This document shows, piece after piece, positions 1-64,000 of a stretch of DNA of 64,000 nucleotides. The notes below the pieces were generated by a model, which saw only the letters and a program-made list of their open reading frames with translations, ran no database searches and had not been told where the DNA came from. Every line of letters starts with the position of its first letter. Within the stretch, counting starts at the first letter, position 1. The translations under genes and the position numbers were made by a program. The DNA is taken from assembly GCA_016703645.1 (NCBI GenBank), contig JADJBR010000007.1, positions 1,364,001-1,428,000 of the forward strand, given 5' to 3'. This DNA is from Zoogloea sp. GTDB taxonomy: Bacteria; Pseudomonadota; Gammaproteobacteria; Burkholderiales; Rhodocyclaceae.

Positions 1-148
1 CGCCTACGACAAGATCTACAACTCCAACGCCTTCACCGCCTGCACCAACATGCCGCGTTTCGGGCTGCACAACTGGCTGACCCCGGAGCAGATCACCCAC
101 ATCGTCGCCTTCCTGGTCGATCCCGAATCGCCCGTGAACAAAGACTGA
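1..148 (+). CDS. soxX: SoxX C-terminus (partial, cut by window start)
   Basis: This is the last 48 codons of an open frame that enters from outside the window, reading in phase from base 2. SoxX is the small monohaem c-type cytochrome that pairs with SoxA; the SoxAX complex attaches thiosulfate to SoxY in the periplasm. The visible tail has the MPRFG motif, whose Met is the usual distal haem ligand, followed by LTPEQI and DPESPVN, which is the typical end of SoxX. The CXXCH site lies outside the window. The stop is 16 bases before soxB, matching the common soxAXB order. The name rests on the tail motifs plus the neighbour. Confidence 0.85.
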   Translation, partial: AYDKIYNSNAFTACTNMPRFGLHNWLTPEQITHIVAFLVDPESPVNKD

Positions 149-164
149 CAATGGAGCCCACCGC

Positions 165-1889
165 ATGTCCATGAACCGCCGGGATTTCCTCCAGGTGCTG
201 GCCGTCGCCGCGGCCGGCGGCCTCAGCCTGCACAGCAACCCCTCCGAGGCGGCCAAGGCCGCCACCCGGATGTACGACCTGCCCCGTTTTGGCAACGTCA
301 GCCTGCTGCACATGACCGACTGTCACGCCCAGCTACTGCCCATCCACTTCCGCGAGCCGGACGTGAATCTGGGCATCGGCCCCATGGCCGGCCAGGTGCC
401 GCACCTGGTGGGCGACAAGCTGCTGCGCCACTTCGGTATCCGCCCCGGTACGCCGGAAGCCCACGCCTTCACCTACCTGGATTTCGTCAAGGCTGCCAAG
501 ACCTACGGCAAGGTCGGCGGCTTCGCCCACCTGGCCACCCTGGTCAAGCAGCTCAAGGCCAGCCGCCCCGGCGCCCTGCTTCTTGACGGCGGCGACACCT
601 GGCAGGGCTCCGGCCTGGCCCTGTGGACCAACGCCCAGGACATGGTGGACGCCTGCAAGGCCCTCACCGTGGACGTCATGACCCTGCACTGGGAAGCCAC
701 CTATGGGGAGGCCCGGGTCAAGGAGATCGAGGAGAAGGACTTCAAGGGCACCGTTGACATCGTCGCCCAGAACATCAAGACCGCCGACTTCGGCGACCCG
801 GTGTTCAAGCCCTACGTGATCCGCAACATCAACGGCGTGGCCGTGGCCATCATCGGCCAGGCCTTCCCCTACACCCCCATTGCCAACCCCCGCTGGCAGG
901 TGCCCAACTGGAGCTACGGCATCCAGGACGACAACCTGCAGAAGGTGGTGGACGAAGCCCGCGCCGCCGGCGCCCAGGCGGTGGTGGTGCTGTCCCACAA
1001 CGGCATGGACGTGGACCTGAAGATGGCCAGCCGCGTGCGCGGTGTGGACGCCATCCTGGGCGGGCACACCCACGACGGCGTACCCGCGCCCGTCATCGTG
1101 AAGAACGCCGGTGGCCAGACCCTGGTCACCAATGCCGGCTCCAACGGCAAGTACCTGGGCGTGCTCGACCTGGAGGTGAAGGGTGGCAAGGTCACCGACT
1201 TCCGTTACAAGCTGCTGCCGGTGTTCGCCAACCTGATTCCCGCCGACCCGGCCATGGACGCGCTGATCAAGAAAATGCGCGCCCCCTACGAGGGCAAGCT
1301 GGCCGAGAAGCTCGCCGTCAGCGAAGGCCTGCTGTACCGCCGCGGCAACTTCAACGGCTCCTGGGACCAGCTCATCCTCGACGCCCTGCTGGCCGAGAAG
1401 AACGCCGAGATCGCCTTCTCCCCCGGCTTCCGCTGGGGCACCAGCCTGCTGCCCGGCGACACCATCCGCATGGAGCATCTGCTCGACCAGACCGCCATCA
1501 CCTACCCATGGACCACGGTGACGATGATGACCGGCGAGCAGATCAAGACCGTGCTCGAGGACGTCTGCGACAACCTGTTCAACCCCGACCCCTACTACCA
1601 GCAGGGCGGCGACATGGTGCGGGTCGGCGGGCTTGAGTACACCTGCGACCCGATGGGCCGCATGGGCGGCCGCATCTCCGACATGCGCCTGGGCGGCAAG
1701 CTGCTGGAAGCCGGCAAGACCTACAAGGTCGCCGGCTGGGCGCCGGTGTCGGAAGATGCCGCCAAGGCCGGCGGCGAAGCCGTGTGGGATCTGGTGGCCC
1801 GCTACCTCAAGGGGCAGAAGGTGATCCGTTCCCGCCCCCTCAACCTGCCCGCCCTGAAGGGGATGGCAGGCAACCCCGGCATGGCTTGA
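165..1889 (+). CDS. soxB: SoxB, thiosulfohydrolase of the Sox system
   Basis: SoxB is the periplasmic di-manganese hydrolase that releases sulfate from the cysteine S-thiosulfonate carried by SoxYZ. The 574-residue length is usual. It begins with a twin-arginine signal (RRDFLQ at residues 5-10, then a hydrophobic stretch), as expected for export of a folded metalloprotein. Metal-binding motifs of the 5'-nucleotidase-like fold are in order: DCH near 52-54, GGDTWQGS near 142-149, LSHNG near 276-280 and GGHTHD near 299-304. The 5'-nucleotidase C-terminal domain follows. The start is chosen because the Tat motif follows it directly and GGAG lies just upstream. It is co-directional with soxX upstream and the metallo-hydrolase gene 11 bases downstream. 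Confidence 0.95.
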   Translation: MSMNRRDFLQVLAVAAAGGLSLHSNPSEAAKAATRMYDLPRFGNVSLLHMTDCHAQLLPIHFREPDVNLGIGPMAGQVPHLVGDKLLRHFGIRPGTPEAHAFTYLDFVKAAKTYGKVGGFAHLATLVKQLKASRPGALLLDGGDTWQGSGLALWTNAQDMVDACKALTVDVMTLHWEATYGEARVKEIEEKDFKGTVDIVAQNIKTADFGDPVFKPYVIRNINGVAVAIIGQAFPYTPIANPRWQVPNWSYGIQDDNLQKVVDEARAAGAQAVVVLSHNGMDVDLKMASRVRGVDAILGGHTHDGVPAPVIVKNAGGQTLVTNAGSNGKYLGVLDLEVKGGKVTDFRYKLLPVFANLIPADPAMDALIKKMRAPYEGKLAEKLAVSEGLLYRRGNFNGSWDQLILDALLAEKNAEIAFSPGFRWGTSLLPGDTIRMEHLLDQTAITYPWTTVTMMTGEQIKTVLEDVCDNLFNPDPYYQQGGDMVRVGGLEYTCDPMGRMGGRISDMRLGGKLLEAGKTYKVAGWAPVSEDAAKAGGEAVWDLVARYLKGQKVIRSRPLNLPALKGMAGNPGMA

Positions 1890-1900
1890 GGAGAACGACG

Positions 1901-2878
1901 ATGGCCCGCAGCAGACCCTCCCTCCCCGCCCGGCTGCACGCCATCGTCGCCCTCGCCGCCACCCTGCTGCTTTCGCTGGCTCAGGCGGGCGATGCACCTG
2001 CCCAGGCCCTGCAGCCCATTCGCGTCTCGGAGCATGCCTGGTATGTTCTTGGCGACGCCGGCATGGCTTCGGGGGCCAATCAGGGCTTCAACAGCAATGC
2101 CGGATTCGTCATCACCCGGGATAGCGTCATCGTCATCGACGCCCTCGGCACCCCGCCGCTGGGCGATGCCCTGCTCGCCACCATCCGCAAGCTCAGCAGC
2201 AAGCCCGTGAAACGGGTCATCCTGACCCATTACCACGCCGACCATTTCTATGGCCTGGCGGCCTTCAAGGCGGCGGGCGCCGAAGTGTGGGCCCATGAGG
2301 CCGGCAAGGAGTACTTTGGCAGCGGTGAAGCCGCGGCCCGCCTTGCCCAGCGCCAGAAAGACCTGTTCCCCTGGGTGGATGAAAGCACCCGCCTCATCCA
2401 GGCCGACCGCTGGCTCAGCGGCGGCACCCGCTTCGAAGAGGGTGGCCTGCACTTTCGCATCGACATTCTCGGCCCGGCCCACGCCCCCGAAGACCTGATG
2501 CTGACCGTGGAGGAGGACGGCGTGGTGTTCTGTGGCGACATCCTGTTTGCCGGCCGTATCCCCTTCGTCGGCAATGCCGACAGCAAACGCTGGCTGGCTG
2601 CCATCGACACCCTGGCGGGCCTAAAGCCGAAGGTGCTGGTCACGGGGCATGGCAGGCACTCGACTGATGCCGCGGCCGACCTCACGCTGACCCGCGACTA
2701 CCTGCTCTACCTGCGCGAACAGATGGGCAAGGCCGTGGAGGAGATGGTGCCCTTTGAAGAAGCCTATGCCCGCACCGACTGGAGCCGCTTCAGCAAAGTG
2801 CCCGCCTTCGAGGCCGCCAACCGCATCAATGCCTACGGCAGCTACCTGACCCTGGAACGCGAATCCCTCGCCCGATAA
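1901..2878 (+). CDS. MBL-fold metallohydrolase of the sox cluster (SoxH-like)
   Basis: A secreted metallo-beta-lactamase-fold protein of 325 residues. The zinc motif THYHADH is near residue 110, with further downstream ligands including FCGD and TGHGRH. An N-terminal hydrophobic signal sequence ends around AQA. The ATG at 1901 is preferred over longer in-frame starts because GAGGAGAA sits just upstream and the signal peptide then begins at residue 1. MBL-fold proteins of this kind (SoxH and the quinoprotein-associated metallohydrolases) often flank sox genes, but their substrate is not established. Placement between soxB and a thioredoxin-like gene suggests an accessory role in sulfur-compound handling; this is inference. 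Confidence 0.8.
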   Translation: MARSRPSLPARLHAIVALAATLLLSLAQAGDAPAQALQPIRVSEHAWYVLGDAGMASGANQGFNSNAGFVITRDSVIVIDALGTPPLGDALLATIRKLSSKPVKRVILTHYHADHFYGLAAFKAAGAEVWAHEAGKEYFGSGEAAARLAQRQKDLFPWVDESTRLIQADRWLSGGTRFEEGGLHFRIDILGPAHAPEDLMLTVEEDGVVFCGDILFAGRIPFVGNADSKRWLAAIDTLAGLKPKVLVTGHGRHSTDAAADLTLTRDYLLYLREQMGKAVEEMVPFEEAYARTDWSRFSKVPAFEAANRINAYGSYLTLERESLAR

Positions 2879-2882
2879 GCCC

Positions 2883-3338
2883 ATGAAGCTGCTCGCGCGC
2901 CTGGCCCTCCTTGCCGGCCTGCTGCTGGCGGGGGGCGTCGGCGTGCATGGCCGCGGCCCCCTGGAATCCAGCCTGCACGAGGCCGGTGGCAACCGGGCGG
3001 ATCTGCTCTACGTGGTCCTCTTCAGCCTGCCCGACTGCCCCTATTGCGTGGCGGTCAGGGATGCCTACCTCCCCGCCTTGATTGACGACCCGCGCTTTCG
3101 GGGGCGGGTACGCATCCGCGAGGTGAGCATCAGCAGCCCGCGCCTGCTGACCGATTTCAACGGCGACAGGATCCCCCACACCGACCTGGCGCGTCGCTAC
3201 AAGGTGAAGTTCGCGCCGACCGTACTCTTCCTGGATGCCCATGGTCAGCCCCGGGCCGATGCCCTGCTGGGCGGCGACAGCGTCGGGCTGTATGGCGGCT
3301 ATCTGGAGAATCGGGTCATGCAGGGGCTGGCCCGATGA
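2883..3338 (+). CDS. Periplasmic thioredoxin-fold protein, SoxW-like
   Basis: A 151-residue exported protein. After a signal peptide (about residues 1-20) comes a thioredoxin fold with the redox pair in CPYC (near residues 57-60) and the cis-proline segment FAPTVLF near residue 115. It starts four bases after the stop of the metallohydrolase gene, so the two are probably co-transcribed with soxXB. SoxW-type thioredoxins keep Sox carrier cysteines reduced, with electrons from SoxV/CcdA; that role is inferred from position. A general thiol:disulfide protein of the DsbD/TlpA type is the alternative. Confidence 0.75.
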   Translation: MKLLARLALLAGLLLAGGVGVHGRGPLESSLHEAGGNRADLLYVVLFSLPDCPYCVAVRDAYLPALIDDPRFRGRVRIREVSISSPRLLTDFNGDRIPHTDLARRYKVKFAPTVLFLDAHGQPRADALLGGDSVGLYGGYLENRVMQGLAR

Positions 3339-3353
3339 GCCCCCCGCGGCATG

Positions 3354-3653
3354 TCACTTGAAGTGGTAGTAGCGATGATTCAGCCACGCCACCACATGCT
3401 CTTCGTCTTCGGGAAACCAGCCAGTCTTGATCTGGGTGCTGCAGAAGCTCACCTGAGCGCCGAGCTTGGCCTTGCTGGTCACCTTGCGGTCGCTGCGGGT
3501 GTACAGGGCCGAGCCATCACCGCCCACCAGACGCTGGTGGCAGGTCGCGCAGGCATGCTCCTTCACCATCTTCTCGCCGATCGCCGGATCACCGGCCCGG
3601 GCCAGCCCGGCAAGAAGCACACCGGTCAGCAGGAAAAACGTTCTTGAATGCAT
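3354..3653 (-). CDS. Small periplasmic c-type cytochrome (monohaem)
   Basis: A 99-residue protein with a signal peptide (to about residue 20, ending ARA) and one haem c site, CATCH, near residues 37-41. The ATG at 3653 is chosen because the signal peptide starts there and GAGG lies eight bases upstream. No methionine follows the haem motif, so the distal ligand is either one of the late histidines (NHRYYHF at the extreme C-terminus) or absent. A lone extra cysteine lies near residue 72. It is convergent with the thioredoxin-fold gene and divergent from the rhodanese gene, sharing a 47-base intergenic region with the latter. A role in sulfur-linked electron transfer is inferred from context only. 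Confidence 0.75.
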   Translation of the reverse strand: MHSRTFFLLTGVLLAGLARAGDPAIGEKMVKEHACATCHQRLVGGDGSALYTRSDRKVTSKAKLGAQVSFCSTQIKTGWFPEDEEHVVAWLNHRYYHFK

Positions 3654-3700
3654 GATCAGCCTCGACAGGGGTTGGCACAAACGAATCATCTGGAGGAAGT

Positions 3701-4303
3701 ATGAGACATTTTGCGATCGCTGCACTGCTGGCATTGAGCAGTCTCTCCCTGTCGCTCCCGGCCCTGGCCGAAGGCGTGGACGCCAGCACCCTGCCCGACT
3801 ACAAACGCTCGCGCCTGCAGCTCTACCTGACGCCCCAGGAGGCCTACGAGATCGTCGGCAAGGCGCCGGCCCGAACCCTCTTTCTCGACGTACGCACCCG
3901 TGCCGAAGCCATGTATGTGGGGATGCCCACCACCGCCGATGCCCTGGTGCCCTACGTGGAACACCAGGAGATGATGACCGACTGGGACGAGCGCCGCCAC
4001 ATGTACCAGCTCGAGCCCAACAGCGACTTCATCCAGGAAGCCGAGATCCGCCTGAAGGAAAAAGGCCTCGGCAAGACCGACCAGGTCATCCTGATCTGTC
4101 GTTCGGGTGACCGCAGCGCCCGCGCCGCCGACCTGCTCGCCAGTGCCGGATTCACCCGCGTTTATAGCATCGCCGAGGGTTTCGAGGGCGACTCCGCCAA
4201 GGATGGCGCCAAGGCCGGCCAGCGCATCGTCAACGGCTGGAAGAACGCCGGCCTGCCATGGACCTACAAGCTGGTGAAGGCGAAGATGTACTTCCCGCGC
4301 TGA
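3701..4303 (+). CDS. Periplasmic rhodanese-domain protein
   Basis: A 200-residue exported single-domain rhodanese. A signal peptide ends near ALAEG; the rhodanese domain begins with FLDVRTRAEA and has the active-site loop CRSGDRSA near residues 130-137, whose cysteine would carry the persulfide. A strong GGAGGA ribosome site precedes the ATG. Rhodaneses transfer sulfane sulfur, which fits the adjacent sox genes. It is divergent from the small cytochrome gene. The physiological acceptor cannot be read from sequence. Confidence 0.85.
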   Translation: MRHFAIAALLALSSLSLSLPALAEGVDASTLPDYKRSRLQLYLTPQEAYEIVGKAPARTLFLDVRTRAEAMYVGMPTTADALVPYVEHQEMMTDWDERRHMYQLEPNSDFIQEAEIRLKEKGLGKTDQVILICRSGDRSARAADLLASAGFTRVYSIAEGFEGDSAKDGAKAGQRIVNGWKNAGLPWTYKLVKAKMYFPR

Positions 4304-4424
4304 GCCTCGCGGGCGGCATGATCGGCGCTGGGGCAGCCGATATTGGCGGATACGTGCTACTGAGCCCGCTGATCCAGGACCTGCGCTGAGATCCGCCTCC
4401 TGACTTCGAATCCATAGTAATGAT

Positions 4425-4790
4425 GTCGCGGTGCTGCACGACATAGAGATGATCGGAGAACGAGCGCAAGATGTAGATTGTGCCGCTTTCGACATCATCA
4501 GCCTCAAGCTTGCCACCAAAGGAGAGTTGCCCGCTCTCGGGCGAGGCCAACCGCCGCACGGCGATATCGTTTTAGTCGACCGCGAAGCGGAAGGTCGCAT
4601 GAGTACAGACCAGCACCTTGTCGTCAGCTTCGAGAAACGCGCCCAGCGACTTAACCCTACCGCCGTTGTCGTTGCCCGGCGCGTTGCACAGGTTCCACTT
4701 GGGCTCCACCTGTCAGTCGGATGCGCCGTTGCGGGCGTAGGTGACGGAAACGGATGGAACAGCACGCTGTTTGGTGGGCTTATCGGTCAT
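4425..4790 (-). pseudogene. Collapsed remnant of a DEAD/DEAH-box helicase plus a GIY-YIG nuclease fragment
   Basis: The minus strand from the ATG at 4790 reads MTDKPTKQRA..., then a stop, then a stretch containing VEPKWNLCNAPGNDNGG and DKVLVCTHATFRFAVD. I recognise this as part of a family of DEAD/DEAH-box helicases found in restriction-type loci. After another in-frame stop comes RLASPESGQLSFGG and GTIYILRSFSDHLYVVQHRD, which resembles the start of a GIY-YIG nuclease. A full helicase has several hundred residues, so most of it has been lost by internal deletions. The ATG overlaps the end of the YhcG gene by 11 bases, showing that this was once the next gene of the same operon. Family assignment is from remembered motifs; the decay is directly visible. 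Confidence 0.65.
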
Positions 4791-5509
4791 GACTCGCGTC
4801 TGCATTGGCTGTACCTGCATCATTACCCATCAATTCCTGTTCGATCTGTTCGATGCTAGGCAAATCTGTCGCCAATTCCGGCGGCAGGGATTCAATAAGC
4901 TTGTATTCCGCCACACCCAGCGGTTGTGTGTTCTGGCGCAGCGCGTATTCGGCCACCACCTTGTTCTTGCTCTTGCACAGCAGCAGACCTATCGTCGGGT
5001 TATCTTGCGGGTGTTTGATCTGCTCATCCACGGCCGTCAGGTAAAAGCTCAATTGGCCCAGATGCTCGGGCTTGAACTTGCCGCCCTTCAGCTCGATAAC
5101 CACATAGCAGCGCAGCTTGAGGTGGTAGAACAGCAGATCGATGAAAAACTCGTCACCACCCACATCCAGCAACACCTGCCGCCCGACAAAGGCGAAGCCC
5201 GCGCCCAGTTCCAGCAGGAATTCAGTAACGTGCTTGACCAGCGCATTCTCGATGGCGCGCTCACCCGCTTCGCGGCTCAAGCCAAGAAAGTCAAAGCGAT
5301 ACGGGTCTTTCAGGGATTCACGCGCCAAGTCGGACTGCGGCGCAGGCAAGGTGGTTGAAAAATTGCTTACCACTTTGCCGCTACGCTCCAGCAAACGGGT
5401 TTCGATGTGGATGTTCAGCACGTTGCGCGACCAACCGTGCTGAATGGCGCTTTCGGCGTAGGCCAGCCGCTGTGCCGGGTCTTTCAACTGCGACAGCAGC
5501 ACGAGGTTG
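4780..5509 (-). pseudogene. YhcG/DUF1016 PDDEXK nuclease, 3' part (split by IS66)
   Basis: This is the C-terminal two thirds of a PDDEXK-type nuclease (YhcG, DUF1016). It starts at VLLSQLKD after the insertion and contains the nuclease core: FFIDLLFYH followed by CYVVIELKGGKF, giving the D...E-x-K signature. Joining it to the piece at 7888-8248 after removing the IS66 element and one copy of the 8-bp duplication gives 1083 bases, an uninterrupted 360-codon frame reading ...PWGHNLVLLSQ... across the junction. YhcG-family proteins are associated with restriction and other defence loci. The catalytic part may still be translated from an internal start, but the native product is destroyed. Confidence 0.88.
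5502..5509. repeat. Target-site duplication of IS66, left copy (CGAGGTTG)
   Basis: The octamer CGAGGTTG lies directly before the left end of the IS66 element and recurs directly after its right end at 7888-7895. Eight bases is the standard duplication length for IS66-family transposition. Confidence 0.95.
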
Positions 5510-5592
5510 GTAAGCCTCCGGCCAACTCATCTTCCCTCAGCGCCTTAGCTCGCTAAACATAGTGTCCACTAGCGCTAGAAGTGGACACTTCC

Positions 5593-5961
5593 ATGACCAT
5601 CACGCAGCAGCCCCGCCGTACCCGTCGCACCCACTCCGAAGCGTTCAAGCGATCGTTGATCGAAGCCTGCGGCGAGCCAGGCGCCTCGGTCGCCGGGGTG
5701 GCCCTGGCCAACGGGATCAACGCCAACCAACTGCGGCGCTGGATGCGCGAGCGGGGCATCGAGCCGCCCGAGTTGTCCTGCCTGCCTTTACGCCCAGCGG
5801 CGTCCGAGGCCATTGGCGGCTTCGTCCCGGTGCAACTTACCCAGAGCACCCATGCGCCCATCCGCATGGAACTGCGCAAAGGCGCGGCGACCGTCACGGT
5901 TGAGTGGCCCGCCTCGTCGGCTGCTGCCTGTGGCGTCTGGCTGCGCGAGTGGCTCGGATGA
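5593..5961 (+). CDS. tnpA: IS66 accessory protein TnpA
   Basis: The first small gene of the IS66 element, 122 residues. It has a basic N-terminus (RRTRRTHSEAFKRSLIEAC) and a helix-turn-helix region with NGINANQLRRWMRERG, as in the TnpA/InsN-like proteins of this family that are required for transposition. The ATG at 5593 is preferred; an upstream in-frame GTG at 5581 is possible. Its stop overlaps the tnpB start in ATGA, indicating translational coupling. Confidence 0.9.
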   Translation: MTITQQPRRTRRTHSEAFKRSLIEACGEPGASVAGVALANGINANQLRRWMRERGIEPPELSCLPLRPAASEAIGGFVPVQLTQSTHAPIRMELRKGAATVTVEWPASSAAACGVWLREWLG

Positions 5962-6287
5962 TCCGGGTCGAAGCGCTATGGCTGTCGGTGGTGCCCCTCG
6001 ACATGCGTGCCGGCATGGACACGATCCTCGCCCAGGTGGTGCGGGTCTTTGGCGAAGCGCGCCCCCATCACGCCTACCTCTTCGCCAACCGGCGCGGCAC
6101 TCGGATGAAGGTGCTGATCCACGACGGCCTGGGGCTCTGGCTCGCCTGCCGGCGGCTCAACCAGGGGCGCTTCCGTTGGGCCGAAGGGAACGGCTCGATG
6201 ACGCTCACCCAGGCCCAGTTCGACGCACTGGTGCTCGGCCTACCCTGGCAGCAACTGGGCGGCGACGGCGTGATCCGGATGATTTGA
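5958..6287 (+). CDS. tnpB: IS66 accessory protein TnpB (Orf2 family)
   Basis: 109 residues of the IS66 Orf2/TnpB family. The diagnostic stretches are DMRAGMDTILAQV near the start, HHAYLFANRRGTRMKVLIHDG in the middle and WQQLGGDGVIRM at the end. The start is the ATG that overlaps the tnpA stop. TnpB is needed with TnpA and the DDE transposase for efficient IS66 movement; its biochemical role is not firmly known. Confidence 0.93.
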   Translation: MIRVEALWLSVVPLDMRAGMDTILAQVVRVFGEARPHHAYLFANRRGTRMKVLIHDGLGLWLACRRLNQGRFRWAEGNGSMTLTQAQFDALVLGLPWQQLGGDGVIRMI

Positions 6288-6348
6288 AGGTCCACCATCG
6301 GGGGATGTCCCGATAGCAGTGGCGGTGTTCCAACGGCATGATTTGCCC

Positions 6349-7854
6349 ATGTATCTCCCCGCCAATCTCCACGCACTCGACGCCGACGCCCTGCGCCAGC
6401 TACTCATCGCGCAGGACCGGGAGCTCATCTGGCGCCAGACGAAGATCGACCAGCTCACCCACGAGCTGTCGCTCCACAAACGCTGGCGCTTCGGGGTCAA
6501 GACTGAGCGCCTGTCGGCGGAGCAGGCCCAGTTGTTCGAGGAGACAGTGGAGGCGGATCTCGCGGCGACGACCGAGGAGCTGGAGCAACTCTCCGGCAAA
6601 CCGTCTGCGGCCAAGGGAAAGGCCAAGCGTAAGCCGCTGCCACCCGAGCTTCCGCGCACCGAGATCCGCCACGAGCCGGACTCCACCACCTGCGCCTGTG
6701 GCTGCCAGATGAAACGCATCGGCGAGGATGTCGCCGAGAAACTCGACTACACCCCGGGCACCTTCAGCGTCGAGCGCCACATTCGCGGCAAGTGGGTTTG
6801 CCAGGATTGCGAAACCCTGGTGCAGGCCCCGGTGCCGGCTCATGTGATCGACAAGGGTATCCCCACCACCGGCCTGCTGGCTCAGGTGCTGGTGGCCAAG
6901 TATCAGGATCATCTGCCACTCTACCGGCAAGAAGGGATCTTCGGTCGGGCGGGGCTCGCTATTCCCCAGTCCACGCTCGCGCAGTGGGTCGGCCAGATGG
7001 GCGTGCAGCTCCAGCCCCTGGTCGACGCCCTGAAGGACGAGCTCCTCACCTTCCCGGTGCTGCACGCCGACGAGACTCCGGTGGCGATGCTCGACCCGGG
7101 GGCCGGCAAGACGCACCGGGCCTACCTGTGGTCCTACAGCATCGGTGCCCACGATCCGATGCGGGCGGTGATCTACGACTTTGCCGACAGCCGCGCCGGC
7201 AAGCACGCTCAGGACTTCCTCGGCGACTGGCGCGGCACCCTCGTCTGCGACGATTACGCGGGCTACAAGGCCTTGATCGCGCAAGGCGTGACGGAAGCGG
7301 GCTGCATGGCCCACGCCCGACGCAAGTTCTTCGAGCTTCAGGAACACGGGCAGAGCCAGATCGCCGCCGAGGCGCTGGAGCGCATCGCCGCCCTCTACGG
7401 CATTGAGCAAGATGCGCGGGAGCTGAAGGCCGAAGCCCGCCAGGCGCTACGGGAGACCCAGGCAAAGCCGCTTCTGGACGACTTCAAGACCTGGCTGCTG
7501 GCCTGCCGAGGGAAGATCCCCAACGGCTCATCCAGCGCCAAGGCCATCGACTACACCCTCAAGCGTTGGGCGGCGCTGATCCATTACCTGACCGATGGAA
7601 ACGTCCCCATCGACAACAACTGGATCGAGAACCAGATCCGGCCGATCGCCATCGGCCGCAAGAACTGGCTCTTTGCTGGCTCGCTGCGCGCCGGCAAGCG
7701 GGCGGCGGCGATCATGAGTCTGATCCAGTCGGCGCGCCTGAATGGGCATGAGCCCTATGCCTACTTGAAGGACGTCCTTACCCGCCTGCCGACTCAGCCC
7801 CAGAGTCGAATTGGGGAGCTGTTGCCGCATCGGTGGGGGCCGGATTCCGCTTAA
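6349..7854 (+). CDS. tnpC: IS66 DDE transposase TnpC
   Basis: A 501-residue transposase if read from the ATG at 6349; a GTG at 6319 would add ten residues, and neither has a strong ribosome site. In order it has an N-terminal leucine-rich/coiled segment (about 10-80), a zinc-finger-like CACGC...CQDC region (about 110-170), and the DDE domain with FPVLHADETPV, the second acidic residue in CDDYAGY, and the NWIENQIRPIAIGRKNWLFAGS block at the end. These match the IS66 C-terminal architecture. The stop is 33 bases inside the right end. No frameshift is seen, so the enzyme is probably functional. Confidence 0.95.
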   Translation: MYLPANLHALDADALRQLLIAQDRELIWRQTKIDQLTHELSLHKRWRFGVKTERLSAEQAQLFEETVEADLAATTEELEQLSGKPSAAKGKAKRKPLPPELPRTEIRHEPDSTTCACGCQMKRIGEDVAEKLDYTPGTFSVERHIRGKWVCQDCETLVQAPVPAHVIDKGIPTTGLLAQVLVAKYQDHLPLYRQEGIFGRAGLAIPQSTLAQWVGQMGVQLQPLVDALKDELLTFPVLHADETPVAMLDPGAGKTHRAYLWSYSIGAHDPMRAVIYDFADSRAGKHAQDFLGDWRGTLVCDDYAGYKALIAQGVTEAGCMAHARRKFFELQEHGQSQIAAEALERIAALYGIEQDARELKAEARQALRETQAKPLLDDFKTWLLACRGKIPNGSSSAKAIDYTLKRWAALIHYLTDGNVPIDNNWIENQIRPIAIGRKNWLFAGSLRAGKRAAAIMSLIQSARLNGHEPYAYLKDVLTRLPTQPQSRIGELLPHRWGPDSA

Positions 7855-7887
7855 GGCTCGGTCAAGAGGGGATCGCCGGGGGCTTAC

Positions 7888-7895
7888 CGAGGTTG
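7888..7895. repeat. Target-site duplication of IS66, right copy (CGAGGTTG)
   Basis: Second copy of the octamer found at 5502-5509, directly adjoining the right inverted repeat. It also forms part of the coding sequence of the interrupted nuclease gene on the minus strand. Confidence 0.95.
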
Positions 7896-8248
7896 TGGCC
7901 CCAAGGCAATTGTCCAACAGCCTGTTGGACAATTTTCTCATCGGGCCAGGCCGCCGCGAACGCCCGCATGTACATCAGGTTGGCACGGGAAAAGCCTTTC
8001 ATTTCCGGGAAGGCCGAGCGCAGGTCCTGCGACAGCCGCTCGATGACTTTCGCGCCCCAGCCCTGCGCGGCCTGCCGTGCCAGAATATCCTGGCCAATCT
8101 GCCAGTAGAGCCGCACCAGTTCCCGGTTGACCGCCAGCGCGGCGCGTTGCTGAGCACTGTGGATGCGGGTTTTCAGGTCGGCCAGCCAGTCGGCGTAGCC
8201 GGAGGGCGGTTCGGTCAGTTTGACAGGGGTCGCATCTTCGGCGCTCAT
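7888..8248 (-). pseudogene. YhcG/DUF1016 PDDEXK nuclease, 5' part (split by IS66)
   Basis: The N-terminal 120 codons of the nuclease whose remainder lies at 4780-5509. The sequence (ELVRLYWQIGQDI, KVIERLSQDLRSAFPEMKGFS, NLMYMRAFAAAWP, VGQLPWGHN) is the conserved DUF1016 N-terminal domain. After N-L the reading frame runs into the IS66 end and stops a few codons later. The ATG at 8248 overlaps the stop of the upstream HEPN gene in ATGA, so the two were translationally coupled. The truncated protein would lack the nuclease core. Confidence 0.88.
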
Positions 8249-9591
8249 GCTTTCTTCCCCCATGGCACTTTTTCTGATTCGGTCACGCACTTTGCCGTCA
8301 ACCGGCTGGTATAGGTGTCGTCGTAGCCGCACAAGGCCAGCACAGACAACTCCAGGTACCACAGGCTCAACCTCCATGCATCCACGTAGCAATCGTGCAC
8401 TTTCTTCTTGCTAACGGGATGAACCAGAGAATTTCGGATATCTGTGATGGCGTGCGGCGAATCCACCCACCTGGACTCTTTTCTGAAGGTGTCATTCACC
8501 TGACGGATGTCCGGTGTGGCATCCGTGATCTCGTTCGAAATACCACAGATGGAGAAAAGCAATCGCAGCCGGTCGGAAGCACGCAGGTCATCGAAACCCT
8601 TGCCAGAGATCATCTGGCGATCCACCACAAGATAGTGGTACGCCAATCGCTCCAAGGCGGATTGCGCCAGGATGATGGCCGCGTCGATGCCCGGCGAGCC
8701 GCCACTCGTGTTGGCCTGCACATACCAGTAGATGGCCGAGTGCAGACAGTCCTTCCATTCCTCCGACTGCTGCCACCGCTTCGCGAACAACGGAAACAGG
8801 AGTTCAGCCTGACTTGCCTTGAACGGGGTGAACCACGAATAAGGCGGCTTGCCGACATACGGGGAAGCAAAGGTCTTCCAAGTCGTCGCGCCTGCAGCAT
8901 CGAGTCCCACCCCACATACAGGCGCACACTTCCCACCCTTGATGAACGAGAGGAAGTTGTTAAGGAGATGGCATTGCTCGCTGGCATCTTCCCCTGAGAA
9001 CGGCTTGCCATCCTTGCGCTCCAGCTTCACCACATGCGTCAGGAAACACCCCCCTTCGGCTTTGATTCGATTCCAAGCTTCACGCGTAGCACCGTCCGGT
9101 AGTTCCTGAAGGGAAATTCTCCATTCTTCGGATTCCAGCACAAGCAACGCACACCCAGCAGGGGCCGCGGTGGCCTGATGCTGACCACCTCGGAAATCTG
9201 GGAAGTTAAAGAGGTGAAGGATTGCCGCGACTGAGATCTTGGATTCCATGTCGCACAACGCTACTGGCTCGGATTGAGGAACCCAATCAAAGTCAAAGGT
9301 CTCGAAATTTGCTTTCCATCTTCCACAGAATCCTTCTATCTCTTGGCCATTGAATGAAAGCGAAAGATTGTCTGGGGTCTCAAAGAGAAATGGAAGCTCC
9401 AACTCTGCTGTGCCTTTGACACTTGCCTGAAAGATCAGATGAGGACCGGGAAGAAATCTCAGCATCAGGCTTGCCGCTTCAGAAGCCCTGTCATTGCCCA
9501 AGTTCACGTCCGCTGTCCCTTGGAGCAGACTGACGGGTTCCGGCGCAGAAGAGAAGTCGTACACTGGCTGCAAAGGCTCAGGTCGGCTCAT
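8245..9591 (-). CDS. Putative HEPN-domain defence protein
   Basis: An intact 448-residue frame with a strong GGAGG site before its ATG. I do not recognise the N-terminal region (about 1-280), which looks soluble and beta-rich. The C-terminal part is helical, with SALERLAYHYLVVDRQ, then DIRNSLVHP near residue 400. RNSLVH fits the R-x4-H catalytic signature of HEPN ribonucleases, seen in proteins such as ApeA and many toxin or abortive-infection factors. Its start overlaps the end of the methyltransferase remnant (ATGA) and its stop overlaps the start of the YhcG nuclease, so it was the middle gene of a tightly coupled operon. It is the only member of that operon without visible damage. Function beyond a probable RNase/defence role is unknown. 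Confidence 0.6.
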   Translation of the reverse strand: MSRPEPLQPVYDFSSAPEPVSLLQGTADVNLGNDRASEAASLMLRFLPGPHLIFQASVKGTAELELPFLFETPDNLSLSFNGQEIEGFCGRWKANFETFDFDWVPQSEPVALCDMESKISVAAILHLFNFPDFRGGQHQATAAPAGCALLVLESEEWRISLQELPDGATREAWNRIKAEGGCFLTHVVKLERKDGKPFSGEDASEQCHLLNNFLSFIKGGKCAPVCGVGLDAAGATTWKTFASPYVGKPPYSWFTPFKASQAELLFPLFAKRWQQSEEWKDCLHSAIYWYVQANTSGGSPGIDAAIILAQSALERLAYHYLVVDRQMISGKGFDDLRASDRLRLLFSICGISNEITDATPDIRQVNDTFRKESRWVDSPHAITDIRNSLVHPVSKKKVHDCYVDAWRLSLWYLELSVLALCGYDDTYTSRLTAKCVTESEKVPWGKKA

Positions 9592-9920
9592 GAATTCCTC
9601 CCTGAAGAACTCTTCTTTGCCACACCTTTCTTCACTCCTCCCGTCATCTCGGTGTAGAGATCAAACAGTTTCTCCAACCGCTCTGTGTCGTTTTTGAAGG
9701 GCCGACCAATGTAGATGCGCTCCAGCACTTCGTCGTTGCGATCATGAGCGGCGCGCAGGGCAGCGTGCATGTTCTCGGGGGCGTAAAAATCTGCGATGGT
9801 CACGGGAAAGTGATGCTCTCGCGTCAGCAGGATGTCCTCCGCACAAGGTCAACCTTGTTCTTGTCCGTGAGCGTGGGTACGGGAAAGGTGTTCCAGCCGA
9901 GGGTATTGGAATAGCGAATA
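9588..9920 (-). pseudogene. C-terminal remnant of an MmeI-like DNA methyltransferase
   Basis: Only the extreme C-terminus of a large class I SAM-dependent DNA methyltransferase survives. One frame reads SIRYSNTLGWNTFPVPTLT and continues to DKNKVDL; the next frame continues CAEDILLTREHHFP, TIADFYAPENMHAALRAAHD, then the end with GRPFKNDTERLEKLFDLYTEMT. The shift between the two frames is near 9843-9850. This pattern matches the C-terminal tail of MmeI/BREX-like methylases, from remembered family motifs. The catalytic NPPY region is absent. A GTG at 9803 could start a 71-residue fragment, but it is unlikely to be functional. It overlaps the HEPN gene by four bases. Confidence 0.7.
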
Positions 9921-9995
9921 GACGGTTTTCTTTCCCGCCTTCAGATAGACCGCCACTTCATCCAGTGTGAGAATTTCATCGTCAGTCTGATTCAT
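9918..9995 (-). pseudogene. N-terminal stub of an excisionase-like HTH protein
   Basis: From the ATG at 9995 the minus strand reads MNQTDDEILTLDEVAVYL then KAGKKTVY, the first 26 residues of a MerR/excisionase-type helix-turn-helix protein of the sort that precedes many restriction and defence operons. The frame then runs directly into out-of-phase methyltransferase tail sequence and ends after about 48 codons. A deletion has therefore joined the start of the HTH gene to the end of the methyltransferase gene, removing everything between. No separate promoter was identified. Confidence 0.6.
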
Positions 9996-10070
9996 ATCCG
10001 GAAACTCACTTGGTGTCGCATGGCGAAGTCTTCCAAAGTTTGGCCAAGCTTACCATCCACTCAACCCGAA

Positions 10071-11087
10071 TTAGCTTAGCCCCGCCATCTGGTTCTCCTG
10101 CTCCAGCATTTCCCGCACCGTGTAGCTGGACGGACGCTCGGGGTAGCGGCATTCGCCCGCCTTCACCCCCTCCCCATCACTGCCATTGAGCAGCGGGCAC
10201 TGGCTGAACAGCTCGGCCACCCAGTCGGCAAAGGCCCGCACCTTGGGTGACAGGTGACGGTTCTGGGGATAGAGCACCGACATGGGCAAGGGGGGCGACT
10301 TCCAGGCCGGCAGGATCTCCTTCAGCTCCCCCGTATCCAGGTAGGGCAAGGCCATGAAACGTGGCGGCTGGATCAGCCCGAAGCCCTGCAAGCCGCAGGC
10401 GTTGTACGCATCGGCATCGTTCACCGCCACCCGGCCGTTCATGCGCACGGGCACGCTGACGCCATCCACCACAAAATCCCAGTCGAAGTTGCGCCCCGTC
10501 ACGCTGGAAAAGTAATGCACCGCATGGTGGTGCTGCAGATCCTCCAGCGTCCGGGGCTCGCCATACCGGGCCAGGTAGGCCGGCGCCCCGCAGGTGACGA
10601 AGCTCAGGCTGCCGATGCGCCGCGCCACCAGGGTCGAATCCGCCAGCTCACCGGCCCGGATCACGCAATCCACCGCCTCCTGCACCAGGTCCACCGGCCG
10701 GTCACCCATGCCGATCACCAGCTCCACGTCCGGATAGCGCTCATGGAACTGGCACAGGCGGGGGATCAGGATGTGCCGGCCGATGGGCCCGACCACGTCC
10801 ACCCGCAGCCGGCCCTGGGGTCGGCGGGCCGCATCCTGGAAAGCAGCTTCCGTCTCCTCCAGCTCTTTAATGATGCGCACGCAGCGCTCGTAGTAGGCCG
10901 CCCCATCCGCGGTCAGGCTGACGCTTCGCGTGGTGCGATTGAGCAGGCGCACCTTGAGCAGGTTCTCCAGCCCCTGAATGGTGGTCGTCACCGTCGCCCG
11001 GGGCAAGGCCAGATTGTCCGCCGCCCGGGAGAAGCTGCTGGCCTCCGCCACCCCCATGAACACTTTCATGGCCTGAAACCTGTCCAT
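10071..11087 (-). CDS. LysR-family regulator divergent from RND efflux operon
   Basis: A 338-residue LysR-type regulator. The winged HTH occupies about residues 1-60 (MDRFQAMKVFMGVAEASSFS, with DNLALPRATVTTTIQGLE as the recognition region), followed by the substrate-binding domain. The AARRPQGRLRVDVVGPIG hinge is typical of the subgroup beginning MDRFQAM. It is divergent from an RND efflux operon across about 230 bases (11088-11317), the arrangement of MexT/BpeT-like activators, so control of the pump is the likely role. The AT-rich part of that gap near 11130-11180 is the probable operator and promoter zone; no exact LysR box could be fixed. Confidence 0.88.
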   Translation of the reverse strand: MDRFQAMKVFMGVAEASSFSRAADNLALPRATVTTTIQGLENLLKVRLLNRTTRSVSLTADGAAYYERCVRIIKELEETEAAFQDAARRPQGRLRVDVVGPIGRHILIPRLCQFHERYPDVELVIGMGDRPVDLVQEAVDCVIRAGELADSTLVARRIGSLSFVTCGAPAYLARYGEPRTLEDLQHHHAVHYFSSVTGRNFDWDFVVDGVSVPVRMNGRVAVNDADAYNACGLQGFGLIQPPRFMALPYLDTGELKEILPAWKSPPLPMSVLYPQNRHLSPKVRAFADWVAELFSQCPLLNGSDGEGVKAGECRYPERPSSYTVREMLEQENQMAGLS

Positions 11088-11317
11088 CTTCCCCGCCTTT
11101 CCCGTGAGGCTTCAAAACAAAGCCTCCCCATTAATTATTAGCCCAGTCCGAATAGTGAAGTCAATAAATAGATATTTATCCCACCAAGCCAAACAACCAC
11201 AATTCACTGATCCCGGCTGCCTGCTCGCCCTCCGGACCGTGTGTACCCGGCGGGCCGAGGCCCCCACCCCCAAGGCACAGCCCGACGCCCCGATTCCAAG
11301 AGAACAGAGAGGACACC

Positions 11318-12541
11318 ATGAACACCCCCAGCCCCCGCGCCCTCCCCCGCCGCCGGATCGTCGTTGCGGCCGTGCTGGCCGGCTTCGTCATCACCACTGG
11401 CGGCATTGCCGCCTACACCGCCCGCGCCGACAGCCCGGCGCCTTCGGCCACCCGGGCGGCCCCGGCTACCCAGGTCGATACGGCCGAGGTGATCCATCGC
11501 GCCGTCACCGAGTGGGCCGACTTCTCCGGCCGCCTCGAAGCAGTGGACCGGGTGGAGATCCGCCCCCAGGTCTCCGGCATCCTCACCCAGGTGCATTTCA
11601 GGGATGGCGCCGCCGTACGCAAGGGCGACGTGCTGTTCACCATCGACCCGCGCCCCTTCGCGGCCGAGGTGGCGCGGGCCGAGGCCCAGCTTGCGGCAAC
11701 GGAGGCCCGGGTCGCCTACACCGCTTCGGACCTGGCCCGCTCCGAACGCCTGATCGCCGACAACGCCGTGTCCCGCCGCGATCTGGAAGAGAAGCAGAAC
11801 GCCGCCCGGGATGCCACGGCCGGTGTGCAGGCGGCCCGCGCCGCCCTGCGCATCGCCCGCCTCAATCTGGACTACACCACCATCAAGGCCCCCATCGACG
11901 GACGCATGTCCCGGGCCGAAGTCACCATCGGCAACCTGGTGAGCACCACCGGCGGGCCGGCCCTGACCACCCTGGTGTCCTCAGACCGCATCTACGCCGC
12001 CTTCGACGTGGATGAGCAGACCTTCCTGAAATCGGTGAACCCGGCACGCACGGCCAAGGGCACCAGTCTGCCCGTCCATCTGGGCCTCGCCGACCAGGAC
12101 GGATACAGCACCCAGGGGCGCATCCACTCGGTGGACAACCGCCTCGACACCACCTCCGGCACCATCCGCGTGCGAGCCGTGTTCGACAACCCCGACGGTC
12201 GCCTGGTACCCGGCCTGTATGCCCGCATCCGGCTGGGCAGCGACACCCCGCGGGAGGCCGTGCTGATCGACGACCGGGCTGTCGGCACCGATCAGGACAA
12301 GCGCTTCGTGCTGGTGGTGGGCGACGGCAATCGCACGGCCTACCGGGAAGTCAGGCTGGGCAAGCTGCAGGATGGTCTGCGCGTCGTCGAAGACGGGCTC
12401 AAGCCGGGCGAGCACATCGTGGTCAATGGCCTGCAGCGGATCCGCCCGGGCGATCCGGTGACGCCCCACCCGGTGGCCATGGAGGGCAGCGCCCCCGTCG
12501 CCGCCGTGGCCGAGCCCCGCGCGTTGAAGACGCGCATCTGA
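11318..12541 (+). CDS. RND efflux periplasmic adaptor (MexE-like)
   Basis: A 407-residue membrane-fusion protein. An N-terminal hydrophobic segment (about 13-35) is followed by the lipoyl/barrel-sandwich halves: VEIRPQVSGIL and VRKGDVLFTIDPRPF, then a coiled-coil hairpin rich in Ala and Glu, then LNLDYTTIKAPIDGRMS, the signature of the MexE/AcrA family. It links the inner-membrane RND pump to the outer-membrane channel. An AGAGAGGA site precedes the ATG. It is first in a three-gene operon with only 10 bases to the pump gene. Similarity is closest to MexE/BpeE-type adaptors by memory. Confidence 0.92.
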   Translation: MNTPSPRALPRRRIVVAAVLAGFVITTGGIAAYTARADSPAPSATRAAPATQVDTAEVIHRAVTEWADFSGRLEAVDRVEIRPQVSGILTQVHFRDGAAVRKGDVLFTIDPRPFAAEVARAEAQLAATEARVAYTASDLARSERLIADNAVSRRDLEEKQNAARDATAGVQAARAALRIARLNLDYTTIKAPIDGRMSRAEVTIGNLVSTTGGPALTTLVSSDRIYAAFDVDEQTFLKSVNPARTAKGTSLPVHLGLADQDGYSTQGRIHSVDNRLDTTSGTIRVRAVFDNPDGRLVPGLYARIRLGSDTPREAVLIDDRAVGTDQDKRFVLVVGDGNRTAYREVRLGKLQDGLRVVEDGLKPGEHIVVNGLQRIRPGDPVTPHPVAMEGSAPVAAVAEPRALKTRI

Positions 12542-12551
12542 GGGCCGCCCC

Positions 12552-15500
12552 ATGAACATCTCCAAGTTCTTCATCGACCGCCCCATCTTTGCCGGGGTGC
12601 TGTCGGTCCTGATCCTGCTGGCTGGCCTGCTGTCGGTCTTCCAGCTACCCATCGCCGAATACCCGGAGGTGGTGCCGCCCTCGGTGGTGGTGCGCGCCCA
12701 GTTTCCCGGCGCCAACCCCAAGGTGATCGCCGAAACGGTGGCCGCGCCGCTGGAAGAGAGCATCAACGGCGTCGAGAACATGCTCTACATGCAGAGCCAG
12801 GCCAACAGCGACGGCAACCTGACCCTCACCGTGCATTTCCAGCTAGGCGTCGATCCGGACAAGGCCCAGCAGCTGGTGCAGAACCGGGTCTCCCAGGCCC
12901 TGCCGCGCCTGCCGGAGGACGTGCAGCGCCTGGGTGTGACCACCGCCAAGAGCACGCCCACCATCACCATGGTGGTGCACCTCACCTCGCCGGACGACCG
13001 CTATGACATGACCTACCTGCGCAACTACGCGGTCCTCAACGTCAAGGACCGTCTGGCGCGCATCAAGGGGGTGGGCGAGGTGGGCCTGTTCGGTTCGGGC
13101 AACTACGCCATGCGCGTGTGGCTGGACCCGGGTAAGGTCGCAGAGCGCGGCCTGACCGCCCCCGAGATCGTCAAGGCCATCCGCGAGCAGAACGTACAGG
13201 TGGCCGCCGGCGTGATCGGCGCGCCGCCCAACGACCGCCGCACGCCCCTGCAGCTCAACGTGAATGCCCAGGGCCGCCTGAAGGACGAGGCGGAGTTCGC
13301 GCAGATCATCCTCAAGACCGCCCCCGATGGCGGCGTCACCCGCCTGGGCGACGTGGCCCGCATCGAGCTGGCCGCCGCCGAATATGGCCTGCGCGCCCTG
13401 CTCGACAACAAGCCCGCCGTGGCCATTCCCATTTTCCAGACGCCGGGCGCCAACGCATTGAACATTTCGGAGCAGGTACGCGAGACCATGGCCGAACTGG
13501 CCAAGGACTTTCCGCCCTCGGTGCAGTACAGCATCGTCTACGACCCGACCCAGTTCGTACGGGCCAGCATCAAGGCGGTGATCACCACCCTGCTGGAAGC
13601 CATCGCCCTGGTGGTGCTGGTGGTCATCGTCTTCCTGCAGACCTGGCGCGCGTCCATCATCCCGCTGCTGGCGGTGCCGGTGTCCATCATCGGCACCTTC
13701 TCGCTGATGCTCGGCTTCGGCTACTCCATCAACGCCCTGTCCCTGTTCGGCATGGTGCTGGCCATTGGCATCGTGGTGGATGACGCCATCGTGGTAGTGG
13801 AGAACGTGGAGCGCAACATTGAGGCCGGCCTTTCGCCCCGCGAGGCCACCTACCGGGCCATGCGCGAGGTGTCCGGGCCCATCATCGCCATCGCCCTCAC
13901 GCTGGTGGCAGTGTTCGTGCCCCTGGCCTTCATGACCGGCCTCACCGGCCAGTTCTACAAGCAGTTCGCCATGACCATCGCCATTTCCACGGTGATCTCG
14001 GCCTTCAACTCCCTGACCCTGTCGCCGGCCCTGGCCGCCCTGCTGCTCAAGGGCCACGACACGCCCCCCGACTGGCTGACGGTGCAGATGCAGCGCTGGT
14101 TCGGCGGCTTCTTCGCGCGCTTCAACCGCTTCTTCAATCGCAGCAGCGAGCGCTACGGCTGCGGCGTCACCGGCGTCATCAACCGCAAGGCCTCGGCCAT
14201 GGGCGTGTATGCCGTGCTTCTCGGGCTCACCGTGGGGATTTCCTATGTGGTGCCCGGCGGCTTCGTGCCGGCCCAGGACAAGCAGTACCTGGTCAGTTTT
14301 GCCCAGCTCCCCAGCGGCGCCTCCCTCGACCGCAGCGAAGCGGTGATCCGCCGCATGGGCGAGATCGCCCTCAAGCAGCCGGGCGTGGAGAGCGCCGTGG
14401 CCTTCCCCGGCCTGTCCATCAACGGCTTCACCAACAGCTCCAGTGCCGGCATCGTCTTCGTCACCCTCAAGCCCTTCGCCGAACGCAAGTCGCCGGAACT
14501 GTCGGCGGGTGCCATTGCCGGGGCCCTCAACCAGCAGTACGCAGCCATCCAGGAGGCCTTCATCGCCGTCTTTCCGCCCCCGCCGGTGATGGGCCTGGGC
14601 ACGGTGGGCGGTTTCAAGATGCAGATCGAAGACCGGGGCAGCGTCGGCTACGCCGAGCTGGACAAGGCCGCCAAGGCCTTCATGGCCGCGGCGAGCAAGG
14701 CGCCGGAACTGGGGCCGATGTTCTCCAGCTACCAGATCAACGCGCCCCAGCTAGACGTGGACCTGGACCGGACCAAGGCCAAGCAGCAGGGCGTGGCGGT
14801 GACCGACGTGTTCGACACCCTGCAGATCTACCTGGGCTCGCTGTACGTGAATGACTTCAACCGCTTCGGCCGGGTGTACCAGGTGCGCGCCCAGGCCGAT
14901 GCCGATTTCCGTGCCCAGCCGGAGGACATCGCCCGCCTCAAGACCCGCAACGCCAATGGGGAGATGGTGCCCCTGGGTTCCCTGCTGCGGGTCACGCCCA
15001 CCTACGGCCCGGAGATGGTGGTACGCTACAACGGCTTCACCGCCGCCGACATCAACGGCGGGCCGGCGCCGGGCTTCTCCTCAGCCCAGGCCGAAGCGGC
15101 CGCCGAGCGCATCGCCGCCGAAACCCTGCCCCGGGGCGTGAAGTTCGAATGGACCGACCTCACCTACCAGAAGATCCTGGCGGGCAACGCCGGTGTGTGG
15201 GTCTTCCCCATCAGCGTGCTGCTGGTCTTCCTGGTGCTGGCCGCCCAGTACGAGAGCCTGACCCTGCCCCTGGCGGTGATCCTGATCGTGCCCATGAGCA
15301 TCCTCGCCGCCCTCACCGGCGTGTGGCTGACGGGGGGCGACAACAACATCTTCACCCAGATCGGCCTGATGGTGCTGGTGGGGCTGGCGTGCAAGAACGC
15401 CATCCTGATTGTCGAGTTCGCCCGGGAGCTGGAGCTGCAGGGCCACACCCCGCGGCAGGCCGCCATCGACGCCAGCCGCCTGCGCCTGCGCCCCATCCTG

Positions 15501-15752
15501 ATGACCTCCATCGCCTTCATCATGGGCGTGGTGCCGCTGGTCACCTCCACCGGCGCCGGCGCCGAGATGCGCCACGCCATGGGCATCGCAGTGTTCTTCG
15601 GCATGCTCGGCGTGACCCTGTTCGGGCTCTTCCTGACGCCGGTGTTCTACGTGCTGCTGCGTACCCTGGACAAGCGCCACCCCCTCCACTCGGCCGCCGC
15701 CCACGAAGCGCCGCTGGTGGCCCCCGTTCATGCCCACGCCGGCCAGGAGTAA
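12552..15752 (+). CDS. RND multidrug efflux permease (MexF-like)
   Basis: A full-length 1066-residue HAE1-type resistance-nodulation-division permease. It begins NISKFFIDRPIFAGVLSVL, has two large periplasmic loops and twelve predicted membrane spans. TM4 carries the proton-relay aspartates in GIVVDDAIVVVENVERN, and the second half repeats the motif at GLACKNAILIVEFA. Large periplasmic domain features such as GVENMLYMQSQ are present. It would export antibiotics or other hydrophobic compounds using the proton gradient as a trimer with the adjacent adaptor and channel. Substrates cannot be told from sequence. Confidence 0.95.
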   Translation: MNISKFFIDRPIFAGVLSVLILLAGLLSVFQLPIAEYPEVVPPSVVVRAQFPGANPKVIAETVAAPLEESINGVENMLYMQSQANSDGNLTLTVHFQLGVDPDKAQQLVQNRVSQALPRLPEDVQRLGVTTAKSTPTITMVVHLTSPDDRYDMTYLRNYAVLNVKDRLARIKGVGEVGLFGSGNYAMRVWLDPGKVAERGLTAPEIVKAIREQNVQVAAGVIGAPPNDRRTPLQLNVNAQGRLKDEAEFAQIILKTAPDGGVTRLGDVARIELAAAEYGLRALLDNKPAVAIPIFQTPGANALNISEQVRETMAELAKDFPPSVQYSIVYDPTQFVRASIKAVITTLLEAIALVVLVVIVFLQTWRASIIPLLAVPVSIIGTFSLMLGFGYSINALSLFGMVLAIGIVVDDAIVVVENVERNIEAGLSPREATYRAMREVSGPIIAIALTLVAVFVPLAFMTGLTGQFYKQFAMTIAISTVISAFNSLTLSPALAALLLKGHDTPPDWLTVQMQRWFGGFFARFNRFFNRSSERYGCGVTGVINRKASAMGVYAVLLGLTVGISYVVPGGFVPAQDKQYLVSFAQLPSGASLDRSEAVIRRMGEIALKQPGVESAVAFPGLSINGFTNSSSAGIVFVTLKPFAERKSPELSAGAIAGALNQQYAAIQEAFIAVFPPPPVMGLGTVGGFKMQIEDRGSVGYAELDKAAKAFMAAASKAPELGPMFSSYQINAPQLDVDLDRTKAKQQGVAVTDVFDTLQIYLGSLYVNDFNRFGRVYQVRAQADADFRAQPEDIARLKTRNANGEMVPLGSLLRVTPTYGPEMVVRYNGFTAADINGGPAPGFSSAQAEAAAERIAAETLPRGVKFEWTDLTYQKILAGNAGVWVFPISVLLVFLVLAAQYESLTLPLAVILIVPMSILAALTGVWLTGGDNNIFTQIGLMVLVGLACKNAILIVEFARELELQGHTPRQAAIDASRLRLRPILMTSIAFIMGVVPLVTSTGAGAEMRHAMGIAVFFGMLGVTLFGLFLTPVFYVLLRTLDKRHPLHSAAAHEAPLVAPVHAHAGQE

Positions 15753-15756
15753 GACG

Positions 15757-17232
15757 ATGAAGCTCCAAACCCTTCCCCTGCCCCGCCCCGCCATTGGCCT
15801 GCTGGCCAGCCTGCTGCTTCTGGCGGGCTGCTCGGTGGCGCCCGTCTACGACAAACCGGGCATTGCCACCCCGGCCGCCTTCAAGGAGGCGGCCCCCGTC
15901 GACGCCAACTGGAAGCCCGCCGAACCCGCCGACAGCGCCGCCCGGGGCGAGTGGTGGCAGGTCTTCGGCGATCCTGTCCTCGACCGCCTGGAGCAGGACG
16001 CCATCGCCGCCAACCCGGACCTGCTGGCCGCCGCGGCCCGCCTGGGCCAGGCCCGGGCACTGGAACAGTCGGCCCGCGCCGCGCGCTTTCCACAGGTCGG
16101 CGTCGGCTTCGGCCCGACCCGCCAGCGCCCCTCGCCCGCCTCCCAGGGCCTGGAGGCCGACGCCGACACCCGCGCCACCACCCTGTGGCGGGGCCAGGCC
16201 ACCATCGCCTATGAGGTGGACCTGTTCGGCCGGCTGGCCAGCGCCGAGGAGGCCGCCCGCCTCGACACCGAACGCCGGGCCGCCCTGTTCGGCGCCACCC
16301 TGCTCAGCCTGCAGGCCGACGTGGCCCAGGCCTACTTCCTGATCCGCGAGCTGGACGCCGCCCAGGCCCTGTACGGCAATGTGGTCAAGCTGCGCGCCGA
16401 CACGGTGAAACTGCTCCAGCGCCGTTTCGAGGAAGGCGATATTGCCGAGCTGGACCTGGCCCGGGCCCGCAGCGAGCTGGCCGCAGCCCGGTCCGAATCC
16501 CTCGGCCTGTCCCGCCAGCGCGCCCTGGCCGAGCACGCACTGGCCATTCTGCTGGGCAAGCAACCGGCCGAGTTCAGCCTGCCGGCCATGCCCCTGGGCC
16601 GCCTGTCCATCGACGTGCCGGCCGGCCTGCCCTCGGCCCTGCTGGAACGCCGGCCCGACATCGCGGCCGCCGAGCGGGCCATGGCCGCCGCCAACGCCCG
16701 CGTCGGCGTGGCCCGGGCGGCCTGGTTCCCGCGCCTGTCCCTCACCGGCGCCCTGGGTTACGAGTCCGACTGCCTCGGCGATCTCTTCAAGTACGCCAGC
16801 CGCAGCTTCGTCTTCGGCCCCCTGGCGGGCACCGCCCTGAGCCTGCCGATCTTCGACGGCGGCGCCCGGGAAGCCGGCGTCAATCAGGCCCGCGCCGCCT
16901 ACGTGGAAGACAGCGCCCGTTACCGCCAGACCGTGCTGCAGGCCTTCCGTGAAGTGGAGGACAACCTGGCCCAGCTGCGCATCCTCGGCGAACAGCACCG
17001 GGAGCAGGACAGCGCCGTCGGCTCGGCCGAACGCGCCGCCCGCATTGCCCGCCTGCAATACCGGGAGGGCGCAGTGAGCTACCTCAACGTCATCGACGCG
17101 GAGCGCAGCGTACTGCAGCAGCAGCGCCTGGCCGTGGGACTGGACGGCGAGCGGGCACGCTCGACGGTCAACCTGATCCGTGCCCTGGGCGGCGGGTGGA
17201 CGGCGCCGTCCAAGGCCCCCGCTGCCGGTTGA
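15757..17232 (+). CDS. Outer-membrane efflux lipoprotein (OprN/NodT family)
   Basis: A 491-residue outer-membrane channel of the RND system. The start at 15757 has AGGAG upstream, and the resulting signal peptide ends in a lipobox LLAGC, so the mature protein is acylated. The NodT-family repeats are present: GEWWQVFGDPVLDRL near the N-terminus, then two coiled-coil hairpin blocks with RLDTERRAALFGATLLSLQ and LERRPDIAAAERAMAAANARVG. It is the last gene of the operon and is followed by a strong terminator. It completes a tripartite pump with the two preceding proteins. Confidence 0.93.
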   Translation: MKLQTLPLPRPAIGLLASLLLLAGCSVAPVYDKPGIATPAAFKEAAPVDANWKPAEPADSAARGEWWQVFGDPVLDRLEQDAIAANPDLLAAAARLGQARALEQSARAARFPQVGVGFGPTRQRPSPASQGLEADADTRATTLWRGQATIAYEVDLFGRLASAEEAARLDTERRAALFGATLLSLQADVAQAYFLIRELDAAQALYGNVVKLRADTVKLLQRRFEEGDIAELDLARARSELAAARSESLGLSRQRALAEHALAILLGKQPAEFSLPAMPLGRLSIDVPAGLPSALLERRPDIAAAERAMAAANARVGVARAAWFPRLSLTGALGYESDCLGDLFKYASRSFVFGPLAGTALSLPIFDGGAREAGVNQARAAYVEDSARYRQTVLQAFREVEDNLAQLRILGEQHREQDSAVGSAERAARIARLQYREGAVSYLNVIDAERSVLQQQRLAVGLDGERARSTVNLIRALGGGWTAPSKAPAAG

Positions 17233-17280
17233 GCCAGCGCCCGGGGCAGCCCGTGCCTGCCCGTGCTGCTTTGCACCACC

Positions 17281-17320
17281 AGGCCGAAGCCCGATAAGCT
17301 ATCGGGCTTCGGCCTTTCTG
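17281..17320 (+). terminator. Rho-independent terminator of the RND operon
   Basis: A perfect 16-bp inverted repeat (AGGCCGAAGCCCGATA and its complement) around a short AGC loop, followed by a T-containing tail. It lies 48 bases after the outer-membrane gene and ends only 12 bases before the start codon of the next gene. Confidence 0.9.
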
Positions 17321-17331
17321 CGATCACCACC

Positions 17332-18363
17332 ATGCTCCGACTCCACCCCGGGCGCCTCGCCGCTGCCCTCGTCCTGGCCCTCCTCACGGCCTCCGCGCCC
17401 GCCCTCGCCGGCAAGACCCTGGAGGCCATCAAGGCCAAGGGCCAGATCGCCTGTGGCGTCAGCACCGGCGTGATCGGCTTCTCCGCCGCTGATAGCCAGG
17501 GGCAGTGGAAGGGGCTGGACGTGGACGTGTGCAAGGCCATCGCCGCCGCCGTACTGGGCGACCCGAACAAGGTACGCTGGGTCCCCCTCAGTTCCCAGCA
17601 GCGTTTCACGGCGATCCAGTCCGGCGAGGTGGACATCCTGTCCCGCAACACCACCTGGAGCCTGACCCGCGATGCCGCCCTGGGCCTGCACTTCGCCGGG
17701 GTCAGCTATTACGACGGCCAGGGATTTCTCGTCCCGAAGAAGCTCAAGGTGACGAGCGCAAAGCAGTTGAACAACGCCGAGGTGTGCGTGCAGTCGGGCA
17801 CCACCACCGAGAAGAACCTGGCCGACTACGCCCGGGCCCAGGGCATCAAGCTCAAGCCGGTGGTCTTCGACAAGTTCGAGGCCTCCATCAAGGCCTTCTT
17901 CAGCGGCCGCTGCCAGGCCTATACCACCGACGCCTCGGCCCTGGCCTTCATCCGCAGCAAGGAAGCGCCGGTGCCCGACGACTACCTGGTGCTGCCCGAG
18001 ATCATCTCCAAGGAGCCCCTGGGCCCGGCCGTGCGGCGCGGTGACGACGAATGGTTCGCGATCGTCAAATGGACGGTCAACGCCCTGATCGAGGCCGAGG
18101 AGCTGGGCATCACCCAGGCCCGGGTGGACAGCCTGAAGGCCTCCCCCGACCCGGCCCTGCAGCGCTTTCTGGGCGTGGGTGAAGACCTGGGCAAGAGCCT
18201 GGGCCTCGACCGGGAGTGGGCCGCCCGGGCGGTGAAGGCCGTCGGCAACTACGGCGAAATCTTCAACCGCAACGTGGGGGCCGACTCACCCCTGAAGCTG
18301 CCCCGGGGCCTCAACGCCCAGTGGAACAAGGGCGGCATCCTGTACGCCCCGCCCCTGCGCTGA
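17332..18363 (+). CDS. Amino-acid ABC transporter substrate-binding protein (AapJ/BztA-like)
   Basis: A 343-residue periplasmic solute-binding protein. The ATG at 17332 gives a clean signal peptide ending in APALA, followed by KTLEAIKAKGQIACGVSTGVIGFS, the hallmark start of the general L-amino-acid binding proteins AapJ/BztA. The type 3 binding-protein fold continues with LDVDVCKAIAAAVLGD, VQSGTTTEKNLADYA and DASALAFIRS. It starts straight after the terminator of the efflux operon, leaving almost no leader, so its promoter must lie within or before that hairpin. It is followed by two permease genes with spacings of 3 and -4 bases. Confidence 0.9.
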   Translation: MLRLHPGRLAAALVLALLTASAPALAGKTLEAIKAKGQIACGVSTGVIGFSAADSQGQWKGLDVDVCKAIAAAVLGDPNKVRWVPLSSQQRFTAIQSGEVDILSRNTTWSLTRDAALGLHFAGVSYYDGQGFLVPKKLKVTSAKQLNNAEVCVQSGTTTEKNLADYARAQGIKLKPVVFDKFEASIKAFFSGRCQAYTTDASALAFIRSKEAPVPDDYLVLPEIISKEPLGPAVRRGDDEWFAIVKWTVNALIEAEELGITQARVDSLKASPDPALQRFLGVGEDLGKSLGLDREWAARAVKAVGNYGEIFNRNVGADSPLKLPRGLNAQWNKGGILYAPPLR

Positions 18364-18366
18364 ACC

Positions 18367-19320
18367 ATGGCCCGCCGCAGCCTCGCCTGGCAGGCGCTGA
18401 TCCTTGCCAGCCTCGCCCTGCTGGGCTGTTTGCTGGTGGACACCACCGCCAGCCGGCTCCAGGAACGGGGCATCCGCAGCGGCTTCGACTTCCTGCTCGA
18501 GCCCGCCGGTTTCGCCCTCGGCGAGAGCCTGCTGCCCTTCGAGGCCAGTGACAGCACCCTGCGGGCCTTCGCCGCCGGGCTGCTCAACACCCTGCGCGTG
18601 GCCCTGCCGGGTGCGGTGCTGGCGGTGCTGATCGGCGTGATCGTGGGCTTCGGACGGCTGGCCGACAACCCGCTGGTGCGCGGGCTCGCCACCGCCTTTG
18701 TGAACGGGGTGCGCAATGTGCCCCTGCTGCTGCACCTGCTGGCCTGGTACTTCATTCTCACCGATCTGCTGCCGGCGGCCGATGCGGCCCTGCCCCTGGC
18801 GCCGGGGGTGTTCCTCAGCAAATCCGGGCTGGCCCTGCCCTGGTGGGGCGAGGCAGGCTGGGAAGTGCCGGTGCCGGCCGGCTTCGGCATCGACGGTGGC
18901 GCCCGCCTGACCCCCGAATACCTGGCTATGCTCATCGGCCTGTCCCTGTACGCCGCGGCCTACATCGCGGAGACCCTGCGCGGCGCCGTGCAGGCCCTGC
19001 CGCCGGGGCAGCGTCTGTCGGCCCTCGCCCTGGGCATGACACCCCGCCAGGCCTTTACGCTGGTGCTGCTGCCCCAGGCCTGGCGCGCCGCCCTGCCCCC
19101 GGTGACCAGCCAGCTCCTCAACCTGTTCAAGAACGCCTCCCTGGCGGTGGCCATCGGCTACCCGGATCTGGTGTCGGTGGCCGGCACCAGCCTCAACCAG
19201 ACCGGCCGCGCCATCGAATGCCTGGCCGTGGTGATCGCCGTGTACCTGCTGCTGTCGCTGCTGGCGGCGGCGCTCAGCCATGGGCTCGAACGGCGCAGCC
19301 TGCGCGGGATGCCGGCATGA
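18367..19320 (+). CDS. Amino-acid ABC transporter permease 1 (AapQ/BztB-like)
   Basis: A 317-residue inner-membrane permease of the HisM/GlnP class. The N-terminal anchor is followed by a periplasmic stretch with GFDFLLEPAGFALGES, typical of AapQ, then the permease core with VNGVRNVPLLLHLLAWYF and the EAA-type loop AVQALPPGQRLSALALGMTP near residues 210-230. With the next gene it would form the heterodimeric channel. The start lies three bases after the binding-protein stop. Confidence 0.88.
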   Translation: MARRSLAWQALILASLALLGCLLVDTTASRLQERGIRSGFDFLLEPAGFALGESLLPFEASDSTLRAFAAGLLNTLRVALPGAVLAVLIGVIVGFGRLADNPLVRGLATAFVNGVRNVPLLLHLLAWYFILTDLLPAADAALPLAPGVFLSKSGLALPWWGEAGWEVPVPAGFGIDGGARLTPEYLAMLIGLSLYAAAYIAETLRGAVQALPPGQRLSALALGMTPRQAFTLVLLPQAWRAALPPVTSQLLNLFKNASLAVAIGYPDLVSVAGTSLNQTGRAIECLAVVIAVYLLLSLLAAALSHGLERRSLRGMPA

Positions 19321-20345
19321 GGCTGGCCCACCTGCGCCGCACCCTGTTCGGTGATGCCCTGAACACGGCCTTGAGCCTGCTCGTGCTGGCCGCGGCCGTG
19401 CTGGCCCTGCCACCGCTGCTCGACTGGGCGGTGTTGAAGGCCCGCTTTGCCCCCGACGTGGCGGCCTGCGAAGCCCTCGACCATGCCGGCGCATGCTGGG
19501 GCGTGGTCGCCGAGAAGGCCCGCTTCATCCTCCTTGGCCGCTATCCCGCCGATGAAGCCTGGCGCCCCATGCTCGCCGCCGGACTGATCGCAGGCAGCTG
19601 GCTGGCCGCTGCCCATGGTGGACTGCGCGGCCGGGCCTTGCCCCTGGCCCTGCTGCTTCCCCCGCTGCTCGCCCTCCCACTGCTGGCCGGCGGCTTTGCC
19701 GGCCTCGGCAGCGTGCCCACCGAACTGTGGGGCGGCCTGCCCCTGACCCTGCTCCTCACCGGTGCGGGCATGGCCGGAGCGCTGCCCATCGGCATTGCCG
19801 TGGCTTATGGGCGCCGCTCGTCCCTGCCCCTGCTGCGCGGCCTGCTCACGGCCTATGTGGAGCTGGCCCGGGGGATTCCCCTGGTGGCTGCGCTGTTTAT
19901 CGCCTCCTTCCTGCTGCCCCTGTTCTTTCCCCAGGGCGTGGCGGTGGACATGCTGTGGCGGGTGCTCATCGCCATCGTGCTGTTCGCTGCGGCCTATCTG
20001 TCGGAGATCGTCCGCGGCGGCCTGCAGGCCTTTCCGGCCGGGCAGGTCAATGCGGCCTCGGCCCTGGGTTTCAGCCCCTGGCAGACCCAGCGCTGGATCG
20101 TGCTGCCCCAGGTCCTGCGCAACGTGGCCCCGTCCCTGGCCAACAGCGCCATCGCGCTGTTCAAGGACACGTCCCTGGTCACCATCGTCAGCCTCTACGA
20201 GCTGACCGGCGCCCTCGGTCTGGCCCTCTCCGGCGATGCCCAGTGGCGGCCCTTCTACCTCGAAGCCTGGCTCTTCATCGCCGCCATCTACTGGCTGGGC
20301 TGCGCCCTACTGGCCCGGATCAGCCGGCGTTTCGGCCAGGCCTGA
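19317..20345 (+). CDS. Amino-acid ABC transporter permease 2 (AapM/BztC-like)
   Basis: A 342-residue permease starting at the ATG that overlaps the previous stop in ATGA. It has multiple membrane spans, a long periplasmic loop containing CEALDHAGACWGVV, and the cytoplasmic EAA motif region GGLQAFPAGQVNAASALGFS near residue 240, followed by FKDTSLVTIVSLYELTGA. It pairs with the upstream permease. No ATP-binding subunit (AapP/BztD) follows; the next gene is a convergent LysR regulator whose 3' end overlaps this gene by 39 bases. The ATPase must be encoded elsewhere or shared. Confidence 0.88.
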   Translation: MRLAHLRRTLFGDALNTALSLLVLAAAVLALPPLLDWAVLKARFAPDVAACEALDHAGACWGVVAEKARFILLGRYPADEAWRPMLAAGLIAGSWLAAAHGGLRGRALPLALLLPPLLALPLLAGGFAGLGSVPTELWGGLPLTLLLTGAGMAGALPIGIAVAYGRRSSLPLLRGLLTAYVELARGIPLVAALFIASFLLPLFFPQGVAVDMLWRVLIAIVLFAAAYLSEIVRGGLQAFPAGQVNAASALGFSPWQTQRWIVLPQVLRNVAPSLANSAIALFKDTSLVTIVSLYELTGALGLALSGDAQWRPFYLEAWLFIAAIYWLGCALLARISRRFGQA

Positions 20346-21236
20346 CGCCCCCACTGCGGCACTGACGATCTCTGCCAGGCGGCGCACGCCAGGACCGCAC
20401 ATCTCCGGGTCGGCAAACACCAGGTACATATCGACATACCGCTCCTCGGCGCCACCGAGGGGCAGGATGCGCAGCCGGCCATCGTCCAGTTCACGGGCGA
20501 TCAGCGCTTCCGGATACCAGGCAAAGCCGTAGCCCGCAGCAGCCGCGGCAATGGACATGGCCATGCTGCTGAAGGTCCAGCGCTGCTCCACCTCGATGGT
20601 CTGGCTGCGGGAGCTGCGCGTCGAGCCGGTTTCCCGGACCATCAGATGGCGATGGGCACGCAGGTCCTTCTCACCGAGGGGTCGCCCGAGCCGATGCAGG
20701 GGATGCGCCGGGCTGGCTGCGGCCACCAGACGCATCCGCATCAAGGGCCGCCCCAGGAAGCCCGGCGGGACATGGGGCGTCACAGCCAGATCAGCCTTGC
20801 CACTGAGCAAGGCCTCGCCGGTGCCACCCATCACGGATTCGATCACCTCGACCCGGGTCCGCGGCGCCTCATCGCCAAAACGCGCCAGACAGTCCAGCAG
20901 CAGCCCAGGGGGGAAGAGGATCTCCACCGCCAGACCGACCTCCGCCTCCCAACCCGCAGAGAGTTTGCGGGCCATCTGCTCCAGGTCGCCCGCCTCGCCC
21001 ACCAGGGCCAGGGCCCGCCGGTAGAGCATGCGGCCGGTGGCGGTGAGCACCGCCTTGCGGCCCTGGATCTCGAAGGCCTGGACGCCCAGCTGCGATTCGA
21101 TCTTCTGGACTGCGTAGGTGACGGCGGACTGGCTCTTGTGCAAAGCCTCGGCGGCCTGGGCGTAGCCCCCGGCCTCGACCACCGCGATCAGGGCTCGCCA
21201 CTGTTCGAGGGACACATGGGGCACGGGCTGAATCAT
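20307..21236 (-). CDS. LysR-family regulator divergent from azoR-pirin
   Basis: A 309-residue LysR protein. The HTH covers about residues 8-67 (VSLEQWRALIAVVEAGGYAQ, SQSAVTYAVQKIESQLG), followed by a periplasmic-binding-type effector domain. It is divergent from azoR over 96 bases containing AT-rich sequence near 21240-21300, the expected position for its operator. Its last 39 bases overlap the 3' end of the amino-acid permease gene on the other strand. Control of azoR and the pirin gene is the likely function, by analogy with other LysR-azoreductase pairs. Confidence 0.88.
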   Translation of the reverse strand: MIQPVPHVSLEQWRALIAVVEAGGYAQAAEALHKSQSAVTYAVQKIESQLGVQAFEIQGRKAVLTATGRMLYRRALALVGEAGDLEQMARKLSAGWEAEVGLAVEILFPPGLLLDCLARFGDEAPRTRVEVIESVMGGTGEALLSGKADLAVTPHVPPGFLGRPLMRMRLVAAASPAHPLHRLGRPLGEKDLRAHRHLMVRETGSTRSSRSQTIEVEQRWTFSSMAMSIAAAAAGYGFAWYPEALIARELDDGRLRILPLGGAEERYVDMYLVFADPEMCGPGVRRLAEIVSAAVGASGLAETPADPGQ

Positions 21237-21332
21237 CTGATTATTCGATTGTTTAAAACGAAATCTTCGTCTTTTTTATCTCTCTGGTAAATCATTTAAT
21301 ACCCCCATCGACACCCCACACGGAGAACCACC

Positions 21333-21935
21333 ATGACCACCCTGCTCAAGATCAACGCCAGCCTGTTTTCCACCCAAGGTCAGTCCAGCCAGCTCGCCGA
21401 GCGCTTCGTGGCCGCCCGCCTGGCCGCCACCCCCGGGCTGAAAGTCATCAGCCGTGACCTGGGCGCCGAGCCGGTGCCCCACCTGGATGCCGCCCGCTTC
21501 CTGTCCTTCCTGGCCAAGCCCGAAGAACGCAGCGCCGAGCAGCAGGCCGTCGTCGCCTACTCCGACGCCCTGATCGAGGAACTACGCCAGGCCGACGAGA
21601 TCGTGATCGGCCTGCCCATGTACAACTTCGGCGTGCCTTCCACCCTGAAGGCCTGGTTCGACCACATCGCCCGCGCCGGCGTGACCTTCCGCTACACCGC
21701 CACCGGCCCGGAAGGCCTGCTCACCGGCAAGAAGGTGACCATCTTCGCTGCACGTGGCGGGCTGTACGCCGGCACCCCGAAGGACAGCCAGACCACCTAC
21801 GTGCGTGACTTCCTGGCCTTCATCGGCATCACCGACGTGGAATTTGTTTACGCTGAAGGCCTGAACATGGGCGACGAGAGCAAGGCCGCCGCCCTCACCG
21901 CCGCCCATGGCAAGCTTGCCGAACTCGCCGCCTGA
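21333..21935 (+). CDS. azoR: FMN-dependent NADH-azoreductase
   Basis: A 200-residue flavodoxin-like quinone/azo reductase, the usual length for AzoR. The N-terminal LLKINASLFSTQGQSSQLAE forms the phosphate-binding region, LPMYNFGVPSTLKAWFDHIA is the family signature near residues 95-114, and ARGGLYAG near 145-152 contacts the flavin. It reduces quinones and azo compounds with two electrons from NADH, protecting against thiol-reactive electrophiles. GGAGAACC precedes the start. It is probably co-transcribed with the pirin gene 14 bases downstream and regulated by the divergent LysR. Confidence 0.93.
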   Translation: MTTLLKINASLFSTQGQSSQLAERFVAARLAATPGLKVISRDLGAEPVPHLDAARFLSFLAKPEERSAEQQAVVAYSDALIEELRQADEIVIGLPMYNFGVPSTLKAWFDHIARAGVTFRYTATGPEGLLTGKKVTIFAARGGLYAGTPKDSQTTYVRDFLAFIGITDVEFVYAEGLNMGDESKAAALTAAHGKLAELAA

Positions 21936-21949
21936 ACAAGGAGAACACC

Positions 21950-22807
21950 ATGAGCACCCGCAGCCTCACCCGGATCATCCCGTCCATCCCCGTCTCCGAT
22001 GGTGCCGGCGTCAAGCTCAGGCGCAGCCTGGGCCAGAGCCAGGGGCTGCGGCTCGATCCCTTCCTGATGCTCGACGAGTTCGCCTCGGACAATCCGGACG
22101 ACTACATCGCGGGCTTTCCGCCCCACCCGCACCGGGGTTTCGAGACGGTGACCTACATGCTGGCCGGTGACTTCGAACACGAGGATCACCTGGGCCACAA
22201 GGGCAACCTGCGGGGTGGCGGTGCCCAGTGGATGACCGCCGGACGGGGCATCATCCACTCGGAGATGCCCCTTCAGGAAAGTGGCCGCCTGCATGGCTTC
22301 CAGTTCTGGATCAATCTGCCGGCCAAGGAGAAGATGAAGCCCGCCGCCTACAGGGACATCCAGCCCGAGGAGATCCCCGAGGTGACGATCGATGGCGGCA
22401 GCGTGAAGGTGGTGGCTGGCAGGCTCGAGACAGCCGACGGGCGGACGGCCGACGGCCCGATCCAGGGGCTGAGCACCGCCCCGCTGTTTCTGGATGTGCG
22501 CCTGGAGGCCGGTGCCCGCTTCACCCAGTCGGTTGCCGACGGGCACTCGGCCTTCCTCTATCCCTACTCGGGCAGCCTGCACGTGGGCGCGGGCGACGGG
22601 CGCACCCTTCCGAATCGCCAGGCCGGTGTGTTGTCCGACGGAGACAGCATCGAGGTGCAGGCCGGTGAGGATGGAGGCCATTTCCTGCTGCTGGCAGCGC
22701 GCCCCATCGGCGAGCCGGTGGTGCAGTACGGCCCCTTCGTGATGAATACCCGGGAAGAGATTGAACAGGCGCTGGCGGATTACCGGGACGGCAGGCTGAC
22801 CGCGTAA
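21950..22807 (+). CDS. Pirin-family bicupin protein
   Basis: A 285-residue pirin. The N-terminal cupin has the conserved FLMLDEF, PHPHRGFETVTYMLAG and RGIIHSEMP motifs (about residues 40-105), giving the three histidines and glutamate that bind one metal, and GFQFWINLP follows. The C-terminal cupin is present but less conserved. Bacterial pirins of this kind can act as quercetin 2,3-dioxygenases or redox regulators; the substrate here is unknown. The AAGGAGAA site and short spacing place it in the azoR operon. Confidence 0.92.
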   Translation: MSTRSLTRIIPSIPVSDGAGVKLRRSLGQSQGLRLDPFLMLDEFASDNPDDYIAGFPPHPHRGFETVTYMLAGDFEHEDHLGHKGNLRGGGAQWMTAGRGIIHSEMPLQESGRLHGFQFWINLPAKEKMKPAAYRDIQPEEIPEVTIDGGSVKVVAGRLETADGRTADGPIQGLSTAPLFLDVRLEAGARFTQSVADGHSAFLYPYSGSLHVGAGDGRTLPNRQAGVLSDGDSIEVQAGEDGGHFLLLAARPIGEPVVQYGPFVMNTREEIEQALADYRDGRLTA

Positions 22808-22833
22808 GCCCCTGCAACCCACTCAGAGCGGGT

Positions 22834-22906
22834 GGATAAGTCGACTGCGCGGGCCGGCTTCTCCCCGGGGACGCTCGCCCTGCCCCTTCGGAGCGAACTC
22901 GAACCG
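22834..22906 (-). repeat. Dispersed intergenic repeat, copy A (divergent)
   Basis: Read on the minus strand this starts GGTTCGAGTTCGCTCCG and ends GGCCCGCGCAGTCGACTTA. It matches the outer parts of copies at 24745-24832 and 37539-37629. It fills the gap between the pirin gene and the HD-GYP gene, which converge. It is the most diverged of the three copies. Confidence 0.55.
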
Positions 22907-22931
22907 CCCACTACAGCTTTTTCATACCCGC

Positions 22932-24085
22932 TCAGGCGACGGATTCGTGGTCGGGCTCATCGCGGAAGTTGCGGGCAATTGAGGCGAACTCGCCTGCGAC
23001 CTGACACATGGCATCAACAATGTCGGGATCGAAGTGGCTGCCCCGCTCCTCAACGATCATGGCGAGGGCTTGTTCATGGGGAAAGGGCGGCTTGTAAACG
23101 CGGCGGGAGATCAGCGCGTCGTACACGTCGGCCACCGCCATGAGCCGGGCTGAAAGGGGTATGGCGTCCCCGGATACACCCAGGGGATATCCGCGCCATC
23201 CCAGCGTTCGTGGTGCCCATAGGCAATTTCGGCCGCATAGCGAAGGAAGGACGCGTCAGCCGAATCACCCAGGGCTTTTTCGGCCTGAAGGATAGCGTTG
23301 CGCCCGTACTCGCAGTGCTGCTTCATGATCACCCACTCATCCGGGGTGAGCTTGCCCTTTTTGAGAAGGATCGCATCCGGCGTGGCCACCTTGCCGACAT
23401 CGTGGAGGGGAGCCGACTTGAACAGTAGCTGGATGACCTCCTCGTCAAGCTCGGCTCGGAAACGCGGGTGATCGCGCAGCGCTTCCGCAAGAATGCGCAC
23501 GTAGTGCTGGGTACGCCGGATGTGGTTCCCGGTTTCATTGTCGCGGGCCTCGGCCAGTGCGCAGAAAGCCGTGATGGTGGCTGCCTGGGCCGCAATGACT
23601 TCTTGTTTGCTGGCCACCAAGCGGCGCGACTGCTCACTGATCTCGGCGGTGCGCTCGGCCACCAGAAGCTCAAGGTCGGCGTTACGCCGCTCCAGTGCCC
23701 GGGTGGCCCGTGACAGGGCGAGGTGGGTACGAACCCGGGCCATGACAACGGCGGGAGATATGGGCTTGTGGATGAAGTCCTCGGCACCCAACGAGAAACC
23801 CAGCTCCTCATCCTCGGGACGATCCAGGCCCGTCAGGAACATCACGGGAATCATGCGGGTGGATTCAGATGACTTGAGACGTCGACAGACCTCGAAACCG
23901 TCGATCTCCGGCATCATCACATCCAGCAGGATGATATCCGCAACACCCCCTCCTGCCAGATAGCTCAGGGCGTCGGGCCCGCTGGTGGCAGGATGCACGT
24001 CGTAGTACTCGGAAAGTACGTCCTCGAGGATCAGCAGGTTGTCAGCCTGATCATCCACAATCAGCACATGGGCGCGCTGTTTCAT
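22932..24085 (-). pseudogene. Response regulator with HD-GYP domain, frameshifted inside the GYP motif
   Basis: The gene begins at the ATG at 24085 with a receiver domain (HVLIVDDQADN, phosphoacceptor Asp in IILLDVMMPEIDG near residue 55, KPIS near 105), a coiled linker (about 130-175) and an HD-GYP domain with LFKSAPLHDVGKVATPD near 230. At GGHHERWDG the frame should continue SGYPLGVSGDAIPLSARLMA, but one base is missing near 23193-23198 and the main frame ends 23 codons later. The correct continuation is open in the neighbouring frame to the stop at 22932. Restoring one base gives 384 codons. HD-GYP proteins degrade cyclic-di-GMP. It is either a genuine pseudogene or a sequencing error; the flanking frames show no other damage. 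Confidence 0.85.
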
Positions 24086-24206
24086 GCCTTGCTTCCACCT
24101 TCGTGTTGTCGTCCGGTTAGACAACGGCCTGTCGTCCCTGTTCTATAGCTAAAGAAACCACTTTCGGCGACCCTCCCGGTTCAATTCGCCCATCATCCAC
24201 AAATCC

Positions 24207-24728
24207 ATGGCCCTGATACACAGCTTTCCGCCCGCCGTGACGCCCGATGCGCACACCCTCATCCTCGGCAGTATGCCGGGCGACGCTTCGCTTCGTGCGG
24301 GTGAATACTATGCAAATCCGAGAAACCACTTCTGGCAAATTCTGGGGGTGCTGGTTGGCGCCGGCCCCGATCTTCCCTATCCGGAACGCCTTTCGAAATT
24401 GACCGGGGCGGGTTTCGCCCTGTGGGACGTCCTTCAAAGCTGTGAACGGCAGGGAAGCCTGGACAGCAGCATCGTTCCGTCCAGCATCACACCCAATGAC
24501 TTCACCACCTTCCTGACCACCTACCGGGGCGTGCAACGTATCTTCTTCAACGGTACGGCGGCGGAAACCGCATTCCGCCGTCACGTGATACCGGTCTTGC
24601 CGTCGCTGTCGTGCAGTCTGTGCCGACTACCTTCGACCAGCCCCGCCAATGCCCGCTTCACGCTCCAGCGTCACCTTGATGCATGGCAGATTCTTCGCGC
24701 CGACGCTCCGACGCGTCAGGGCAGGTAA
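24207..24728 (+). CDS. Hypoxanthine/uracil-type DNA glycosylase (UDG superfamily)
   Basis: A 173-residue member of the uracil-DNA glycosylase superfamily. Motif 1 is LILGSMPGDASLRAGEYYAN followed by PRNHFW near residues 17-43; motif 2 is LPSTSPANA near 142-150. The GSMPG and YYANPRNHFW pattern is typical of the DNA-deoxyinosine (hypoxanthine) glycosylase branch (family 6), which starts base-excision repair of deaminated adenine. The substrate is inferred from family motifs. It stands alone, co-directional with nothing nearby, and is convergent with phaC across a dispersed repeat. Confidence 0.85.
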   Translation: MALIHSFPPAVTPDAHTLILGSMPGDASLRAGEYYANPRNHFWQILGVLVGAGPDLPYPERLSKLTGAGFALWDVLQSCERQGSLDSSIVPSSITPNDFTTFLTTYRGVQRIFFNGTAAETAFRRHVIPVLPSLSCSLCRLPSTSPANARFTLQRHLDAWQILRADAPTRQGR

Positions 24729-24744
24729 GGAAGTGGTAGCAAGT

Positions 24745-24832
24745 GGTTCGAATTCGCACCGGGATGCACAGCCATACCCTGCGCACGGTGAGCATCCCAG
24801 GGGCGAACTCGGGCCGCCAGCAGATCTGCTGG
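24745..24832 (+). repeat. Dispersed intergenic repeat, copy B
   Basis: It begins GTTCGAATTCGCACCGGGA and ends CTCGGGCCGCCAGCAGATC. Both ends match copy C on the opposite strand almost base for base, while the centre differs. The end CCAGCAGATCTGCTGG is palindromic in this copy. It lies between the convergent glycosylase and phaC genes, so it may act as a terminator or REP-like element. Confidence 0.65.
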
Positions 24833-24839
24833 CGCGCTT

Positions 24840-26573
24840 TCAGTGCTCCAATACATAGGTGCCCGGCGCATCGGCCAGAGCCGGATAAGCCTTGCTCGAG
24901 AACGGTGCTGCATCCACCAGTTCCCCCGCCAGGGGCCTGAGCCAGGCCATCCAATCCTCCCACCAGCTACCGGCATTCTCGACCGCAACGCTTCTCCAGG
25001 CCTCAGCGCTATCGCTGCGCCGCGCCGGCGCCACCCAGAACGAGCGTTTCGGAGGCTTGACCGGAGGATTGACGATTCCCAGGATATGCCCCGAACTGGA
25101 CAGGACGAATCGCTTTGGTCCGGCCACATAGTTCATGGTGCGGAAGGTCTGCCGCCAGGGCGCAATGTGGTCATCCTCCGCTGCGACGGCGTAGACCGGC
25201 TGGACAATGGCCCCCAGGTTGATGGGCTCACCCGCGACCGTCAGGGCATCGTTCTCGATCAGCCGGTTGTGCAGATACAGCTCGCGCAAGTACCAGGAAT
25301 GCATGGCGCAGGGCATTCGCGTGGTGTCCATGTTCCAGTACAGCACGTCAAACGGGGGTGGCGTTTCGCCATACAACCACCCATGGACGATGTAATGCCA
25401 TATCAGGCTGTTGGAGCGCAGGAGCCGGAAGGACGAGGCCATCTCGGCACCGTCCAGGTAGCCCTTCCGCTCCATGTTCTGGGTGATGAAGCGAATACTG
25501 CCCTCATCAACGAAGACTTCGATGTCGCCCGGCTTATGGAAGTCCACCAGGGTGGTAAACAGGGTGAAGTGTGCGACCGGAACCTCATCGGCGGCGAAAT
25601 GGCGGTTTGCCCACGCCATATAGGTGCTTAGCGCCGTGCCACCGATACAGTAGCCCACCGCATGCACCTTGGCCGCCCCTGTGACCCCCCTCGCCGTATC
25701 GACCAGGGCCTGAACACCCTCGACAAGATAGTCGTCGAAGCGCACATCACGCATTTCCTCGCCGGGGTTCTTCCAGCTTGTGATGAAGACCTCGAACCCC
25801 TGATCAAGCAGGAAGCGGATCATGCTCTTCCTCGGATTGAGATCGAGAATGTAGAACTTGTTGATCCAGGGGGTGACGATGACGATGGGTGTGCGATGAA
25901 CTTGTTCGCGTGTGGGGGTATAGCGAATGACCTCGAGCAGACGGTTACGGAACACCACCTTTCCAGGCGTCGTCGCCAGATTCTCTCCCACCTTGAAGTC
26001 ATCCGGGTCCGTCATCCGCACATTGCCGGCTTCCACGTCCGCCAGGAAATTGCGGAAGCCCCTCGCCAGACTTTCGCCCTTTGACTCAACCGCCAGGCGC
26101 ATGGCGACCGGGTTGGTCCACAGGAAGTTCGGCGGCGCGACGGCATTCAGCCAGTTACGCCACCAGAAGGCCGCGCGGCGTCGCTCCTTCTGGGAAAGAC
26201 CCGGCGTGTCATACAGCATGTCCTGCACGTGGTGAGTGAATACCAGATACCACTCCTTGGCGACGTCCCATGTGGGTGACTCGACCCACACCGGATCGGC
26301 GAAACGTGGATCGTCGCCATGGGGCGTGACGGGGTCTGGGCTGGGAAGACCCAGCATGCGCCGCCAGCTATGCCATTGGAGCTCCCACAGGCTGGCCGAC
26401 ACCTTCGCCATCGCTTCGGTCAACTCCTGGGGATGCGCAGCCCAGGCAAGTTGCGCATGAAGCAGCGGAGCAGCCATGCCAAGGGGGTCAATGGACGACT
26501 CCACCGTATCGTGGAATTGCTGCATCGACTTACGCGCCAGGTCAATGGGGGGCGCAAATCCGTGACGGGTCAT
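24840..26573 (-). CDS. phaC: Class I poly(3-hydroxyalkanoate) synthase
   Basis: A 577-residue PHA synthase, which polymerises 3-hydroxyacyl-CoA into storage polyester on granules. The N-terminal domain includes PPNFLWTNPVAMRLAVES, followed by the alpha/beta-hydrolase core. The lipase-like box GYCIGG carries the catalytic Cys near residue 309, with downstream VYAVAAEDDHIAPWRQ (Asp) and SSSGHILGIVNPP (His) completing the triad. The ATG at 26573 is chosen for its AGGAG site; longer frames have none. No phaA or phaB is adjacent. It is divergent from a universal stress gene with an anaerobic-type promoter, suggesting a shared response to oxygen limitation. Confidence 0.95.
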   Translation of the reverse strand: MTRHGFAPPIDLARKSMQQFHDTVESSIDPLGMAAPLLHAQLAWAAHPQELTEAMAKVSASLWELQWHSWRRMLGLPSPDPVTPHGDDPRFADPVWVESPTWDVAKEWYLVFTHHVQDMLYDTPGLSQKERRRAAFWWRNWLNAVAPPNFLWTNPVAMRLAVESKGESLARGFRNFLADVEAGNVRMTDPDDFKVGENLATTPGKVVFRNRLLEVIRYTPTREQVHRTPIVIVTPWINKFYILDLNPRKSMIRFLLDQGFEVFITSWKNPGEEMRDVRFDDYLVEGVQALVDTARGVTGAAKVHAVGYCIGGTALSTYMAWANRHFAADEVPVAHFTLFTTLVDFHKPGDIEVFVDEGSIRFITQNMERKGYLDGAEMASSFRLLRSNSLIWHYIVHGWLYGETPPPFDVLYWNMDTTRMPCAMHSWYLRELYLHNRLIENDALTVAGEPINLGAIVQPVYAVAAEDDHIAPWRQTFRTMNYVAGPKRFVLSSSGHILGIVNPPVKPPKRSFWVAPARRSDSAEAWRSVAVENAGSWWEDWMAWLRPLAGELVDAAPFSSKAYPALADAPGTYVLEH

Positions 26574-26664
26574 GATGCTCACTCCTGAAGATCGTGATTC
26601 GGGTCCGCATTCTTGACATCGGACTCCTTGAGTTGAATCCTGAGCCTGCCTGAGTGCGTCGCGC

Positions 26665-26678
26665 TTGACATTCATCAA
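26665..26678 (+). promoter_or_regulatory. FNR/ANR-type box upstream of the universal stress gene
   Basis: TTGACATTCATCAA differs from the TTGAT-N4-ATCAA consensus by one base. Its centre (26671.5) is about 42 bases before the start point predicted from the TATAAT at 26703-26708, which is the class II activation position. It lies in the divergent phaC/usp gap. Confidence 0.75.
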
Positions 26679-26702
26679 GCCGATCAAGAAGAGCGCGCGC
26701 CC

Positions 26703-26708
26703 TATAAT
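26703..26708 (+). promoter_or_regulatory. -10 box (TATAAT) of the universal stress gene
   Basis: A perfect consensus hexamer 38 bases before the start codon. It is placed correctly relative to the FNR/ANR-type box, giving a predicted transcription start near 26714. No good -35 hexamer is seen, as expected for an activator-dependent promoter. Confidence 0.7.
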
Positions 26709-26740
26709 GCATGTATCCAGGCCCACGCAGGAGCACTACG

Positions 26741-27184
26741 ATGTTCAAGAACATTCTCGTTCCCACCGATGGTTCCACGCTATCCGATTCGACGGTTGCG
26801 CGCGCCGTGAGTTTCGCCAGCGAGGCCGGCGCCCGCGTCACGTTTTTCTACGCTCAACCGGACTTCCCGATGCCGATCTACGGGGAAGGCGCCCTGATTG
26901 ACCCGACGACCCCCGAGCAATTCAGCCGCGCAGCAGCCTTGGAGGCCGAGCGGATCCTGGCCAAGGCCCGAGCGGTGGCAGATGCGGCCGGCGTGTCCTC
27001 GTCCGTGGACACCCAAGTCAGTGAAGTCCCCTACGAAGCCATCATTGAGGCTGTCGAGCGCAACCAGTGCGATCTCATCTTCATGGCATCCCACGGCCGG
27101 CGAGGACTGAGCGGGCTGCTTCTGGGGAGCGAAACCCAGAAAGTGCTCACCCACAGCAAGACTCCCGTGCTGGTCTATCGCTGA
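26741..27184 (+). CDS. Universal stress protein (UspA family)
   Basis: A 147-residue single-domain Usp protein starting at MFKNILVPTDGS, with an AGGAG site upstream. The nucleotide-binding signature G-2x-G-9x-G(S/T) appears as GRRGLSGLLLGSETQKV near residues 122-138, so it is of the ATP-binding type. The FNR/ANR-like promoter suggests induction under low oxygen, as known for several Usp proteins in denitrifying and related bacteria. A strong bidirectional hairpin follows. Confidence 0.92.
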   Translation: MFKNILVPTDGSTLSDSTVARAVSFASEAGARVTFFYAQPDFPMPIYGEGALIDPTTPEQFSRAAALEAERILAKARAVADAAGVSSSVDTQVSEVPYEAIIEAVERNQCDLIFMASHGRRGLSGLLLGSETQKVLTHSKTPVLVYR

Positions 27185-27196
27185 GCCTGCAGAGTA

Positions 27197-27244
27197 CGTA
27201 GAAACAAAATGGCCTCGCTGTTGCGAGGCCATTTTGTTTCTACG
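27197..27244. terminator. Bidirectional terminator, perfect 22-bp inverted repeat
   Basis: Two 22-base arms (CGTAGAAACAAAATGGCCTC.. and complement) are separated by a four-base loop. The stem has a GC-rich core and outer A/T runs, so each strand yields a hairpin followed by ATTTTGTTTC-type tails. It sits between the convergent usp gene and the fixH-side genes and probably stops transcription from both. Confidence 0.85.
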
Positions 27245-27275
27245 TGCCACCATACCCTCCGGCGGCGTCACTTTT

Positions 27276-27518
27276 CTAGTCGGATGCGCTCTGATTGATT
27301 TCAGCGGAAGTTCTCTGAAAGAAAAGCGTCATCAGACTTGATCCGGCACACACAAGCCAGAATCCGAAGAAGCCGATGGAATAAGTGGCGATGGGCGAAA
27401 AATAAACCGGCTGCCCAAACAGGTAAAGCTCCTGGGGGGCGATCACCGTAAAAAAAACAACCTCGGCAATACCCGCGACCAAGAATGAAGGCCACAAGAC
27501 CTGGATCAGTTTCATCAT
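27276..27518 (-). CDS. Small two-span membrane protein at the cbb3 locus
   Basis: An 80-residue protein with two hydrophobic segments (about 5-27 and 42-64) separated by a short loop with PQELYLFGQPVYFSP. The start at 27518 (ATGATG) follows a GGGAG site; an extension to 27551 has no signal. Similar small proteins accompany cbb3 oxidase genes in betaproteobacteria, in my recollection, but I know no function. It lies at the end of the ccoG-fixH-DUF3149 run and before the bidirectional terminator, so it is probably co-transcribed. Confidence 0.75.
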   Translation of the reverse strand: MMKLIQVLWPSFLVAGIAEVVFFTVIAPQELYLFGQPVYFSPIATYSIGFFGFWLVCAGSSLMTLFFQRTSAEINQSASD

Positions 27519-27554
27519 GCTCTGGCTCCCGGGGGCGGGCACAGGGCCCAACCC

Positions 27555-27695
27555 TCAACTATGCGAACGTCTTTCGTCCTCAGCGATATGGGTCTGCGCG
27601 AAGCGGTAGAGATACACCCCCATCACGACGACAAAACCGATGGTAAACAGGCTCAAGAGCCCAATATCGGTACTGAACAACTCTTTCCAGGCCAT
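27555..27695 (-). CDS. DUF3149 small membrane protein
   Basis: A 46-residue protein starting MAWKELFSTDIGLLSLFTIG, with one membrane span (about residues 11-30) and a charged tail HIAEDERRSHS. A textbook AAGGAGG site precedes the ATG, confirming that this very short frame is expressed. The MAWKELFSTDIG start is the DUF3149 signature. Position between fixH and another small membrane gene suggests a part in cbb3 oxidase assembly or stability; that is inference. Confidence 0.8.
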   Translation of the reverse strand: MAWKELFSTDIGLLSLFTIGFVVVMGVYLYRFAQTHIAEDERRSHS

Positions 27696-27708
27696 GACCT
27701 CCTCCTTG

Positions 27709-28242
27709 TCAATCTACAGGTTTGAGATCGGCTGAATCGATCCTGATCTCGGTCTCTGTGGGGAGGAATGCGGTCCCTGACAGCCTCCAGCTACGGGACT
27801 CATCTTCTAGTAAAACTTTCCAGTGCGCAGTATTCAGGGCCAGCGGGATGGCCGCGCTATAAACGCCGCTCTTGCGCTCCAGCACGAGCTTCTGATCGAG
27901 CCCACCTCGGGTAGGATGCGCCAGGGTTGCGTTCAGGCGGCCGGGCAAATCGACGCCCGGCTTAGCTGACAATTCAACAGACAAGGACTCTGCAGAAAAG
28001 CGGACACGGGCAACCAAGCCCATGTCCTGCGCTACCGTGGCCCGCGCCAGTGTCTGGTTGATCGCCAGTCCCTGCTTGTAGTAGTCGTCCGTAACCAGCC
28101 CATCGAAAGTCGTGATGGCGAGCCAAAGCGTAATACCCCCGGCAACGATCGCCGTTGCAGGCATCAGCATCAGCAGCCAGGTCCAGCGCTCCTTGTACCA
28201 GGGGGTTGGGCTGCGCTTGGCTTCAGTTGCGGACATGTTCAT
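27709..28242 (-). CDS. fixH: FixH-family protein
   Basis: A 177-residue protein with one N-terminal membrane span (about 20-43) and a periplasmic domain. TTFDGLVTDDYYKQGLAINQ is the characteristic FixH motif after the span. FixH works with the copper importer and CcoG in maturation of cbb3-type oxidase. It is 12 bases after ccoG and the genes run in the same direction. The copper ATPase gene (ccoI/fixI) and ccoS are not in this window. Confidence 0.88.
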   Translation of the reverse strand: MNMSATEAKRSPTPWYKERWTWLLMLMPATAIVAGGITLWLAITTFDGLVTDDYYKQGLAINQTLARATVAQDMGLVARVRFSAESLSVELSAKPGVDLPGRLNATLAHPTRGGLDQKLVLERKSGVYSAAIPLALNTAHWKVLLEDESRSWRLSGTAFLPTETEIRIDSADLKPVD

Positions 28243-28254
28243 GGAGTCGAATCT

Positions 28255-29694
28255 CTATCGTGGAATGAGGAATGCAGTTTTTTCACGAACAGAGACCGTC
28301 TCGTCGTCGAGCGCCTTGACCTCGATGTACACCGTATTGGAACCAGGCTTGCCGGACTCGGGCGGAAGGGCAACCTCCACCGTGACCGCCTTGAGGCCTG
28401 CGGCATCCACCTCGAACGGTTCGTCCGGCGTAATCTTGACGCCGTCAAGCCCGCTGACGGACAAAGCAAAGCGGCGTGGCTTCTCGGTCATGTTCATGAC
28501 CTGAAGATTGTACACGTTGGCGATCAAGCCCCCTTCCACTTCTCTGCTGAGGGTCGAGCGATCCTTGATGACATCGACGCGCAAAGTCGAGCGTGTCGCC
28601 AGCCCCCAGACGAAGGCACTACAGATAGCAATCAAAACGACGGCATAGATCATGATCCGCGGCCGCATGACGTGCCCGATGATCTCCTTCATGCCCCAGT
28701 TGCGCTTGATCGCGTTCTCGGTCGTGTAACGGATGAGACCCTTCGGGTAGTTCATCTTTTCCATGACCTGATCACAGGCGTCGATGCATGCCGCACAGCC
28801 GATGCACTCGTACTGCATGCCATTACGAATATCGATACCGGTCGGACAAACCTGGACACAGATACCGCAATCGACGCAATCGCCCTTGGAGAGGGTCTTT
28901 GGATCCAGCCCTTTCTTGCGCGGGCCGCGGGGCTCGCCACGTTCCGGGTCGTAAGTGATAACCAGCGTATCCGGATCAAACATGACCCCCTGGAAGCGGG
29001 CATAGGGACACATGTACTTGCAGACCTGCTCGCGCATCACACCGGCAAACAGATAAGTGAAACCGCCGTAGAAGAAGATCCAGAAGAGTTCCCACGGACC
29101 AAAACTGAAGGTAAGAGCCTCATTCACCAGTTCGCGAATCGGTGTGAAGTACCCTACCAGGGTGAAGCCCGTCCACAGGGATATCGCACCCCATGCACCA
29201 AATTTCGCGGCCTTGATGCCCAGCTTGCGCCCACTCATGGGGGCAGCGTCCAGCTTCATGCGCTGGCTGCGATTTCCCTCGATCTTCTCTTCAACCCACA
29301 TGAAGATCTCGGTGTAGACCGTCTGCGGGCAGGCATAGCCACACCACAGACGCCCCGCCACTGCGGTGAAGAAAAACAGTGCATATGCGCTGATGATCAG
29401 AAGAATAGCCAGGAAGAACACATCCTGGGGCCAGAAAACCCACCCGAAAATGTAGAACTTCCGCTCTACCACATCCAGCAGAACCGCCTGTCGATCACCC
29501 CACGGCAACCAGCACAGACCATAGAAAATCAGCTGGGTCGCCCAGACAAGAATCCATCGCCAGGTGGCAAACAGCCCTGTCACAGCACGGGGGTAGACCT
29601 TCTGCCGGACGGCATAGAGGGTGTCGTCAGATTCTGCTGAAGCCTTCAACTTCGGTTCAGCGCTCTTCGGGGTCTGGGTGTCTGGCTGGCTCAT
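28255..29694 (-). CDS. ccoG: CcoG (FixG/RdxA), cbb3 oxidase assembly iron-sulfur protein
   Basis: A 479-residue polyferredoxin-like membrane protein. It has several membrane spans, a NapH/CcoG motif CGYACPQTVYTEIFMWVEE near residue 115, and two ferredoxin cysteine clusters: CVDCGICVQVCPTGIDIRNG and CIGCAACIDACDQVMEKMNY. A C-terminal Ig-like domain (FixG_C) extends into the periplasm. CcoG reduces Cu(II) for the binuclear centre of cbb3 oxidase. The ATG at 29694 is used; no clear Shine-Dalgarno is seen before it, and an in-frame TTG lies nine bases upstream. It follows ccoNOQP beyond a terminator. Confidence 0.93.
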   Translation of the reverse strand: MSQPDTQTPKSAEPKLKASAESDDTLYAVRQKVYPRAVTGLFATWRWILVWATQLIFYGLCWLPWGDRQAVLLDVVERKFYIFGWVFWPQDVFFLAILLIISAYALFFFTAVAGRLWCGYACPQTVYTEIFMWVEEKIEGNRSQRMKLDAAPMSGRKLGIKAAKFGAWGAISLWTGFTLVGYFTPIRELVNEALTFSFGPWELFWIFFYGGFTYLFAGVMREQVCKYMCPYARFQGVMFDPDTLVITYDPERGEPRGPRKKGLDPKTLSKGDCVDCGICVQVCPTGIDIRNGMQYECIGCAACIDACDQVMEKMNYPKGLIRYTTENAIKRNWGMKEIIGHVMRPRIMIYAVVLIAICSAFVWGLATRSTLRVDVIKDRSTLSREVEGGLIANVYNLQVMNMTEKPRRFALSVSGLDGVKITPDEPFEVDAAGLKAVTVEVALPPESGKPGSNTVYIEVKALDDETVSVREKTAFLIPR

Positions 29695-29735
29695 GATTGC
29701 CAAATAATAATATTCTAATATTCTTGTTCAAAAAC

Positions 29736-29756
29736 TCCCCGGGGCATGCCCGGGGA
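29736..29756 (-). terminator. Rho-independent terminator after ccoP
   Basis: An eight-pair GC stem (TCCCCGGG.../...CCCGGGGA) with a five-base loop. On the minus strand it is followed by GTTTTTG. It ends the ccoNOQP transcript 38 bases after ccoP and before ccoG, so ccoG may need its own promoter or read-through. Confidence 0.8.
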
Positions 29757-29793
29757 ATCGATCAGCAGGAGCAAGAACCACTCCTCCAAAAAC

Positions 29794-30714
29794 TTACTTC
29801 TTTTCTTCCGCCGGCGCTGCGCCCTTGGAGACGCTCAACACATAAGCTGCAAGCAAGTGTACCTTGTCTTCACCGAGGAAGTCCTTGAAAGCAGGCATCT
29901 GGTTGGTGCGACCGTTTGTCACAGTCTCGATGATGGTGGCTTCAGAAGACCCATACAGCCAGGTCTTGTCGGTCAGGTTCGGCGCACCGAGAGCGGGAGT
30001 GCCCTTGGCTTCCGGACCGTGACAGGCCACGCAATTCGCCGTGAACAGTTCCTTGCCACGCTGGGCGCGCAGGGAATCATGAGCGAGACCCGACAGGGAA
30101 CGAACGTAGTTGGCGACATCCTTGGTGCCATCAGCGCCCAGAGCCGGCCCGAACGGGGGCATCATGCCCATGCGGCCACCCAGCACGGTGGTGCGGATGG
30201 TCTCGGGCTCACCACCGTACAGCCAGTCCGCGTCGGTCAGATTGGGGAAGCCCTTGGCACCCTTCGCGTCGGCACCGTGGCACTGGGCGCAGTAGGTCAC
30301 GAACAGACGCTGCCCCATGGCATTGGCTTCCTTGTCGCCAGCAACGGCGTTCAGATCCATACTGCGGAACTTGGCGAAGATCGGACCATACTTCTCGGCG
30401 GCAGCCTTCTGCTCAGCCTGCCATTGCCCACCCGAGGACCACCCCAGCTTGCCCTGGTTGTTGCCGAAGCCGGGGTACATGGACAGATAGACGATCGCAA
30501 AGATGATCGTGATCCAGAACATGTACATCCACCAACGGGGCAGCGGATTGTTGTATTCCTGCAGGGTCTCATCCCAGATGTGATCATGCAGGCCCACCGG
30601 GCCAGACGTCCGCTTCGTCATGTTTGAGACGAGCACGAACACGCAGAAGCCGATGCTCAGAAACACCAGCACCATCACATAGGCGTTCCAGAAACCGCTA
30701 ACAAAGTCAGCCAT
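29794..30714 (-). CDS. ccoP: CcoP, dihaem c subunit III of cbb3 oxidase
   Basis: A 306-residue subunit III. One or two membrane spans at the N-terminus (about 5-28 and 55-75) precede the N-terminal FixP motif DETLQEYNNPLPRWWMYMFW, then two cytochrome c domains with CAQCH near 143-147 and CVACH near 228-232. Met ligands lie in MMPPFG and QMPAF. It feeds electrons to CcoO and the catalytic CcoN. The ATG at 30714 has AAGGAAAT upstream and overlaps the end of ccoQ by eight bases. Confidence 0.95.
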   Translation of the reverse strand: MADFVSGFWNAYVMVLVFLSIGFCVFVLVSNMTKRTSGPVGLHDHIWDETLQEYNNPLPRWWMYMFWITIIFAIVYLSMYPGFGNNQGKLGWSSGGQWQAEQKAAAEKYGPIFAKFRSMDLNAVAGDKEANAMGQRLFVTYCAQCHGADAKGAKGFPNLTDADWLYGGEPETIRTTVLGGRMGMMPPFGPALGADGTKDVANYVRSLSGLAHDSLRAQRGKELFTANCVACHGPEAKGTPALGAPNLTDKTWLYGSSEATIIETVTNGRTNQMPAFKDFLGEDKVHLLAAYVLSVSKGAAPAEEKK

Positions 30715-30898
30715 TTTTATTTCCTTCCTTGGTTTGCCGTCCCGCGTCGGGAGCCGGCAAGTCGTCCTCGCTGAACGGCAGGAGCGCTGCCTCGTCGAAT
30801 CCCTTCCGCGCCCGTCCGCTGTATGCCCAGAGGCTGATGCCGATGAAGCACACAAAACCCAGGACGGTCACAACCGTACGCGCATCATTGATATCCAC
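30707..30898 (-). CDS. ccoQ: CcoQ, small subunit IV of cbb3 oxidase
   Basis: A 63-residue single-span protein. The GTG at 30898 is preferred over the GTG at 30904: the AAGGAG site lies seven bases before the former but only one base before the latter, and the product then begins MDIND, like other CcoQ proteins. One membrane helix covers about residues 8-26, followed by YSGRARKGFDEAALLPF, the CcoQ hallmark. It stabilises the CcoP-core interaction. It overlaps ccoP by eight bases. Confidence 0.9.
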   Translation of the reverse strand: MDINDARTVVTVLGFVCFIGISLWAYSGRARKGFDEAALLPFSEDDLPAPDAGRQTKEGNKNG

Positions 30899-30940
30899 GC
30901 TCACGCTCCTTCGTTCTCAGAATGGTCTTTCCCGACAGCA

Positions 30941-31921
30941 TCAACTGCCAGGATTGAGCTCCACTCGGCGGGCTTCAGCATTGTCGCCCGAACCGGTGAT
31001 GCTGACAGGCGGCTTCATGTTGATCCTGTCTTCTGCCACACCGGCAGCCTTCAGGGCTTCACGAACAGCCTTCGCACGCTCCTTGGCGAGTTCGAGGTTC
31101 TTCTCCACGTCGCCGCTCTTGTCGGTGTAACCCGTCACATCGACCTTTGCATCTGCCTTGTCCTTGAGGAACTTGGCCGTTGCGTCGACTGCAGCGGCGG
31201 CATCAGCGGGAAGCGTGCTGGAGCCGACCTCGAAGAAGACCTTGCCGAGGGCATCGGCTGCAGGCGCAGCCGCCGGGGCTGCTTCTGCGGCAGGCGCGGC
31301 AGCCGGAGCCTTGCCGGCTTGAAGGGCAGTACCAAGCCCCTGCAGGTAAGCCACCAGTGCGTCGAGCTCGGTCTTGCCCTCAAGCGCCTTGCGGGCACCC
31401 TGGATTTCCTCGTCGGTGTAGGGCACGCCCACCTTGCGCAGCGCCTTCATCTTGGCTTCGATGTCGTCGGACTTGGCCGGACGATCGAGCCACGGGAAGG
31501 CCGGCATGTTGGACTCCGGCACCACGTCACGCGGGTTGATCAGGTGGATGCGATGCCACTGATCCGAGTAACGACCGCCAACGCGATGAAGGTCAGGACC
31601 GGTACGCTTGGAGCCCCACTGGAAGGGGTGGTCATACACGTATTCACCAGCGACGGAGTAGTGACCATAACGCTCGGTCTCCGCACGGAACGGACGAATC
31701 ATCTGGGAATGGCAGTTGTAGCAGCCTTCGCGGATATAAACGTCACGCCCCACCAGACGGACCGGATCGTAAGGCTTGAGGCCCTCGACCGGGGTCGTCG
31801 TGGAATGCTGGAAGAACAGCGGAACGATCTCCACCAGACCGGCAATACTCACGGTCAGCAGCGTGAAGACGATCAGCCAGCCAACCTTGCGTTCAATAAA
31901 GTCGTGATTCGATTGAGCCAT
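30941..31921 (-). CDS. ccoO: CcoO monohaem subunit of cbb3 oxidase with an OmpA-like C-terminal domain
   Basis: Residues 1-200 are a normal CcoO: one membrane anchor (about 16-37), the haem c site CYNCH at 67-71, and the ligand region ESNMPAFPW near 136-144. Typical CcoO ends near 200-240 residues. Here an Ala/Pro linker (about 201-226) leads into a roughly 100-residue domain with the OmpA C-terminal pattern: [38 protein letters not shown] and a final ARRVEL. The TD/R positions used by OmpA-type domains to hold peptidoglycan are kept. Since the haem domain is periplasmic, the extra domain would also face the periplasm and could tether the oxidase to the wall or to partners; that is inference. 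No stop or frameshift lies at the fusion point. Confidence 0.92.
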
Positions 31922-31939
31922 GATTATTATTCCTCCCGA

Positions 31940-33361
31940 TCAGGCGTGGGCGCCGGCAGGTGCCAGCACCGGAGCTTCATAGGCCTTCTGACCGGCAATC
32001 GTCTTGATCATGTTGTAGAACATGATCAGCATGCCCGTCAGGAACAGCACACCACCCAGGACACGAATGGCCCAGAACGGGTAGCTGGCCTTCACGGATT
32101 CAACGAAGGAGTAGGTCAGGGTGCCGTCCGGGTTGGTGGCACGCCACATCAGGCCCTGCATCACACCAGAGATCCACATGGAAGCGATGTACAGCACGAT
32201 GCCGATGGTCGCGATCCAGAAGTGGGTGGTGATCAGCTTGGTCGAATACATCTCGGTCTTGCCGTACATGCGCGGGATCAGGTAGTACATGGCGCCGATG
32301 GACACCATGGCGACCCAGCCCAGAGCACCGGAGTGCACATGGCCGACGGTCCAGTCGGTGTAGTGCGACAGCGCATTGACCGTCTTGATGGACATCATCG
32401 GACCTTCGAAGGTCGACATGCCATAGAAGGACAGGGAAGTAATCAGGAACTTCAGGATCGGGTCGGTGCGCAGCTTATGCCAGGCGCCGGACAGGGTCAT
32501 GATGCCGTTGATCATGCCGCCCCAGGAGGGAGCCAGCAGAATCAGGGAGAAGACCATGCCGATGGACTGGGTCCAGTCGGGAAGCGCGGTGTAGTGCAGG
32601 TGGTGCGGACCCGCCCACATGTAAGTGAAGATCAGCGCCCAGAAGTGCACCACCGACAGACGGTAGGAGTACACCGGACGGCCAGCCTGCTTCGGCACAA
32701 AGTAGTACATCATGCCCAGGAAGCCGGCAGTCAGGAAGAAGCCCACTGCGTTGTGGCCATACCACCACTGGATCATGGCGTCCTGGACACCGGCATAGGC
32801 GGAGTAGGACTTGCCCAGGGAAACCGGGATCTCGGCGCTATTCACCAGGTGCAGCAAGGCAACCGTAATGATGAAGGCACCGTAGAACCAGTTGGCCACA
32901 TAGATGTGGGTGGTTTTGCGGGTACCGACAGTGCCGAAGAAAACGATTGCGTAGGAAACCCACACAAGCGTGATCAGGATATCGATCGGCCATTCGAGCT
33001 CGGCGTATTCCTTGCCGGAGGTCCAGCCCAGAGGCAGGGTTACTGCAGCAAGAACGATGATCAGCTGCCAGCCCCAGAAGGTAAAGGCAGCAAGGCCCGG
33101 GGCGAACAAGCGGGTGTGACAGGTACGCTGCACACAGTAGTACGACGTTGCAAAGAGAGCACAGCCACCAAAAGCAAAGATAACCGCATTGGTGTGGAGC
33201 GGGCGGAGCCGTCCGAAGTGCAGCCATTCGGCAACGTTCAATTCGGGCCACACGAGCTGTGCTGCGACGATAACGCCGACCAGCATGCCCACGATGCCCC
33301 ATACCACCGTCATGATGGCGAACTGCCGCACGACTTTATAGTTGTAAGTCTGCGATTGCAT
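31940..33361 (-). CDS. ccoN: CcoN, catalytic subunit I of cbb3 oxidase
   Basis: A 473-residue haem-copper oxidase core with about twelve membrane spans. Haem and copper ligands are visible: [11 protein letters not shown] near the N-terminus (low-spin haem His), WWYGHNAV with the Cu-B His, AGPHHLHYT with the His-His pair, and [11 protein letters not shown] for the haem ligands. It reduces oxygen to water with high affinity and pumps protons. The ATG at 33361 is chosen because GAGG lies eight bases upstream; the GTG at 33370 has none. It is the first gene of ccoNOQP and is preceded by an FNR/ANR-type box. Confidence 0.96.
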
Positions 33362-33434
33362 GTGAGTCACCTCAATAAAGAAAAACTAAACCCCCCTGAC
33401 TGCAGACGGCGGACCGTCGGCAGGCTTCCGCGGA

Positions 33435-33475
33435 AGGATACGCCGCGATAAGGGCGACATTTTGACACAGATCAA
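33435..33475 (-). promoter_or_regulatory. FNR/ANR-dependent promoter of ccoNOQP
   Basis: On the minus strand, TTGATCTGTGTCAA (33462-33475) differs from the FNR consensus by one base. TATCCT at 33440-33435 is a good -10, giving a start near 33428 and an activator centre near -41. This is the classical class II layout for oxygen-limited induction of cbb3 oxidases. The leader before ccoN is about 67 bases. Confidence 0.8.
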
Positions 33476-34096
33476 CTGGACTGCGCCCCAACTGGCCGGG
33501 AGCGGTTACGGCGCGAGGCTCTCCACGGGGTGGTGCCTGACAGAAGATCGGCTCAGGAATGATCGGGACAAGCGCCCGATGGGAACTTGCATCGGCACCT
33601 GAAATCCGCCTGGCACAAGGGTTTCGGCGCGTCCTGGCAGACGAAAGCGTCGACGGTCGCCCCGGATCGGTCACTCATTTTGCAGGGTGCAGGAAGTGAG
33701 AAACTCCCGAAACGGGTAAGCATAAAAATTGCGCACGATTAAACGCAGAAGATCGGTTGCACTTCTTCAAGAAAGTGCAACCGATCTATTGTGACTAATA
33801 ATTAAACACCCCGCTGTCGCCAGGAGGGGCTTTCGTCAATTGAACACGCGAACGCTTCTCTCCACGGCAGGACACTCCGGCTCGCACAAACGCTCGAGCG
33901 CAGCCCATCGTCCCTTGAGCTGCAGCGCGCATTTCCGCAGGGCTGGGCCTGGACGGGAAACTCTTCATCAGCGCCGCCAGGGCAAGCGTCCGGAGACGCC
34001 TCATAGTCCGGCGGGGTGCCCTCGCCCTCCTCCTGGGCACAGTGGCAGAGCTTGCTCATGCCCGTACCGCGTAATACTCGACCACGTGCTGTACCT
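33476..34096. other. Gene-poor interval between ccoN and the IS21 remnant
   Basis: No gene could be supported here. Short open frames on the minus strand, the longest starting near 34040 and 34161, lack family motifs and convincing ribosome sites. One disconnected stretch (minus strand, about 33840-33920) reads KGRWAALERLCEPECPAVER in one frame and could be the worn end of a former gene, but I cannot name it. A long perfect hairpin lies at 33750-33787. Confidence 0.5.
33750..33787. repeat. Perfect 15-bp inverted repeat (hairpin)
   Basis: Arms AGATCGGTTGCACTT and its exact complement flank an eight-base loop. The right side is followed by ATTGTGACTAATAATTA, not a T run, so it is an imperfect candidate for a terminator. 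It could also be the mark of a lost mobile element or a structured RNA. Confidence 0.6.
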
Positions 34097-35110
34097 CGAC
34101 CGGAAATGGCACTTCGGAAGCGTCGGGCACGCCGAGTCACCGACCGGCACAATGGAGCCACCTTGTGACCGGCACATAGGCGCCCGCGCCGGATCGGCGT
34201 AATGGAGCCAGTCTCACTCTGACGGCCCCCTCGACCTTGAGCGGTCCATCGCTACCCTGCCGGGTTTGGCAGGAGAAAACCGGTGGCCCGCAGGAGTATC
34301 GAGATGCACGAGTACCGCCAGGCCCTGCTGCGTTTGCGTCAGGGCGATTCGGAGCGCGAGATTGCGCGTTCCGGTTTGATGGGACGGGCCAAGGCGGCCC
34401 GTTTCCGGGAGTTGGCCTGCGAGAAGGGCTGGCTTGAGCTCACTTGGCCCCTGCCGGCAGACGCTGAGATCGCGGCCACACTGGCCCCGCCGCGTGTGCC
34501 GCTGACGGCCCAGTCAACGCTTGCCGCGTATCGCCAGCTAGTCACCCAGTGGCTCGGCCAGGGCGTCTCCGGCGTGGCCATCCATTCAGCCCTCGTCCGC
34601 GAGCATGGTTTCACGGGCCGCTACTCCAGCGTCCGGCGCCGGCCCCGAGCTCATCGATCCGGCCACCGGCCAGCTTCGCCGCACCTGGGCCTTCGTGATG
34701 ACGCTCGCCTTCTCACGGCACCAGTACGTGGAGTTCTTGTGGGACCAGAGCGTGCGCACCTGGCTCGGCTGCCATCAGCGCGCCTTCGAGTGGTTCGGCG
34801 CGGTGCCGGCGCGGCTCATCATCGACAACGCCAAGTGCGCCATCGCCAAGGCCTGCGCCCGCGACCCCGAGGTGCAGCGGGCCTACGCCGAGTGTCCAGA
34901 GGGCTAAGGCTTTCGCATCGACGCGTGCCCGCCGCGGGATCCGCAGAAGAAGAGCATCGTCGAGGCCAGGGTGAAGTACGTGAAAGGCAATTTCCTGCCC
35001 ACCCGGCAGTTTCGCGACATGGCGGACCTCAACGCCCAGGTGCGCGACTGGGTGCCGCAGGTGGCGGGACAGCGAATCCACGGCACGACCCGCCTGCGCA
35101 CTCCCCATAT
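34097..35110 (+). mobile_element. Degenerate IS21-family element (5' end and broken istA only)
   Basis: The left end carries the multiple short repeats typical of IS21 termini: CGACCGGCACAATGGAGCCA at 34141-34160, TGACCGGCACATAGG near 34167 and GGATCGGCGTAATGGAGCCA at 34191-34210, with a related CGACCGG near 34098. A damaged istA follows, but no istB or right end is found. IstA-type sequence fades around 35100, where another gene fragment begins. The exact borders are uncertain, and the element must be immobile. Confidence 0.7.
34304..35100 (+). pseudogene. istA: istA transposase, disrupted by deletion and nonsense codon
   Basis: The N-terminus (MHEYRQALLRLRQGDSEREI, with a GGAGTA site upstream; a GTG at 34283 is an alternative) is typical of IS21 IstA and is intact to about 34640 (GFTGRYSSVRR). 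The frame then jumps to another phase that resumes at GAGPELIDPATGQL, so the segment with the first catalytic Asp is missing. The DDE core continues with WAFVMTLAFSRHQYVEF, FGAVPARLIIDNAKCAIAK, a TAA in place of an expected Tyr codon (34905-34907), then DPQKKSIVEARVKYVKGNFL. The C-terminus is replaced by unrelated sequence. It cannot produce an active transposase. Confidence 0.82.
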
Positions 35111-35475
35111 GTGCCTCCAGGAAGGCAAGCCCCGCTGGCAGGGCCTGCCCGACGGACTGGCCCGGCGCCTGCACATCTATTATGTAAACGGTGGCCAGCT
35201 AAACATCGATGGTTTCTACGCCCCCCTCTCCGCCCATGTGGCCGGCAAGGCAGCCTCGGGCATCGCAGACCCCATCATGTTCCCCACGAGTCACATTTAT
35301 CACCCGGACCATCCCGGCCTTGTCTTCGACAGCCCGACGACCTAGCTCCGCTGGAAAGGGGCCGCCCCGGTCATCGCCATCGCCCTCCACCAGCGATACC
35401 TCGCCGCCGAGCAGACCGCCTTCATCGACGACCTGATACGCCGCATCGAAAAGAACGGCGCCATCGTGTATGTGC
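35110..35475 (+). pseudogene. Fragment resembling a CobN/HmuS-type chelatase
   Basis: In the same frame that leaves istA, the sequence reads LARRLHIYYVNGGQLNIDGF, then HVAGKAASGIADPIMFPTS, YHPDHPGLVFDSPTT, a TAG stop at 35343-35345, then LRWKGAAPVIAIALHQRYLA and FIDDLIRRIEKNGAIVY. The pattern 'YYVNGG ... YHPD..GLVFD ... IAIAxHQxYL ... FIDDLIxRIExxGA' is what I associate with the N-terminal half of CobN-like chelatases. A full protein has over 1200 residues, so only about a tenth remains. The name is moderately uncertain. It differs from the intact CobN-like gene at 42.4 kb and so would have been a second paralogue. A ChaN-like gene follows. Confidence 0.5.
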
Positions 35476-35615
35476 CCGAGGACGGCGAACGACAGCTCCC
35501 ACAAGGCGAACCTGCCGCTCGCGGGCACAAGGAAAACTCGCCCCGACCCTGAACTCCCTGACAAAGCCCACGTCCATTGGTGGTCATCCACCGACTGCGA
35601 GCGCAGTTCATCGTC

Positions 35616-36461
35616 ATGAAATCCTTGCTCACCCTCCTCCTGATCAGCTTCGTCAGCGTCAGTCACGCTGAAGATCGCATCATCGAAGTTGCCAGCGGGC
35701 GCGAGATCAGTCGCGCCCAGCTACTGGCCCAGGCGCGCCAGAGTGACTTCCTCCTCCTCGGCGAGATCCACGACAACCCCCACCATCATTTCCGCCGCGC
35801 CGAGCTGATCACCGCGCTTGCGCCCAAGGCCATCAACGCGGAACAACTCGAAGAGGGCAGGCGCACCGACTGGGCCAAGGCCTCCGGCGAGCCCCTGAAG
35901 AGTCAGCTCACCACGGCCGGCTTTGACGCAGCCGGCTGGCAGTGGCCTGTGCACGAGCCGCTGTTCGCGGGTCTCGCCAAGGCACGGATCGATGTGGTGG
36001 GTGCCAACATCTCCCGTGATCTGGCCCGTCGTATTGTTCGCGAAGGCAACTCCGCCCTACCCCCCGGGCTGGCAGCAACCCTCACCGCCAATCCCCTGAG
36101 CCCGAGCGCGGAGGCCGCCCTCGACGCCGACCTGCTGGACAACCACTGCGGTCAGCTTCCCGCCACGCGCTTGCCCGGCATGCGTCTGGCCCAGCGGGCC
36201 CGGGATGCCGCCATGGCGGTGGGCCTCACGACCCTGCCTGAGCGGCCAGCCATCCTGGTGGCCGGCAATGGACACGTTCGCGGTGACTACGGCGTCCCGG
36301 CCCTGTTGGCCAGACTGCGCCCCGGCGCACGCATCATCAACATCGGCTTCGAAGAAGAGGGCAAGGCAACCGATGCCGGCACCACCTACACCCACATATG
36401 GACAACGCCCGCCGTCCACCGGGATGACCCATGCAAGGGATTCGGCCAAGCGCGCCCCTGA
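35616..36461 (+). CDS. ChaN-family (haem/iron-binding) exported protein
   Basis: A 281-residue exported protein. The signal peptide (about 1-18, ending SHA) has no lipobox cysteine, unlike the lipoprotein ChaN of Campylobacter. The domain opens with LLLGEIHDNPHHH, the ChaN/DUF399 motif in which the His and Glu residues take part in haem or metal binding, and later contains AILVAGNGHVRGDYGVPALL, the conserved second histidine region. ChaN proteins bind haem as a dimer and are linked to iron acquisition. The start at ATG 35616 is chosen for the signal peptide. It lies behind the chelatase fragment, hinting at a former haem-uptake locus. Confidence 0.82.
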   Translation: MKSLLTLLLISFVSVSHAEDRIIEVASGREISRAQLLAQARQSDFLLLGEIHDNPHHHFRRAELITALAPKAINAEQLEEGRRTDWAKASGEPLKSQLTTAGFDAAGWQWPVHEPLFAGLAKARIDVVGANISRDLARRIVREGNSALPPGLAATLTANPLSPSAEAALDADLLDNHCGQLPATRLPGMRLAQRARDAAMAVGLTTLPERPAILVAGNGHVRGDYGVPALLARLRPGARIINIGFEEEGKATDAGTTYTHIWTTPAVHRDDPCKGFGQARP

Positions 36462-36585
36462 GAAACGCAGGATCTAGACGACATTCAATTTTTTACGAAA
36501 TCAGACTACCAACAATTCTGATTTTATTTAACCCCAAGGGCGGCTATGCTTCCACGGCTGAGATCCCCAACCACAGGAGACACGA

Positions 36586-37530
36586 ATGAAAACCTTTGCC
36601 CTGATGACGGCCGCTCTGGCCCTGGGCTTCACCCTGGTGACAAGCGACGCCGAGGCCGCCAAGCGCTTTGGCGGTGGCAAGTCCTCAGGCATGCAACGCC
36701 AGGAAATGAGCCAGCCCAAGTCCCCCAACGCCACCCCAGCCACGCCTGCCCAGGCTCCGGGTGCCGCCGCGACCCCGGCCCGTTCCCAGGCTGCTGCCGC
36801 CGCGCCCGCCGCCCAACCCAAGCGGTCCTGGATGGGCCCGCTGGCCGGTCTGGCCGCCGGTATCGGTCTGGCCGCCCTGGCGTCCCACTTCGGCTTCGGT
36901 GAAGAACTCGCCTCCATGATGATGATGGCCCTGATCGCCTTTGCCGTGATCGCCGTAATCGGCTTCTTCCTGCGCAAGCGCGCCGCGGCCAACCAGCCGG
37001 CCCTGGCCGGTGCTGGCGCCGGCACTGGTGGCATGCAATACACCGCCAACCAGAAAGGCTACGATGAGTCGCCGTCCGCCGCCACCCCGTCCTACGGGGG
37101 AGGTGCTGCACCCATGGCGGCTGCGGCTGCGGCTGGCGCTGCAGCGGTAGGTAACATTCCCGCCGACTTCGATGCCGAAGCCTTCGTGCGCAACGCCAAG
37201 ATCAACTTCATCCGCCTCCAGGCGGCCAACGACGCTCGCAATCTCGAGGATATCCGCGAATACACCACGCCCGAGATGTTCGCCGAGATCAAGATGAACT
37301 GGATGGATGACACCAGTGCCGGCCAGAAAACCGACGTGGTCTCCCTCAACGCCGAGGTGATCGACGTAACCGAGGAAGCCGAGCGTTACATCGTCAGCGT
37401 GCGCTTCACCGGCCTGCTGCGCGAGGAAGTCAACGCCGCCCCCGAAGGCATCGACGAGGTGTGGCACCTCACCAAGCCCCGCAGCGGCAACGGCGGCTGG
37501 CTGGTGGCGGGTATCCAGCAGAACGGCTGA
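36586..37530 (+). CDS. Tim44-like domain protein
   Basis: A 314-residue protein with a signal peptide ending near AEAA, a low-complexity Ala/Pro segment (about 45-80), a hydrophobic stretch of two close spans (about 84-127), another low-complexity spacer, and a C-terminal Tim44-like domain (about 195-314) starting DFDAEAFVRNAKINFIRLQA and containing EVIDVTEEAERYIVSVRFTG. The family is widespread in proteobacteria; it is named for the mitochondrial import protein, but its bacterial role is not established. CAGGAGA precedes the start. Confidence 0.85.
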   Translation: MKTFALMTAALALGFTLVTSDAEAAKRFGGGKSSGMQRQEMSQPKSPNATPATPAQAPGAAATPARSQAAAAAPAAQPKRSWMGPLAGLAAGIGLAALASHFGFGEELASMMMMALIAFAVIAVIGFFLRKRAAANQPALAGAGAGTGGMQYTANQKGYDESPSAATPSYGGGAAPMAAAAAAGAAAVGNIPADFDAEAFVRNAKINFIRLQAANDARNLEDIREYTTPEMFAEIKMNWMDDTSAGQKTDVVSLNAEVIDVTEEAERYIVSVRFTGLLREEVNAAPEGIDEVWHLTKPRSGNGGWLVAGIQQNG

Positions 37531-37538
37531 GAAATTGA

Positions 37539-37629
37539 GGATGAATCTGCTGCGCGGCCCGATTTCTCCCGCGCGATGCGCGCCGTCCCCTTGTACGGCT
37601 GCGCCTCCCGGTGCGAACTCGAATCGCTC
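37539..37629 (-). repeat. Dispersed intergenic repeat, copy C
   Basis: On the minus strand it reads ATTCGAGTTCGCACCGGGAG ... CGGGCCGCGCAGCAGATTCA. The first 20 and last 20 bases match copy B (24745-24832) closely and copy A less well. It lies between the convergent Tim44-like and NhaR-like genes. Confidence 0.65.
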
Positions 37630-37704
37630 GCAACGACATCTTCAGCAGCGCTGAACCCCAAGGCGGCACGTCCGCCCGAACCGACGCTGGCAGTACCCCC
37701 CTAA

Positions 37705-37745
37705 CCCCTGCACGAGGACACCTCGTGGCAGGGGTCTTTTTCTTG
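37705..37745 (+). terminator. Rho-independent terminator
   Basis: CCCCTGCACGAGG pairs with CCTCGTGGCAGGGG across a three-base loop with one bulge, followed by TCTTTTTC on the plus strand. It would stop transcripts from the Tim44-like gene before the convergent regulator. Confidence 0.8.
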
Positions 37746-37771
37746 GGTGAGCCTCAGGCGCAGGTGCCCGA

Positions 37772-38695
37772 CTACCCTTCCGATGGCGCAGCCGCCCCTC
37801 CATCCATGGCCTCCAGCCCGGCCTTGGCCGCATCGGAAATGGCAAGCACGCAGGGGTGAGTCAGGCGACGCTCCACGGAGATCGCGTAGTACTCGATGCG
37901 AACCTCCTCGGCCCGGCCCAACACCATCAGATCGCCACTGGCCAGGGTCTCCTGCTCGATGGCCGTCGGCACCACGAAGGCGCCAACCCCCGCACGTCCG
38001 AAGGCCGTCATCAGCGCCGTGTCATCAAACTCGCCGGCAATGCGTGGCCGCAGTCGCTTGCGATCAAGCCAGTCCTCGAACTTGCGGCGGATGGCCGAAT
38101 CCTCTCCGGGCAACAGGGTGGGCAAGCTGCCCATGCAGGCCGGAAACTCGGTGCTGTGCCCCTCAAGCAGCGACCGGGCAGCAATGAAGCTCAGGCCCGA
38201 CTCCCCCAACCGGTGGTTGTAGGCCCGCACATCGACCGAGGGCGGAATGGGCGAATCGGCGATCACCAGATCCAGCTTGTGGATGGCGAGCTCAGTGAGC
38301 AGACGGTCGAGACGCCACTCCCGGCAAATGATGCGCACCGGATCGGCCGGATCCACCGCGGGGCGGAGCAGACGATAGGCAATCGACTTGGGCACCGCAT
38401 CCGACACCCCGACCCGGAACTCCACCGGCCGCCCCTTGGGATAGTGGCGCAAGGCCTGCTCCAGCTCGGCGCTGAGGGAGAACATCTCGTCCGCGTATTC
38501 CATGGCCAGACGGCCCGCAGGCGTCAGCTCAAGGGCCCGGCCGTCCCGTGCAAAGAGCTGGGTGTCGAGACTGTCCTCCAGCAGGCGGATCTGCCCGCTG
38601 ATGGTCTGGGGCGTGACGTGGAGCGCCTCGCCGGCCTTGACCACGCCACCGCTGCGTGCGGTCTTCCAAAAATAAAAGAGGTGTTTGAGGTTCAT
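37772..38695 (-). CDS. NhaR-like LysR-family regulator
   Basis: A 307-residue LysR protein beginning MNLKHLFYFWKTARSGGVVK, the signature N-terminus of NhaR, the Na+/H+-responsive activator of sodium/proton antiporter genes. The HTH runs to about residue 60 (TPQTISGQIRLLEDSLDTQL), followed by the effector domain. The ATG at 38695 has CCAGGAG upstream. It is divergent from the HPF gene over 124 bases. No nhaA is adjacent, so targets are unknown. Confidence 0.85.
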   Translation of the reverse strand: MNLKHLFYFWKTARSGGVVKAGEALHVTPQTISGQIRLLEDSLDTQLFARDGRALELTPAGRLAMEYADEMFSLSAELEQALRHYPKGRPVEFRVGVSDAVPKSIAYRLLRPAVDPADPVRIICREWRLDRLLTELAIHKLDLVIADSPIPPSVDVRAYNHRLGESGLSFIAARSLLEGHSTEFPACMGSLPTLLPGEDSAIRRKFEDWLDRKRLRPRIAGEFDDTALMTAFGRAGVGAFVVPTAIEQETLASGDLMVLGRAEEVRIEYYAISVERRLTHPCVLAISDAAKAGLEAMDGGAAAPSEG

Positions 38696-38819
38696 TCGAC
38701 GGCTCCTGGCAAGACATGTAACAGTTCGAATATATCGAAACAATACTTCAGATAATGCGTCTTTACCTGATTGATTGATACCAATATAGTTAGATCTCCG
38801 CAACACACAGGAGACGAAG

Positions 38820-39170
38820 ATGGAAGTTCAGATCAAGGCCCGCGGCCTGCCTGCCGCCAAGACCCTGCGCAATCACGCCAGCCGCCGTATCCGCACCGCC
38901 CTGGGCCGCTTCGGCCACGCGGTCCAGAGTGTCACGGTCCGCCTATCCGACATCAACGGGCCCCGCGGCGGAGCAGACAAACTCTGCCGCATCGTCATCC
39001 AGATGAAGAATCGCTCCATCGTCATGGAAGAGCTGGGCGATGACATGCGCCGGGTCATTGACCGCCTCACCGAGCGCGTCCAGTACAACGTGGCCCGCCA
39101 GATGGACAAGATCGCCCGGGTGAACCGCCAGCTCATGCAACCGCCCGAGCTGATCCCCATCCCGATCTGA
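38820..39170 (+). CDS. HPF/RaiA-family ribosome-associated protein
   Basis: A 116-residue protein with the S30AE/HPF fold pattern: the N-terminal strand MEVQIKARGLPAAKTLRNHA, strand VQSVTVRLSDINGPRGGADK and the C-terminal helices VMEELGDDMRRVIDRLTERV. Proteins of this type bind the ribosomal decoding region and silence ribosomes in stationary phase or stress. It is shorter than long HPF and lacks the C-terminal dimerisation domain. ACAGGAGACGAAG gives a good ribosome site. A hairpin lies downstream at 39213-39234. Confidence 0.82.
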   Translation: MEVQIKARGLPAAKTLRNHASRRIRTALGRFGHAVQSVTVRLSDINGPRGGADKLCRIVIQMKNRSIVMEELGDDMRRVIDRLTERVQYNVARQMDKIARVNRQLMQPPELIPIPI

Positions 39171-39212
39171 GCGATCGTCAGCGCCGAGCCTCCACAGGCC
39201 GGCGCTCCCGGA

Positions 39213-39234
39213 ACGGGGAGGCCTGACCTCCCCG
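39213..39234 (+). terminator. Hairpin after the HPF-family gene
   Basis: A nine-pair GC-rich stem (ACGGGGAGG / CCTCCCCGT) with a five-base loop, 42 bases after the stop. The T-tail is poor (CAATT), so termination strength is uncertain. Confidence 0.5.
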
Positions 39235-39290
39235 TCAATTCCGGCTAAAATCGCTGCCCGAACGCCATCTGCGGGGCCAACTGCCCCGCC

Positions 39291-40904
39291 ATGACTGCCA
39301 TGCTGCGAATCGCCGAACTCCGCCTGCCCCTCGACCATTCCGCCGAGGCTCTGCCCGCCGCCATCGTCCAGCGACTGGGCATTTCCGCCGCCGATCTCAA
39401 CGCTTTCACGGTTTTCAAGCGCAGCTACGATGCGCGCAAGAACTCGAAGCTCACCTTCATCTACATTGTCGATGCCGAGGTGGCCAATGAGACCGCCATC
39501 CTCCGACGTTTTGCCGGTGACCTCCACGTCAAGCCGACGCCCGACATGGAATACCATTTCGTCGGCAAGGCGCCGCCCGCCTTCACCCATCGCCCGGTAG
39601 TCATCGGGTTTGGCCCCTGCGGCATCTTTGCCGCATTGATCCTGGCTCAGGCGGGCTTCAGGCCCATCGTGCTCGAGCGCGGCAAGGCCGTTCGCGAGCG
39701 CACCCAGGACACCTGGGGTCTGTGGCGCAAGAACACCCTCAACCCCGAGTCCAACGTGCAGTTCGGTGAAGGCGGCGCCGGAACCTTCTCCGACGGCAAG
39801 CTCTACAGCCAGATCAAGGACCCCAAACACTACGGCCGCAAGGTGCTCACCGAGTTCGTCAAGGCCGGCGCACCACCGGAGATCCTCTATGTCGCCAAGC
39901 CCCACATCGGCACCTTCCGGCTGGTTGGCATGGTCGAAGCCATGCGTGCCGAGATCGAGCAACTGGGCGGCGAGATCCGCTTCCAGCAACGGGTCACGGA
40001 TGTCCTCATCGAAGAGGGTCATGTGCGTGGGGTGAAGACCGCCAGCGGCGACGAGATCCGCAGCAACCACGTGGTGCTGGCCCTCGGCCACAGCGCCCGG
40101 GACACCTTTGAAATGCTGCACGAACGCGGCGTGTTCATGGAGGCCAAGCCTTTTTCGGTGGGCTTCCGCATCGAACACCCCCAGAGCCTGATCGACAAGG
40201 CCCGCCTCGGCCCCCACGCCGGACACCCGGAACTGGGCGCGGCCGACTACAAGCTGGTGCACCATGCTTCCAATGGCCGCGCGGTTTACAGCTTCTGCAT
40301 GTGCCCGGGTGGCACCGTGGTGGCTGCCACCTCGGAGCCGAATCGCGTGGTGACCAATGGCATGAGCCAGTACTCGCGCAATGAGCGCAACGCCAATGCA
40401 GGCATCGTGGTCAGCATCACCCCGGACGACTACCCCGGCGGCCCCCTCGCCGGGATCGCCTTCCAGCGCGAACTGGAAAGCCGGGCCTTCGTGCTCGGGG
40501 GCGGCACCTACGAGGCGCCGGGCCAGCTGGTCGGCGACTTCCTGAAGGGCAAGGCCTCCACGACCCTCGGCAGCGTGGAGCCCTCGTACAAGCCGGGCGT
40601 CAAGCTGGGCGACCTGTCCACCGCCCTGCCCGACTACGCCATCAGCGCCCTGCGCGAAGCCCTGCCTGCCTTCGACCGGCAGATCCGAGGCTTCAACATG
40701 CACGACGCGGTACTCACGGGTGTCGAGACCCGTACCTCATCCCCGCTGCGTATCACCCGCGGGGAAGACTGCCAGAGTCTCAACGTGAAGGGGCTTTACC
40801 CGGCGGGCGAAGGGGCCGGCTACGCGGGAGGCATCCTGTCGGCGGGGGTAGACGGCATCCGTGTCGCCGAGGCTGTGACGGCCAGTCTGCTGGCCGACGC
40901 CTGA
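39291..40904 (+). CDS. Uncharacterised FAD-dependent oxidoreductase (COG2509-type)
   Basis: A 537-residue flavoprotein. An N-terminal ferredoxin-like/ACT-type domain (about 1-95, with FKRSYDARKNSKLTFIYIVD) precedes a FAD-binding Rossmann fold, VVIGFGPCGIFAALILAQAG near 104-123. The conserved NVQFGEGGAGTFSDGKLYSQ follows, and the C-terminal FAD contact is GLYPAGEGAGYAGGILSAGV. The motif set belongs to the widespread uncharacterised FAD-dependent dehydrogenase family; substrate unknown. A TAAAAT at 39246-39251 may be the -10 box. The start could also be nine bases further in (MLRIAEL). Confidence 0.85.
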   Translation: MTAMLRIAELRLPLDHSAEALPAAIVQRLGISAADLNAFTVFKRSYDARKNSKLTFIYIVDAEVANETAILRRFAGDLHVKPTPDMEYHFVGKAPPAFTHRPVVIGFGPCGIFAALILAQAGFRPIVLERGKAVRERTQDTWGLWRKNTLNPESNVQFGEGGAGTFSDGKLYSQIKDPKHYGRKVLTEFVKAGAPPEILYVAKPHIGTFRLVGMVEAMRAEIEQLGGEIRFQQRVTDVLIEEGHVRGVKTASGDEIRSNHVVLALGHSARDTFEMLHERGVFMEAKPFSVGFRIEHPQSLIDKARLGPHAGHPELGAADYKLVHHASNGRAVYSFCMCPGGTVVAATSEPNRVVTNGMSQYSRNERNANAGIVVSITPDDYPGGPLAGIAFQRELESRAFVLGGGTYEAPGQLVGDFLKGKASTTLGSVEPSYKPGVKLGDLSTALPDYAISALREALPAFDRQIRGFNMHDAVLTGVETRTSSPLRITRGEDCQSLNVKGLYPAGEGAGYAGGILSAGVDGIRVAEAVTASLLADA

Positions 40905-40926
40905 CCCACTCCGGTGGCACAGCGTC

Positions 40927-41901
40927 TCAGCGTGCCGCCAGACTGCGAAAACGGCTTTCCCGGCCCAGCACCAGACAGCCAAATTCGTCGAGCAGGGCCG
41001 GAGTGATGGTCTCCGGGCGAAGGACGAAAGTGACGAAGCCGAGGCGCTCCAGATTGCGGGCCTCGACCACGATCTCACCCTTGTCGAAGTCGGCCCGCCA
41101 GACCACCTGCACCCCCACTTCGTCTGCCACCACGAAAAGTCCGGACTCCAACTCCCGCATCCGGTTGCGACGCTCCTGGCATTCGAACTTCAACCCCAGG
41201 TCGAACAGCATCTGGCGCAGCCGCTCGACCGCCCCGCCACTTCGCTCAAGGCTGCGCTGCCCCGCCCCACGAAGAGTGAAACCCATGCTCACCCTCTCGA
41301 TGCAGCCCCCGTCAGCAGTGGGTCGCGTCCGAAAATCGGCATAGCCCTCCGCCCAGGAAAGGTTGCGGATGGGATCGTCTGAGTCAAGAAGGTAGTAGCA
41401 GCGCCCCACCTGGGGTTTCAGGATATTGAGTTGAGTGGTCAGATCACGCAGGTAGTCGAACACCTCGCGCAAAGATCGATCGAGGCGCTCACGCAGTCGC
41501 TCGGCCTCCCGGGTGGCCATGCTGACGCCCCGCTGCTGTAGAGCAACCTCGTCGCGTAGCTGATCAAGGAGCCCGCTGCGGCGCTGCTCGGGCACTTCCG
41601 ACGGCGGAATCTGCGGGTCGGCCCCGGCAGGCTCGGGCGCCCTGAGTCCGGTGACCTCGGGAAACCCGAGATCCCGCGCGGCAACCGAGAAATCCGCCTT
41701 ATTGCCACGGATCCCGGTGTAACGGGCATCAATCTGCTCCACCCTGCGCCGAGCCGCCTCCAGATCAAAGGAATCGATATCCGCAAGCAATGCCGCGGCC
41801 TCCGCATCCAGAGACCGGGCCTCGACATCCTCCGAGCCCACACGCTCGGACGAAAGCGGATCAGGCGCATCGGGTGGGCGGACATTGGGTTTGGAAGACA
41901 C
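40927..41901 (-). CDS. Uncharacterised betaproteobacterial protein with coiled-coil segment
   Basis: A 324-residue soluble protein that I cannot assign to a named family. The N-terminal 130 residues are acidic and probably disordered or helical (DIDSFDLEAARRRVEQIDAR). A coiled-coil stretch (about 118-165) with QRRSGLLDQLRDEVALQQRG and EAERLRERLDRSLREVFDYL leads to a mixed C-terminal domain containing YYLLDSDDPIRNLSWAEGYA and ESGLFVVADEVGVQVVWR. There is no signal peptide or membrane span. It is convergent with the FAD-dependent gene, 22 bases apart. Codon use and the consistent open frame support a real gene. Confidence 0.7.
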   Translation of the reverse strand: MSSKPNVRPPDAPDPLSSERVGSEDVEARSLDAEAAALLADIDSFDLEAARRRVEQIDARYTGIRGNKADFSVAARDLGFPEVTGLRAPEPAGADPQIPPSEVPEQRRSGLLDQLRDEVALQQRGVSMATREAERLRERLDRSLREVFDYLRDLTTQLNILKPQVGRCYYLLDSDDPIRNLSWAEGYADFRTRPTADGGCIERVSMGFTLRGAGQRSLERSGGAVERLRQMLFDLGLKFECQERRNRMRELESGLFVVADEVGVQVVWRADFDKGEIVVEARNLERLGFVTFVLRPETITPALLDEFGCLVLGRESRFRSLAAR

Positions 41902-42076
41902 AGCGATGATCTGGGAGAAGAAAACACTAAAAATCCGCGGATCGGTACGGGCACGACCGGGAAACTGTCACAGCGATGACGTTATTGTAATGAACTATGG
42001 GCGCTTGGGAACCCATCCTCGCCAGCCGCAGCCCCGGAAACTTGCTGTCGGGTGCTGCCCGCAGTTAGACTCCGCA

Positions 42077-42275
42077 GCGTTTCGGGTGCCGACCCCGCGT
42101 CTGCGGGAAAGGTGAAACGGGAAGTCCGGTGACCTCCGCGAGCCATTGCTCGCAGGGCATTCCGGCGCAGTCCCCGCTGCTGTAAGCCTGACGACGCCTC
42201 CACACACGCCACTGGGCCATGGTCCGGGAAGGCCGGAGCGGGTCGCATGAAGGTGAGCCAGAAGACCGGCCCGAC
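42077..42275 (+). ncRNA. Cobalamin (B12) riboswitch
   Basis: The conserved cobalamin aptamer elements appear in order: GGGTGCC near 42083, GTGAAACGGGAA near 42112, CCGGTG, then GGCGCAGTCCCCGCTGCTGT near 42163-42182, GCCACTGGGCC near 42208, GGGAAGGC near 42226 and the B12 box GAGCCAGAAGACCGGCC near 42255-42271. The aptamer ends about 150 bases before the CobN-like start. Cobalamin binding normally lowers expression of the downstream transport or synthesis genes. The expression platform in 42276-42425 was not resolved, but a ribosome-site sequestering mode is plausible. Confidence 0.92.
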
Positions 42276-42425
42276 GACACTTGTTCAGCTGTGCCCCGGG
42301 GTGTGGGACTGGCGAGCGAAAACGTCGGCCCTCCCGCGCACACCCTTTCTGTCGGCGCCCGCCATGCGGCTTCGTATCGTCCCTCCTGCCTCCCCCCGGC
42401 CAGCGCGATGGCACGCGGAGGCACA

Positions 42426-45400
42426 ATGGCAGGACGCAAATCGACTCACCGGATATTCACCCGCGGCGCGCTGCTGCTGATCGCCCTCGTTGCCTGCAGC
42501 GGAGCCCACGCGGCCACCCTGTTCGGCGTCGTCACCGACCGTGCCGCCCCCACGGCCGTCGAAGCCGCCCGGCAGCATCTCGCCCACCATCCCCGCGACC
42601 GCATCCTGCTGCGTACCCCGGCCCAGATCCAGGCCGCCACCGACCGACAGTTGCGCCAGTGGCTCGACGCCGATGCCGTGCTGGCCGTCTCGGCCTTTGG
42701 CGACCCGGCGCGGCGCCTCATCGACGCGATACCCGCCAGCCGTGCCAGCACCGTGCTGGCCATCAGCGGCGAGCAGCGCCTCAACCTGCTGAGCCGTTCT
42801 CGGGCCGGAGCCCTGGCCAGTTTCCCCGCCGAAACCCTGCACCAACTGGCGGGTGAAGCCCCTCCGCAGGCGGCCCTTGAGGCCGCCGCTGCGGCCCCGG
42901 CGGCACAACACTGGCTGGACGCACGCCGCACCTGGCAGGCCGGTGGCAGCGACAACCTGAGCAGCCTGTTCAAGCACCTGCTGGCAGGCACCCCCCTGCC
43001 CCCGCCCCGACCGGAGGCCAGCCTGCGCCTGCGCGTTGGCGCTGTCGAGCGGATCGATGCCGACGCCTGGGACGCCCGCCTGCTGCCTGCCGGCGCAGCC
43101 CTGGCCGTCCTTGACCTGTCCAATATCGAATCCGGCAGTGCTGCCGCGATCTGCGCCGAATCCCGCCGCCAGGGTCTGCCCTGCGCCGAGATTCTGACCC
43201 GCTGGGGTGGCAGCTCCCGGGCGGCCATCGAGGGCCTGCCCAGGCTGTTGGCCCCGGCCCGGCCGGCTGCCCTGGTGGTAATCCAGGATTTCGTCGTCGG
43301 CGCCGCCGAGAACAGGGAAGCCGTCACCGAAGCCTTCACGCAACTCGACATCCCGATCATCAAGGCCATCCGCCTCACCGAGCGTAGCGCCACCCAGTGG
43401 CGCCTCTCGCCGGAGGGCCTGCCGGTGGATTCCGTACAGTACCGGGTGGCCCTGCCGGAGCTCCAGGGCATCGGCCAGCCCATCGTCGTGTCCGCTGTCG
43501 GCGCCAGCCGCATCGACCCCATCACCGGCGTCGCGCTGCGCCGCACCGAACCGATCGCCGCCGAGATCAGCCGCCTGGTGTCGCGCGCGGCCCGCTGGCA
43601 GCAGCTCCAGACCAAGGCCAGGGCCGCCAAGCGCCTGGCCATCATCTACTACAACCACCCACCCGGCCGGCAGAACATCGGCGCCGACAACCTGGACGTG
43701 CCCGCCTCCCTGTTCGGCATCCTGCAACGGCTGAAGGCAGAGGGCTACGACACTGGCGAACTGCCGGCAACGCCTGAGGCCCTGCTTGACCGCATCATGG
43801 CCCACGGGATCAACCTGCCCGAAGACAAGACCGCCCTGCGCGAGCTGGCCCGCGAAGTGGAGGGCGTCAGTGCTACCGACTACCGGCGCTGGTTTGCCGG
43901 GCTGCCCGAGCGCGTCCAGGGCGAAATGGTCTCCGGCCCCCTGGGCCGCCTTCACACCGAAGTGCTGGAAGCCGAGCGTGCCGGCGAACGCAGCCTTGGC
44001 CGCAAGCGCGTGGAATCGGCGATGAAGGAACTCCACCACCTGGCCGAAGGCGCCGACCACCCCCGGCGGGCCGAAGCCATCGCCGGGCTGAAGGCCCTCG
44101 AAGCCAGCTACCTGGCTTGCCTCGCCGATGTCCCCCAAGGCCCCTGCAGCCGCCATTCCGGCCTCACCTGGAAGATCGTCGGCTACGGTGTCGAAGGCCT
44201 CAAGGGCTGGGGCCCGGCACCGGGCAAGGTGATGGTCAGCGACGGCAGGCTGCTGGTGCCCGGGCTCACCTTCGGCAAGATCTTTGTCGGCCCCCAGCCG
44301 CCCAGGGGCTGGGAGGTGGATGAAGAGCTCCTCCACGCCAACACCAGCGTGCCGCCGCCCCACCAGTTCCTCGGCTTCTACCACTGGATCCGCGACGTCT
44401 TCCGCGCCGACGCGGTGGTGCATCTGGGCCGCCATTCGACCTACGAATTCCTGCCCGGCAAGGCCGTCGGCCTGACCGCCGACGACTACCCCAGCCTCAT
44501 CGCCGCGGACCTGCCGGGCATCTACCCCTACATCGTCGACGGCGTAGGGGAAGGCATCCAGGCCAAGCGCCGGGGCCTCGCCGTGATCGTCGATCACCTC
44601 ACGCCGCCCCTGTCGGCCACCCCGCTCTACGACAAGCTGCTGGAATTGCGTCAGGTGGTGGAGAGCTTCGAGGCCGCCGGCAGCGACAGCCTCAAGACCC
44701 AGGCCGCCCGCCGCATGCGCGAACAGGTCGTCGCGCTCAACCTGCGGACCGAACTGGAAGCCTCCATGGCCGATGTGCTGGAGGTGCGCGGCATCGGCTT
44801 CGAAGACGCTGACGACGACCTGCTCGCCCACGAGATCGGCCACTACCTCACCAAACTGCAGGAGAAGTTCATGCCCCACGGCCTGCACATCTTCGGGCAG
44901 GACTGGAGCGCCGAATCATTGAAACTGATGGCCGACTCCATGGGCCAGGTAGCCGGTGGCTACGACGCCGCCATCGCCGACAAGCTTGCGGCCTCGCCGC
45001 GTCTGGAAATGGCCGGCCTGCTCGCCGGCCTGGATGGGCGCTTCGTGGCCCCGGGCAAGGGCAACGACCCGCTGCGCTCCCCGGAGGCTCTGCCGACCGG
45101 GCGCAACTTCCACGCCGTCGATGGCGACCTCCTGCCCACCCGCCTGGGCTACGCCCTCGGCGCCCGCCTCGCCGAGCAGGCAACCGCCCGCCCACGTAAG
45201 GTGCGCGCGGGCGCAGACAGCGATGCCGTCATCCTGTGGGCCTCCGACGCGGTGCGCGATGAGGGCGCCATGGTCGCCTTCTGCCTGTCCCTGCTCGGTG
45301 CCGAGCCGGTATGGAACGCCCGCGGCATCGTCACCGACGTGCGCCTGCTGGCCGACACTCCCCGACGCGACGTGATCGTCACCACCTCGGGCCTCTTCCG

Positions 45401-46805
45401 CGACCTCTACCCCAACCTGCTCAACCAGATCGACCGGGCCGGCCGCCTGGCCCTCGCCGCCTCCGCCGGACTGATCGCCGAGCGGCACCCCGAGCTTGGC
45501 ACGGCCCTCGACGCCGCCCTGGCGCCCCTCGGTGGCAACGTGGCCCGCGGCCACCAGCCCTTCGCCGACAACATCGCCGCCGCCCGCTGGATGGCCCGCA
45601 CCAGGCAGCTCGGCCAGACCGGTCTGGGCATCGCCGACGCCGGGCGCGCCGCGGCCCTGCGCATCTTCGGGGATGCCCCCGGCGCCTACAGTGCCGGCGT
45701 CAATCGCCTGGCCGAACGTTCGGGCGCCTGGCAAGCACGCAACGAGCTGGGCCGGGTCTACCTCAACCGCATGGGCCACGCCTATGGCCTCGACGCCAGC
45801 GGCGATGCCACCCACCAGGCCTTCGAGACAGCTCTTTCCGGCGTGGCCCGCAGCTACCACGGCCGCGCCAGCAACCTGTACGGTCTGCTCGACAACAACG
45901 ACGCCTTCGATTACCTGGGCGGTATGTCGGTGGGTATCGAGACCCTCACCGGGCGCCGGCCGGAAGGCCTGATCCTGCAGCACGCCGACCCGGCTCACCC
46001 GGCCGTCGAGCCCCTCGCCACGGCCCTGCTGTCCGAGCTGCGCGGCCGCTACCTCAACCCGGAATGGCTGAAGCCCCTGATGAAGCACGGCTATGCCGGC
46101 GCCCGCACCATGGGCCAGGAATTCCTCGAGAACCTGTGGGGCTGGCAGGTCACCCGACCTGACCTGATCCAGCAATGGGCCTGGGACGAGGTCAAGGAAA
46201 CCTGGTTCGAGGACAAGCACAAGCTCGGCCTGCCGCGCTTTCTTGCCCAGGGCCACAACGCCCACGTCAAGGCGCAGATGCTGGCCATCTTCATGGTCGC
46301 CGCCGAGAAGGGCTTCTGGCAGGCCGACGCGGCCACCCTGAAGCAGATGGGCGGCGAACTCGCCCGCCTGGTGGCGAAGAACGGTCTGCCGGGCAGCGGC
46401 CATACCGCCCCCCACCATCCGATGTGGAACTGGCTCCAGCCACGCATCGACGCCGTCGACGCCGATGCCCTCGGCGTGGCCCTGGCCCGGGCCAGGGGTG
46501 AAGGGCTGGCGCCTGCCCCCGTCGCGCCCATCACCGCAATGGCCGCCACACCCCGGCAACAGGACGCCCGCCATGAGGCCGCGACACCCCGTCGTGAACA
46601 GACCGCTGTGGCGCCAACCGCGCCCAACCCGGCCGCCGCTGAACCCCAGGCACCGGCCGAGCGCCATTACGAACTCCATACCCGACCGGCGCCGCTCGCC
46701 GCCCGGCACACCCCGCCGATGGCCCTGCTCACCCTGGCCCCGCTGCTCTTCCTCATCGGCCTCGCCTGGAGCCGCCGCCGCCCTTCAACCTCCACCCACG
46801 CCTGA
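42426..46805 (+). CDS. Exported, membrane-anchored CobN-like chelatase (HmuS-type)
   Basis: A 1459-residue protein of the CobN/ChlH superfamily. The ATG at 42426 with GGAGG upstream gives a classical signal peptide (hydrophobic residues 13-24, end AHA), and a C-terminal span (about 1433-1450, LLTLAPLLFLIGLAWSRRR) follows a Pro/Ala linker. The bulk is therefore predicted to face the periplasm. Canonical cobaltochelatase CobN is cytosolic and works with CobST; neither is here. CobN motifs include IIYYNHPPGRQNIGADNLDV, GRLLVPGLTFGKIFVGPQPP, FRADAVVHLGRHSTYEFLPG and ADLPGIYPYIVDGVGEGIQA. It is followed by ExbB-like and DUF2149 genes, a set resembling HmuS-HmuU-HmuV of Bacteroidetes haem operons. 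The B12 riboswitch points to corrinoids or cobalt as the substrate. Confidence 0.85.
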   Translation: MAGRKSTHRIFTRGALLLIALVACSGAHAATLFGVVTDRAAPTAVEAARQHLAHHPRDRILLRTPAQIQAATDRQLRQWLDADAVLAVSAFGDPARRLIDAIPASRASTVLAISGEQRLNLLSRSRAGALASFPAETLHQLAGEAPPQAALEAAAAAPAAQHWLDARRTWQAGGSDNLSSLFKHLLAGTPLPPPRPEASLRLRVGAVERIDADAWDARLLPAGAALAVLDLSNIESGSAAAICAESRRQGLPCAEILTRWGGSSRAAIEGLPRLLAPARPAALVVIQDFVVGAAENREAVTEAFTQLDIPIIKAIRLTERSATQWRLSPEGLPVDSVQYRVALPELQGIGQPIVVSAVGASRIDPITGVALRRTEPIAAEISRLVSRAARWQQLQTKARAAKRLAIIYYNHPPGRQNIGADNLDVPASLFGILQRLKAEGYDTGELPATPEALLDRIMAHGINLPEDKTALRELAREVEGVSATDYRRWFAGLPERVQGEMVSGPLGRLHTEVLEAERAGERSLGRKRVESAMKELHHLAEGADHPRRAEAIAGLKALEASYLACLADVPQGPCSRHSGLTWKIVGYGVEGLKGWGPAPGKVMVSDGRLLVPGLTFGKIFVGPQPPRGWEVDEELLHANTSVPPPHQFLGFYHWIRDVFRADAVVHLGRHSTYEFLPGKAVGLTADDYPSLIAADLPGIYPYIVDGVGEGIQAKRRGLAVIVDHLTPPLSATPLYDKLLELRQVVESFEAAGSDSLKTQAARRMREQVVALNLRTELEASMADVLEVRGIGFEDADDDLLAHEIGHYLTKLQEKFMPHGLHIFGQDWSAESLKLMADSMGQVAGGYDAAIADKLAASPRLEMAGLLAGLDGRFVAPGKGNDPLRSPEALPTGRNFHAVDGDLLPTRLGYALGARLAEQATARPRKVRAGADSDAVILWASDAVRDEGAMVAFCLSLLGAEPVWNARGIVTDVRLLADTPRRDVIVTTSGLFRDLYPNLLNQIDRAGRLALAASAGLIAERHPELGTALDAALAPLGGNVARGHQPFADNIAAARWMARTRQLGQTGLGIADAGRAAALRIFGDAPGAYSAGVNRLAERSGAWQARNELGRVYLNRMGHAYGLDASGDATHQAFETALSGVARSYHGRASNLYGLLDNNDAFDYLGGMSVGIETLTGRRPEGLILQHADPAHPAVEPLATALLSELRGRYLNPEWLKPLMKHGYAGARTMGQEFLENLWGWQVTRPDLIQQWAWDEVKETWFEDKHKLGLPRFLAQGHNAHVKAQMLAIFMVAAEKGFWQADAATLKQMGGELARLVAKNGLPGSGHTAPHHPMWNWLQPRIDAVDADALGVALARARGEGLAPAPVAPITAMAATPRQQDARHEAATPRREQTAVAPTAPNPAAAEPQAPAERHYELHTRPAPLAARHTPPMALLTLAPLLFLIGLAWSRRRPSTSTHA

Positions 46806-46812
46806 CCTCACC

Positions 46813-47256
46813 ATGAACGAATTGCTCACCCTTGCCTGGCTCCACCAGGCCGTCATCTGGTTGCTCGCCCCGGCCCTGCTGGCCCTCATCGCCGCCTGCG
46901 CCATCGCCCTGGCCGAGGCCGGCCTGGCCCTCGGCGAACGTCTGTGGGGCCTGCGCCGCCTTGCCGCCAGCGGCGACCTGCTGCTGATCCAGCGCGTGGC
47001 CCGGCACCGCCTGGAGCGGGCCGACCTGCTGGCCCGCATTCCACCCATGCTGGGCCTGATGGCCACCATCATCCCCCTCGGACCGGGTCTCGCCGCCCTG
47101 GGCCAGGGCGACCCCTCGGAGCTGGCCAGCGCCGTCACCACCGCCTTCGACGTCACCGTGCTGGGCCTGGTGGCCGGCATTGGCGGGCTGGTGGTGGGCA
47201 AGCTGCGCCGGCGCTGGTACGAAGAGCTGCTCGAGAACCTGGAGGAAGAGGCATGA
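46813..47256 (+). CDS. MotA/TolQ/ExbB-like proton channel protein
   Basis: A 147-residue inner-membrane protein with an N-terminal span (about 12-38), a cytoplasmic loop, and the paired spans of the ExbB/TolQ channel domain: IPPMLGLMATIIPLGPGLAA near 77-96 and SAVTTAFDVTVLGLVAGIGG near 111-130. It is shorter than ExbB (about 240 residues). With an ExbD-like partner it would convert the proton gradient into mechanical work. It starts seven bases after the CobN-like stop and overlaps the DUF2149 gene in ATGA, so the three proteins are probably made together. Confidence 0.85.
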   Translation: MNELLTLAWLHQAVIWLLAPALLALIAACAIALAEAGLALGERLWGLRRLAASGDLLLIQRVARHRLERADLLARIPPMLGLMATIIPLGPGLAALGQGDPSELASAVTTAFDVTVLGLVAGIGGLVVGKLRRRWYEELLENLEEEA

Positions 47257-47609
47257 GCGCCACCCGACCGCCCCGCAAGCGCCTGCGCCTCTACTCGCGC
47301 CTCGATGCCCGCTTCGACGACCGGGACGATGACCCCCGTGCCAGCCTGGTCAACCTGGTGGATGTGATGCTGGTCTTCGCCTGCGGCCTGCTGGCCGCCC
47401 TGGCGGCCGGTACGCAGGGCGCCCTGCCCCCGCCCAAACCGGTGGACAAGGGCCGCGCCATCGAGCGCCCGGCCGACGGGCAGGGCCAGGCCGGTGCCGG
47501 CATGGATCGGGTCGGTGAAGTCTTCCGCGACCCGAAGACCGGGCAGCTAATCCTCATTGAACCCGTCGGAGCAGTACCTCCGCTCCCCACCAGCAAGCGG
47601 CCCAAGTGA
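47253..47609 (+). CDS. DUF2149 protein, ExbD/TolR-like partner
   Basis: A 118-residue protein with one membrane span (about 28-49). The span begins SLVNLVDVMLVFACGLLAAL, which matches the ExbD/TolR pattern with the essential intramembrane aspartate (LVDVMLVF). A periplasmic tail follows, with the DUF2149 ending DPKTGQLILIEPVGA. DUF2149 proteins occur next to CobN-like and ExbB-like genes in methanogens and in Bacteroidetes hmu operons. The ExbD analogy is read from the span motif; the functional coupling is inference. Confidence 0.82.
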   Translation: MSATRPPRKRLRLYSRLDARFDDRDDDPRASLVNLVDVMLVFACGLLAALAAGTQGALPPPKPVDKGRAIERPADGQGQAGAGMDRVGEVFRDPKTGQLILIEPVGAVPPLPTSKRPK

Positions 47610-47685
47610 TGACCCTTGTTTGCCCGGCCCGCCACCGGGGGTATCCCGCCGTGCCGGTAAGCCATCACCCGCAATCAACTGACAC

Positions 47686-48018
47686 TCAGACCCGGGCTGG
47701 CTGCATGGCAATCACTGCCATGCCGACCAGCGCGATGGCCGCCCCGGCCACATCCCAGCGGGTCAGCACCACGCCGTCCACAAGACGCAGCCACAACAGC
47801 GCCACGGCGATGTACATACCCCCATAGGCCGCATAGGTGCGCCCCGCAGCCGTCGGGTGCAAGGTCAACAACCAGGCAAACACGGCCAGGGCCGCAGCTG
47901 CCGGCACAAGCCACCACACACTCCGCCCCTGCCGCAGCACCAACCAGGGCAGGTAGCAGCCGACAATCTCCATCACGGCAGTCAGGGCAAACAGCGCAGC
48001 CATCCGCAAGGCATCCAT
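47686..48018 (-). CDS. YnfA/UPF0060 family membrane protein
   Basis: A 110-residue protein with four membrane spans. The family signatures are [20 protein letters not shown] near residues 10-29, [20 protein letters not shown] near 59-78 and [20 protein letters not shown] near 80-99. YnfA resembles small-multidrug-resistance transporters and has been reported as an efflux protein in some enterics. The ATG at 48018 gives the normal length; there is no adjacent partner gene. It is convergent with the DUF2149 gene. Confidence 0.88.
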
Positions 48019-48127
48019 GACGACTCTCCGGCAGGCACACGGGCACCGCATCGACACGGCTCGCCGCACACAAGAAAACGGCCCGCACGAAGGGCGAGCC
48101 GAACTGAACGAACAACATGCTGATTTC

Positions 48128-48215
48128 TGGCGGAAGAGGTGAGATTCGAACTCACGGATGGTTTCCCATCGCCGGTTTTCAAGACCGGTGCAATCGACCA
48201 CTCTGCCACTCTTCC
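48128..48215 (-). tRNA. tRNA-Ser (anticodon UGA)
   Basis: The minus strand folds as a class II tRNA: acceptor GGAAGAG/CTCTTCC with discriminator G and encoded CCA, D arm, anticodon stem CCGGT/ACCGG around loop CTTGAAA with anticodon TGA, a long variable arm (CGATGGGAAACCATCC region) and T arm GAGTTCGAATCTC. The extended variable arm fits serine. It decodes UCA and related codons. Confidence 0.96.
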
Positions 48216-48347
48216 CGAGGGCGCGAATTCTAGCATGAGCGCGGCGCAGGCCAAATGCCGCACGGGCAACGCGGTTGAAACTTCTTGGAGGCTCCGATAC
48301 TCTCAAGCAGTGCAGGCTACCCTGTTATTCAATTCTGGAGGAATTTC

Positions 48348-49037
48348 ATGCAACTCGACACTTACGGTCAGCAAACGCAGGTACTGTCGCAAAGCGCCAA
48401 CCGCGTGCTGCGCAACACCTACATGCTGCTCGCACTCACGATGGTGCCGACCGTTGCCGGCGCGCTGCTTGGCGTGCAGATGCAGTTCTCGTTCATGGCC
48501 GGCAGCCCGTTCATTGCCTTCCTGCTGTTTCTGGGCATCTCGTTTGCGTTCTTCTACGGCATCGAGCGCAACAAGAACAATGGCCTGGGCGTGGCCCTGC
48601 TGCTGGGCTTCACCTTCTTCATGGGCCTGATGCTGTCGCGCATCCTTCAGGTAGCCCTGGGCTTCTCCAACGGCGGCTCCATGATCGCCATGGCCGCAGG
48701 CGGCACAGGTGCCGTGTTCGCCACCATGGCGAGCATTGCCAGCGTGTCCAAGCGCGATTTCACCAACATGGGCAAGTTCCTGATGGTCGGCCTGGTGGTG
48801 ATCCTGCTGGCTGGCGTGGTCAACATCTTCCTGCAGATGCCGGTGCTGCACCTGGTGATCTCCGCTGCAGTGGTGATGCTGTTCTCGGGCTACCTGCTGT
48901 ACGACATCAGCAATATCGTGCGGGGCGGTGAAACCAACTATGTGACGGCCACCCTGGCGGTCTACCTGGATGTGTACAACATCTTCGTCGGCCTCCTCAA
49001 TCTGGTGATGGCCTTCGGCGGCGGCGATCGCGACTGA
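48348..49037 (+). CDS. Bax inhibitor-1/YccA family membrane protein
   Basis: A 229-residue integral membrane protein with seven hydrophobic segments. The start at 48348 follows a GGAGGAAT site. The N-terminus VLSQSANRVLRNTYMLLALT and the C-terminal YLLYDISNIVRGGETNYVTA followed by LAVYLDVYNIFVGLLNL are the BI-1/YccA hallmarks, including the paired aspartates of the pH-sensitive calcium-leak site. YccA modulates the FtsH protease in E. coli. It stands alone, with a strong terminator after it. Confidence 0.92.
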   Translation: MQLDTYGQQTQVLSQSANRVLRNTYMLLALTMVPTVAGALLGVQMQFSFMAGSPFIAFLLFLGISFAFFYGIERNKNNGLGVALLLGFTFFMGLMLSRILQVALGFSNGGSMIAMAAGGTGAVFATMASIASVSKRDFTNMGKFLMVGLVVILLAGVVNIFLQMPVLHLVISAAVVMLFSGYLLYDISNIVRGGETNYVTATLAVYLDVYNIFVGLLNLVMAFGGGDRD

Positions 49038-49060
49038 TCGACCCCTGCAGCAGCAAAAAA

Positions 49061-49086
49061 AGGCGACCTCCGGGTCGCCTTTTTCA
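49061..49086 (+). terminator. Rho-independent terminator of the BI-1 family gene
   Basis: Stem AGGCGACC/GGTCGCCT with a TCCG tetraloop, preceded by an A run and followed by TTTTTC. The A/T symmetry means it can also end the convergent rlmD transcript. Confidence 0.92.
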
Positions 49087-49103
49087 TGCCTGCAGGAAGC
49101 GCC

Positions 49104-50417
49104 TCAATCCCGCTCGAAGAGGGCTATGGATTCCACATGCGAGGTCTGCGGGAACATGTTCGCGATACCGGCCCCCTTCAGGCGGTAGCCCTTTTCGTGG
49201 ACGAGCACCGCGGTATCCCGGGCCAGGGTTGCGGGGTTGCAGGACACGTAAACGATCCGCGGCGGTGCCGAGGCACCAAGGGCCTTGACCACCGCGATTG
49301 CCCCCTCCCGAGGGGGATCGATGAGCATTTTATCCAGGTGACCAAGGGCGGCAACGCTGTCTTCGGTGGCCTCGAACAGGTTGGCCGCGTAGAACTCGCT
49401 GCGCGCCTCCAGCCCGTTGGCGCAGGCGTTCTCGCCTGCTCGCCGCACCAGCGCATCGCTCCCCTCCACGCCAACCACCCGGGCACCCGCTTTGGCGATG
49501 GGCAGGCTGAAGTTGCCCAAACCGCAGAACAGGTCGGCAATCCGCTCGCCGGGCCGAGGATCCAGCAACTGCATGGCACGGCGCATCAGAAGACGGTTGA
49601 TCCCCATGTTGACCTGGGTGAAATCGGTCGGCCGGAAGGCCATCGAGACGCCAAACTCCGGCAAGGTGTACGCCAGCCCCGGGGCTTCGGCCGGGAACAG
49701 GCGCCGGGCCGAGTCGGGACCGCTCAGTTGCCCCCAAACCTGCACGCCCTCGTCCCGGGCGAAAGCGGCAAGAAGCGTCTCGTCGGCGGCGGTAAAAGGC
49801 TGCAGGTGGCGAAAAACCAGGGCTGTGAGGCCTTCGCCAACGGCGATCTCGATCTGCGGCAAGCGATCGGGCGCCGACAGGTGGGCGACCAGGCTCCGCA
49901 GACGTGGGACCATGGCCGAGACGTGGGGGGGAAGGATGGCGCATTCGTCCATTGGTGCGACATAGCTGCTGCGCCGCTCGTGAAAGCCGATCAGCACGCC
50001 CCCCTTGCTCGGCACATGGCGAACAGTCAGGCGAGCCCGGTAGCGGTAGCCCCAGGCCGGCCCGACGATGGGCGGATAGAGCACATCCGCACGGACTCGC
50101 CCGAGATGCCACAGGGCATTTTCCAGCACTCGCTGCTTGGCCGCCACTTGGGCGGTGGCCTCCAGATGCTGCATGCTGCATCCGCCGCACACGCCGAAAT
50201 GAGGGCATGGGGGGCTCACCCTCTGGGCGCTGGGCTCAATGATGCGCACCACGTCCGCCACTTCGAAACGCGGCTTGATCTTGTAGGCGACAAATTCAAC
50301 CCGCTCGCCCGGCAGCGCCCCTTCAATAAATATCGTCTTCCCGTCCACATGGGCCACGCCGCGACCATCATGGTCCAAGGATTCAATGACGGTTTCGCGG
50401 ACAGGCGTGGTGCTCAT
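49104..50417 (-). CDS. rlmD: 23S rRNA (uracil-1939 C5)-methyltransferase RlmD
   Basis: A 437-residue RumA-type enzyme. It has an N-terminal TRAM domain (about 1-60), an iron-sulfur cysteine cluster CPHFGVCGGC near residues 70-79, and a Rossmann methyltransferase domain with IADLFCGLGNFSLPIAKAGA near 285-304. Catalytic motifs are DPPREGA and YVSCNPATLARD, whose cysteine is the nucleophile. It methylates U1939 of 23S rRNA using S-adenosylmethionine. It is convergent with the BI-1 gene and divergent from the hydroxylase gene. Confidence 0.94.
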   Translation of the reverse strand: MSTTPVRETVIESLDHDGRGVAHVDGKTIFIEGALPGERVEFVAYKIKPRFEVADVVRIIEPSAQRVSPPCPHFGVCGGCSMQHLEATAQVAAKQRVLENALWHLGRVRADVLYPPIVGPAWGYRYRARLTVRHVPSKGGVLIGFHERRSSYVAPMDECAILPPHVSAMVPRLRSLVAHLSAPDRLPQIEIAVGEGLTALVFRHLQPFTAADETLLAAFARDEGVQVWGQLSGPDSARRLFPAEAPGLAYTLPEFGVSMAFRPTDFTQVNMGINRLLMRRAMQLLDPRPGERIADLFCGLGNFSLPIAKAGARVVGVEGSDALVRRAGENACANGLEARSEFYAANLFEATEDSVAALGHLDKMLIDPPREGAIAVVKALGASAPPRIVYVSCNPATLARDTAVLVHEKGYRLKGAGIANMFPQTSHVESIALFERD

Positions 50418-50504
50418 GGCAGGAGACAGGAAGCTGTTGGGGAAAAGGGCGCCATTTTATCCCCCACCCGGGTCTTGGCAAGGCGAGGCGCTATAATCCA
50501 CGCC

Positions 50505-51632
50505 ATGACAAACACTCTTCTTGGCGGCCTGACGGCGGAGGAATTCCTCGCCGAATACTGGCAAAAGAAACCACTGCTCATCCGCCAGGCAGTGCCCGGC
50601 TTCACCGGCGTCGCGAGCAAGTCGGAGCTTTTTGAGCTGGCGCGCGATCCGGAAGTCGAATCCCGCTATGTCACCCATCGCGACAATAACTGGCAGGTCA
50701 TCCACGGCCCGCAAAAGGCGGCCGATCTCAAACGGAAGGCACAGCCCTGGACGGTTCTGATACAGGGACTGAACCTGTTCTGTCCTGAAGGAGACGCCCT
50801 GCTGCACCGCTTTGATTTCATTCCCCAGGCCCGCCTGGACGACCTGATGGTCAGCTACGCCGTGGATGGCGGGGGTGTCGGCCCGCACTTCGACAACTAC
50901 GATGTCTTCCTGCTCCAGGGCATCGGCCGGCGCCGCTGGCAGATCAGCAATCAGGAGGACCGCCGCCTGATCGAGGATGCACCTCTGAAGATCCTCCAGG
51001 ATTTCCGCCCCGTACACGACTGGGTGCTGGAGCCCGGCGACATGCTCTATCTGCCGCCCCACTGGGCCCATAACGGCATCGCCATCGGCGAGTGCACCAC
51101 GTACTCCATCGGCTTCCGCTCCCCCACCACCCAGGAACTCGCCCAGCAGTTCCTGATCCACCTCCAGGACACCATTCAGCTCGACGGCATCTACGCCGAC
51201 CCCGAATTGGAACGGCAGGTCCACTCGGCGGAAATCGGCGAGCGGATGATCGACAAGGTGGCCGACAGCCTGTCGCGCATCACCTGGACCCGGGAAGACG
51301 TGCGCGCTTTCCTGGGGGCCTACCTCACCGAGCCCAAGGCCCACGTGTATTTCGACTCGCCCGATGACCCGCTTGAACACGATGATTTCGTGGACGCCTG
51401 CCTGGGCCAGGGCTATCGCCTTGATGCCTGCACCCTGCTGCTTTTTTCAGGTGGCCAGTTTTTCATCAATGGCGAAGCCATCACTGTGCCCGATGAGGAC
51501 AAGGCCATCATCGAGCAGCTTGCGGACCACCGCCAGCTTGAAAGCCTCTCGGGCCTGTCCGAAGAAACAATTGCCCTTCTCTATGACTGGTACTGCTGCG
51601 GCTTCGCGACCCCATCAGGATCGCTGATGTGA
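50505..51632 (+). CDS. RoxA/YcfD-like ribosomal oxygenase (JmjC cupin)
   Basis: A 375-residue JmjC-type 2-oxoglutarate/Fe(II) dioxygenase. The facial triad is visible as PHFDNYDVFLLQ (His and Asp near residues 127-129) and PPHWAHNG (His near 188), and GRRRWQISN is the conserved YcfD strand. YcfD/RoxA hydroxylates an arginine of ribosomal protein L16; the C-terminal dimerisation and winged-helix parts fit. The start MTNTLLGGLTAEEF follows a TATAAT at 50492-50497 by only seven bases. If that is the promoter, the mRNA would be leaderless, but no -35 box fits well. The gene is divergent from rlmD. Confidence 0.88.
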   Translation: MTNTLLGGLTAEEFLAEYWQKKPLLIRQAVPGFTGVASKSELFELARDPEVESRYVTHRDNNWQVIHGPQKAADLKRKAQPWTVLIQGLNLFCPEGDALLHRFDFIPQARLDDLMVSYAVDGGGVGPHFDNYDVFLLQGIGRRRWQISNQEDRRLIEDAPLKILQDFRPVHDWVLEPGDMLYLPPHWAHNGIAIGECTTYSIGFRSPTTQELAQQFLIHLQDTIQLDGIYADPELERQVHSAEIGERMIDKVADSLSRITWTREDVRAFLGAYLTEPKAHVYFDSPDDPLEHDDFVDACLGQGYRLDACTLLLFSGGQFFINGEAITVPDEDKAIIEQLADHRQLESLSGLSEETIALLYDWYCCGFATPSGSLM

Positions 51633-51808
51633 TGGCGGCCCGGACACCCCGGGAGACTCGACACAGCACCAGGAACGTTGCGGCGTCGCAACAATGTCTT
51701 TATTCAAGGACTTCGTCCGTGTTAGCATACACATCACATCAGGTTCCCCACCTGGTTGCTCCTCTAATTTGGTTGTTGTACTTCATTTATCGATAAGGGA
51801 AACCAACA

Positions 51809-52102
51809 ATGAAACAATCTCTCCTGGTTGCTGCTCTCGTTGCACTCGCTGTCTCCGCTTGCGGCAAGAAGGAAGAGCCGAAGCCCGTTGAAGCTCCGGC
51901 CCCCGCCGCTGCTGCTCCTGCCGCTGCTCCCGCCGCCGAAGCCAAGCCCGCTGAGGCTGCTGCTCCTGCCGCAGCTCCCGCTGCCGATGCCAAGCCCGCT
52001 GAAGGCGCTGCTGCTCCGGCCGCCGCCGCTCCTGCTGCTGCCCCGGCTGGTTCCACCGCCGAAAACGCTGCCGCTGCTGCTGCCACTGCCGAGAAGAAGT
52101 AA
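51809..52102 (+). CDS. Small Ala/Pro-rich lipoprotein
   Basis: A 97-residue lipoprotein. The signal peptide MKQSLLVAALVALAVSACGK ends in a lipobox (VSAC). The mature part begins KKEEPKPVEAPAP and is then almost wholly Ala, Pro and Lys in repeating AAPAA and AKPAE units, ending AEKK. No folded domain is visible. The coding GCT/GCC repeats make the region slippage-prone. Such proteins may bridge or fill the periplasm, but no function is known. A strong terminator follows, now interrupted by an IS element. Confidence 0.8.
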   Translation: MKQSLLVAALVALAVSACGKKEEPKPVEAPAPAAAAPAAAPAAEAKPAEAAAPAAAPAADAKPAEGAAAPAAAAPAAAPAGSTAENAAAAAATAEKK

Positions 52103-52120
52103 TTCTTCTCCTGGTGAAGA

Positions 52121-52150
52121 AAAAGCCAACCTGCGGGTTGGCTTTTTTTA
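52121..52150 (+). terminator. Terminator of the lipoprotein gene, T tract carries an IS insertion
   Basis: Stem AAAAGCCAACC/GGTTGGCTTTT with a TGCG-type loop. The T tract continues as TTTTTTTA and its last eight bases form the duplicated target of the following element, so the stem and T run remain intact on the lipoprotein side. Confidence 0.9.
52143..52150. repeat. Target-site duplication of the ISL3-family element, left copy (TTTTTTTA)
   Basis: The same octamer occurs directly after the right end at 53463-53470. Eight bases is the standard duplication for the ISL3 family. Confidence 0.9.
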
Positions 52151-53462
52151 GGTTCATCGCGCCTTTCCGGGGAAGGCGGCCTTGATCTTCAGGAAGAAAT
52201 AGGCTGAGTCGCGGAAGCCGTAGGCCATGCGCTTGATGACCTTGATCCGGTTATTGACGCCCTCCAGGACGCTGGTGTTGAGCGGGAAGATTGCGGAGGC
52301 AAGGATTCCGCGCAGGTATTTGCGCAGTCGTTTGGCAAAGGCAATCGCCGGCGCGATACCACTGTCGATCGTCAGTCGGTACCAGTCCTTCCATCTTCGC
52401 GCCCCTTCTCGCACGTTCGGGGCGAACCAGATTTCCTTGATCGCCGTTTTCAGGAGATAGACGGTCGCCAGCGGCGCGTTGGCGGCCAGCAACTCTTCGA
52501 GCTTGACCGCCTGCTCGTCGCCGAGGTTGTCGCGGTTACGTAGCAGCAGCCAGCGCGAGCGCTTGATCACCTGCCGTTGGGCCGGCTCGCTGCGCAAGGC
52601 GTTGGCCTGATCGACCCGCACCCGGTCGACGACTTCCCGACCAAAGCGCGCGACGACGTGAAACAGATCGTAGACCACCTCTGCGTTCGGGCAGTGGGCT
52701 CGCACCTCCAGATCGAAGGCGGTGTTCATGTCCATCGCAACGGCCTCGATGTGCTGACAGCCCTCTTTGCCCAGCAATTCGAAGAACGGCCGGATCGCCT
52801 CGCGACTGTTGCCCTCGCCAACCCACAGCACGCGCATGCACTGGGCATCCATGATCACGGTCGCATAGCGGTGTCCCTTGTGCAGCGCGAACTCATCCAT
52901 CACCAGCCGACGCACACCCCGTGCTTCGAACGCGCCGTATTGGGTCTGCAGACGCCGATGATCGATGCGCTTGATGGTGTGCCAGTGCAAGCCCGTGAGT
53001 TCGGCAACATGGGCAATCGGCAGGATCTGCACGAGCGCTTCGACCCAGGCGCGCAATCGGTGCGTGATGCGCTCGCCCGCGTCGAGCCAACTCAGCCGCT
53101 CAGCCGCACGGGCGCCGCACTGATAGCAGTCGAGCCGCCGGATCGGCACATCGAGCCAGACGCGTCGATCGAACCAATCTCGATCGCGCACGCGGCGCCG
53201 CCGCCGTTCATGCACCAGCACGCAGTCACTGCCGCAGCGCCCGCATCGGGGACGGTGCGAAGGGTCTTCGGAAAGGGAGAGAAGCAGCGTACCGTCGGCT
53301 TGCTCCTCGGATGAATTCACGACATGGCCTTCCCAGAAGACCATGCCCAACATAGCATCTCGCATGACGGGGAAGAGGATGGGGATCGGTTTGTTTGGCG
53401 ACTGCCAATCTACCAACCTCCGACCCGTCAACCACTACTTTCCCCAAATCGCGCGAAGAACC
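52151..53462 (-). mobile_element. Complete ISL3-family insertion sequence (1312 bp)
   Basis: Terminal inverted repeats begin GGTTC(A/T)TCGCGC and continue with partial identity (TT..GGGGAA.G) on both ends. The element is flanked by the TTTTTTTA duplication and contains a single transposase gene that ends three bases from the left border. Intact ends and frame point to a recent insertion. It lies between the lipoprotein gene and bamC, disrupting no coding frame. Confidence 0.92.
52154..53365 (-). CDS. ISL3-family transposase
   Basis: A 403-residue transposase from the ATG at 53365; ATGs at 53353 and 53344 and a TTG at 53431 are alternatives without clear ribosome sites. An N-terminal zinc-finger region has CGRCGSDC and CYQCGARAAE; then an HTH (HVAELTGLHWHTIKRIDHRR) and the DDE core with LVMDEFALHKGHRYATVIMD and AMDMNTAFDLEV, plus the C-terminal SVLEGVNNRIKVIKRMAYGF with the catalytic glutamate. 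The layout matches DDE_Tnp_ISL3. No damage is seen. Confidence 0.93.
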   Translation of the reverse strand: MRDAMLGMVFWEGHVVNSSEEQADGTLLLSLSEDPSHRPRCGRCGSDCVLVHERRRRRVRDRDWFDRRVWLDVPIRRLDCYQCGARAAERLSWLDAGERITHRLRAWVEALVQILPIAHVAELTGLHWHTIKRIDHRRLQTQYGAFEARGVRRLVMDEFALHKGHRYATVIMDAQCMRVLWVGEGNSREAIRPFFELLGKEGCQHIEAVAMDMNTAFDLEVRAHCPNAEVVYDLFHVVARFGREVVDRVRVDQANALRSEPAQRQVIKRSRWLLLRNRDNLGDEQAVKLEELLAANAPLATVYLLKTAIKEIWFAPNVREGARRWKDWYRLTIDSGIAPAIAFAKRLRKYLRGILASAIFPLNTSVLEGVNNRIKVIKRMAYGFRDSAYFFLKIKAAFPGKAR

Positions 53463-53470
53463 TTTTTTTA
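53463..53470. repeat. Target-site duplication of the ISL3-family element, right copy (TTTTTTTA)
   Basis: Matches 52143-52150 exactly and adjoins the right inverted repeat. Confidence 0.9.
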
Positions 53471-53508
53471 TGCCCTGACCGACCGCATGCCGTCCGGCCA
53501 GCACACGC

Positions 53509-53536
53509 AAAAAACGCCGGACATGCCGGCGTTTTT
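53509..53536. terminator. Bidirectional terminator after bamC
   Basis: Stem AACGCCGG/CCGGCGTT with loop ACATG and A/T runs on both sides. On the minus strand it gives the tail TTTTTTGCG and would end the dapA-bamC transcript. Confidence 0.88.
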
Positions 53537-53554
53537 TCTCTAAGTGAAGAGCGC

Positions 53555-54721
53555 TTATTTGAGCTGCTGGAACAACAACCCCATGATCTTGCGCGCTGAT
53601 TCGGATGTATCAGTACCGCCTTCACGGGTTAGCACCTGAACCGTGGAGGCACCGTCAGCGCCTTTTACGTGGACACGGTACTGGCTGCCGGAAACCGTCG
53701 GCGCCTTGGTGCTTCGCCAGAAGGCCAGCTTGGACAGGATGCCTTCGTCGTCACCCTTCTTCTTGTCGGTCTCCGGATCGACATAGCGCACGTAGTACAA
53801 ACCCTGGGAGCGATCCCGGTCTTCCACCGTGAACCCGACCCGGTCCAGGGCAAGGCCCACCCTTCTCCATGCACGATCAAAGCCCTCTTCGACCTGCAGC
53901 ACCGCAGCGCCCGTGGGCGCATTCTGAAGTTTGGCCTTTTCAACCTGCGGAACGGCCGCGATTTGGGCCTTGGCGCGGGTTTCGTCTGCACCGAGGCGAA
54001 TCATCAGACGCTGGAGAAACTCGGCCTCAAGCTCGGGATCGGCCTGCCGCGGCTGCCATATGGTCCGGTCCTTGGCCTCGTTCGGATAGATCTCCATCAT
54101 GCCCCGGTGGCTGATGAAGATCTCGACAAAGCCCGACTCGCCAGCACTTTCCAGACGCGTGCGGAACTTGTCGCGCTCCGGCGTGGAGTAAAGGCCGTCG
54201 ATGACCTTGCCGATCGTGTTTCGGATGATTCCATTGTCGATCTTGGCCCGATTCTCGGCCCAGTCGGTTTCCATGACACCGATCTCGGGACGATCAACGT
54301 TCAGGATGAAGCCGTTTTCCTGCCAGAACTCCCGCACCTGAGGCCACAATTTGTCGGCCGTGCCGGGAACAACCAACCAGCGCTGGCTACCCGAGCGCTC
54401 CACACGCATCTTGTCAATGGACTGGGGCGCAACCCGGGTCACGGCTGGCGCCGCGCCAGCGGTCGCTGTCTGCCCGCTGCGTTCCGCGCTGTAGGCGGAA
54501 AAAGTGGCCGTGCCCTTCGGATTGATGTCCGGCACCGCATAGCGATCATCGGCAGTCGGTGCCGTGAGGTCCGGGGGGATCTCAAGGGTGGACCGGGTGG
54601 GCGCAACCGCTGCACTCTTGTAATCGATCTTCTTCGATTCCAGCAAGGAACCGGAGCAACCGCTCAGGACGATCGTCGCGACGACAACCGCCGAGCCGGA
54701 AGCCAGCTTTCGGCTTTGCAT
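53555..54721 (-). CDS. bamC: BamC, outer-membrane assembly lipoprotein
   Basis: A 388-residue lipoprotein. The ATG at 54721 with GAGGG upstream gives a signal peptide ending in the lipobox VLSGC. The mature N-terminus KKIDYKSAAVAPTRSTLEIP followed by PPDL is the BamC segment that binds BamD. Two helix-grip domains follow (about 110-240 and 275-388), with WLVVPGTADKLWPQVREFWQ and DRAWRRVGLALDRVGFTVED. BamC is part of the BAM complex for beta-barrel insertion. It lies 29 bases after dapA, the same gene pair as in E. coli. Confidence 0.93.
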   Translation of the reverse strand: MQSRKLASGSAVVVATIVLSGCSGSLLESKKIDYKSAAVAPTRSTLEIPPDLTAPTADDRYAVPDINPKGTATFSAYSAERSGQTATAGAAPAVTRVAPQSIDKMRVERSGSQRWLVVPGTADKLWPQVREFWQENGFILNVDRPEIGVMETDWAENRAKIDNGIIRNTIGKVIDGLYSTPERDKFRTRLESAGESGFVEIFISHRGMMEIYPNEAKDRTIWQPRQADPELEAEFLQRLMIRLGADETRAKAQIAAVPQVEKAKLQNAPTGAAVLQVEEGFDRAWRRVGLALDRVGFTVEDRDRSQGLYYVRYVDPETDKKKGDDEGILSKLAFWRSTKAPTVSGSQYRVHVKGADGASTVQVLTREGGTDTSESARKIMGLLFQQLK

Positions 54722-54750
54722 GCGTAACCCTCGGGGTGGGAAAGACGGAC

Positions 54751-55629
54751 TCAAACTTCGACGCCAGCCTGGCGCATGGCGTCATGCACACGGGCCTGGC
54801 AGGATTCGGACAGACGGGTCAGCGGCAGGCGAATGCCCTTGCCGATGAAGCCCATCTGCTCCACAGCCCACTTCACGGGAATGGGGTTGGCTTCGCAGAA
54901 CAGGTGGCGATGCAGCCCGACCAGCCTGGCATTCAGATCGCGGGCACGCACACCATCACCTGCCGCGGCCGCGGTGCACATCTCGTGCATGAGGCGCGGG
55001 GCAACGTTGGCTGTCACGGAAATGGTGCCGTGACCGCCCAGCATGATGAAGGCCATGGCGGTCATGTCGTCACCGGTATAGAGGGCAAAACCCTTCGGCG
55101 CACGAGCAATCAGGTCACAGGCACGGTCGATGCTGCCGGTCGCATCCTTGATGCCGATGATGTTGGGCACCTCGGCCAAACGCAGGGCGGTGTCGTTGGA
55201 CAGATCTGCAACGGTGCGACCGGGCACGTTGTACAGGATCATCGGCAACGGAGTCGCTTCGGCGATGGTACGGAAATGCTGGTACAAGCCCTCCTGGGTC
55301 GGACGGTTGTAATAGGGCACCACCGACAGACCGGCAACGGCACCGGCCTTGCGGGAGAACTCCGTCAGCTCGATGGCCTCGCGGGTGGAGTTGGCACCCG
55401 TTCCGGCAATGATGGGAATGCGTCCCGCCGCATGCTCGACCGCAACGCTGATGAGCTCGCAGTGCTCTTCCACGTTGACCGTGGGCGACTCGCCGGTCGT
55501 GCCGACAACAACGATACCATCGGTGCCTTCCTTGACATGAAAGTCGATGAGGCTGCGCAAACGGGGAAGATCCAGGCTGCCATCCTCGTGCATCGGGGTA
55601 ACGATGGCGACAATCGAACCGGTAATCAT
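54751..55629 (-). CDS. dapA: 4-hydroxy-tetrahydrodipicolinate synthase
   Basis: A 292-residue class I aldolase-type enzyme of lysine and diaminopimelate synthesis. It condenses pyruvate with aspartate semialdehyde. [14 protein letters not shown] near residues 43-56 holds the substrate-binding TT pair, [12 protein letters not shown] near 133-144 the catalytic Tyr and Arg, and IIGIKDATG near 157-165 the Schiff-base Lys. The ATG at 55629 gives the standard length. It is the first gene of a dapA-bamC operon. Confidence 0.96.
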
Positions 55630-55757
55630 GGGATATCGGAGAGAGAGGGAAAGTTGTCTATTGTACCCAATCACTTCGGGAAGGCTAGACGGGCGCAAAC
55701 TGCTGTTACCAATACCGGGCAACAATGCCCGGCTGGCGCGCCCGGAAAACAGTGGAA

Positions 55758-55773
55758 CCCCGCCGAAGCGGGG
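55758..55773 (-). terminator. Hairpin after the deacetylase-like gene
   Basis: Stem CCCCGC/GCGGGG with loop CGAA, seven bases past the stop on the minus strand and followed by only two T residues. It is a weak terminator candidate. A second GC hairpin (CCGGGC.../GCCCGG) lies near 55717-55733. Confidence 0.5.
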
Positions 55774-55779
55774 CCCTGA

Positions 55780-56706
55780 TCAAAGGTCGGCCAGGGTCTT
55801 GATATGCGCAACAACACTGCGGGCTAGGGACGACAGGGAATAGCCCCCCTCCAGCAGGGATACGATGCGCCTGTTGGCCGACTCGGCCGCCACGGTCTTG
55901 AGCTGCTCGGTGACCCACATGTAATCGGCCTCCACCAAGCCCAGGGAGCCCATGTCGTCCTCGTAGTGGGCATCAAAGCCGGCGGAGATGAAAATCATCT
56001 CCGGAGCATGATTGCGCAGGGCCGGCATCCAGATATTGGTGACGATCTCCCGGAACACATCACCACGACTGCCCGCCTTGATGGGCACGTTGACCATGTT
56101 GGGCGCCGGATTGTCCGCGCCGCTATAAGGATAGAAGGGGTGCTGGAAGATGCTGACCATCAGCACCCGTGGATCATCCTTGAAGATGTCCTCGGTGCCA
56201 TTGCCATGGTGCACGTCGAAATCGATGATGGCCACGCGCTTGAGGCCATGCGCCTCAAGGGCATGACGGGCCGCAACCGCAACATTGTTGAAGAAGCAGA
56301 AGCCCATGGCCTTGGCAGCCTCGGCATGGTGGCCGGGCGGGCGGATGGCGCAGAAGGCGTTCTCGGCCTGACCCGACATCACCAGATCAGTGGCGTAGAT
56401 GCCGGCCCCGGCAGAACGCAGGGCCGCCTTCATGGAGTTGGGGCACAGGGCGGTATCCGGGTCGAGGTGACGGATGCCGTGCTCGGGCACGCTGGCCAGC
56501 AACTCCTCGACATGCTCGCGCGGATGGGCGCGGGAGATCTGATCAACACTGGCACTGGGGGCATCGTGAAACGAGAGGTACATGTCCAGGCCGGCCGCGA
56601 TCAGGCGGTCATTGATCGCCCCAAGCCTCTCGGGAGACTCCGGGTGATGTTCGCCCATGTTGTGCAGCCAGCAATCCCGGTGCGTGATGAATGCCGTACT
56701 CGTCAT
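55780..56706 (-). CDS. Histone-deacetylase-family protein (AcuC/acetylpolyamine amidohydrolase type)
   Basis: A 308-residue zinc deacetylase fold. Key motifs are HPESPERL near residue 21, FCAIRPPGHHAEAAKAMGFC followed by FFNNVAVAA near 118-147 (the double-His charge relay), and VAIIDFDVHHGNGTEDIF near 156-173 with the zinc-binding Asp and His. The last zinc ligand is in SAGFDAHYEDDMG near 245-257. Bacterial members deacetylate polyamines, acetoin-related compounds or proteins; the substrate here is unknown. It is divergent from the moxR operon. Confidence 0.92.
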   Translation of the reverse strand: MTSTAFITHRDCWLHNMGEHHPESPERLGAINDRLIAAGLDMYLSFHDAPSASVDQISRAHPREHVEELLASVPEHGIRHLDPDTALCPNSMKAALRSAGAGIYATDLVMSGQAENAFCAIRPPGHHAEAAKAMGFCFFNNVAVAARHALEAHGLKRVAIIDFDVHHGNGTEDIFKDDPRVLMVSIFQHPFYPYSGADNPAPNMVNVPIKAGSRGDVFREIVTNIWMPALRNHAPEMIFISAGFDAHYEDDMGSLGLVEADYMWVTEQLKTVAAESANRRIVSLLEGGYSLSSLARSVVAHIKTLADL

Positions 56707-56880
56707 AAACTCTCCCCTGCCTCTCGCGATGCGTCGTCAATGTCCGTTGATTTCGCACCCGGCGAACCTGCCGCATGAAACGCACTCCATACCACGAGGG
56801 AGTCGTCATCAGAGGCCATTCCCGGAATGCTCTTGTGGAATCATTATCCCCTTAACTTCACGCCGAAAAAAGCCCGCGAC

Positions 56881-57798
56881 ATGCCGACCCACATTGCCAC
56901 CCGCCTGATCGACGCGGCCAGCCAGATCGTCCTTGGCAAGGAGCATGCCGTTCGCCTCGCCCTCGCTTGCCTGCTCGCCCGGGGACACCTCCTCATGGAA
57001 GACATGCCGGGAGTCGGCAAGACCACCCTGGCCCATGCACTGGCCCATCTGCTCGGTCTGAGGTTCCAACGCATCCAGTTCACCAGCGACATGCTCCCGG
57101 CCGACATTCTCGGGGTATCCGTGTTCGATCAGCGGGACGGCAGCTTCCGTTTTCATCCCGGCCCGGTGTTCAGCGAGATGATTCTCGCCGACGAGATCAA
57201 TCGGGCCACGCCCAAGGCGCAGAGCGCCCTGCTCGAAGCGATGGAGGAGCGCCAGATCAGTGCCGAGGGGCGCACCTACCCACTGCCGGCATCGTTCTTC
57301 GTGATCGCGACCCAGAACCCGACGGACCAGATCGGTACCTTCCCCTTGCCCGAGAGCCAGCTCGACCGCTTTCTGATGCGCATTTCCCTCGGCTATCCCG
57401 ACCCGGCCTCCGAACGTGCGCTACTGGCCGGCGAAGACCGCCGCAACATGCTGGCCCGCTTGCCCCCCGTCCTCGCCGCGGGCGAGCTGGATACCCTGCT
57501 GGCGGCAACCCGCCAGATCCACGTCGGCCCACGCCTGCTCGACTACGTCCAGGCGCTCCTGGCCCGCAGCCGCGAGAGCGGCGACTTCTCCAGCGGACTG
57601 TCCCCCCGCGCGGGTCTGGCCCTGCTGGCGGCGGCCCGTGCCTGGGCCCTGCTTGGAGGCCGGGACCACGTCCTGCCCGAGGACGTCCAGGCCGTATTGC
57701 CGGCAGTAGCCGGCCACCGCCTGCGCCCCGCGGGGGAACGCCCCTTGCCCCCGGATGAACTGACCCGTCGCCTGCTCATGGCAGTGCCCCTGCCCTGA
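56881..57798 (+). CDS. MoxR-family AAA ATPase
   Basis: A 305-residue AAA+ chaperone-like ATPase. Walker A is MPGVGKTTLAHALAHLLG near residues 42-59, Walker B is MILADEINRATPKAQSALLE near 100-119, and sensor 1 is FVIATQNPTDQIGTFPLPES near 140-159. The ATG at 56881 is chosen because homology begins there; 18 upstream in-frame codons look non-coding. MoxR proteins usually work with a DUF58/VWA partner, here the next gene. The stop overlaps that gene's start in TGATG. Confidence 0.92.
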   Translation: MPTHIATRLIDAASQIVLGKEHAVRLALACLLARGHLLMEDMPGVGKTTLAHALAHLLGLRFQRIQFTSDMLPADILGVSVFDQRDGSFRFHPGPVFSEMILADEINRATPKAQSALLEAMEERQISAEGRTYPLPASFFVIATQNPTDQIGTFPLPESQLDRFLMRISLGYPDPASERALLAGEDRRNMLARLPPVLAAGELDTLLAATRQIHVGPRLLDYVQALLARSRESGDFSSGLSPRAGLALLAAARAWALLGGRDHVLPEDVQAVLPAVAGHRLRPAGERPLPPDELTRRLLMAVPLP

Positions 57799-58757
57799 TG
57801 GGGCTGCGGGCGTCCCTGCATCGTTGGCTGTTCCGCGTCAGCGGACCGGAAGCACCCCCCATCGTACTGGGGCAACGGCGCATCTTCGTCCTGCCGACTC
57901 GCTTCGGGCTTGCCCTGGCACTGACCCTGCTGATCATGCTCCTGACATCCATCAACTACACCCTGAGCCTGGGCTTCGCGCTCACGTTCCTGATCGGCAG
58001 CGTGGCCTGGATCAGCATCCACCACGCCTTCCGGAATCTGGTGGGGCTGAGCATCACCCCGGGCAAGGCCGACGCTGTGTTCTGCGGCAACCCGGCGCAG
58101 TTCGGCGTGGTCCTCTCCAACCCCGCGCTCCGGGAACGTCAGGGCCTGATCCTTTTTCCCACCGGGACACCGGACACCCTGGGCGACCGGCAACGATTCG
58201 ACATTGCCGCCTGCGGCAGTACAAGCCAGGTAATCCGCATCCCCACCGAGCACCGGGGCTGGATCAGCCTGCCCCGCCTGACCCTCGAAACCCGCCATCC
58301 CCTTGGACTCATTCGCGCGTGGAGCCTCTTTCAACCGGATGCACGCTGTCTCGTCTACCCGGCACCGGAACAGGATGGCCCCCCTCTACCCGTGGGAGGG
58401 CCGGCCGCTACAGGACTCGGCGGAAACGGGCACGGGCAGGACGATTTCGCTGGCCTGCGCCATCACCAGCCCAGCGACGCGCCACGTCATGTGGCCTGGA
58501 AGGCGGTGGCCCGGGGCGGCCCCTGGCGCACCAAGGAATTCGATGGAAGCGGCGCCCGCCACGTGCACATCCACTGGGCCCATCTGCCCGCCGGCATGGG
58601 GCTGGAGGCACGCCTGGCGCGTCTGACGCGATGGATCCTTGAAGCCGACCGAGCCGGCTTCGACTACGGGCTGAGCCTGCCCGGTTCGGACATACCGCCA
58701 GGCCGGGGGGCAGCCCACCGCCACGCCTGCCTGACCCGCCTGGCCCTGTTCGGATGA
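57798..58757 (+). CDS. DUF58 domain protein
   Basis: A 319-residue protein with two N-terminal membrane spans (about 31-53 and 57-75), then a soluble part with a Cys-rich stretch and a DUF58 signature, DFAGLRHHQPSDAPRHVAWK followed by GPWRTKEFDG near residues 215-250. It belongs to the MoxR-DUF58-transglutaminase operon type often linked to cell-envelope or protein-complex maturation. Start and stop overlap both neighbours, indicating coupling. Biochemical function is unknown. Confidence 0.88.
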   Translation: MGLRASLHRWLFRVSGPEAPPIVLGQRRIFVLPTRFGLALALTLLIMLLTSINYTLSLGFALTFLIGSVAWISIHHAFRNLVGLSITPGKADAVFCGNPAQFGVVLSNPALRERQGLILFPTGTPDTLGDRQRFDIAACGSTSQVIRIPTEHRGWISLPRLTLETRHPLGLIRAWSLFQPDARCLVYPAPEQDGPPLPVGGPAATGLGGNGHGQDDFAGLRHHQPSDAPRHVAWKAVARGGPWRTKEFDGSGARHVHIHWAHLPAGMGLEARLARLTRWILEADRAGFDYGLSLPGSDIPPGRGAAHRHACLTRLALFG

Positions 58758-60701
58758 CGCCCAAGCCCCCGCTGCGCCCGGACCAGACCGGCTGGCTGCT
58801 GGCCTGTGCCACCCTCAGCCTTGCCCCTCACGCCAGCCACCTGCCCCTGTCCCTGATCGGTGTGTGCGGTCTGCTGCTCGGATGGCGTGTCGTTCTGCTA
58901 AATCAAGGCAACCGTCTGCCCCACCGCGTCCTGCTGTTCGCCCTGGCCGTGAGCCTTGTCGCCCTGGTGGCCGTCGAGTTCCAACGCCTGTTCGGCAAGG
59001 AGCCAGGCATCGCCCTGCTGGCGGGCCTGCTGATCATCAAACTGCTTGAAACCCATGATGTCAGGGATGCGCGGACGGTGATCCTGCTGAGTTTCTTCAT
59101 GCAGATGGGCCTGTTCCTGTACCAACAGACCATGGGCGTCGCGGCTCTTGCCCTGGCCGGCAGCGTAAGCACGGTGGCCGCCCTGCTGTCGCTCGAGGGA
59201 CGGGCCGAGCCCCCCCGCGCACGGGGCATGGCCGCTGCCCGCCTGGTCCTCCAGGGTCTGCCGCTCATGCTCGTGCTGTTCGTGCTGTTTCCCCGAATCC
59301 AGGGGCCACTGTGGGGACTGCCGGCCGATGCCTACACGCACCGCACCGGCCTTTCGGACAGCATGTCACCGGGGGACGTGGCCCGTATCAGCGAATCCGG
59401 CGCCATCGCCTTCCGTGCCCGCTTCGAAGGCGACCCGCCACCACCCGCCGAGCGCTACTGGCGCGGCCCTGTGCTGAGCGAGTTCGACGGCCGTACCTGG
59501 CGCCAAACCCGGGGCAGTGTGACCGAGGCACCCCTCCTATCGCAGCCAGGGCACCGCCTACACCTACACGCTCACCCTCGAGCCGCACAACCATCGCTGG
59601 CTGCTCGCCCTCGATTTTCCGGCCGCCGCCCCCGGCCTGCGCTACAGCAGCGATTTCCAACTGCTCGCCCAGGCGCCGGTGCATACCCGCATCCGTGTGG
59701 ATCTCGTGTCCCACCCCGGCACCCAGGTCGGTCTCGACGAAAGCGACGCGGTGCTACGCCAGGCCTTGTATCTTCCGCCGGAAAGCAACCCTCGCACCCG
59801 TGCCCTCGGCACCCGCTTGCGCGCCGAAGCGCGGACAAGCGGTGAGATCCCGGCCCTGGTCATCGCCCACTTTCAGGCCATCAAGCTGGCCTACACCCTC
59901 GACCCCCTGCCTCTCGGTCGGGATGATGTGGACAGTTTCCTGTTCGAGACCCGCCAGGGCTTCTGCGAGCACTTCGCTGCCGCCTTCGTCGTCACCCTGC
60001 GTGCCGCCGGCGTCCCCGCGCGGGTCGTCACGGGCTACCAGGGTGGCGAAATCAACGCTGTGGACGGCACCTTCGTCGTGCGCCAGTCCGATGCCCATGC
60101 CTGGGCCGAGATCTGGCTCGCCGGAAAGGGCTGGCAGCGCATCGATCCAACCGCAGCCAGCGCTCCGCGGCGTATCGACAGCGGCCTCGCGGGCGCACTG
60201 CCCGGTATCGACCGCCTGCCCCTGCTGGTGCGCAGCGACCTGCCCTGGCTGCGCACCCTGCGCGACAATCTGGAGGCCATCGACAACCGCTGGAATCAAT
60301 GGGTTCTCGGGTACAATCCGGCCCGCCAGCAGGCGCTGCTTTCCGCGCTGGGCCTGGCCCGAACCGACTGGACGACACTCACAGCCCTCCTGGCAGCAGC
60401 GGGGGCCGCCGTAGCGGGTGTGCTGGCCGCCTGGGCCCTGCGTCGGCGCTCGCCAGCGGATGGCATTGACCGCGACTGGGCCCGGTTCTGCCAGCAACTT
60501 GCGGCCATCGGCATCCCGCGCGCGCCCTGGGAGGGGCCGCTCGACTATGCCCGTCGCGCTGGTAGCCGCCGTCCCGATCTGGCGCCCCGCCTGGATGCCA
60601 TTGCTGCCACCTACGCCAACCTGCGCTATGGCCGCGCCAACGCCGACCCCACAGCCCGCCAGCGCTTTCACCAATCCATCAAGGCTTTCCGTCCCCGATG
60701 A
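58754..60701 (+). pseudogene. TgpA-like transglutaminase membrane protein, one-base frameshift
   Basis: The gene encodes a membrane protein with about five N-terminal spans, a periplasmic transglutaminase domain and a C-terminal span. The first frame runs from 58754 to FDGRTWRQTRGSVTE near 59530, then leaves phase. The correct continuation SYRSQGTAYTYTLTLEPHNH is open one phase over. One extra C in the CCCC run at 59531-59534 explains the shift; deleting it gives 648 codons. The second part has the catalytic triad: Cys in RQGFCEHFAAAF, His in SDAHAWAEIW and Asp in RIDPTAA. DUF4129-like sequence ends the protein. A sequencing error is as likely as true inactivation. Start overlaps the DUF58 gene and stop overlaps mltB. 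Confidence 0.85.
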
Positions 60702-61732
60702 GAATCTCTACCCTTCGCCCCCTCACCGGTGCCGTTTCCCTGCTCGCCGCCCTTGCCTTCCTGGGTCACGCCCACGCGGCAGACCGCTATGCCGACCGAC
60801 CGGAAACCCAGCAGTTCATCAACGAAATGCATGAGCGCCATGGCTTCGACAAGGACGCCCTGACCTTCATCTTTCGCCGTGCCCAGTACCTGCCCTCGGT
60901 GATCAAGGCGATCTCGCCACCCCGCGACCCGGTCGCCGTTCGCTCCTGGCAACGCTACCGCGGCCGCTTCATCGACCCCGTGCGGATCAAGGCCGGCATC
61001 GCCTTCTGGGAGCGCCACCGGGAGAGCATCCGCGCCGCCAGCGAGAGATACGGGGTGCCGGAGGAGATCATCGTCGGCATCATCGGGGTGGAAACCATCT
61101 ATGGTCGCAACACCGGCAGTTACCAAGCCGTGTCGGCACTATCGACCCTGGCCTTCGACTACCCCCGCCGTGCCGAGCTGTTCCGTGGCGAACTTGAGAA
61201 TCTGCTGTTGATGGCCCGCGAACAGGGGCGCGACCCGCTCGACTATCAGGGTTCCTACGCCGGCGCCCTGGGCCTGCCCCAGTTCCTGCCCAGCAGCGTG
61301 CGCAATTACGCCGTGGACTTCGACGGCGACGGCCAGATCGACCTTCTCAACAGCCCGAAGGATGCCATCGGCAGCGTCGCCCGCTACATGCAGATGCACG
61401 GCTGGGAAAGCGGTGCTCCGGTTGCCGTACGCGCTGCCGTGGGAACGGACGCCAACCTGGTGCCCCTGCTCGCCAACGACATCAACCCGGCGTTTGACGC
61501 GACCGCCCTGGCCAGCCACGGCGTCAGGGCCGCCAGTGGCGAAACACCCGCCGGGAAAGCCGCCTTTGTTGAACTCGTCACCCCCGGCGAAGACAGCGAA
61601 TACTGGCTGGGCTACCAGAACTTCTATGTCATCACCCGCTACAACCGGAGCAGCTTCTACGCCATGTCGGTTTTCCAGCTGGGCGAAGCCGTCAAGGCCG
61701 CCCGGGAAGCTGCAGTAACGGCGCGCCGCTGA
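60698..61732 (+). CDS. mltB: Lytic murein transglycosylase B
   Basis: A 344-residue peptidoglycan lytic transglycosylase. The signal peptide ends HAHA, with no lipobox, so it is a soluble periplasmic form rather than a lipoprotein. The catalytic Glu is in GIIGVETIYGRNTGSYQ near residues 128-144, and the MltB signatures SYAGALGLPQFLPSSVRNYA near 187-206 and DFDGDGQIDLLNSPKDAIGS near 208-227 are present. It cleaves glycan strands to 1,6-anhydro-muropeptides. The start overlaps the tgpA stop (ATGA), placing it last in the MoxR operon. Confidence 0.94.
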   Translation: MRISTLRPLTGAVSLLAALAFLGHAHAADRYADRPETQQFINEMHERHGFDKDALTFIFRRAQYLPSVIKAISPPRDPVAVRSWQRYRGRFIDPVRIKAGIAFWERHRESIRAASERYGVPEEIIVGIIGVETIYGRNTGSYQAVSALSTLAFDYPRRAELFRGELENLLLMAREQGRDPLDYQGSYAGALGLPQFLPSSVRNYAVDFDGDGQIDLLNSPKDAIGSVARYMQMHGWESGAPVAVRAAVGTDANLVPLLANDINPAFDATALASHGVRAASGETPAGKAAFVELVTPGEDSEYWLGYQNFYVITRYNRSSFYAMSVFQLGEAVKAAREAAVTARR

Positions 61733-61741
61733 AACTGCTGA

Positions 61742-62098
61742 CTAATCGCGCAGCAGTTCCAGCACCCGCTCCGGAGGGCGGGCCACCACGGCCCGCTCAC
61801 CCCGCACCACGATGGGCCTTTCAATGAGGATGGGGTGCTTCACGACCGCATCCAGCCACTGCTCTTCATTGAGCTCCCGCCCCTGGTACTCGGACTTGTA
61901 GATGTCCTCGCCCTTGCGCACGATGGACACTGCCGGCATACCCAGCTTGCGCAAAAGCTCGGCCAGCTCGGACCGGCTGGGCGGGGACTTCAGATACTCC
62001 ACCACCTCCGGTTCGAAACCCTGCTCCCGGACAAGGGCGCAGGCGGCGCGGCTCTTGGAACAGCGGGCGTTATGGTAGATGCGGAGGGTTTCGCTCAT
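61742..62098 (-). CDS. arsC: ArsC-family arsenate reductase (glutaredoxin type)
   Basis: A 118-residue thioredoxin-fold reductase. The redox Cys is in YHNARCSKSRAACALV near residue 13, with the ArsC arginines in the C-terminal ILIERPIVVRGERAVVARPP near 90-109. Glutaredoxin-coupled arsenate reductases have this arrangement. The close relatives YfgD/Spx-like proteins share the fold, so arsenate may not be the natural substrate; no ars operon surrounds it. The ATG at 62098 matches the family start. It is convergent with mltB, nine bases apart. Confidence 0.88.
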   Translation of the reverse strand: MSETLRIYHNARCSKSRAACALVREQGFEPEVVEYLKSPPSRSELAELLRKLGMPAVSIVRKGEDIYKSEYQGRELNEEQWLDAVVKHPILIERPIVVRGERAVVARPPERVLELLRD

Positions 62099-62148
62099 GA
62101 CAATCGATTCGCGGAATTGAATGAAAGCGGCAGCGGCCGACACAACTA

Positions 62149-63084
62149 CTACAGCAGCACGTCCTTGGAGACCCCCCGCCGCTTGATGATGCGGCGTAGC
62201 TGACCCAGGGCCTCGAGCTGGATCTGGCGTACCCGCTCCCGGGTAAGATCCAGACTGTCGGCAAGCTCCTCGAGCGTGCGCACCTCGCACTCATCAAGGC
62301 CATAGCGGTGACGGATCACCAGCCGCTGTTTCTCGCTGAGCTGCCCTATCCAGTCGCGCACCAGGGTCTCCACCTCCAGATCCTGGATCTGGACATCCGG
62401 TGTATCGGCCTCATCGTCGGCCAGGGACTCACCAATGGACAAGGACGGGTCAATGTCGAGCGGAGCATCGAGGGACGCGGTGTGCTCGTTGAGCGCCAGG
62501 ATGGCCCGTACGTCCTCCACGGATCGATCAAGCCGCCGGGCCACCTCCTCCAGGGTCGTGTCACCGTTGCCCGCTGCCTCCAGCTGACGCTGGGCACGCA
62601 GCACCTGATTCAGCTCCTTGACCACGTGCACCGGGAGGCGAATGGTCCGGGACTGGTTCATGATGGCCCGTTCGATGTTCTGACGGATCCACCAGGTGGC
62701 GTAGGTGGAAAAGCGGAAGCCGCGCTCGGGATCGAACTTTTCGAGGGCGTGGATGAGTCCCAGATTGCCCTCCTCCACGAGGTCGAGCAGGGGAATGCCC
62801 CGGTTGAGGTAATGCTTGGCGATATTGACGACCAGTCGCAGGTTGCGCTCGATCATGGTCTGGCGTGCTTCGAAGTCCCCCAGCCGGACCTGGCGAGACA
62901 GGGCCAGTTCCTCTTCCGCAGTCAACAGCGGATTGGCCCCGATCTCATTGAGATACAACTGGGTGACATCGCCCAGGAAGTCGGTGTCCGGCGAAGCCGC
63001 CGGCACTTCGAGAAAAACCTCGACCTCCGGGGGCAAGTCCGGCTCGGGGTTTTCCAGTTCCTCAGGCGCTGCCGGATCGTACAT
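62149..63084 (-). CDS. rpoS: RNA polymerase sigma factor RpoS
   Basis: A 311-residue sigma-70-family factor of the RpoS type. Region 1.2 has [20 protein letters not shown], region 2 has [20 protein letters not shown] and [20 protein letters not shown], region 3 has [20 protein letters not shown] and region 4 ends with [20 protein letters not shown]. Lack of a long region 1.1 and of the large non-conserved region separates it from RpoD. It directs stationary-phase and general stress transcription. It follows nlpD, the usual order; the 159-base gap (63085-63243) shows no other gene. Confidence 0.96.
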
Positions 63085-63243
63085 GGATTCCTCTCTGGAT
63101 CATGGGGCACAGCTTGGCCGGAATCATCATGTTCCGACTCGGTCCATCCCGACGCCCCTTCCATTACGGGTGGGGCAAGGATCGAACATCGTCTTTCCTG
63201 TCATCAACACAACCCCACCCCGCCCGTTACATCCAGGTCCAGG

Positions 63244-64000
63244 TCAGCGCGGGGGAAGGTACTTGCCCGGATCAACCGGCTTGCCCTGCCGGCGGATCTC
63301 AAAGTGCAACTTGGGGCGATCACTGTCCGTGTCGCCCAACTCGGCGATCTTCTGCCCCTTGTTCACCGCCTGCCCCTCCTTGACCAGCAAATTCTGGTTG
63401 TGGGCGTAGGCGCTGAGATAACTGTTGTCATGCTTGACGATCACGAGTTTGCCATAACCCCGAAGCCCCGTGCCGGCGTAAACAACCCGCCCCGATGCCG
63501 CGGCAAGAACCGGATCACCGGGCTTGCCCGCCAGATCCACGCCCTTGCTCGAGGTTTCATTGAAACCCGCAATGACCTTGCCGCCCGCAGGCCAAGCCCA
63601 TTCGATGGTTCCGTTGCCACCCGCCTTGCCCTCGTCCGGTCGGGCCTCGGGTTTGACTTCGACCTTGGGTTCGGCCTTGACCTCGGGCTTCACCTCCGGT
63701 TTGACCTCGGGTTTAGTCTCGGGCTTGGGGTCGACCTTGGCCACAACGACTGGGGCCTCGGGCTTCTGGGCCTGGGCCCACGCCTGCTCGGAGTAGGGCA
63801 CTTTGCCCCCTTTGGGCTCGCGTCGCACACCATCGGCCGCCACCGCAGGAGTCGCAGGCGCGGGGGTCGCCACGGAGCGCACCTCCACATTGGATGACGT
63901 GACCGGCCGTGTGACGGCAGCCGTTTCAGGCGGGCGTACCCTAAGCTCCTGGCCGACCTCGATCAGGTTGGGGTTTTCCAGTCCGCTCCAGGCCGCGATG
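63244..64000 (-). CDS. nlpD: NlpD-like LysM/M23 protein (5' end outside window)
   Basis: The last 251 codons of an envelope protein that runs off the window end. From the window edge inward there is the end of a LysM domain (AAWSGLENPNLIEVGQELRV), a Pro/Lys/Glu repeat linker (KPEVKPEVKPEVKAEPKVEV, flexible spacer) and an M23-type domain with YAGTGLRGYGKLVIVKHDNS and KLHFEIRRQGKPVDP. The first zinc His is replaced (SSKGVDLAG rather than HxGxD), as in E. coli NlpD, so it should be a catalytically dead activator of AmiC-type amidases. The linkage to rpoS supports the name. Confidence 0.92.
   Translation of the reverse strand, partial: IAAWSGLENPNLIEVGQELRVRPPETAAVTRPVTSSNVEVRSVATPAPATPAVAADGVRREPKGGKVPYSEQAWAQAQKPEAPVVVAKVDPKPETKPEVKPEVKPEVKAEPKVEVKPEARPDEGKAGGNGTIEWAWPAGGKVIAGFNETSSKGVDLAGKPGDPVLAAASGRVVYAGTGLRGYGKLVIVKHDNSYLSAYAHNQNLLVKEGQAVNKGQKIAELGDTDSDRPKLHFEIRRQGKPVDPGKYLPPR

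Follow-up and report, generated by a model that had tools for sequence, protein, structure and literature searches.

Three coupled genes behind a cobalamin (B12) riboswitch are, on balance, best explained as encoding a motor-linked corrinoid-processing machine of the periplasm, anchored in the inner membrane and belonging to a B12-salvage regulon. The genes lie in the window, that is, the whole analysed stretch of 64,000 nucleotides of Zoogloea sp. DNA. The triad consists of a CobN-like protein, a short ExbB-like protein and a DUF2149 protein. It probably helps to salvage B12-like molecules outside the cytoplasm, and a corrinoid is the favoured substrate. Within this explanation, the role in corrinoid salvage is the firmer part and the chemical step is a guess. 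The features of the locus are as follows.

42067..42288, + strand: cobalamin (B12) riboswitch aptamer, RF00174 (cmscan 95.8 bits, gathering threshold 31.5, E 1.3e-22)
42417..42421, + strand: GGAGG ribosome-binding site, 4 nt ahead of the ATG (read from the sequence)
42426..46805, + strand: CobN-like exported protein, 1459 aa, ATG at 42426 (PF02514, 796.5 bits)
42426..42512, + strand: predicted signal peptide, residues 1-29, ending in AHA before ATLF (inferred from sequence and hydropathy)
46716..46772, + strand: predicted C-terminal membrane helix, about residues 1431-1449 (hydropathy maximum 2.21)
46813..47256, + strand: short ExbB/TolQ/MotA-like membrane protein, 147 aa (PF01618, 30.9 bits, cut-off 22.9)
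47253..47609, + strand: DUF2149 protein, 118 aa, single membrane helix with Asp37 in NLVDVMLVF (PF09919, 35.8 bits, cut-off 27.1)

Riboswitch Control

The preliminary description placed a cobalamin riboswitch ahead of the genes, and its proposed start, 42077, falls inside the RF00174 match, which scores far above the gathering threshold. A covariance-model search, set beforehand as a check that could refute the riboswitch, supports RF00174. The search of the strain's own genome found the same aptamer again (E 2.5e-24), and covariance model R1, built from 19 sequences with the window's among them, gives it 107.9 bits.

The comparison with relatives covers 81 loci, namely the window and the best 80 of 171 relatives, picked on protein similarity alone. 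The count includes L041 and L027, in which a frameshift or truncation seems likely, and L009 and L042, whose stretches break off before the gene is complete. When the loci were tallied, a B12 riboswitch was found upstream in cis in 77 of the 81, directly before the CobN-like gene in 52 and heading a co-directional gene run in 25. Because the pairing of riboswitch and gene is common to so many of these loci, it is not a matter of chance. The weakest of the 77, in L047, scores 34.4 bits, a value from R1 and not from an Rfam scan of the locus. None of 18 scanned sister-type control loci carries a B12 riboswitch, a set that leaves out L140 and L141 (same sister branch, riboswitch present) and L130 (R1 match); the sister-type loci L132, L135 and L139 lie outside the scan. 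Scanning found no riboswitch in L105, and R1 gave none in L101, L102, L104, L116 and L137.

The CobN-like Protein

A signal peptide and a C-terminal anchor had been proposed for the CobN-like protein, and both are predicted here by hydropathy rather than by a signal-peptide predictor. The Kyte-Doolittle maxima over 17 residues are 2.01 at the N-terminus and 2.21 at the C-terminus, compared with just 0.09-1.24 at the C-terminus of ten CobN/BchH rows. The predicted export site is MAGRKSTHRIFTRGALLLIALVACSGAHA followed by ATLF. The predicted signal is kept when the start is mapped, and both elements recur in relatives: among 78 near-full-length B12-type proteins, hydropathy reaches at least 1.6 at the N-terminus in 65 and at the C-terminus in 75. 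For several of the 13 low N-terminal values, the called start seems to lie too far downstream. The window protein also has a lipobox-like motif, LVAC, at residues 21-24, which is missing from the starts of most relatives.

The putative chelatase active-site columns are His666/Arg669/His670 and Asp1159/Asp1162. The first three residues are invariant in 81/81 rows (best 80 of 171 plus the window), and the two aspartates in all 79 filled rows of this set. These residues of the B12-type clade differ from those of both HmuS and CobN. The HmuS motif LSLDHxxEFMGG, as given in the available text of PMC12583661, is replaced by LLDNNDAFDYLGG, with Asp at the column of HmuS His-1209; Asp occurs at this column in haem-linked branches as well. 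The motif HFG(T/A)HG reads HLGRHS, and the site His itself is retained in 81/81. At the column of the HmuS haem ligand His-254, located via the Bacteroides row L101 and not the B. thetaiotaomicron sequence itself, the window has Asp288, and 76 of the same 81 rows have Asp. Since the HmuS motifs and the haem ligand are missing, membership in HmuS was rejected. In any stretch of 120 residues, the window protein has at most 6 Met, and three HmuS rows reach 5 to 10.

The B12-type proteins form their own clade with support of 100/100. Its nearest companions are HmuS- and haem-type proteins (joint support 100/99), with CobN and ChlH standing apart. These values come from the careful tree, which omits 16 of 52 rows; ten B12-type rows are omitted from the first tree. 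Support is lower (90/87) for uniting HmuS with the remaining non-B12 branches. The tree thus answers the question raised earlier of whether the protein belongs among cytosolic cobaltochelatases: it does not group with CobN, and an AU test argues against joining the clade to cytosolic CobN (p 0.014). Nine NCBIfam CobN/BchH models match, all below their cut-offs (e.g., TIGR02257, 518.5 versus 822.05). A genome-wide search for CobT (PF06213) gave no match in the strain's own genome, which upholds the CobT part of the claim that CobST are absent; over 50 genomes, CobT is found in 5. If the protein were simply a cytosolic-type CobN whose start had been misjudged and whose ATPases are encoded elsewhere, this would agree with the PF02514 match and with the database records that name relatives CobN. 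Such a reading is nevertheless extremely unlikely and was rejected, given the AU result, the unmet NCBIfam cut-offs, the missing CobT and the conservation of the exported start and C-terminal helix, as judged by hydropathy.

The ExbB-like and DUF2149 Partners

The tight coupling of the three genes reported earlier is evident from their spacing: the CobN-like and ExbB-like genes are 7 nt apart, the ExbB-like and DUF2149 genes overlap by 4 nt, and the products match PF02514, PF01618 and PF09919. A tally of the triad, also proposed earlier, finds all three genes called in 75 of 81 loci (best 80 of 171 plus the window) and recovers the full set in 3 more through tblastn. The AlphaFold2 model of the 147-aa protein has a mean pLDDT of 93.3, and Foldseek places ExbB/TolQ at the top with a probability of about 1, the best E being 0.026 and none reaching 0.001. 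In the model of the DUF2149 protein, helix 28-53 has high pLDDT and the remainder low (mean 67.1, pTM 0.29). Its Asp37 is invariant in 24/24 rows and nearly invariant (at least 90%) over 29 rows; a Runella row has Glu at this column. The PF09919 genome search is insensitive to this clade, with 17 of 398 genomes matched and the window's own copy missed. Consequently, no prevalence is claimed for DUF2149. The ExbB/ExbD-like features suggest that the triad would use the proton gradient.

Gene Context and the Corrin-Ring Pathway

Counted over the full length of the 81 stretches (best 80 of 171 plus the window), the gene families include BtuB-type receptors (28), cobO (26), cbiA (23), ABC ATPase (18), bluB (17), cobU (15) and FecCD permease (14), the names resting on one checked member per family and six for the receptor. 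CbiZ is present in L012. A recognised B12 gene besides the riboswitch occurs in 36 of these 81 stretches; 45, including the window, show none, and some stretches are short. The earlier remark that no TonB receptor is adjacent holds for this strain and fails for many relatives. Two adjacent receptor families, TBDT8 and TBDT13, are unlike BtuB (three members). In several operons, btuCD-type genes stand beside the CobN-like gene and a btuF-type gene is missing there.

The strain's own genome has a second riboswitch ahead of btuB-btuC-btuD-cobO, with adjoining CobS and DBI_PRT genes, and encodes CbiB and a PF01497 (BtuF-like) protein elsewhere. Because BtuF-like and BtuCD-like proteins are present, the triad is not needed for plain import, and its role as a plain BtuF substitute was rejected. 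The search of this genome gave neither CbiD nor CbiC/CobH, and the bacterium appears unable to make the corrin ring itself. CbiC/CobH was also undetected in 36 of 45 other genomes with a B12-type protein, drawn for whole-genome searches from the best 80 of 171 loci with L079 left out. Therefore, the triad serves no corrin-ring synthesis in such genomes, and cobalt supply for that synthesis is plausibly not its role there either. Of the two substrates named in the preliminary description, the corrinoid is favoured; providing cobalt for B12 synthesis is the disfavoured role. Cobalt supply would also fit the context in three Zoogloea relatives (L003, L004 and L008), where the triad stands just before a riboswitch-cbiM-cbiX-cbiC-cbiD cluster. 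Among the matches listed for 79 Pseudomonas genomes, two have a B12-type protein, neither with CbiC/CobH; the other 73 matching genomes have CobN-like frames of unassigned type, many of about 1250 aa.

Other branches show further arrangements. L140 and L141 lie in B12 operons with riboswitches, and an AU test argues against their joining the B12 clade (p 0.0005). Judged by sequence, a second, phylogenetically separate lineage, represented by these two loci, joined riboswitch-led B12 operons independently. Locus L130, of another branch, combines an R1 riboswitch match with DUF2149, a CobN-like gene and CbiK. The Marinobacter protein L106 has no motor genes, C-terminal helix or detected riboswitch (16 kb) and carries Tyr in the position of His666. 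In Spirosoma L103, a late cluster consists of cbiA-cobN-putative cobaltochelatase-cobQ, and its CobN is of the cytosolic type.

Proposed Mechanism and Alternatives

In the proposed mechanism, low B12 would turn the triad genes on through the riboswitch. A TonB-dependent receptor would bring a corrinoid to the cleft of the CobN-like protein, where His670 and Asp1159 may flank the metal. The ExbB/DUF2149 pair would stand in for the AAA+ motor of CobN/ChlH and work the cleft through the C-terminal anchor, powered by the proton gradient. The metal centre might then be processed by axial-ligand stripping or reduction, or, in defective corrinoids, by inserting or exchanging cobalt. The product would pass through BtuFCD to cytosolic CobO and, where present, CbiA.

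This explanation is favoured by the contrast between 77 of 81 loci (best 80 of 171 plus the window) and none of the 18 controls, by the repeated presence of genes for corrinoid uptake and late salvage nearby, and by the invariant metal-site residues. It also agrees with the own genome, where a second riboswitch operon, CbiB and a BtuF-like protein accompany the lack of any detected CbiD, CbiC/CobH and CobT, with the 36 of 45 genomes without detectable CbiC/CobH, and with L140/L141, which reached riboswitch-led B12 operons from a separate branch. Against it stand the 45 stretches without a recognised B12 gene beyond the riboswitch, the receptors unlike BtuB, the bare Marinobacter locus, the BtuF-like and BtuCD-like proteins already in the genome, and the three Zoogloea relatives whose context is compatible with cobalt supply.

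A possible, though doubtful, alternative is that the chelatase fold serves as an energised binding protein, which takes over the corrinoid delivered by the receptor and passes it along, with no chemistry at the metal. The head and neck domains distantly resemble periplasmic binding proteins (PMC12583661, available text), btuCD-type genes adjoin the CobN-like gene in several operons that have no btuF-type gene there, and riboswitch control is shared with BtuB. However, BtuF-like and BtuCD-like proteins exist in the own genome, and the invariant metal-site residues seem to exceed the needs of binding. Periplasmic insertion of cobalt into scavenged metal-free corrins, replacing CobNST ahead of cytosolic CbiA, CobO and CobQ, is unlikely. 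Homology to CobN, the Asp shared with CobN at the His-1209 column, cbiA and cobO among the commonest neighbours, and the Spirosoma late cluster with its cytosolic-type CobN point towards it, but the same Asp is found in haem-linked branches and a periplasmic cobalt supply would be unexplained. Metal-free corrins are, moreover, probably rare in nature, which also tells against it.

Removal of cobalt from periplasmic corrinoids or cobalt porphyrins to feed cobalt import is quite improbable. The idea follows sister-branch HmuS, which takes iron out of haem (PMC12583661, available text). It gains from the position of the triad before the cbiM-cbiX cluster in L003, L004 and L008 and from the CbiK-containing locus L130, but liberated cobalt would have no obvious major outlet, since CbiC/CobH is undetected in this strain and in 36 of the 45 other genomes. 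Cobalt in corrins is also kinetically inert, which weighs against the idea. That the triad is an HmuS-type haem demetallase under B12 control by chance is very unlikely: architecture and motor genes are those of hmu operons, yet the clade is separate from HmuS, the gene contexts differ, and HLGRHS, LLDNNDAFDYLGG and the Asp288 column (Asp in 76/81) replace the HmuS motifs and His-254.

A broader reading can be offered tentatively, in which a class I chelatase has exchanged its AAA+ ATP motor for a proton-driven ExbB/ExbD-like one and performs periplasmic metal chemistry on tetrapyrroles. Its branches would be tuned to haem iron, nickel (a Runella hyp cluster), zinc (from the literature) and corrinoids (here and in the second independent lineage). 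If the reading is true, the B12 branch would, to our knowledge, be the first enzyme to act on a corrinoid's metal beyond the cytoplasm. Many bacteria rely on B12 made by others, and the periplasmic handling of corrinoids is little known. Should the favoured explanation hold, a conserved energised component would be added to B12 salvage, proteins that databases label cobaltochelatase would receive a different role, and the drive of chelatase-type proteins by ExbB/DUF2149 would become testable. It should be kept in mind that a CobN annotation alone is no proof of B12 synthesis.

Comparison with Known Systems

CobN (of CobNST) and ChlH/BchH share the PF02514 body and the conserved site His with the window protein but form separate clades, and such chelatases are cytosolic and AAA+ driven (PMC7689651, available text). 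The likeness to HmuS-HmuU-HmuV drawn in the preliminary description is confirmed in architecture, in the ExbB-like and DUF2149 partners and in the neighbouring tree branch. HmuS is described as the haem de-chelatase of Bacteroidota hmu operons in the available texts of PMC12583661 and PMC13227078. At L101 and L104, HmuS, HmuU (ExbB-like) and HmuV (DUF2149) form one operon with an exported, anchored CobN-like body, as in the window. The window triad differs from hmu operons in its B12 riboswitch and its site motifs HLGRHS and DNNDAFDYLGG; no HmuY or HmuT was seen beside it in the window, and its relatives, unlike hmu operons, adjoin corrinoid-salvage genes.

Other CobN-like proteins are linked to further metals. 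The operon PA1922-PA1925 of Pseudomonas aeruginosa unites a TonB-dependent receptor, a CobN-like and an ExbD-like protein under metal control, but its regulation is by Zur and zinc (PMC4542158 and PMC8531726, available texts) and it lies outside the present tree; no zinc-type (PA1923) sequence was identified among the matches listed for the 79 Pseudomonas genomes. BtuS, also CobN-like, is predicted to act in metalloporphyrin salvage; its studied members have roles in haem-iron use, and protoporphyrin release persisted in a B. fragilis mutant lacking both btuS1 and btuS2 (PMC6460266, available text).

The nearest system found in print by a literature search is a group of Hmu-like operons in Bacteroides (B. 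fragilis NCTC 9343) that are headed by a cobalamin riboswitch; a role for them in cobalamin metabolism is proposed in the available text of PMC10100974. As here, an HmuS-like set stands behind a B12 riboswitch. These operons are mentioned only in passing in that text and their CobN-like sequence lies outside the present tree, whereas the present set, from Pseudomonadota and Nitrospirota, is counted over 81 loci (best 80 of 171 plus the window) and placed in a tree. HmuS/BtuS and riboswitch-led hmu-like operons of Bacteroides are thus already in print, and the window triad is a variant of that kind.

Composition of the locus and its genome

The preliminary description had proposed a cobalamin riboswitch followed by a set of three genes, and all four elements were confirmed at their coordinates in the window:

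42067-42288, cobalamin riboswitch
42426-46805, CobN-like gene
46813-47256, ExbB-like gene
47253-47609, DUF2149 gene

The window lies on contig C7 of a 4.99 Mb genome (G000). Zoogloea MAGs, with approximately 90% protein identity, are its best relatives among the genomes scanned and suggest a Zoogloea-like host. Besides the CobN-like gene of this triad, the sole PF02514 match in the genome is a short relic, found in the window near the following features:

31940-33370, ccoN-like gene
35089-35463, short N-terminal CobN-like piece (the relic), with one TAG within the match
35619-36461, ChaN-like gene

In Zoogloea MAG.494, haem-receptor, CobN-like, ExbB and DUF2149 genes precede ChaN at the syntenic place, where only a CobN-like fragment and ChaN are left in the window. 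The CobN-like piece and ChaN at 35089-36461 are thus the remnant of a haem-type cassette. A second ExbB-like and DUF2149 pair of the genome (locus L129, 8022-8776; contig C9, about 195,500-196,300) adjoins a Sel1-repeat protein and is an orphan pair, with no CobN-like gene.

Recurrence of the riboswitch and the triad

The arrangement was followed in 81 loci, comprising the window and the best 80 of 171 relatives, picked by protein similarity alone. Using a riboswitch model (R1) built from 19 of the same loci together with curated Rfam scans, a cobalamin riboswitch was found upstream in cis in 77 of the 81, immediately 5' of the CobN-like gene in 52 and heading a co-directional gene run in 25. 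The sole riboswitch is divergent in L058 and L070, and none was found upstream in L054 and L062, the latter stretch starting about 0.9 kb ahead of the gene. The Rfam scan covered 28 of the 80 fetched loci, chiefly those missed by a simple pattern, and RF00174 was present in 27 of these (the exception being L054), with the match divergent in L058 and downstream in L062; the window has an RF00174 match of its own in addition. The triad is complete as called in 75/81 loci. Among the remainder, ExbB-like sequence was found by tblastn in L013, L025 and L052, the L027 stretch stops within the ExbB-like gene, and those of L009 and L042 stop inside the CobN-like gene.

No cobalamin riboswitch was detected in 18 control loci with sister types of the same family; three further sister-type loci outside these controls (L140, L141 and L130) do carry one. 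L140 and L141, from two genomes of the window's order with the same family code (f2), encode a CobN-like protein of another branch with its own ExbB and DUF2149. Their neighbours are cbiA-, cobU-, btuF-, ABC- and cobO-like genes, named mostly by sequence likeness (those checked were CbiA and CobO in L140 and, in L141, BtuB and the BtuF-like protein). The operons are headed by riboswitches scoring 75.2 bits with Rfam (L141) and 56.9 bits with model R1 (L140, in its upstream stretch L147). Forcing both proteins into the clade of the window protein was rejected (p 0.0005). Because they stand outside this B12 clade yet occur in riboswitch-led B12 operons, machines of this kind seem to have become tied to corrinoid salvage on at least two occasions. 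L130 belongs to a third branch and combines DUF2149 and CbiK with a receptor and a PF01497-CbiZ fusion; its match to model R1 scores 44.3 bits.

Two plasmids carry other arrangements. On that of Runella slithyformis (L102, 1110-11827), receptor, ExbB-like, DUF2149 and CobN-like genes lie inside a hyp cluster, annotated as nickel hydrogenase maturation; a putative nickel transporter falls short of the cut-off in Pfam, and the set is possibly a nickel branch of the family. That of Spirosoma oryzicola (L103, 2374-11515) carries a late-pathway cluster, cbiA-cobN-putative cobaltochelatase-cobQ, with CobN of the cytosolic type.

Gene neighbourhood: corrinoid salvage or cobalt supply

Neighbours were counted on both strands in stretches of up to 8 kb on each side of the 81 loci. 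A BtuB-type receptor occurs in 28, and TIGR01779, a B12-receptor model, was the best family for all six receptors tested, one of them above its cut-off. With family names checked on one member apiece, cobO was found in 26 loci, cbiA in 23, an ABC ATPase in 18, bluB in 17, cobU in 15 and a FecCD permease in 14. In L012, the CobN-like gene adjoins that of CbiZ, a corrinoid-remodelling enzyme. Overall, 36 of the 81 loci contain a recognised B12 gene, while 45, including the window, have a riboswitch but no such gene. Elsewhere in G000, a second riboswitch heads btuB-btuC-btuD-cobO, with CobS and DBI_PRT genes alongside, and PF01497 (BtuF-like) and CbiB genes lie at other places. TIGR01779 is the best family for the BtuB of this genome, whose score of 483.5 bits nevertheless stays below the equivalog cut-off of 599.7.

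CbiD, CbiC/CobH and CobT were not found in G000. A CbiC/CobH match is missing in 36 of 45 genomes with the protein, some of which are MAGs, so that absence is not proof. Consequently, in most such carriers the machine seems not to take part in ring synthesis, and supplying cobalt would have no obvious purpose there. In three Zoogloea relatives, the triad is followed by a riboswitch and a cbiM-cbiX-cbiC-cbiD cluster, and there cobalt supply would fit. Also counting against corrinoid salvage, some adjacent receptors, of families TBDT8 and TBDT13, look siderophore-like or unassigned rather than like BtuB (three members tested).

A B12-clade protein also lies within a B12 salvage cluster on a Marinobacter sp. 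M3C plasmid (L106, 5983-10185). It has Tyr at the His666 column and lacks both adjoining motor genes and the C-terminal helix, and no riboswitch was detected. The motor may therefore be dispensable, and it is as if anchor and motor had been lost together.

Site of action and motor-like partners

The window CobN-like protein has a predicted N-terminal signal ending AHA|ATLF and a predicted C-terminal helix followed by SRRR. Together with the co-operonic ExbB-like and DUF2149 genes, these sequence features point to the periplasm as its site. The ExbB-like protein is modelled as three long helices (mean pLDDT 93.3), with ExbB and TolQ as the nearest solved folds at a best Foldseek E-value of just 0.026. 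The DUF2149 model shows a single confident helix, which contains an Asp kept in 24/24 rows; the Runella protein has Glu at this position. The pair would presumably act as a proton motor.

Comparison with known CobN-related systems

HmuS is described as removing iron from haem with no requirement for ATP (PMC12583661). A third CobN-related type, BtuS, was put forward in 2003 (cited in PMC6460266), and protoporphyrin release is described as persisting in a B. fragilis mutant lacking both BtuS proteins (PMC6460266). Hmu-like operons behind a riboswitch are reported from Bacteroides, with a suggested cobalamin role (PMC10100974). No published account of the proteobacterial B12 clade was found in a search made mostly without subscription papers.

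In a careful tree of 36 proteins, the B12-linked proteins form one clade (bootstrap 100, SH-aLRT 100) that joins HmuS and the haem-linked and nickel-linked proteins (100/99), with CobN (100/100) and BchH standing apart. Forcing the clade together with CobN was rejected at a moderate p 0.014, the groups being named after earlier trees. Cys243 and Cys253 of the window protein are invariant in the B12 clade, whereas none of 14 inspected rows of sister, CobN and BchH proteins has the pair; perhaps they form a disulfide or a substrate site. His666, Arg669 and His670 are invariant in 81/81 loci, and so are Asp1159 and Asp1162 in each of the 79 rows filled at those columns.

The clade carries two motifs, H-x-G-R-H-S-x-Y-E-F-L-P (x being Thr in all rows shown but one) and D-N-N-D-A-F-D-Y-x-G-G, whereas one CobN example has HVGKHGNLEW and DSDDYYQFQGG at these places and HmuS has HFGTHGSLEF and LSLDHVYEFMGG. 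The haem ligand of HmuS is described as His-254 (PMC12583661), whose column is instead occupied by Asp288 in the window protein and by Asp in 76 of the 81 loci.
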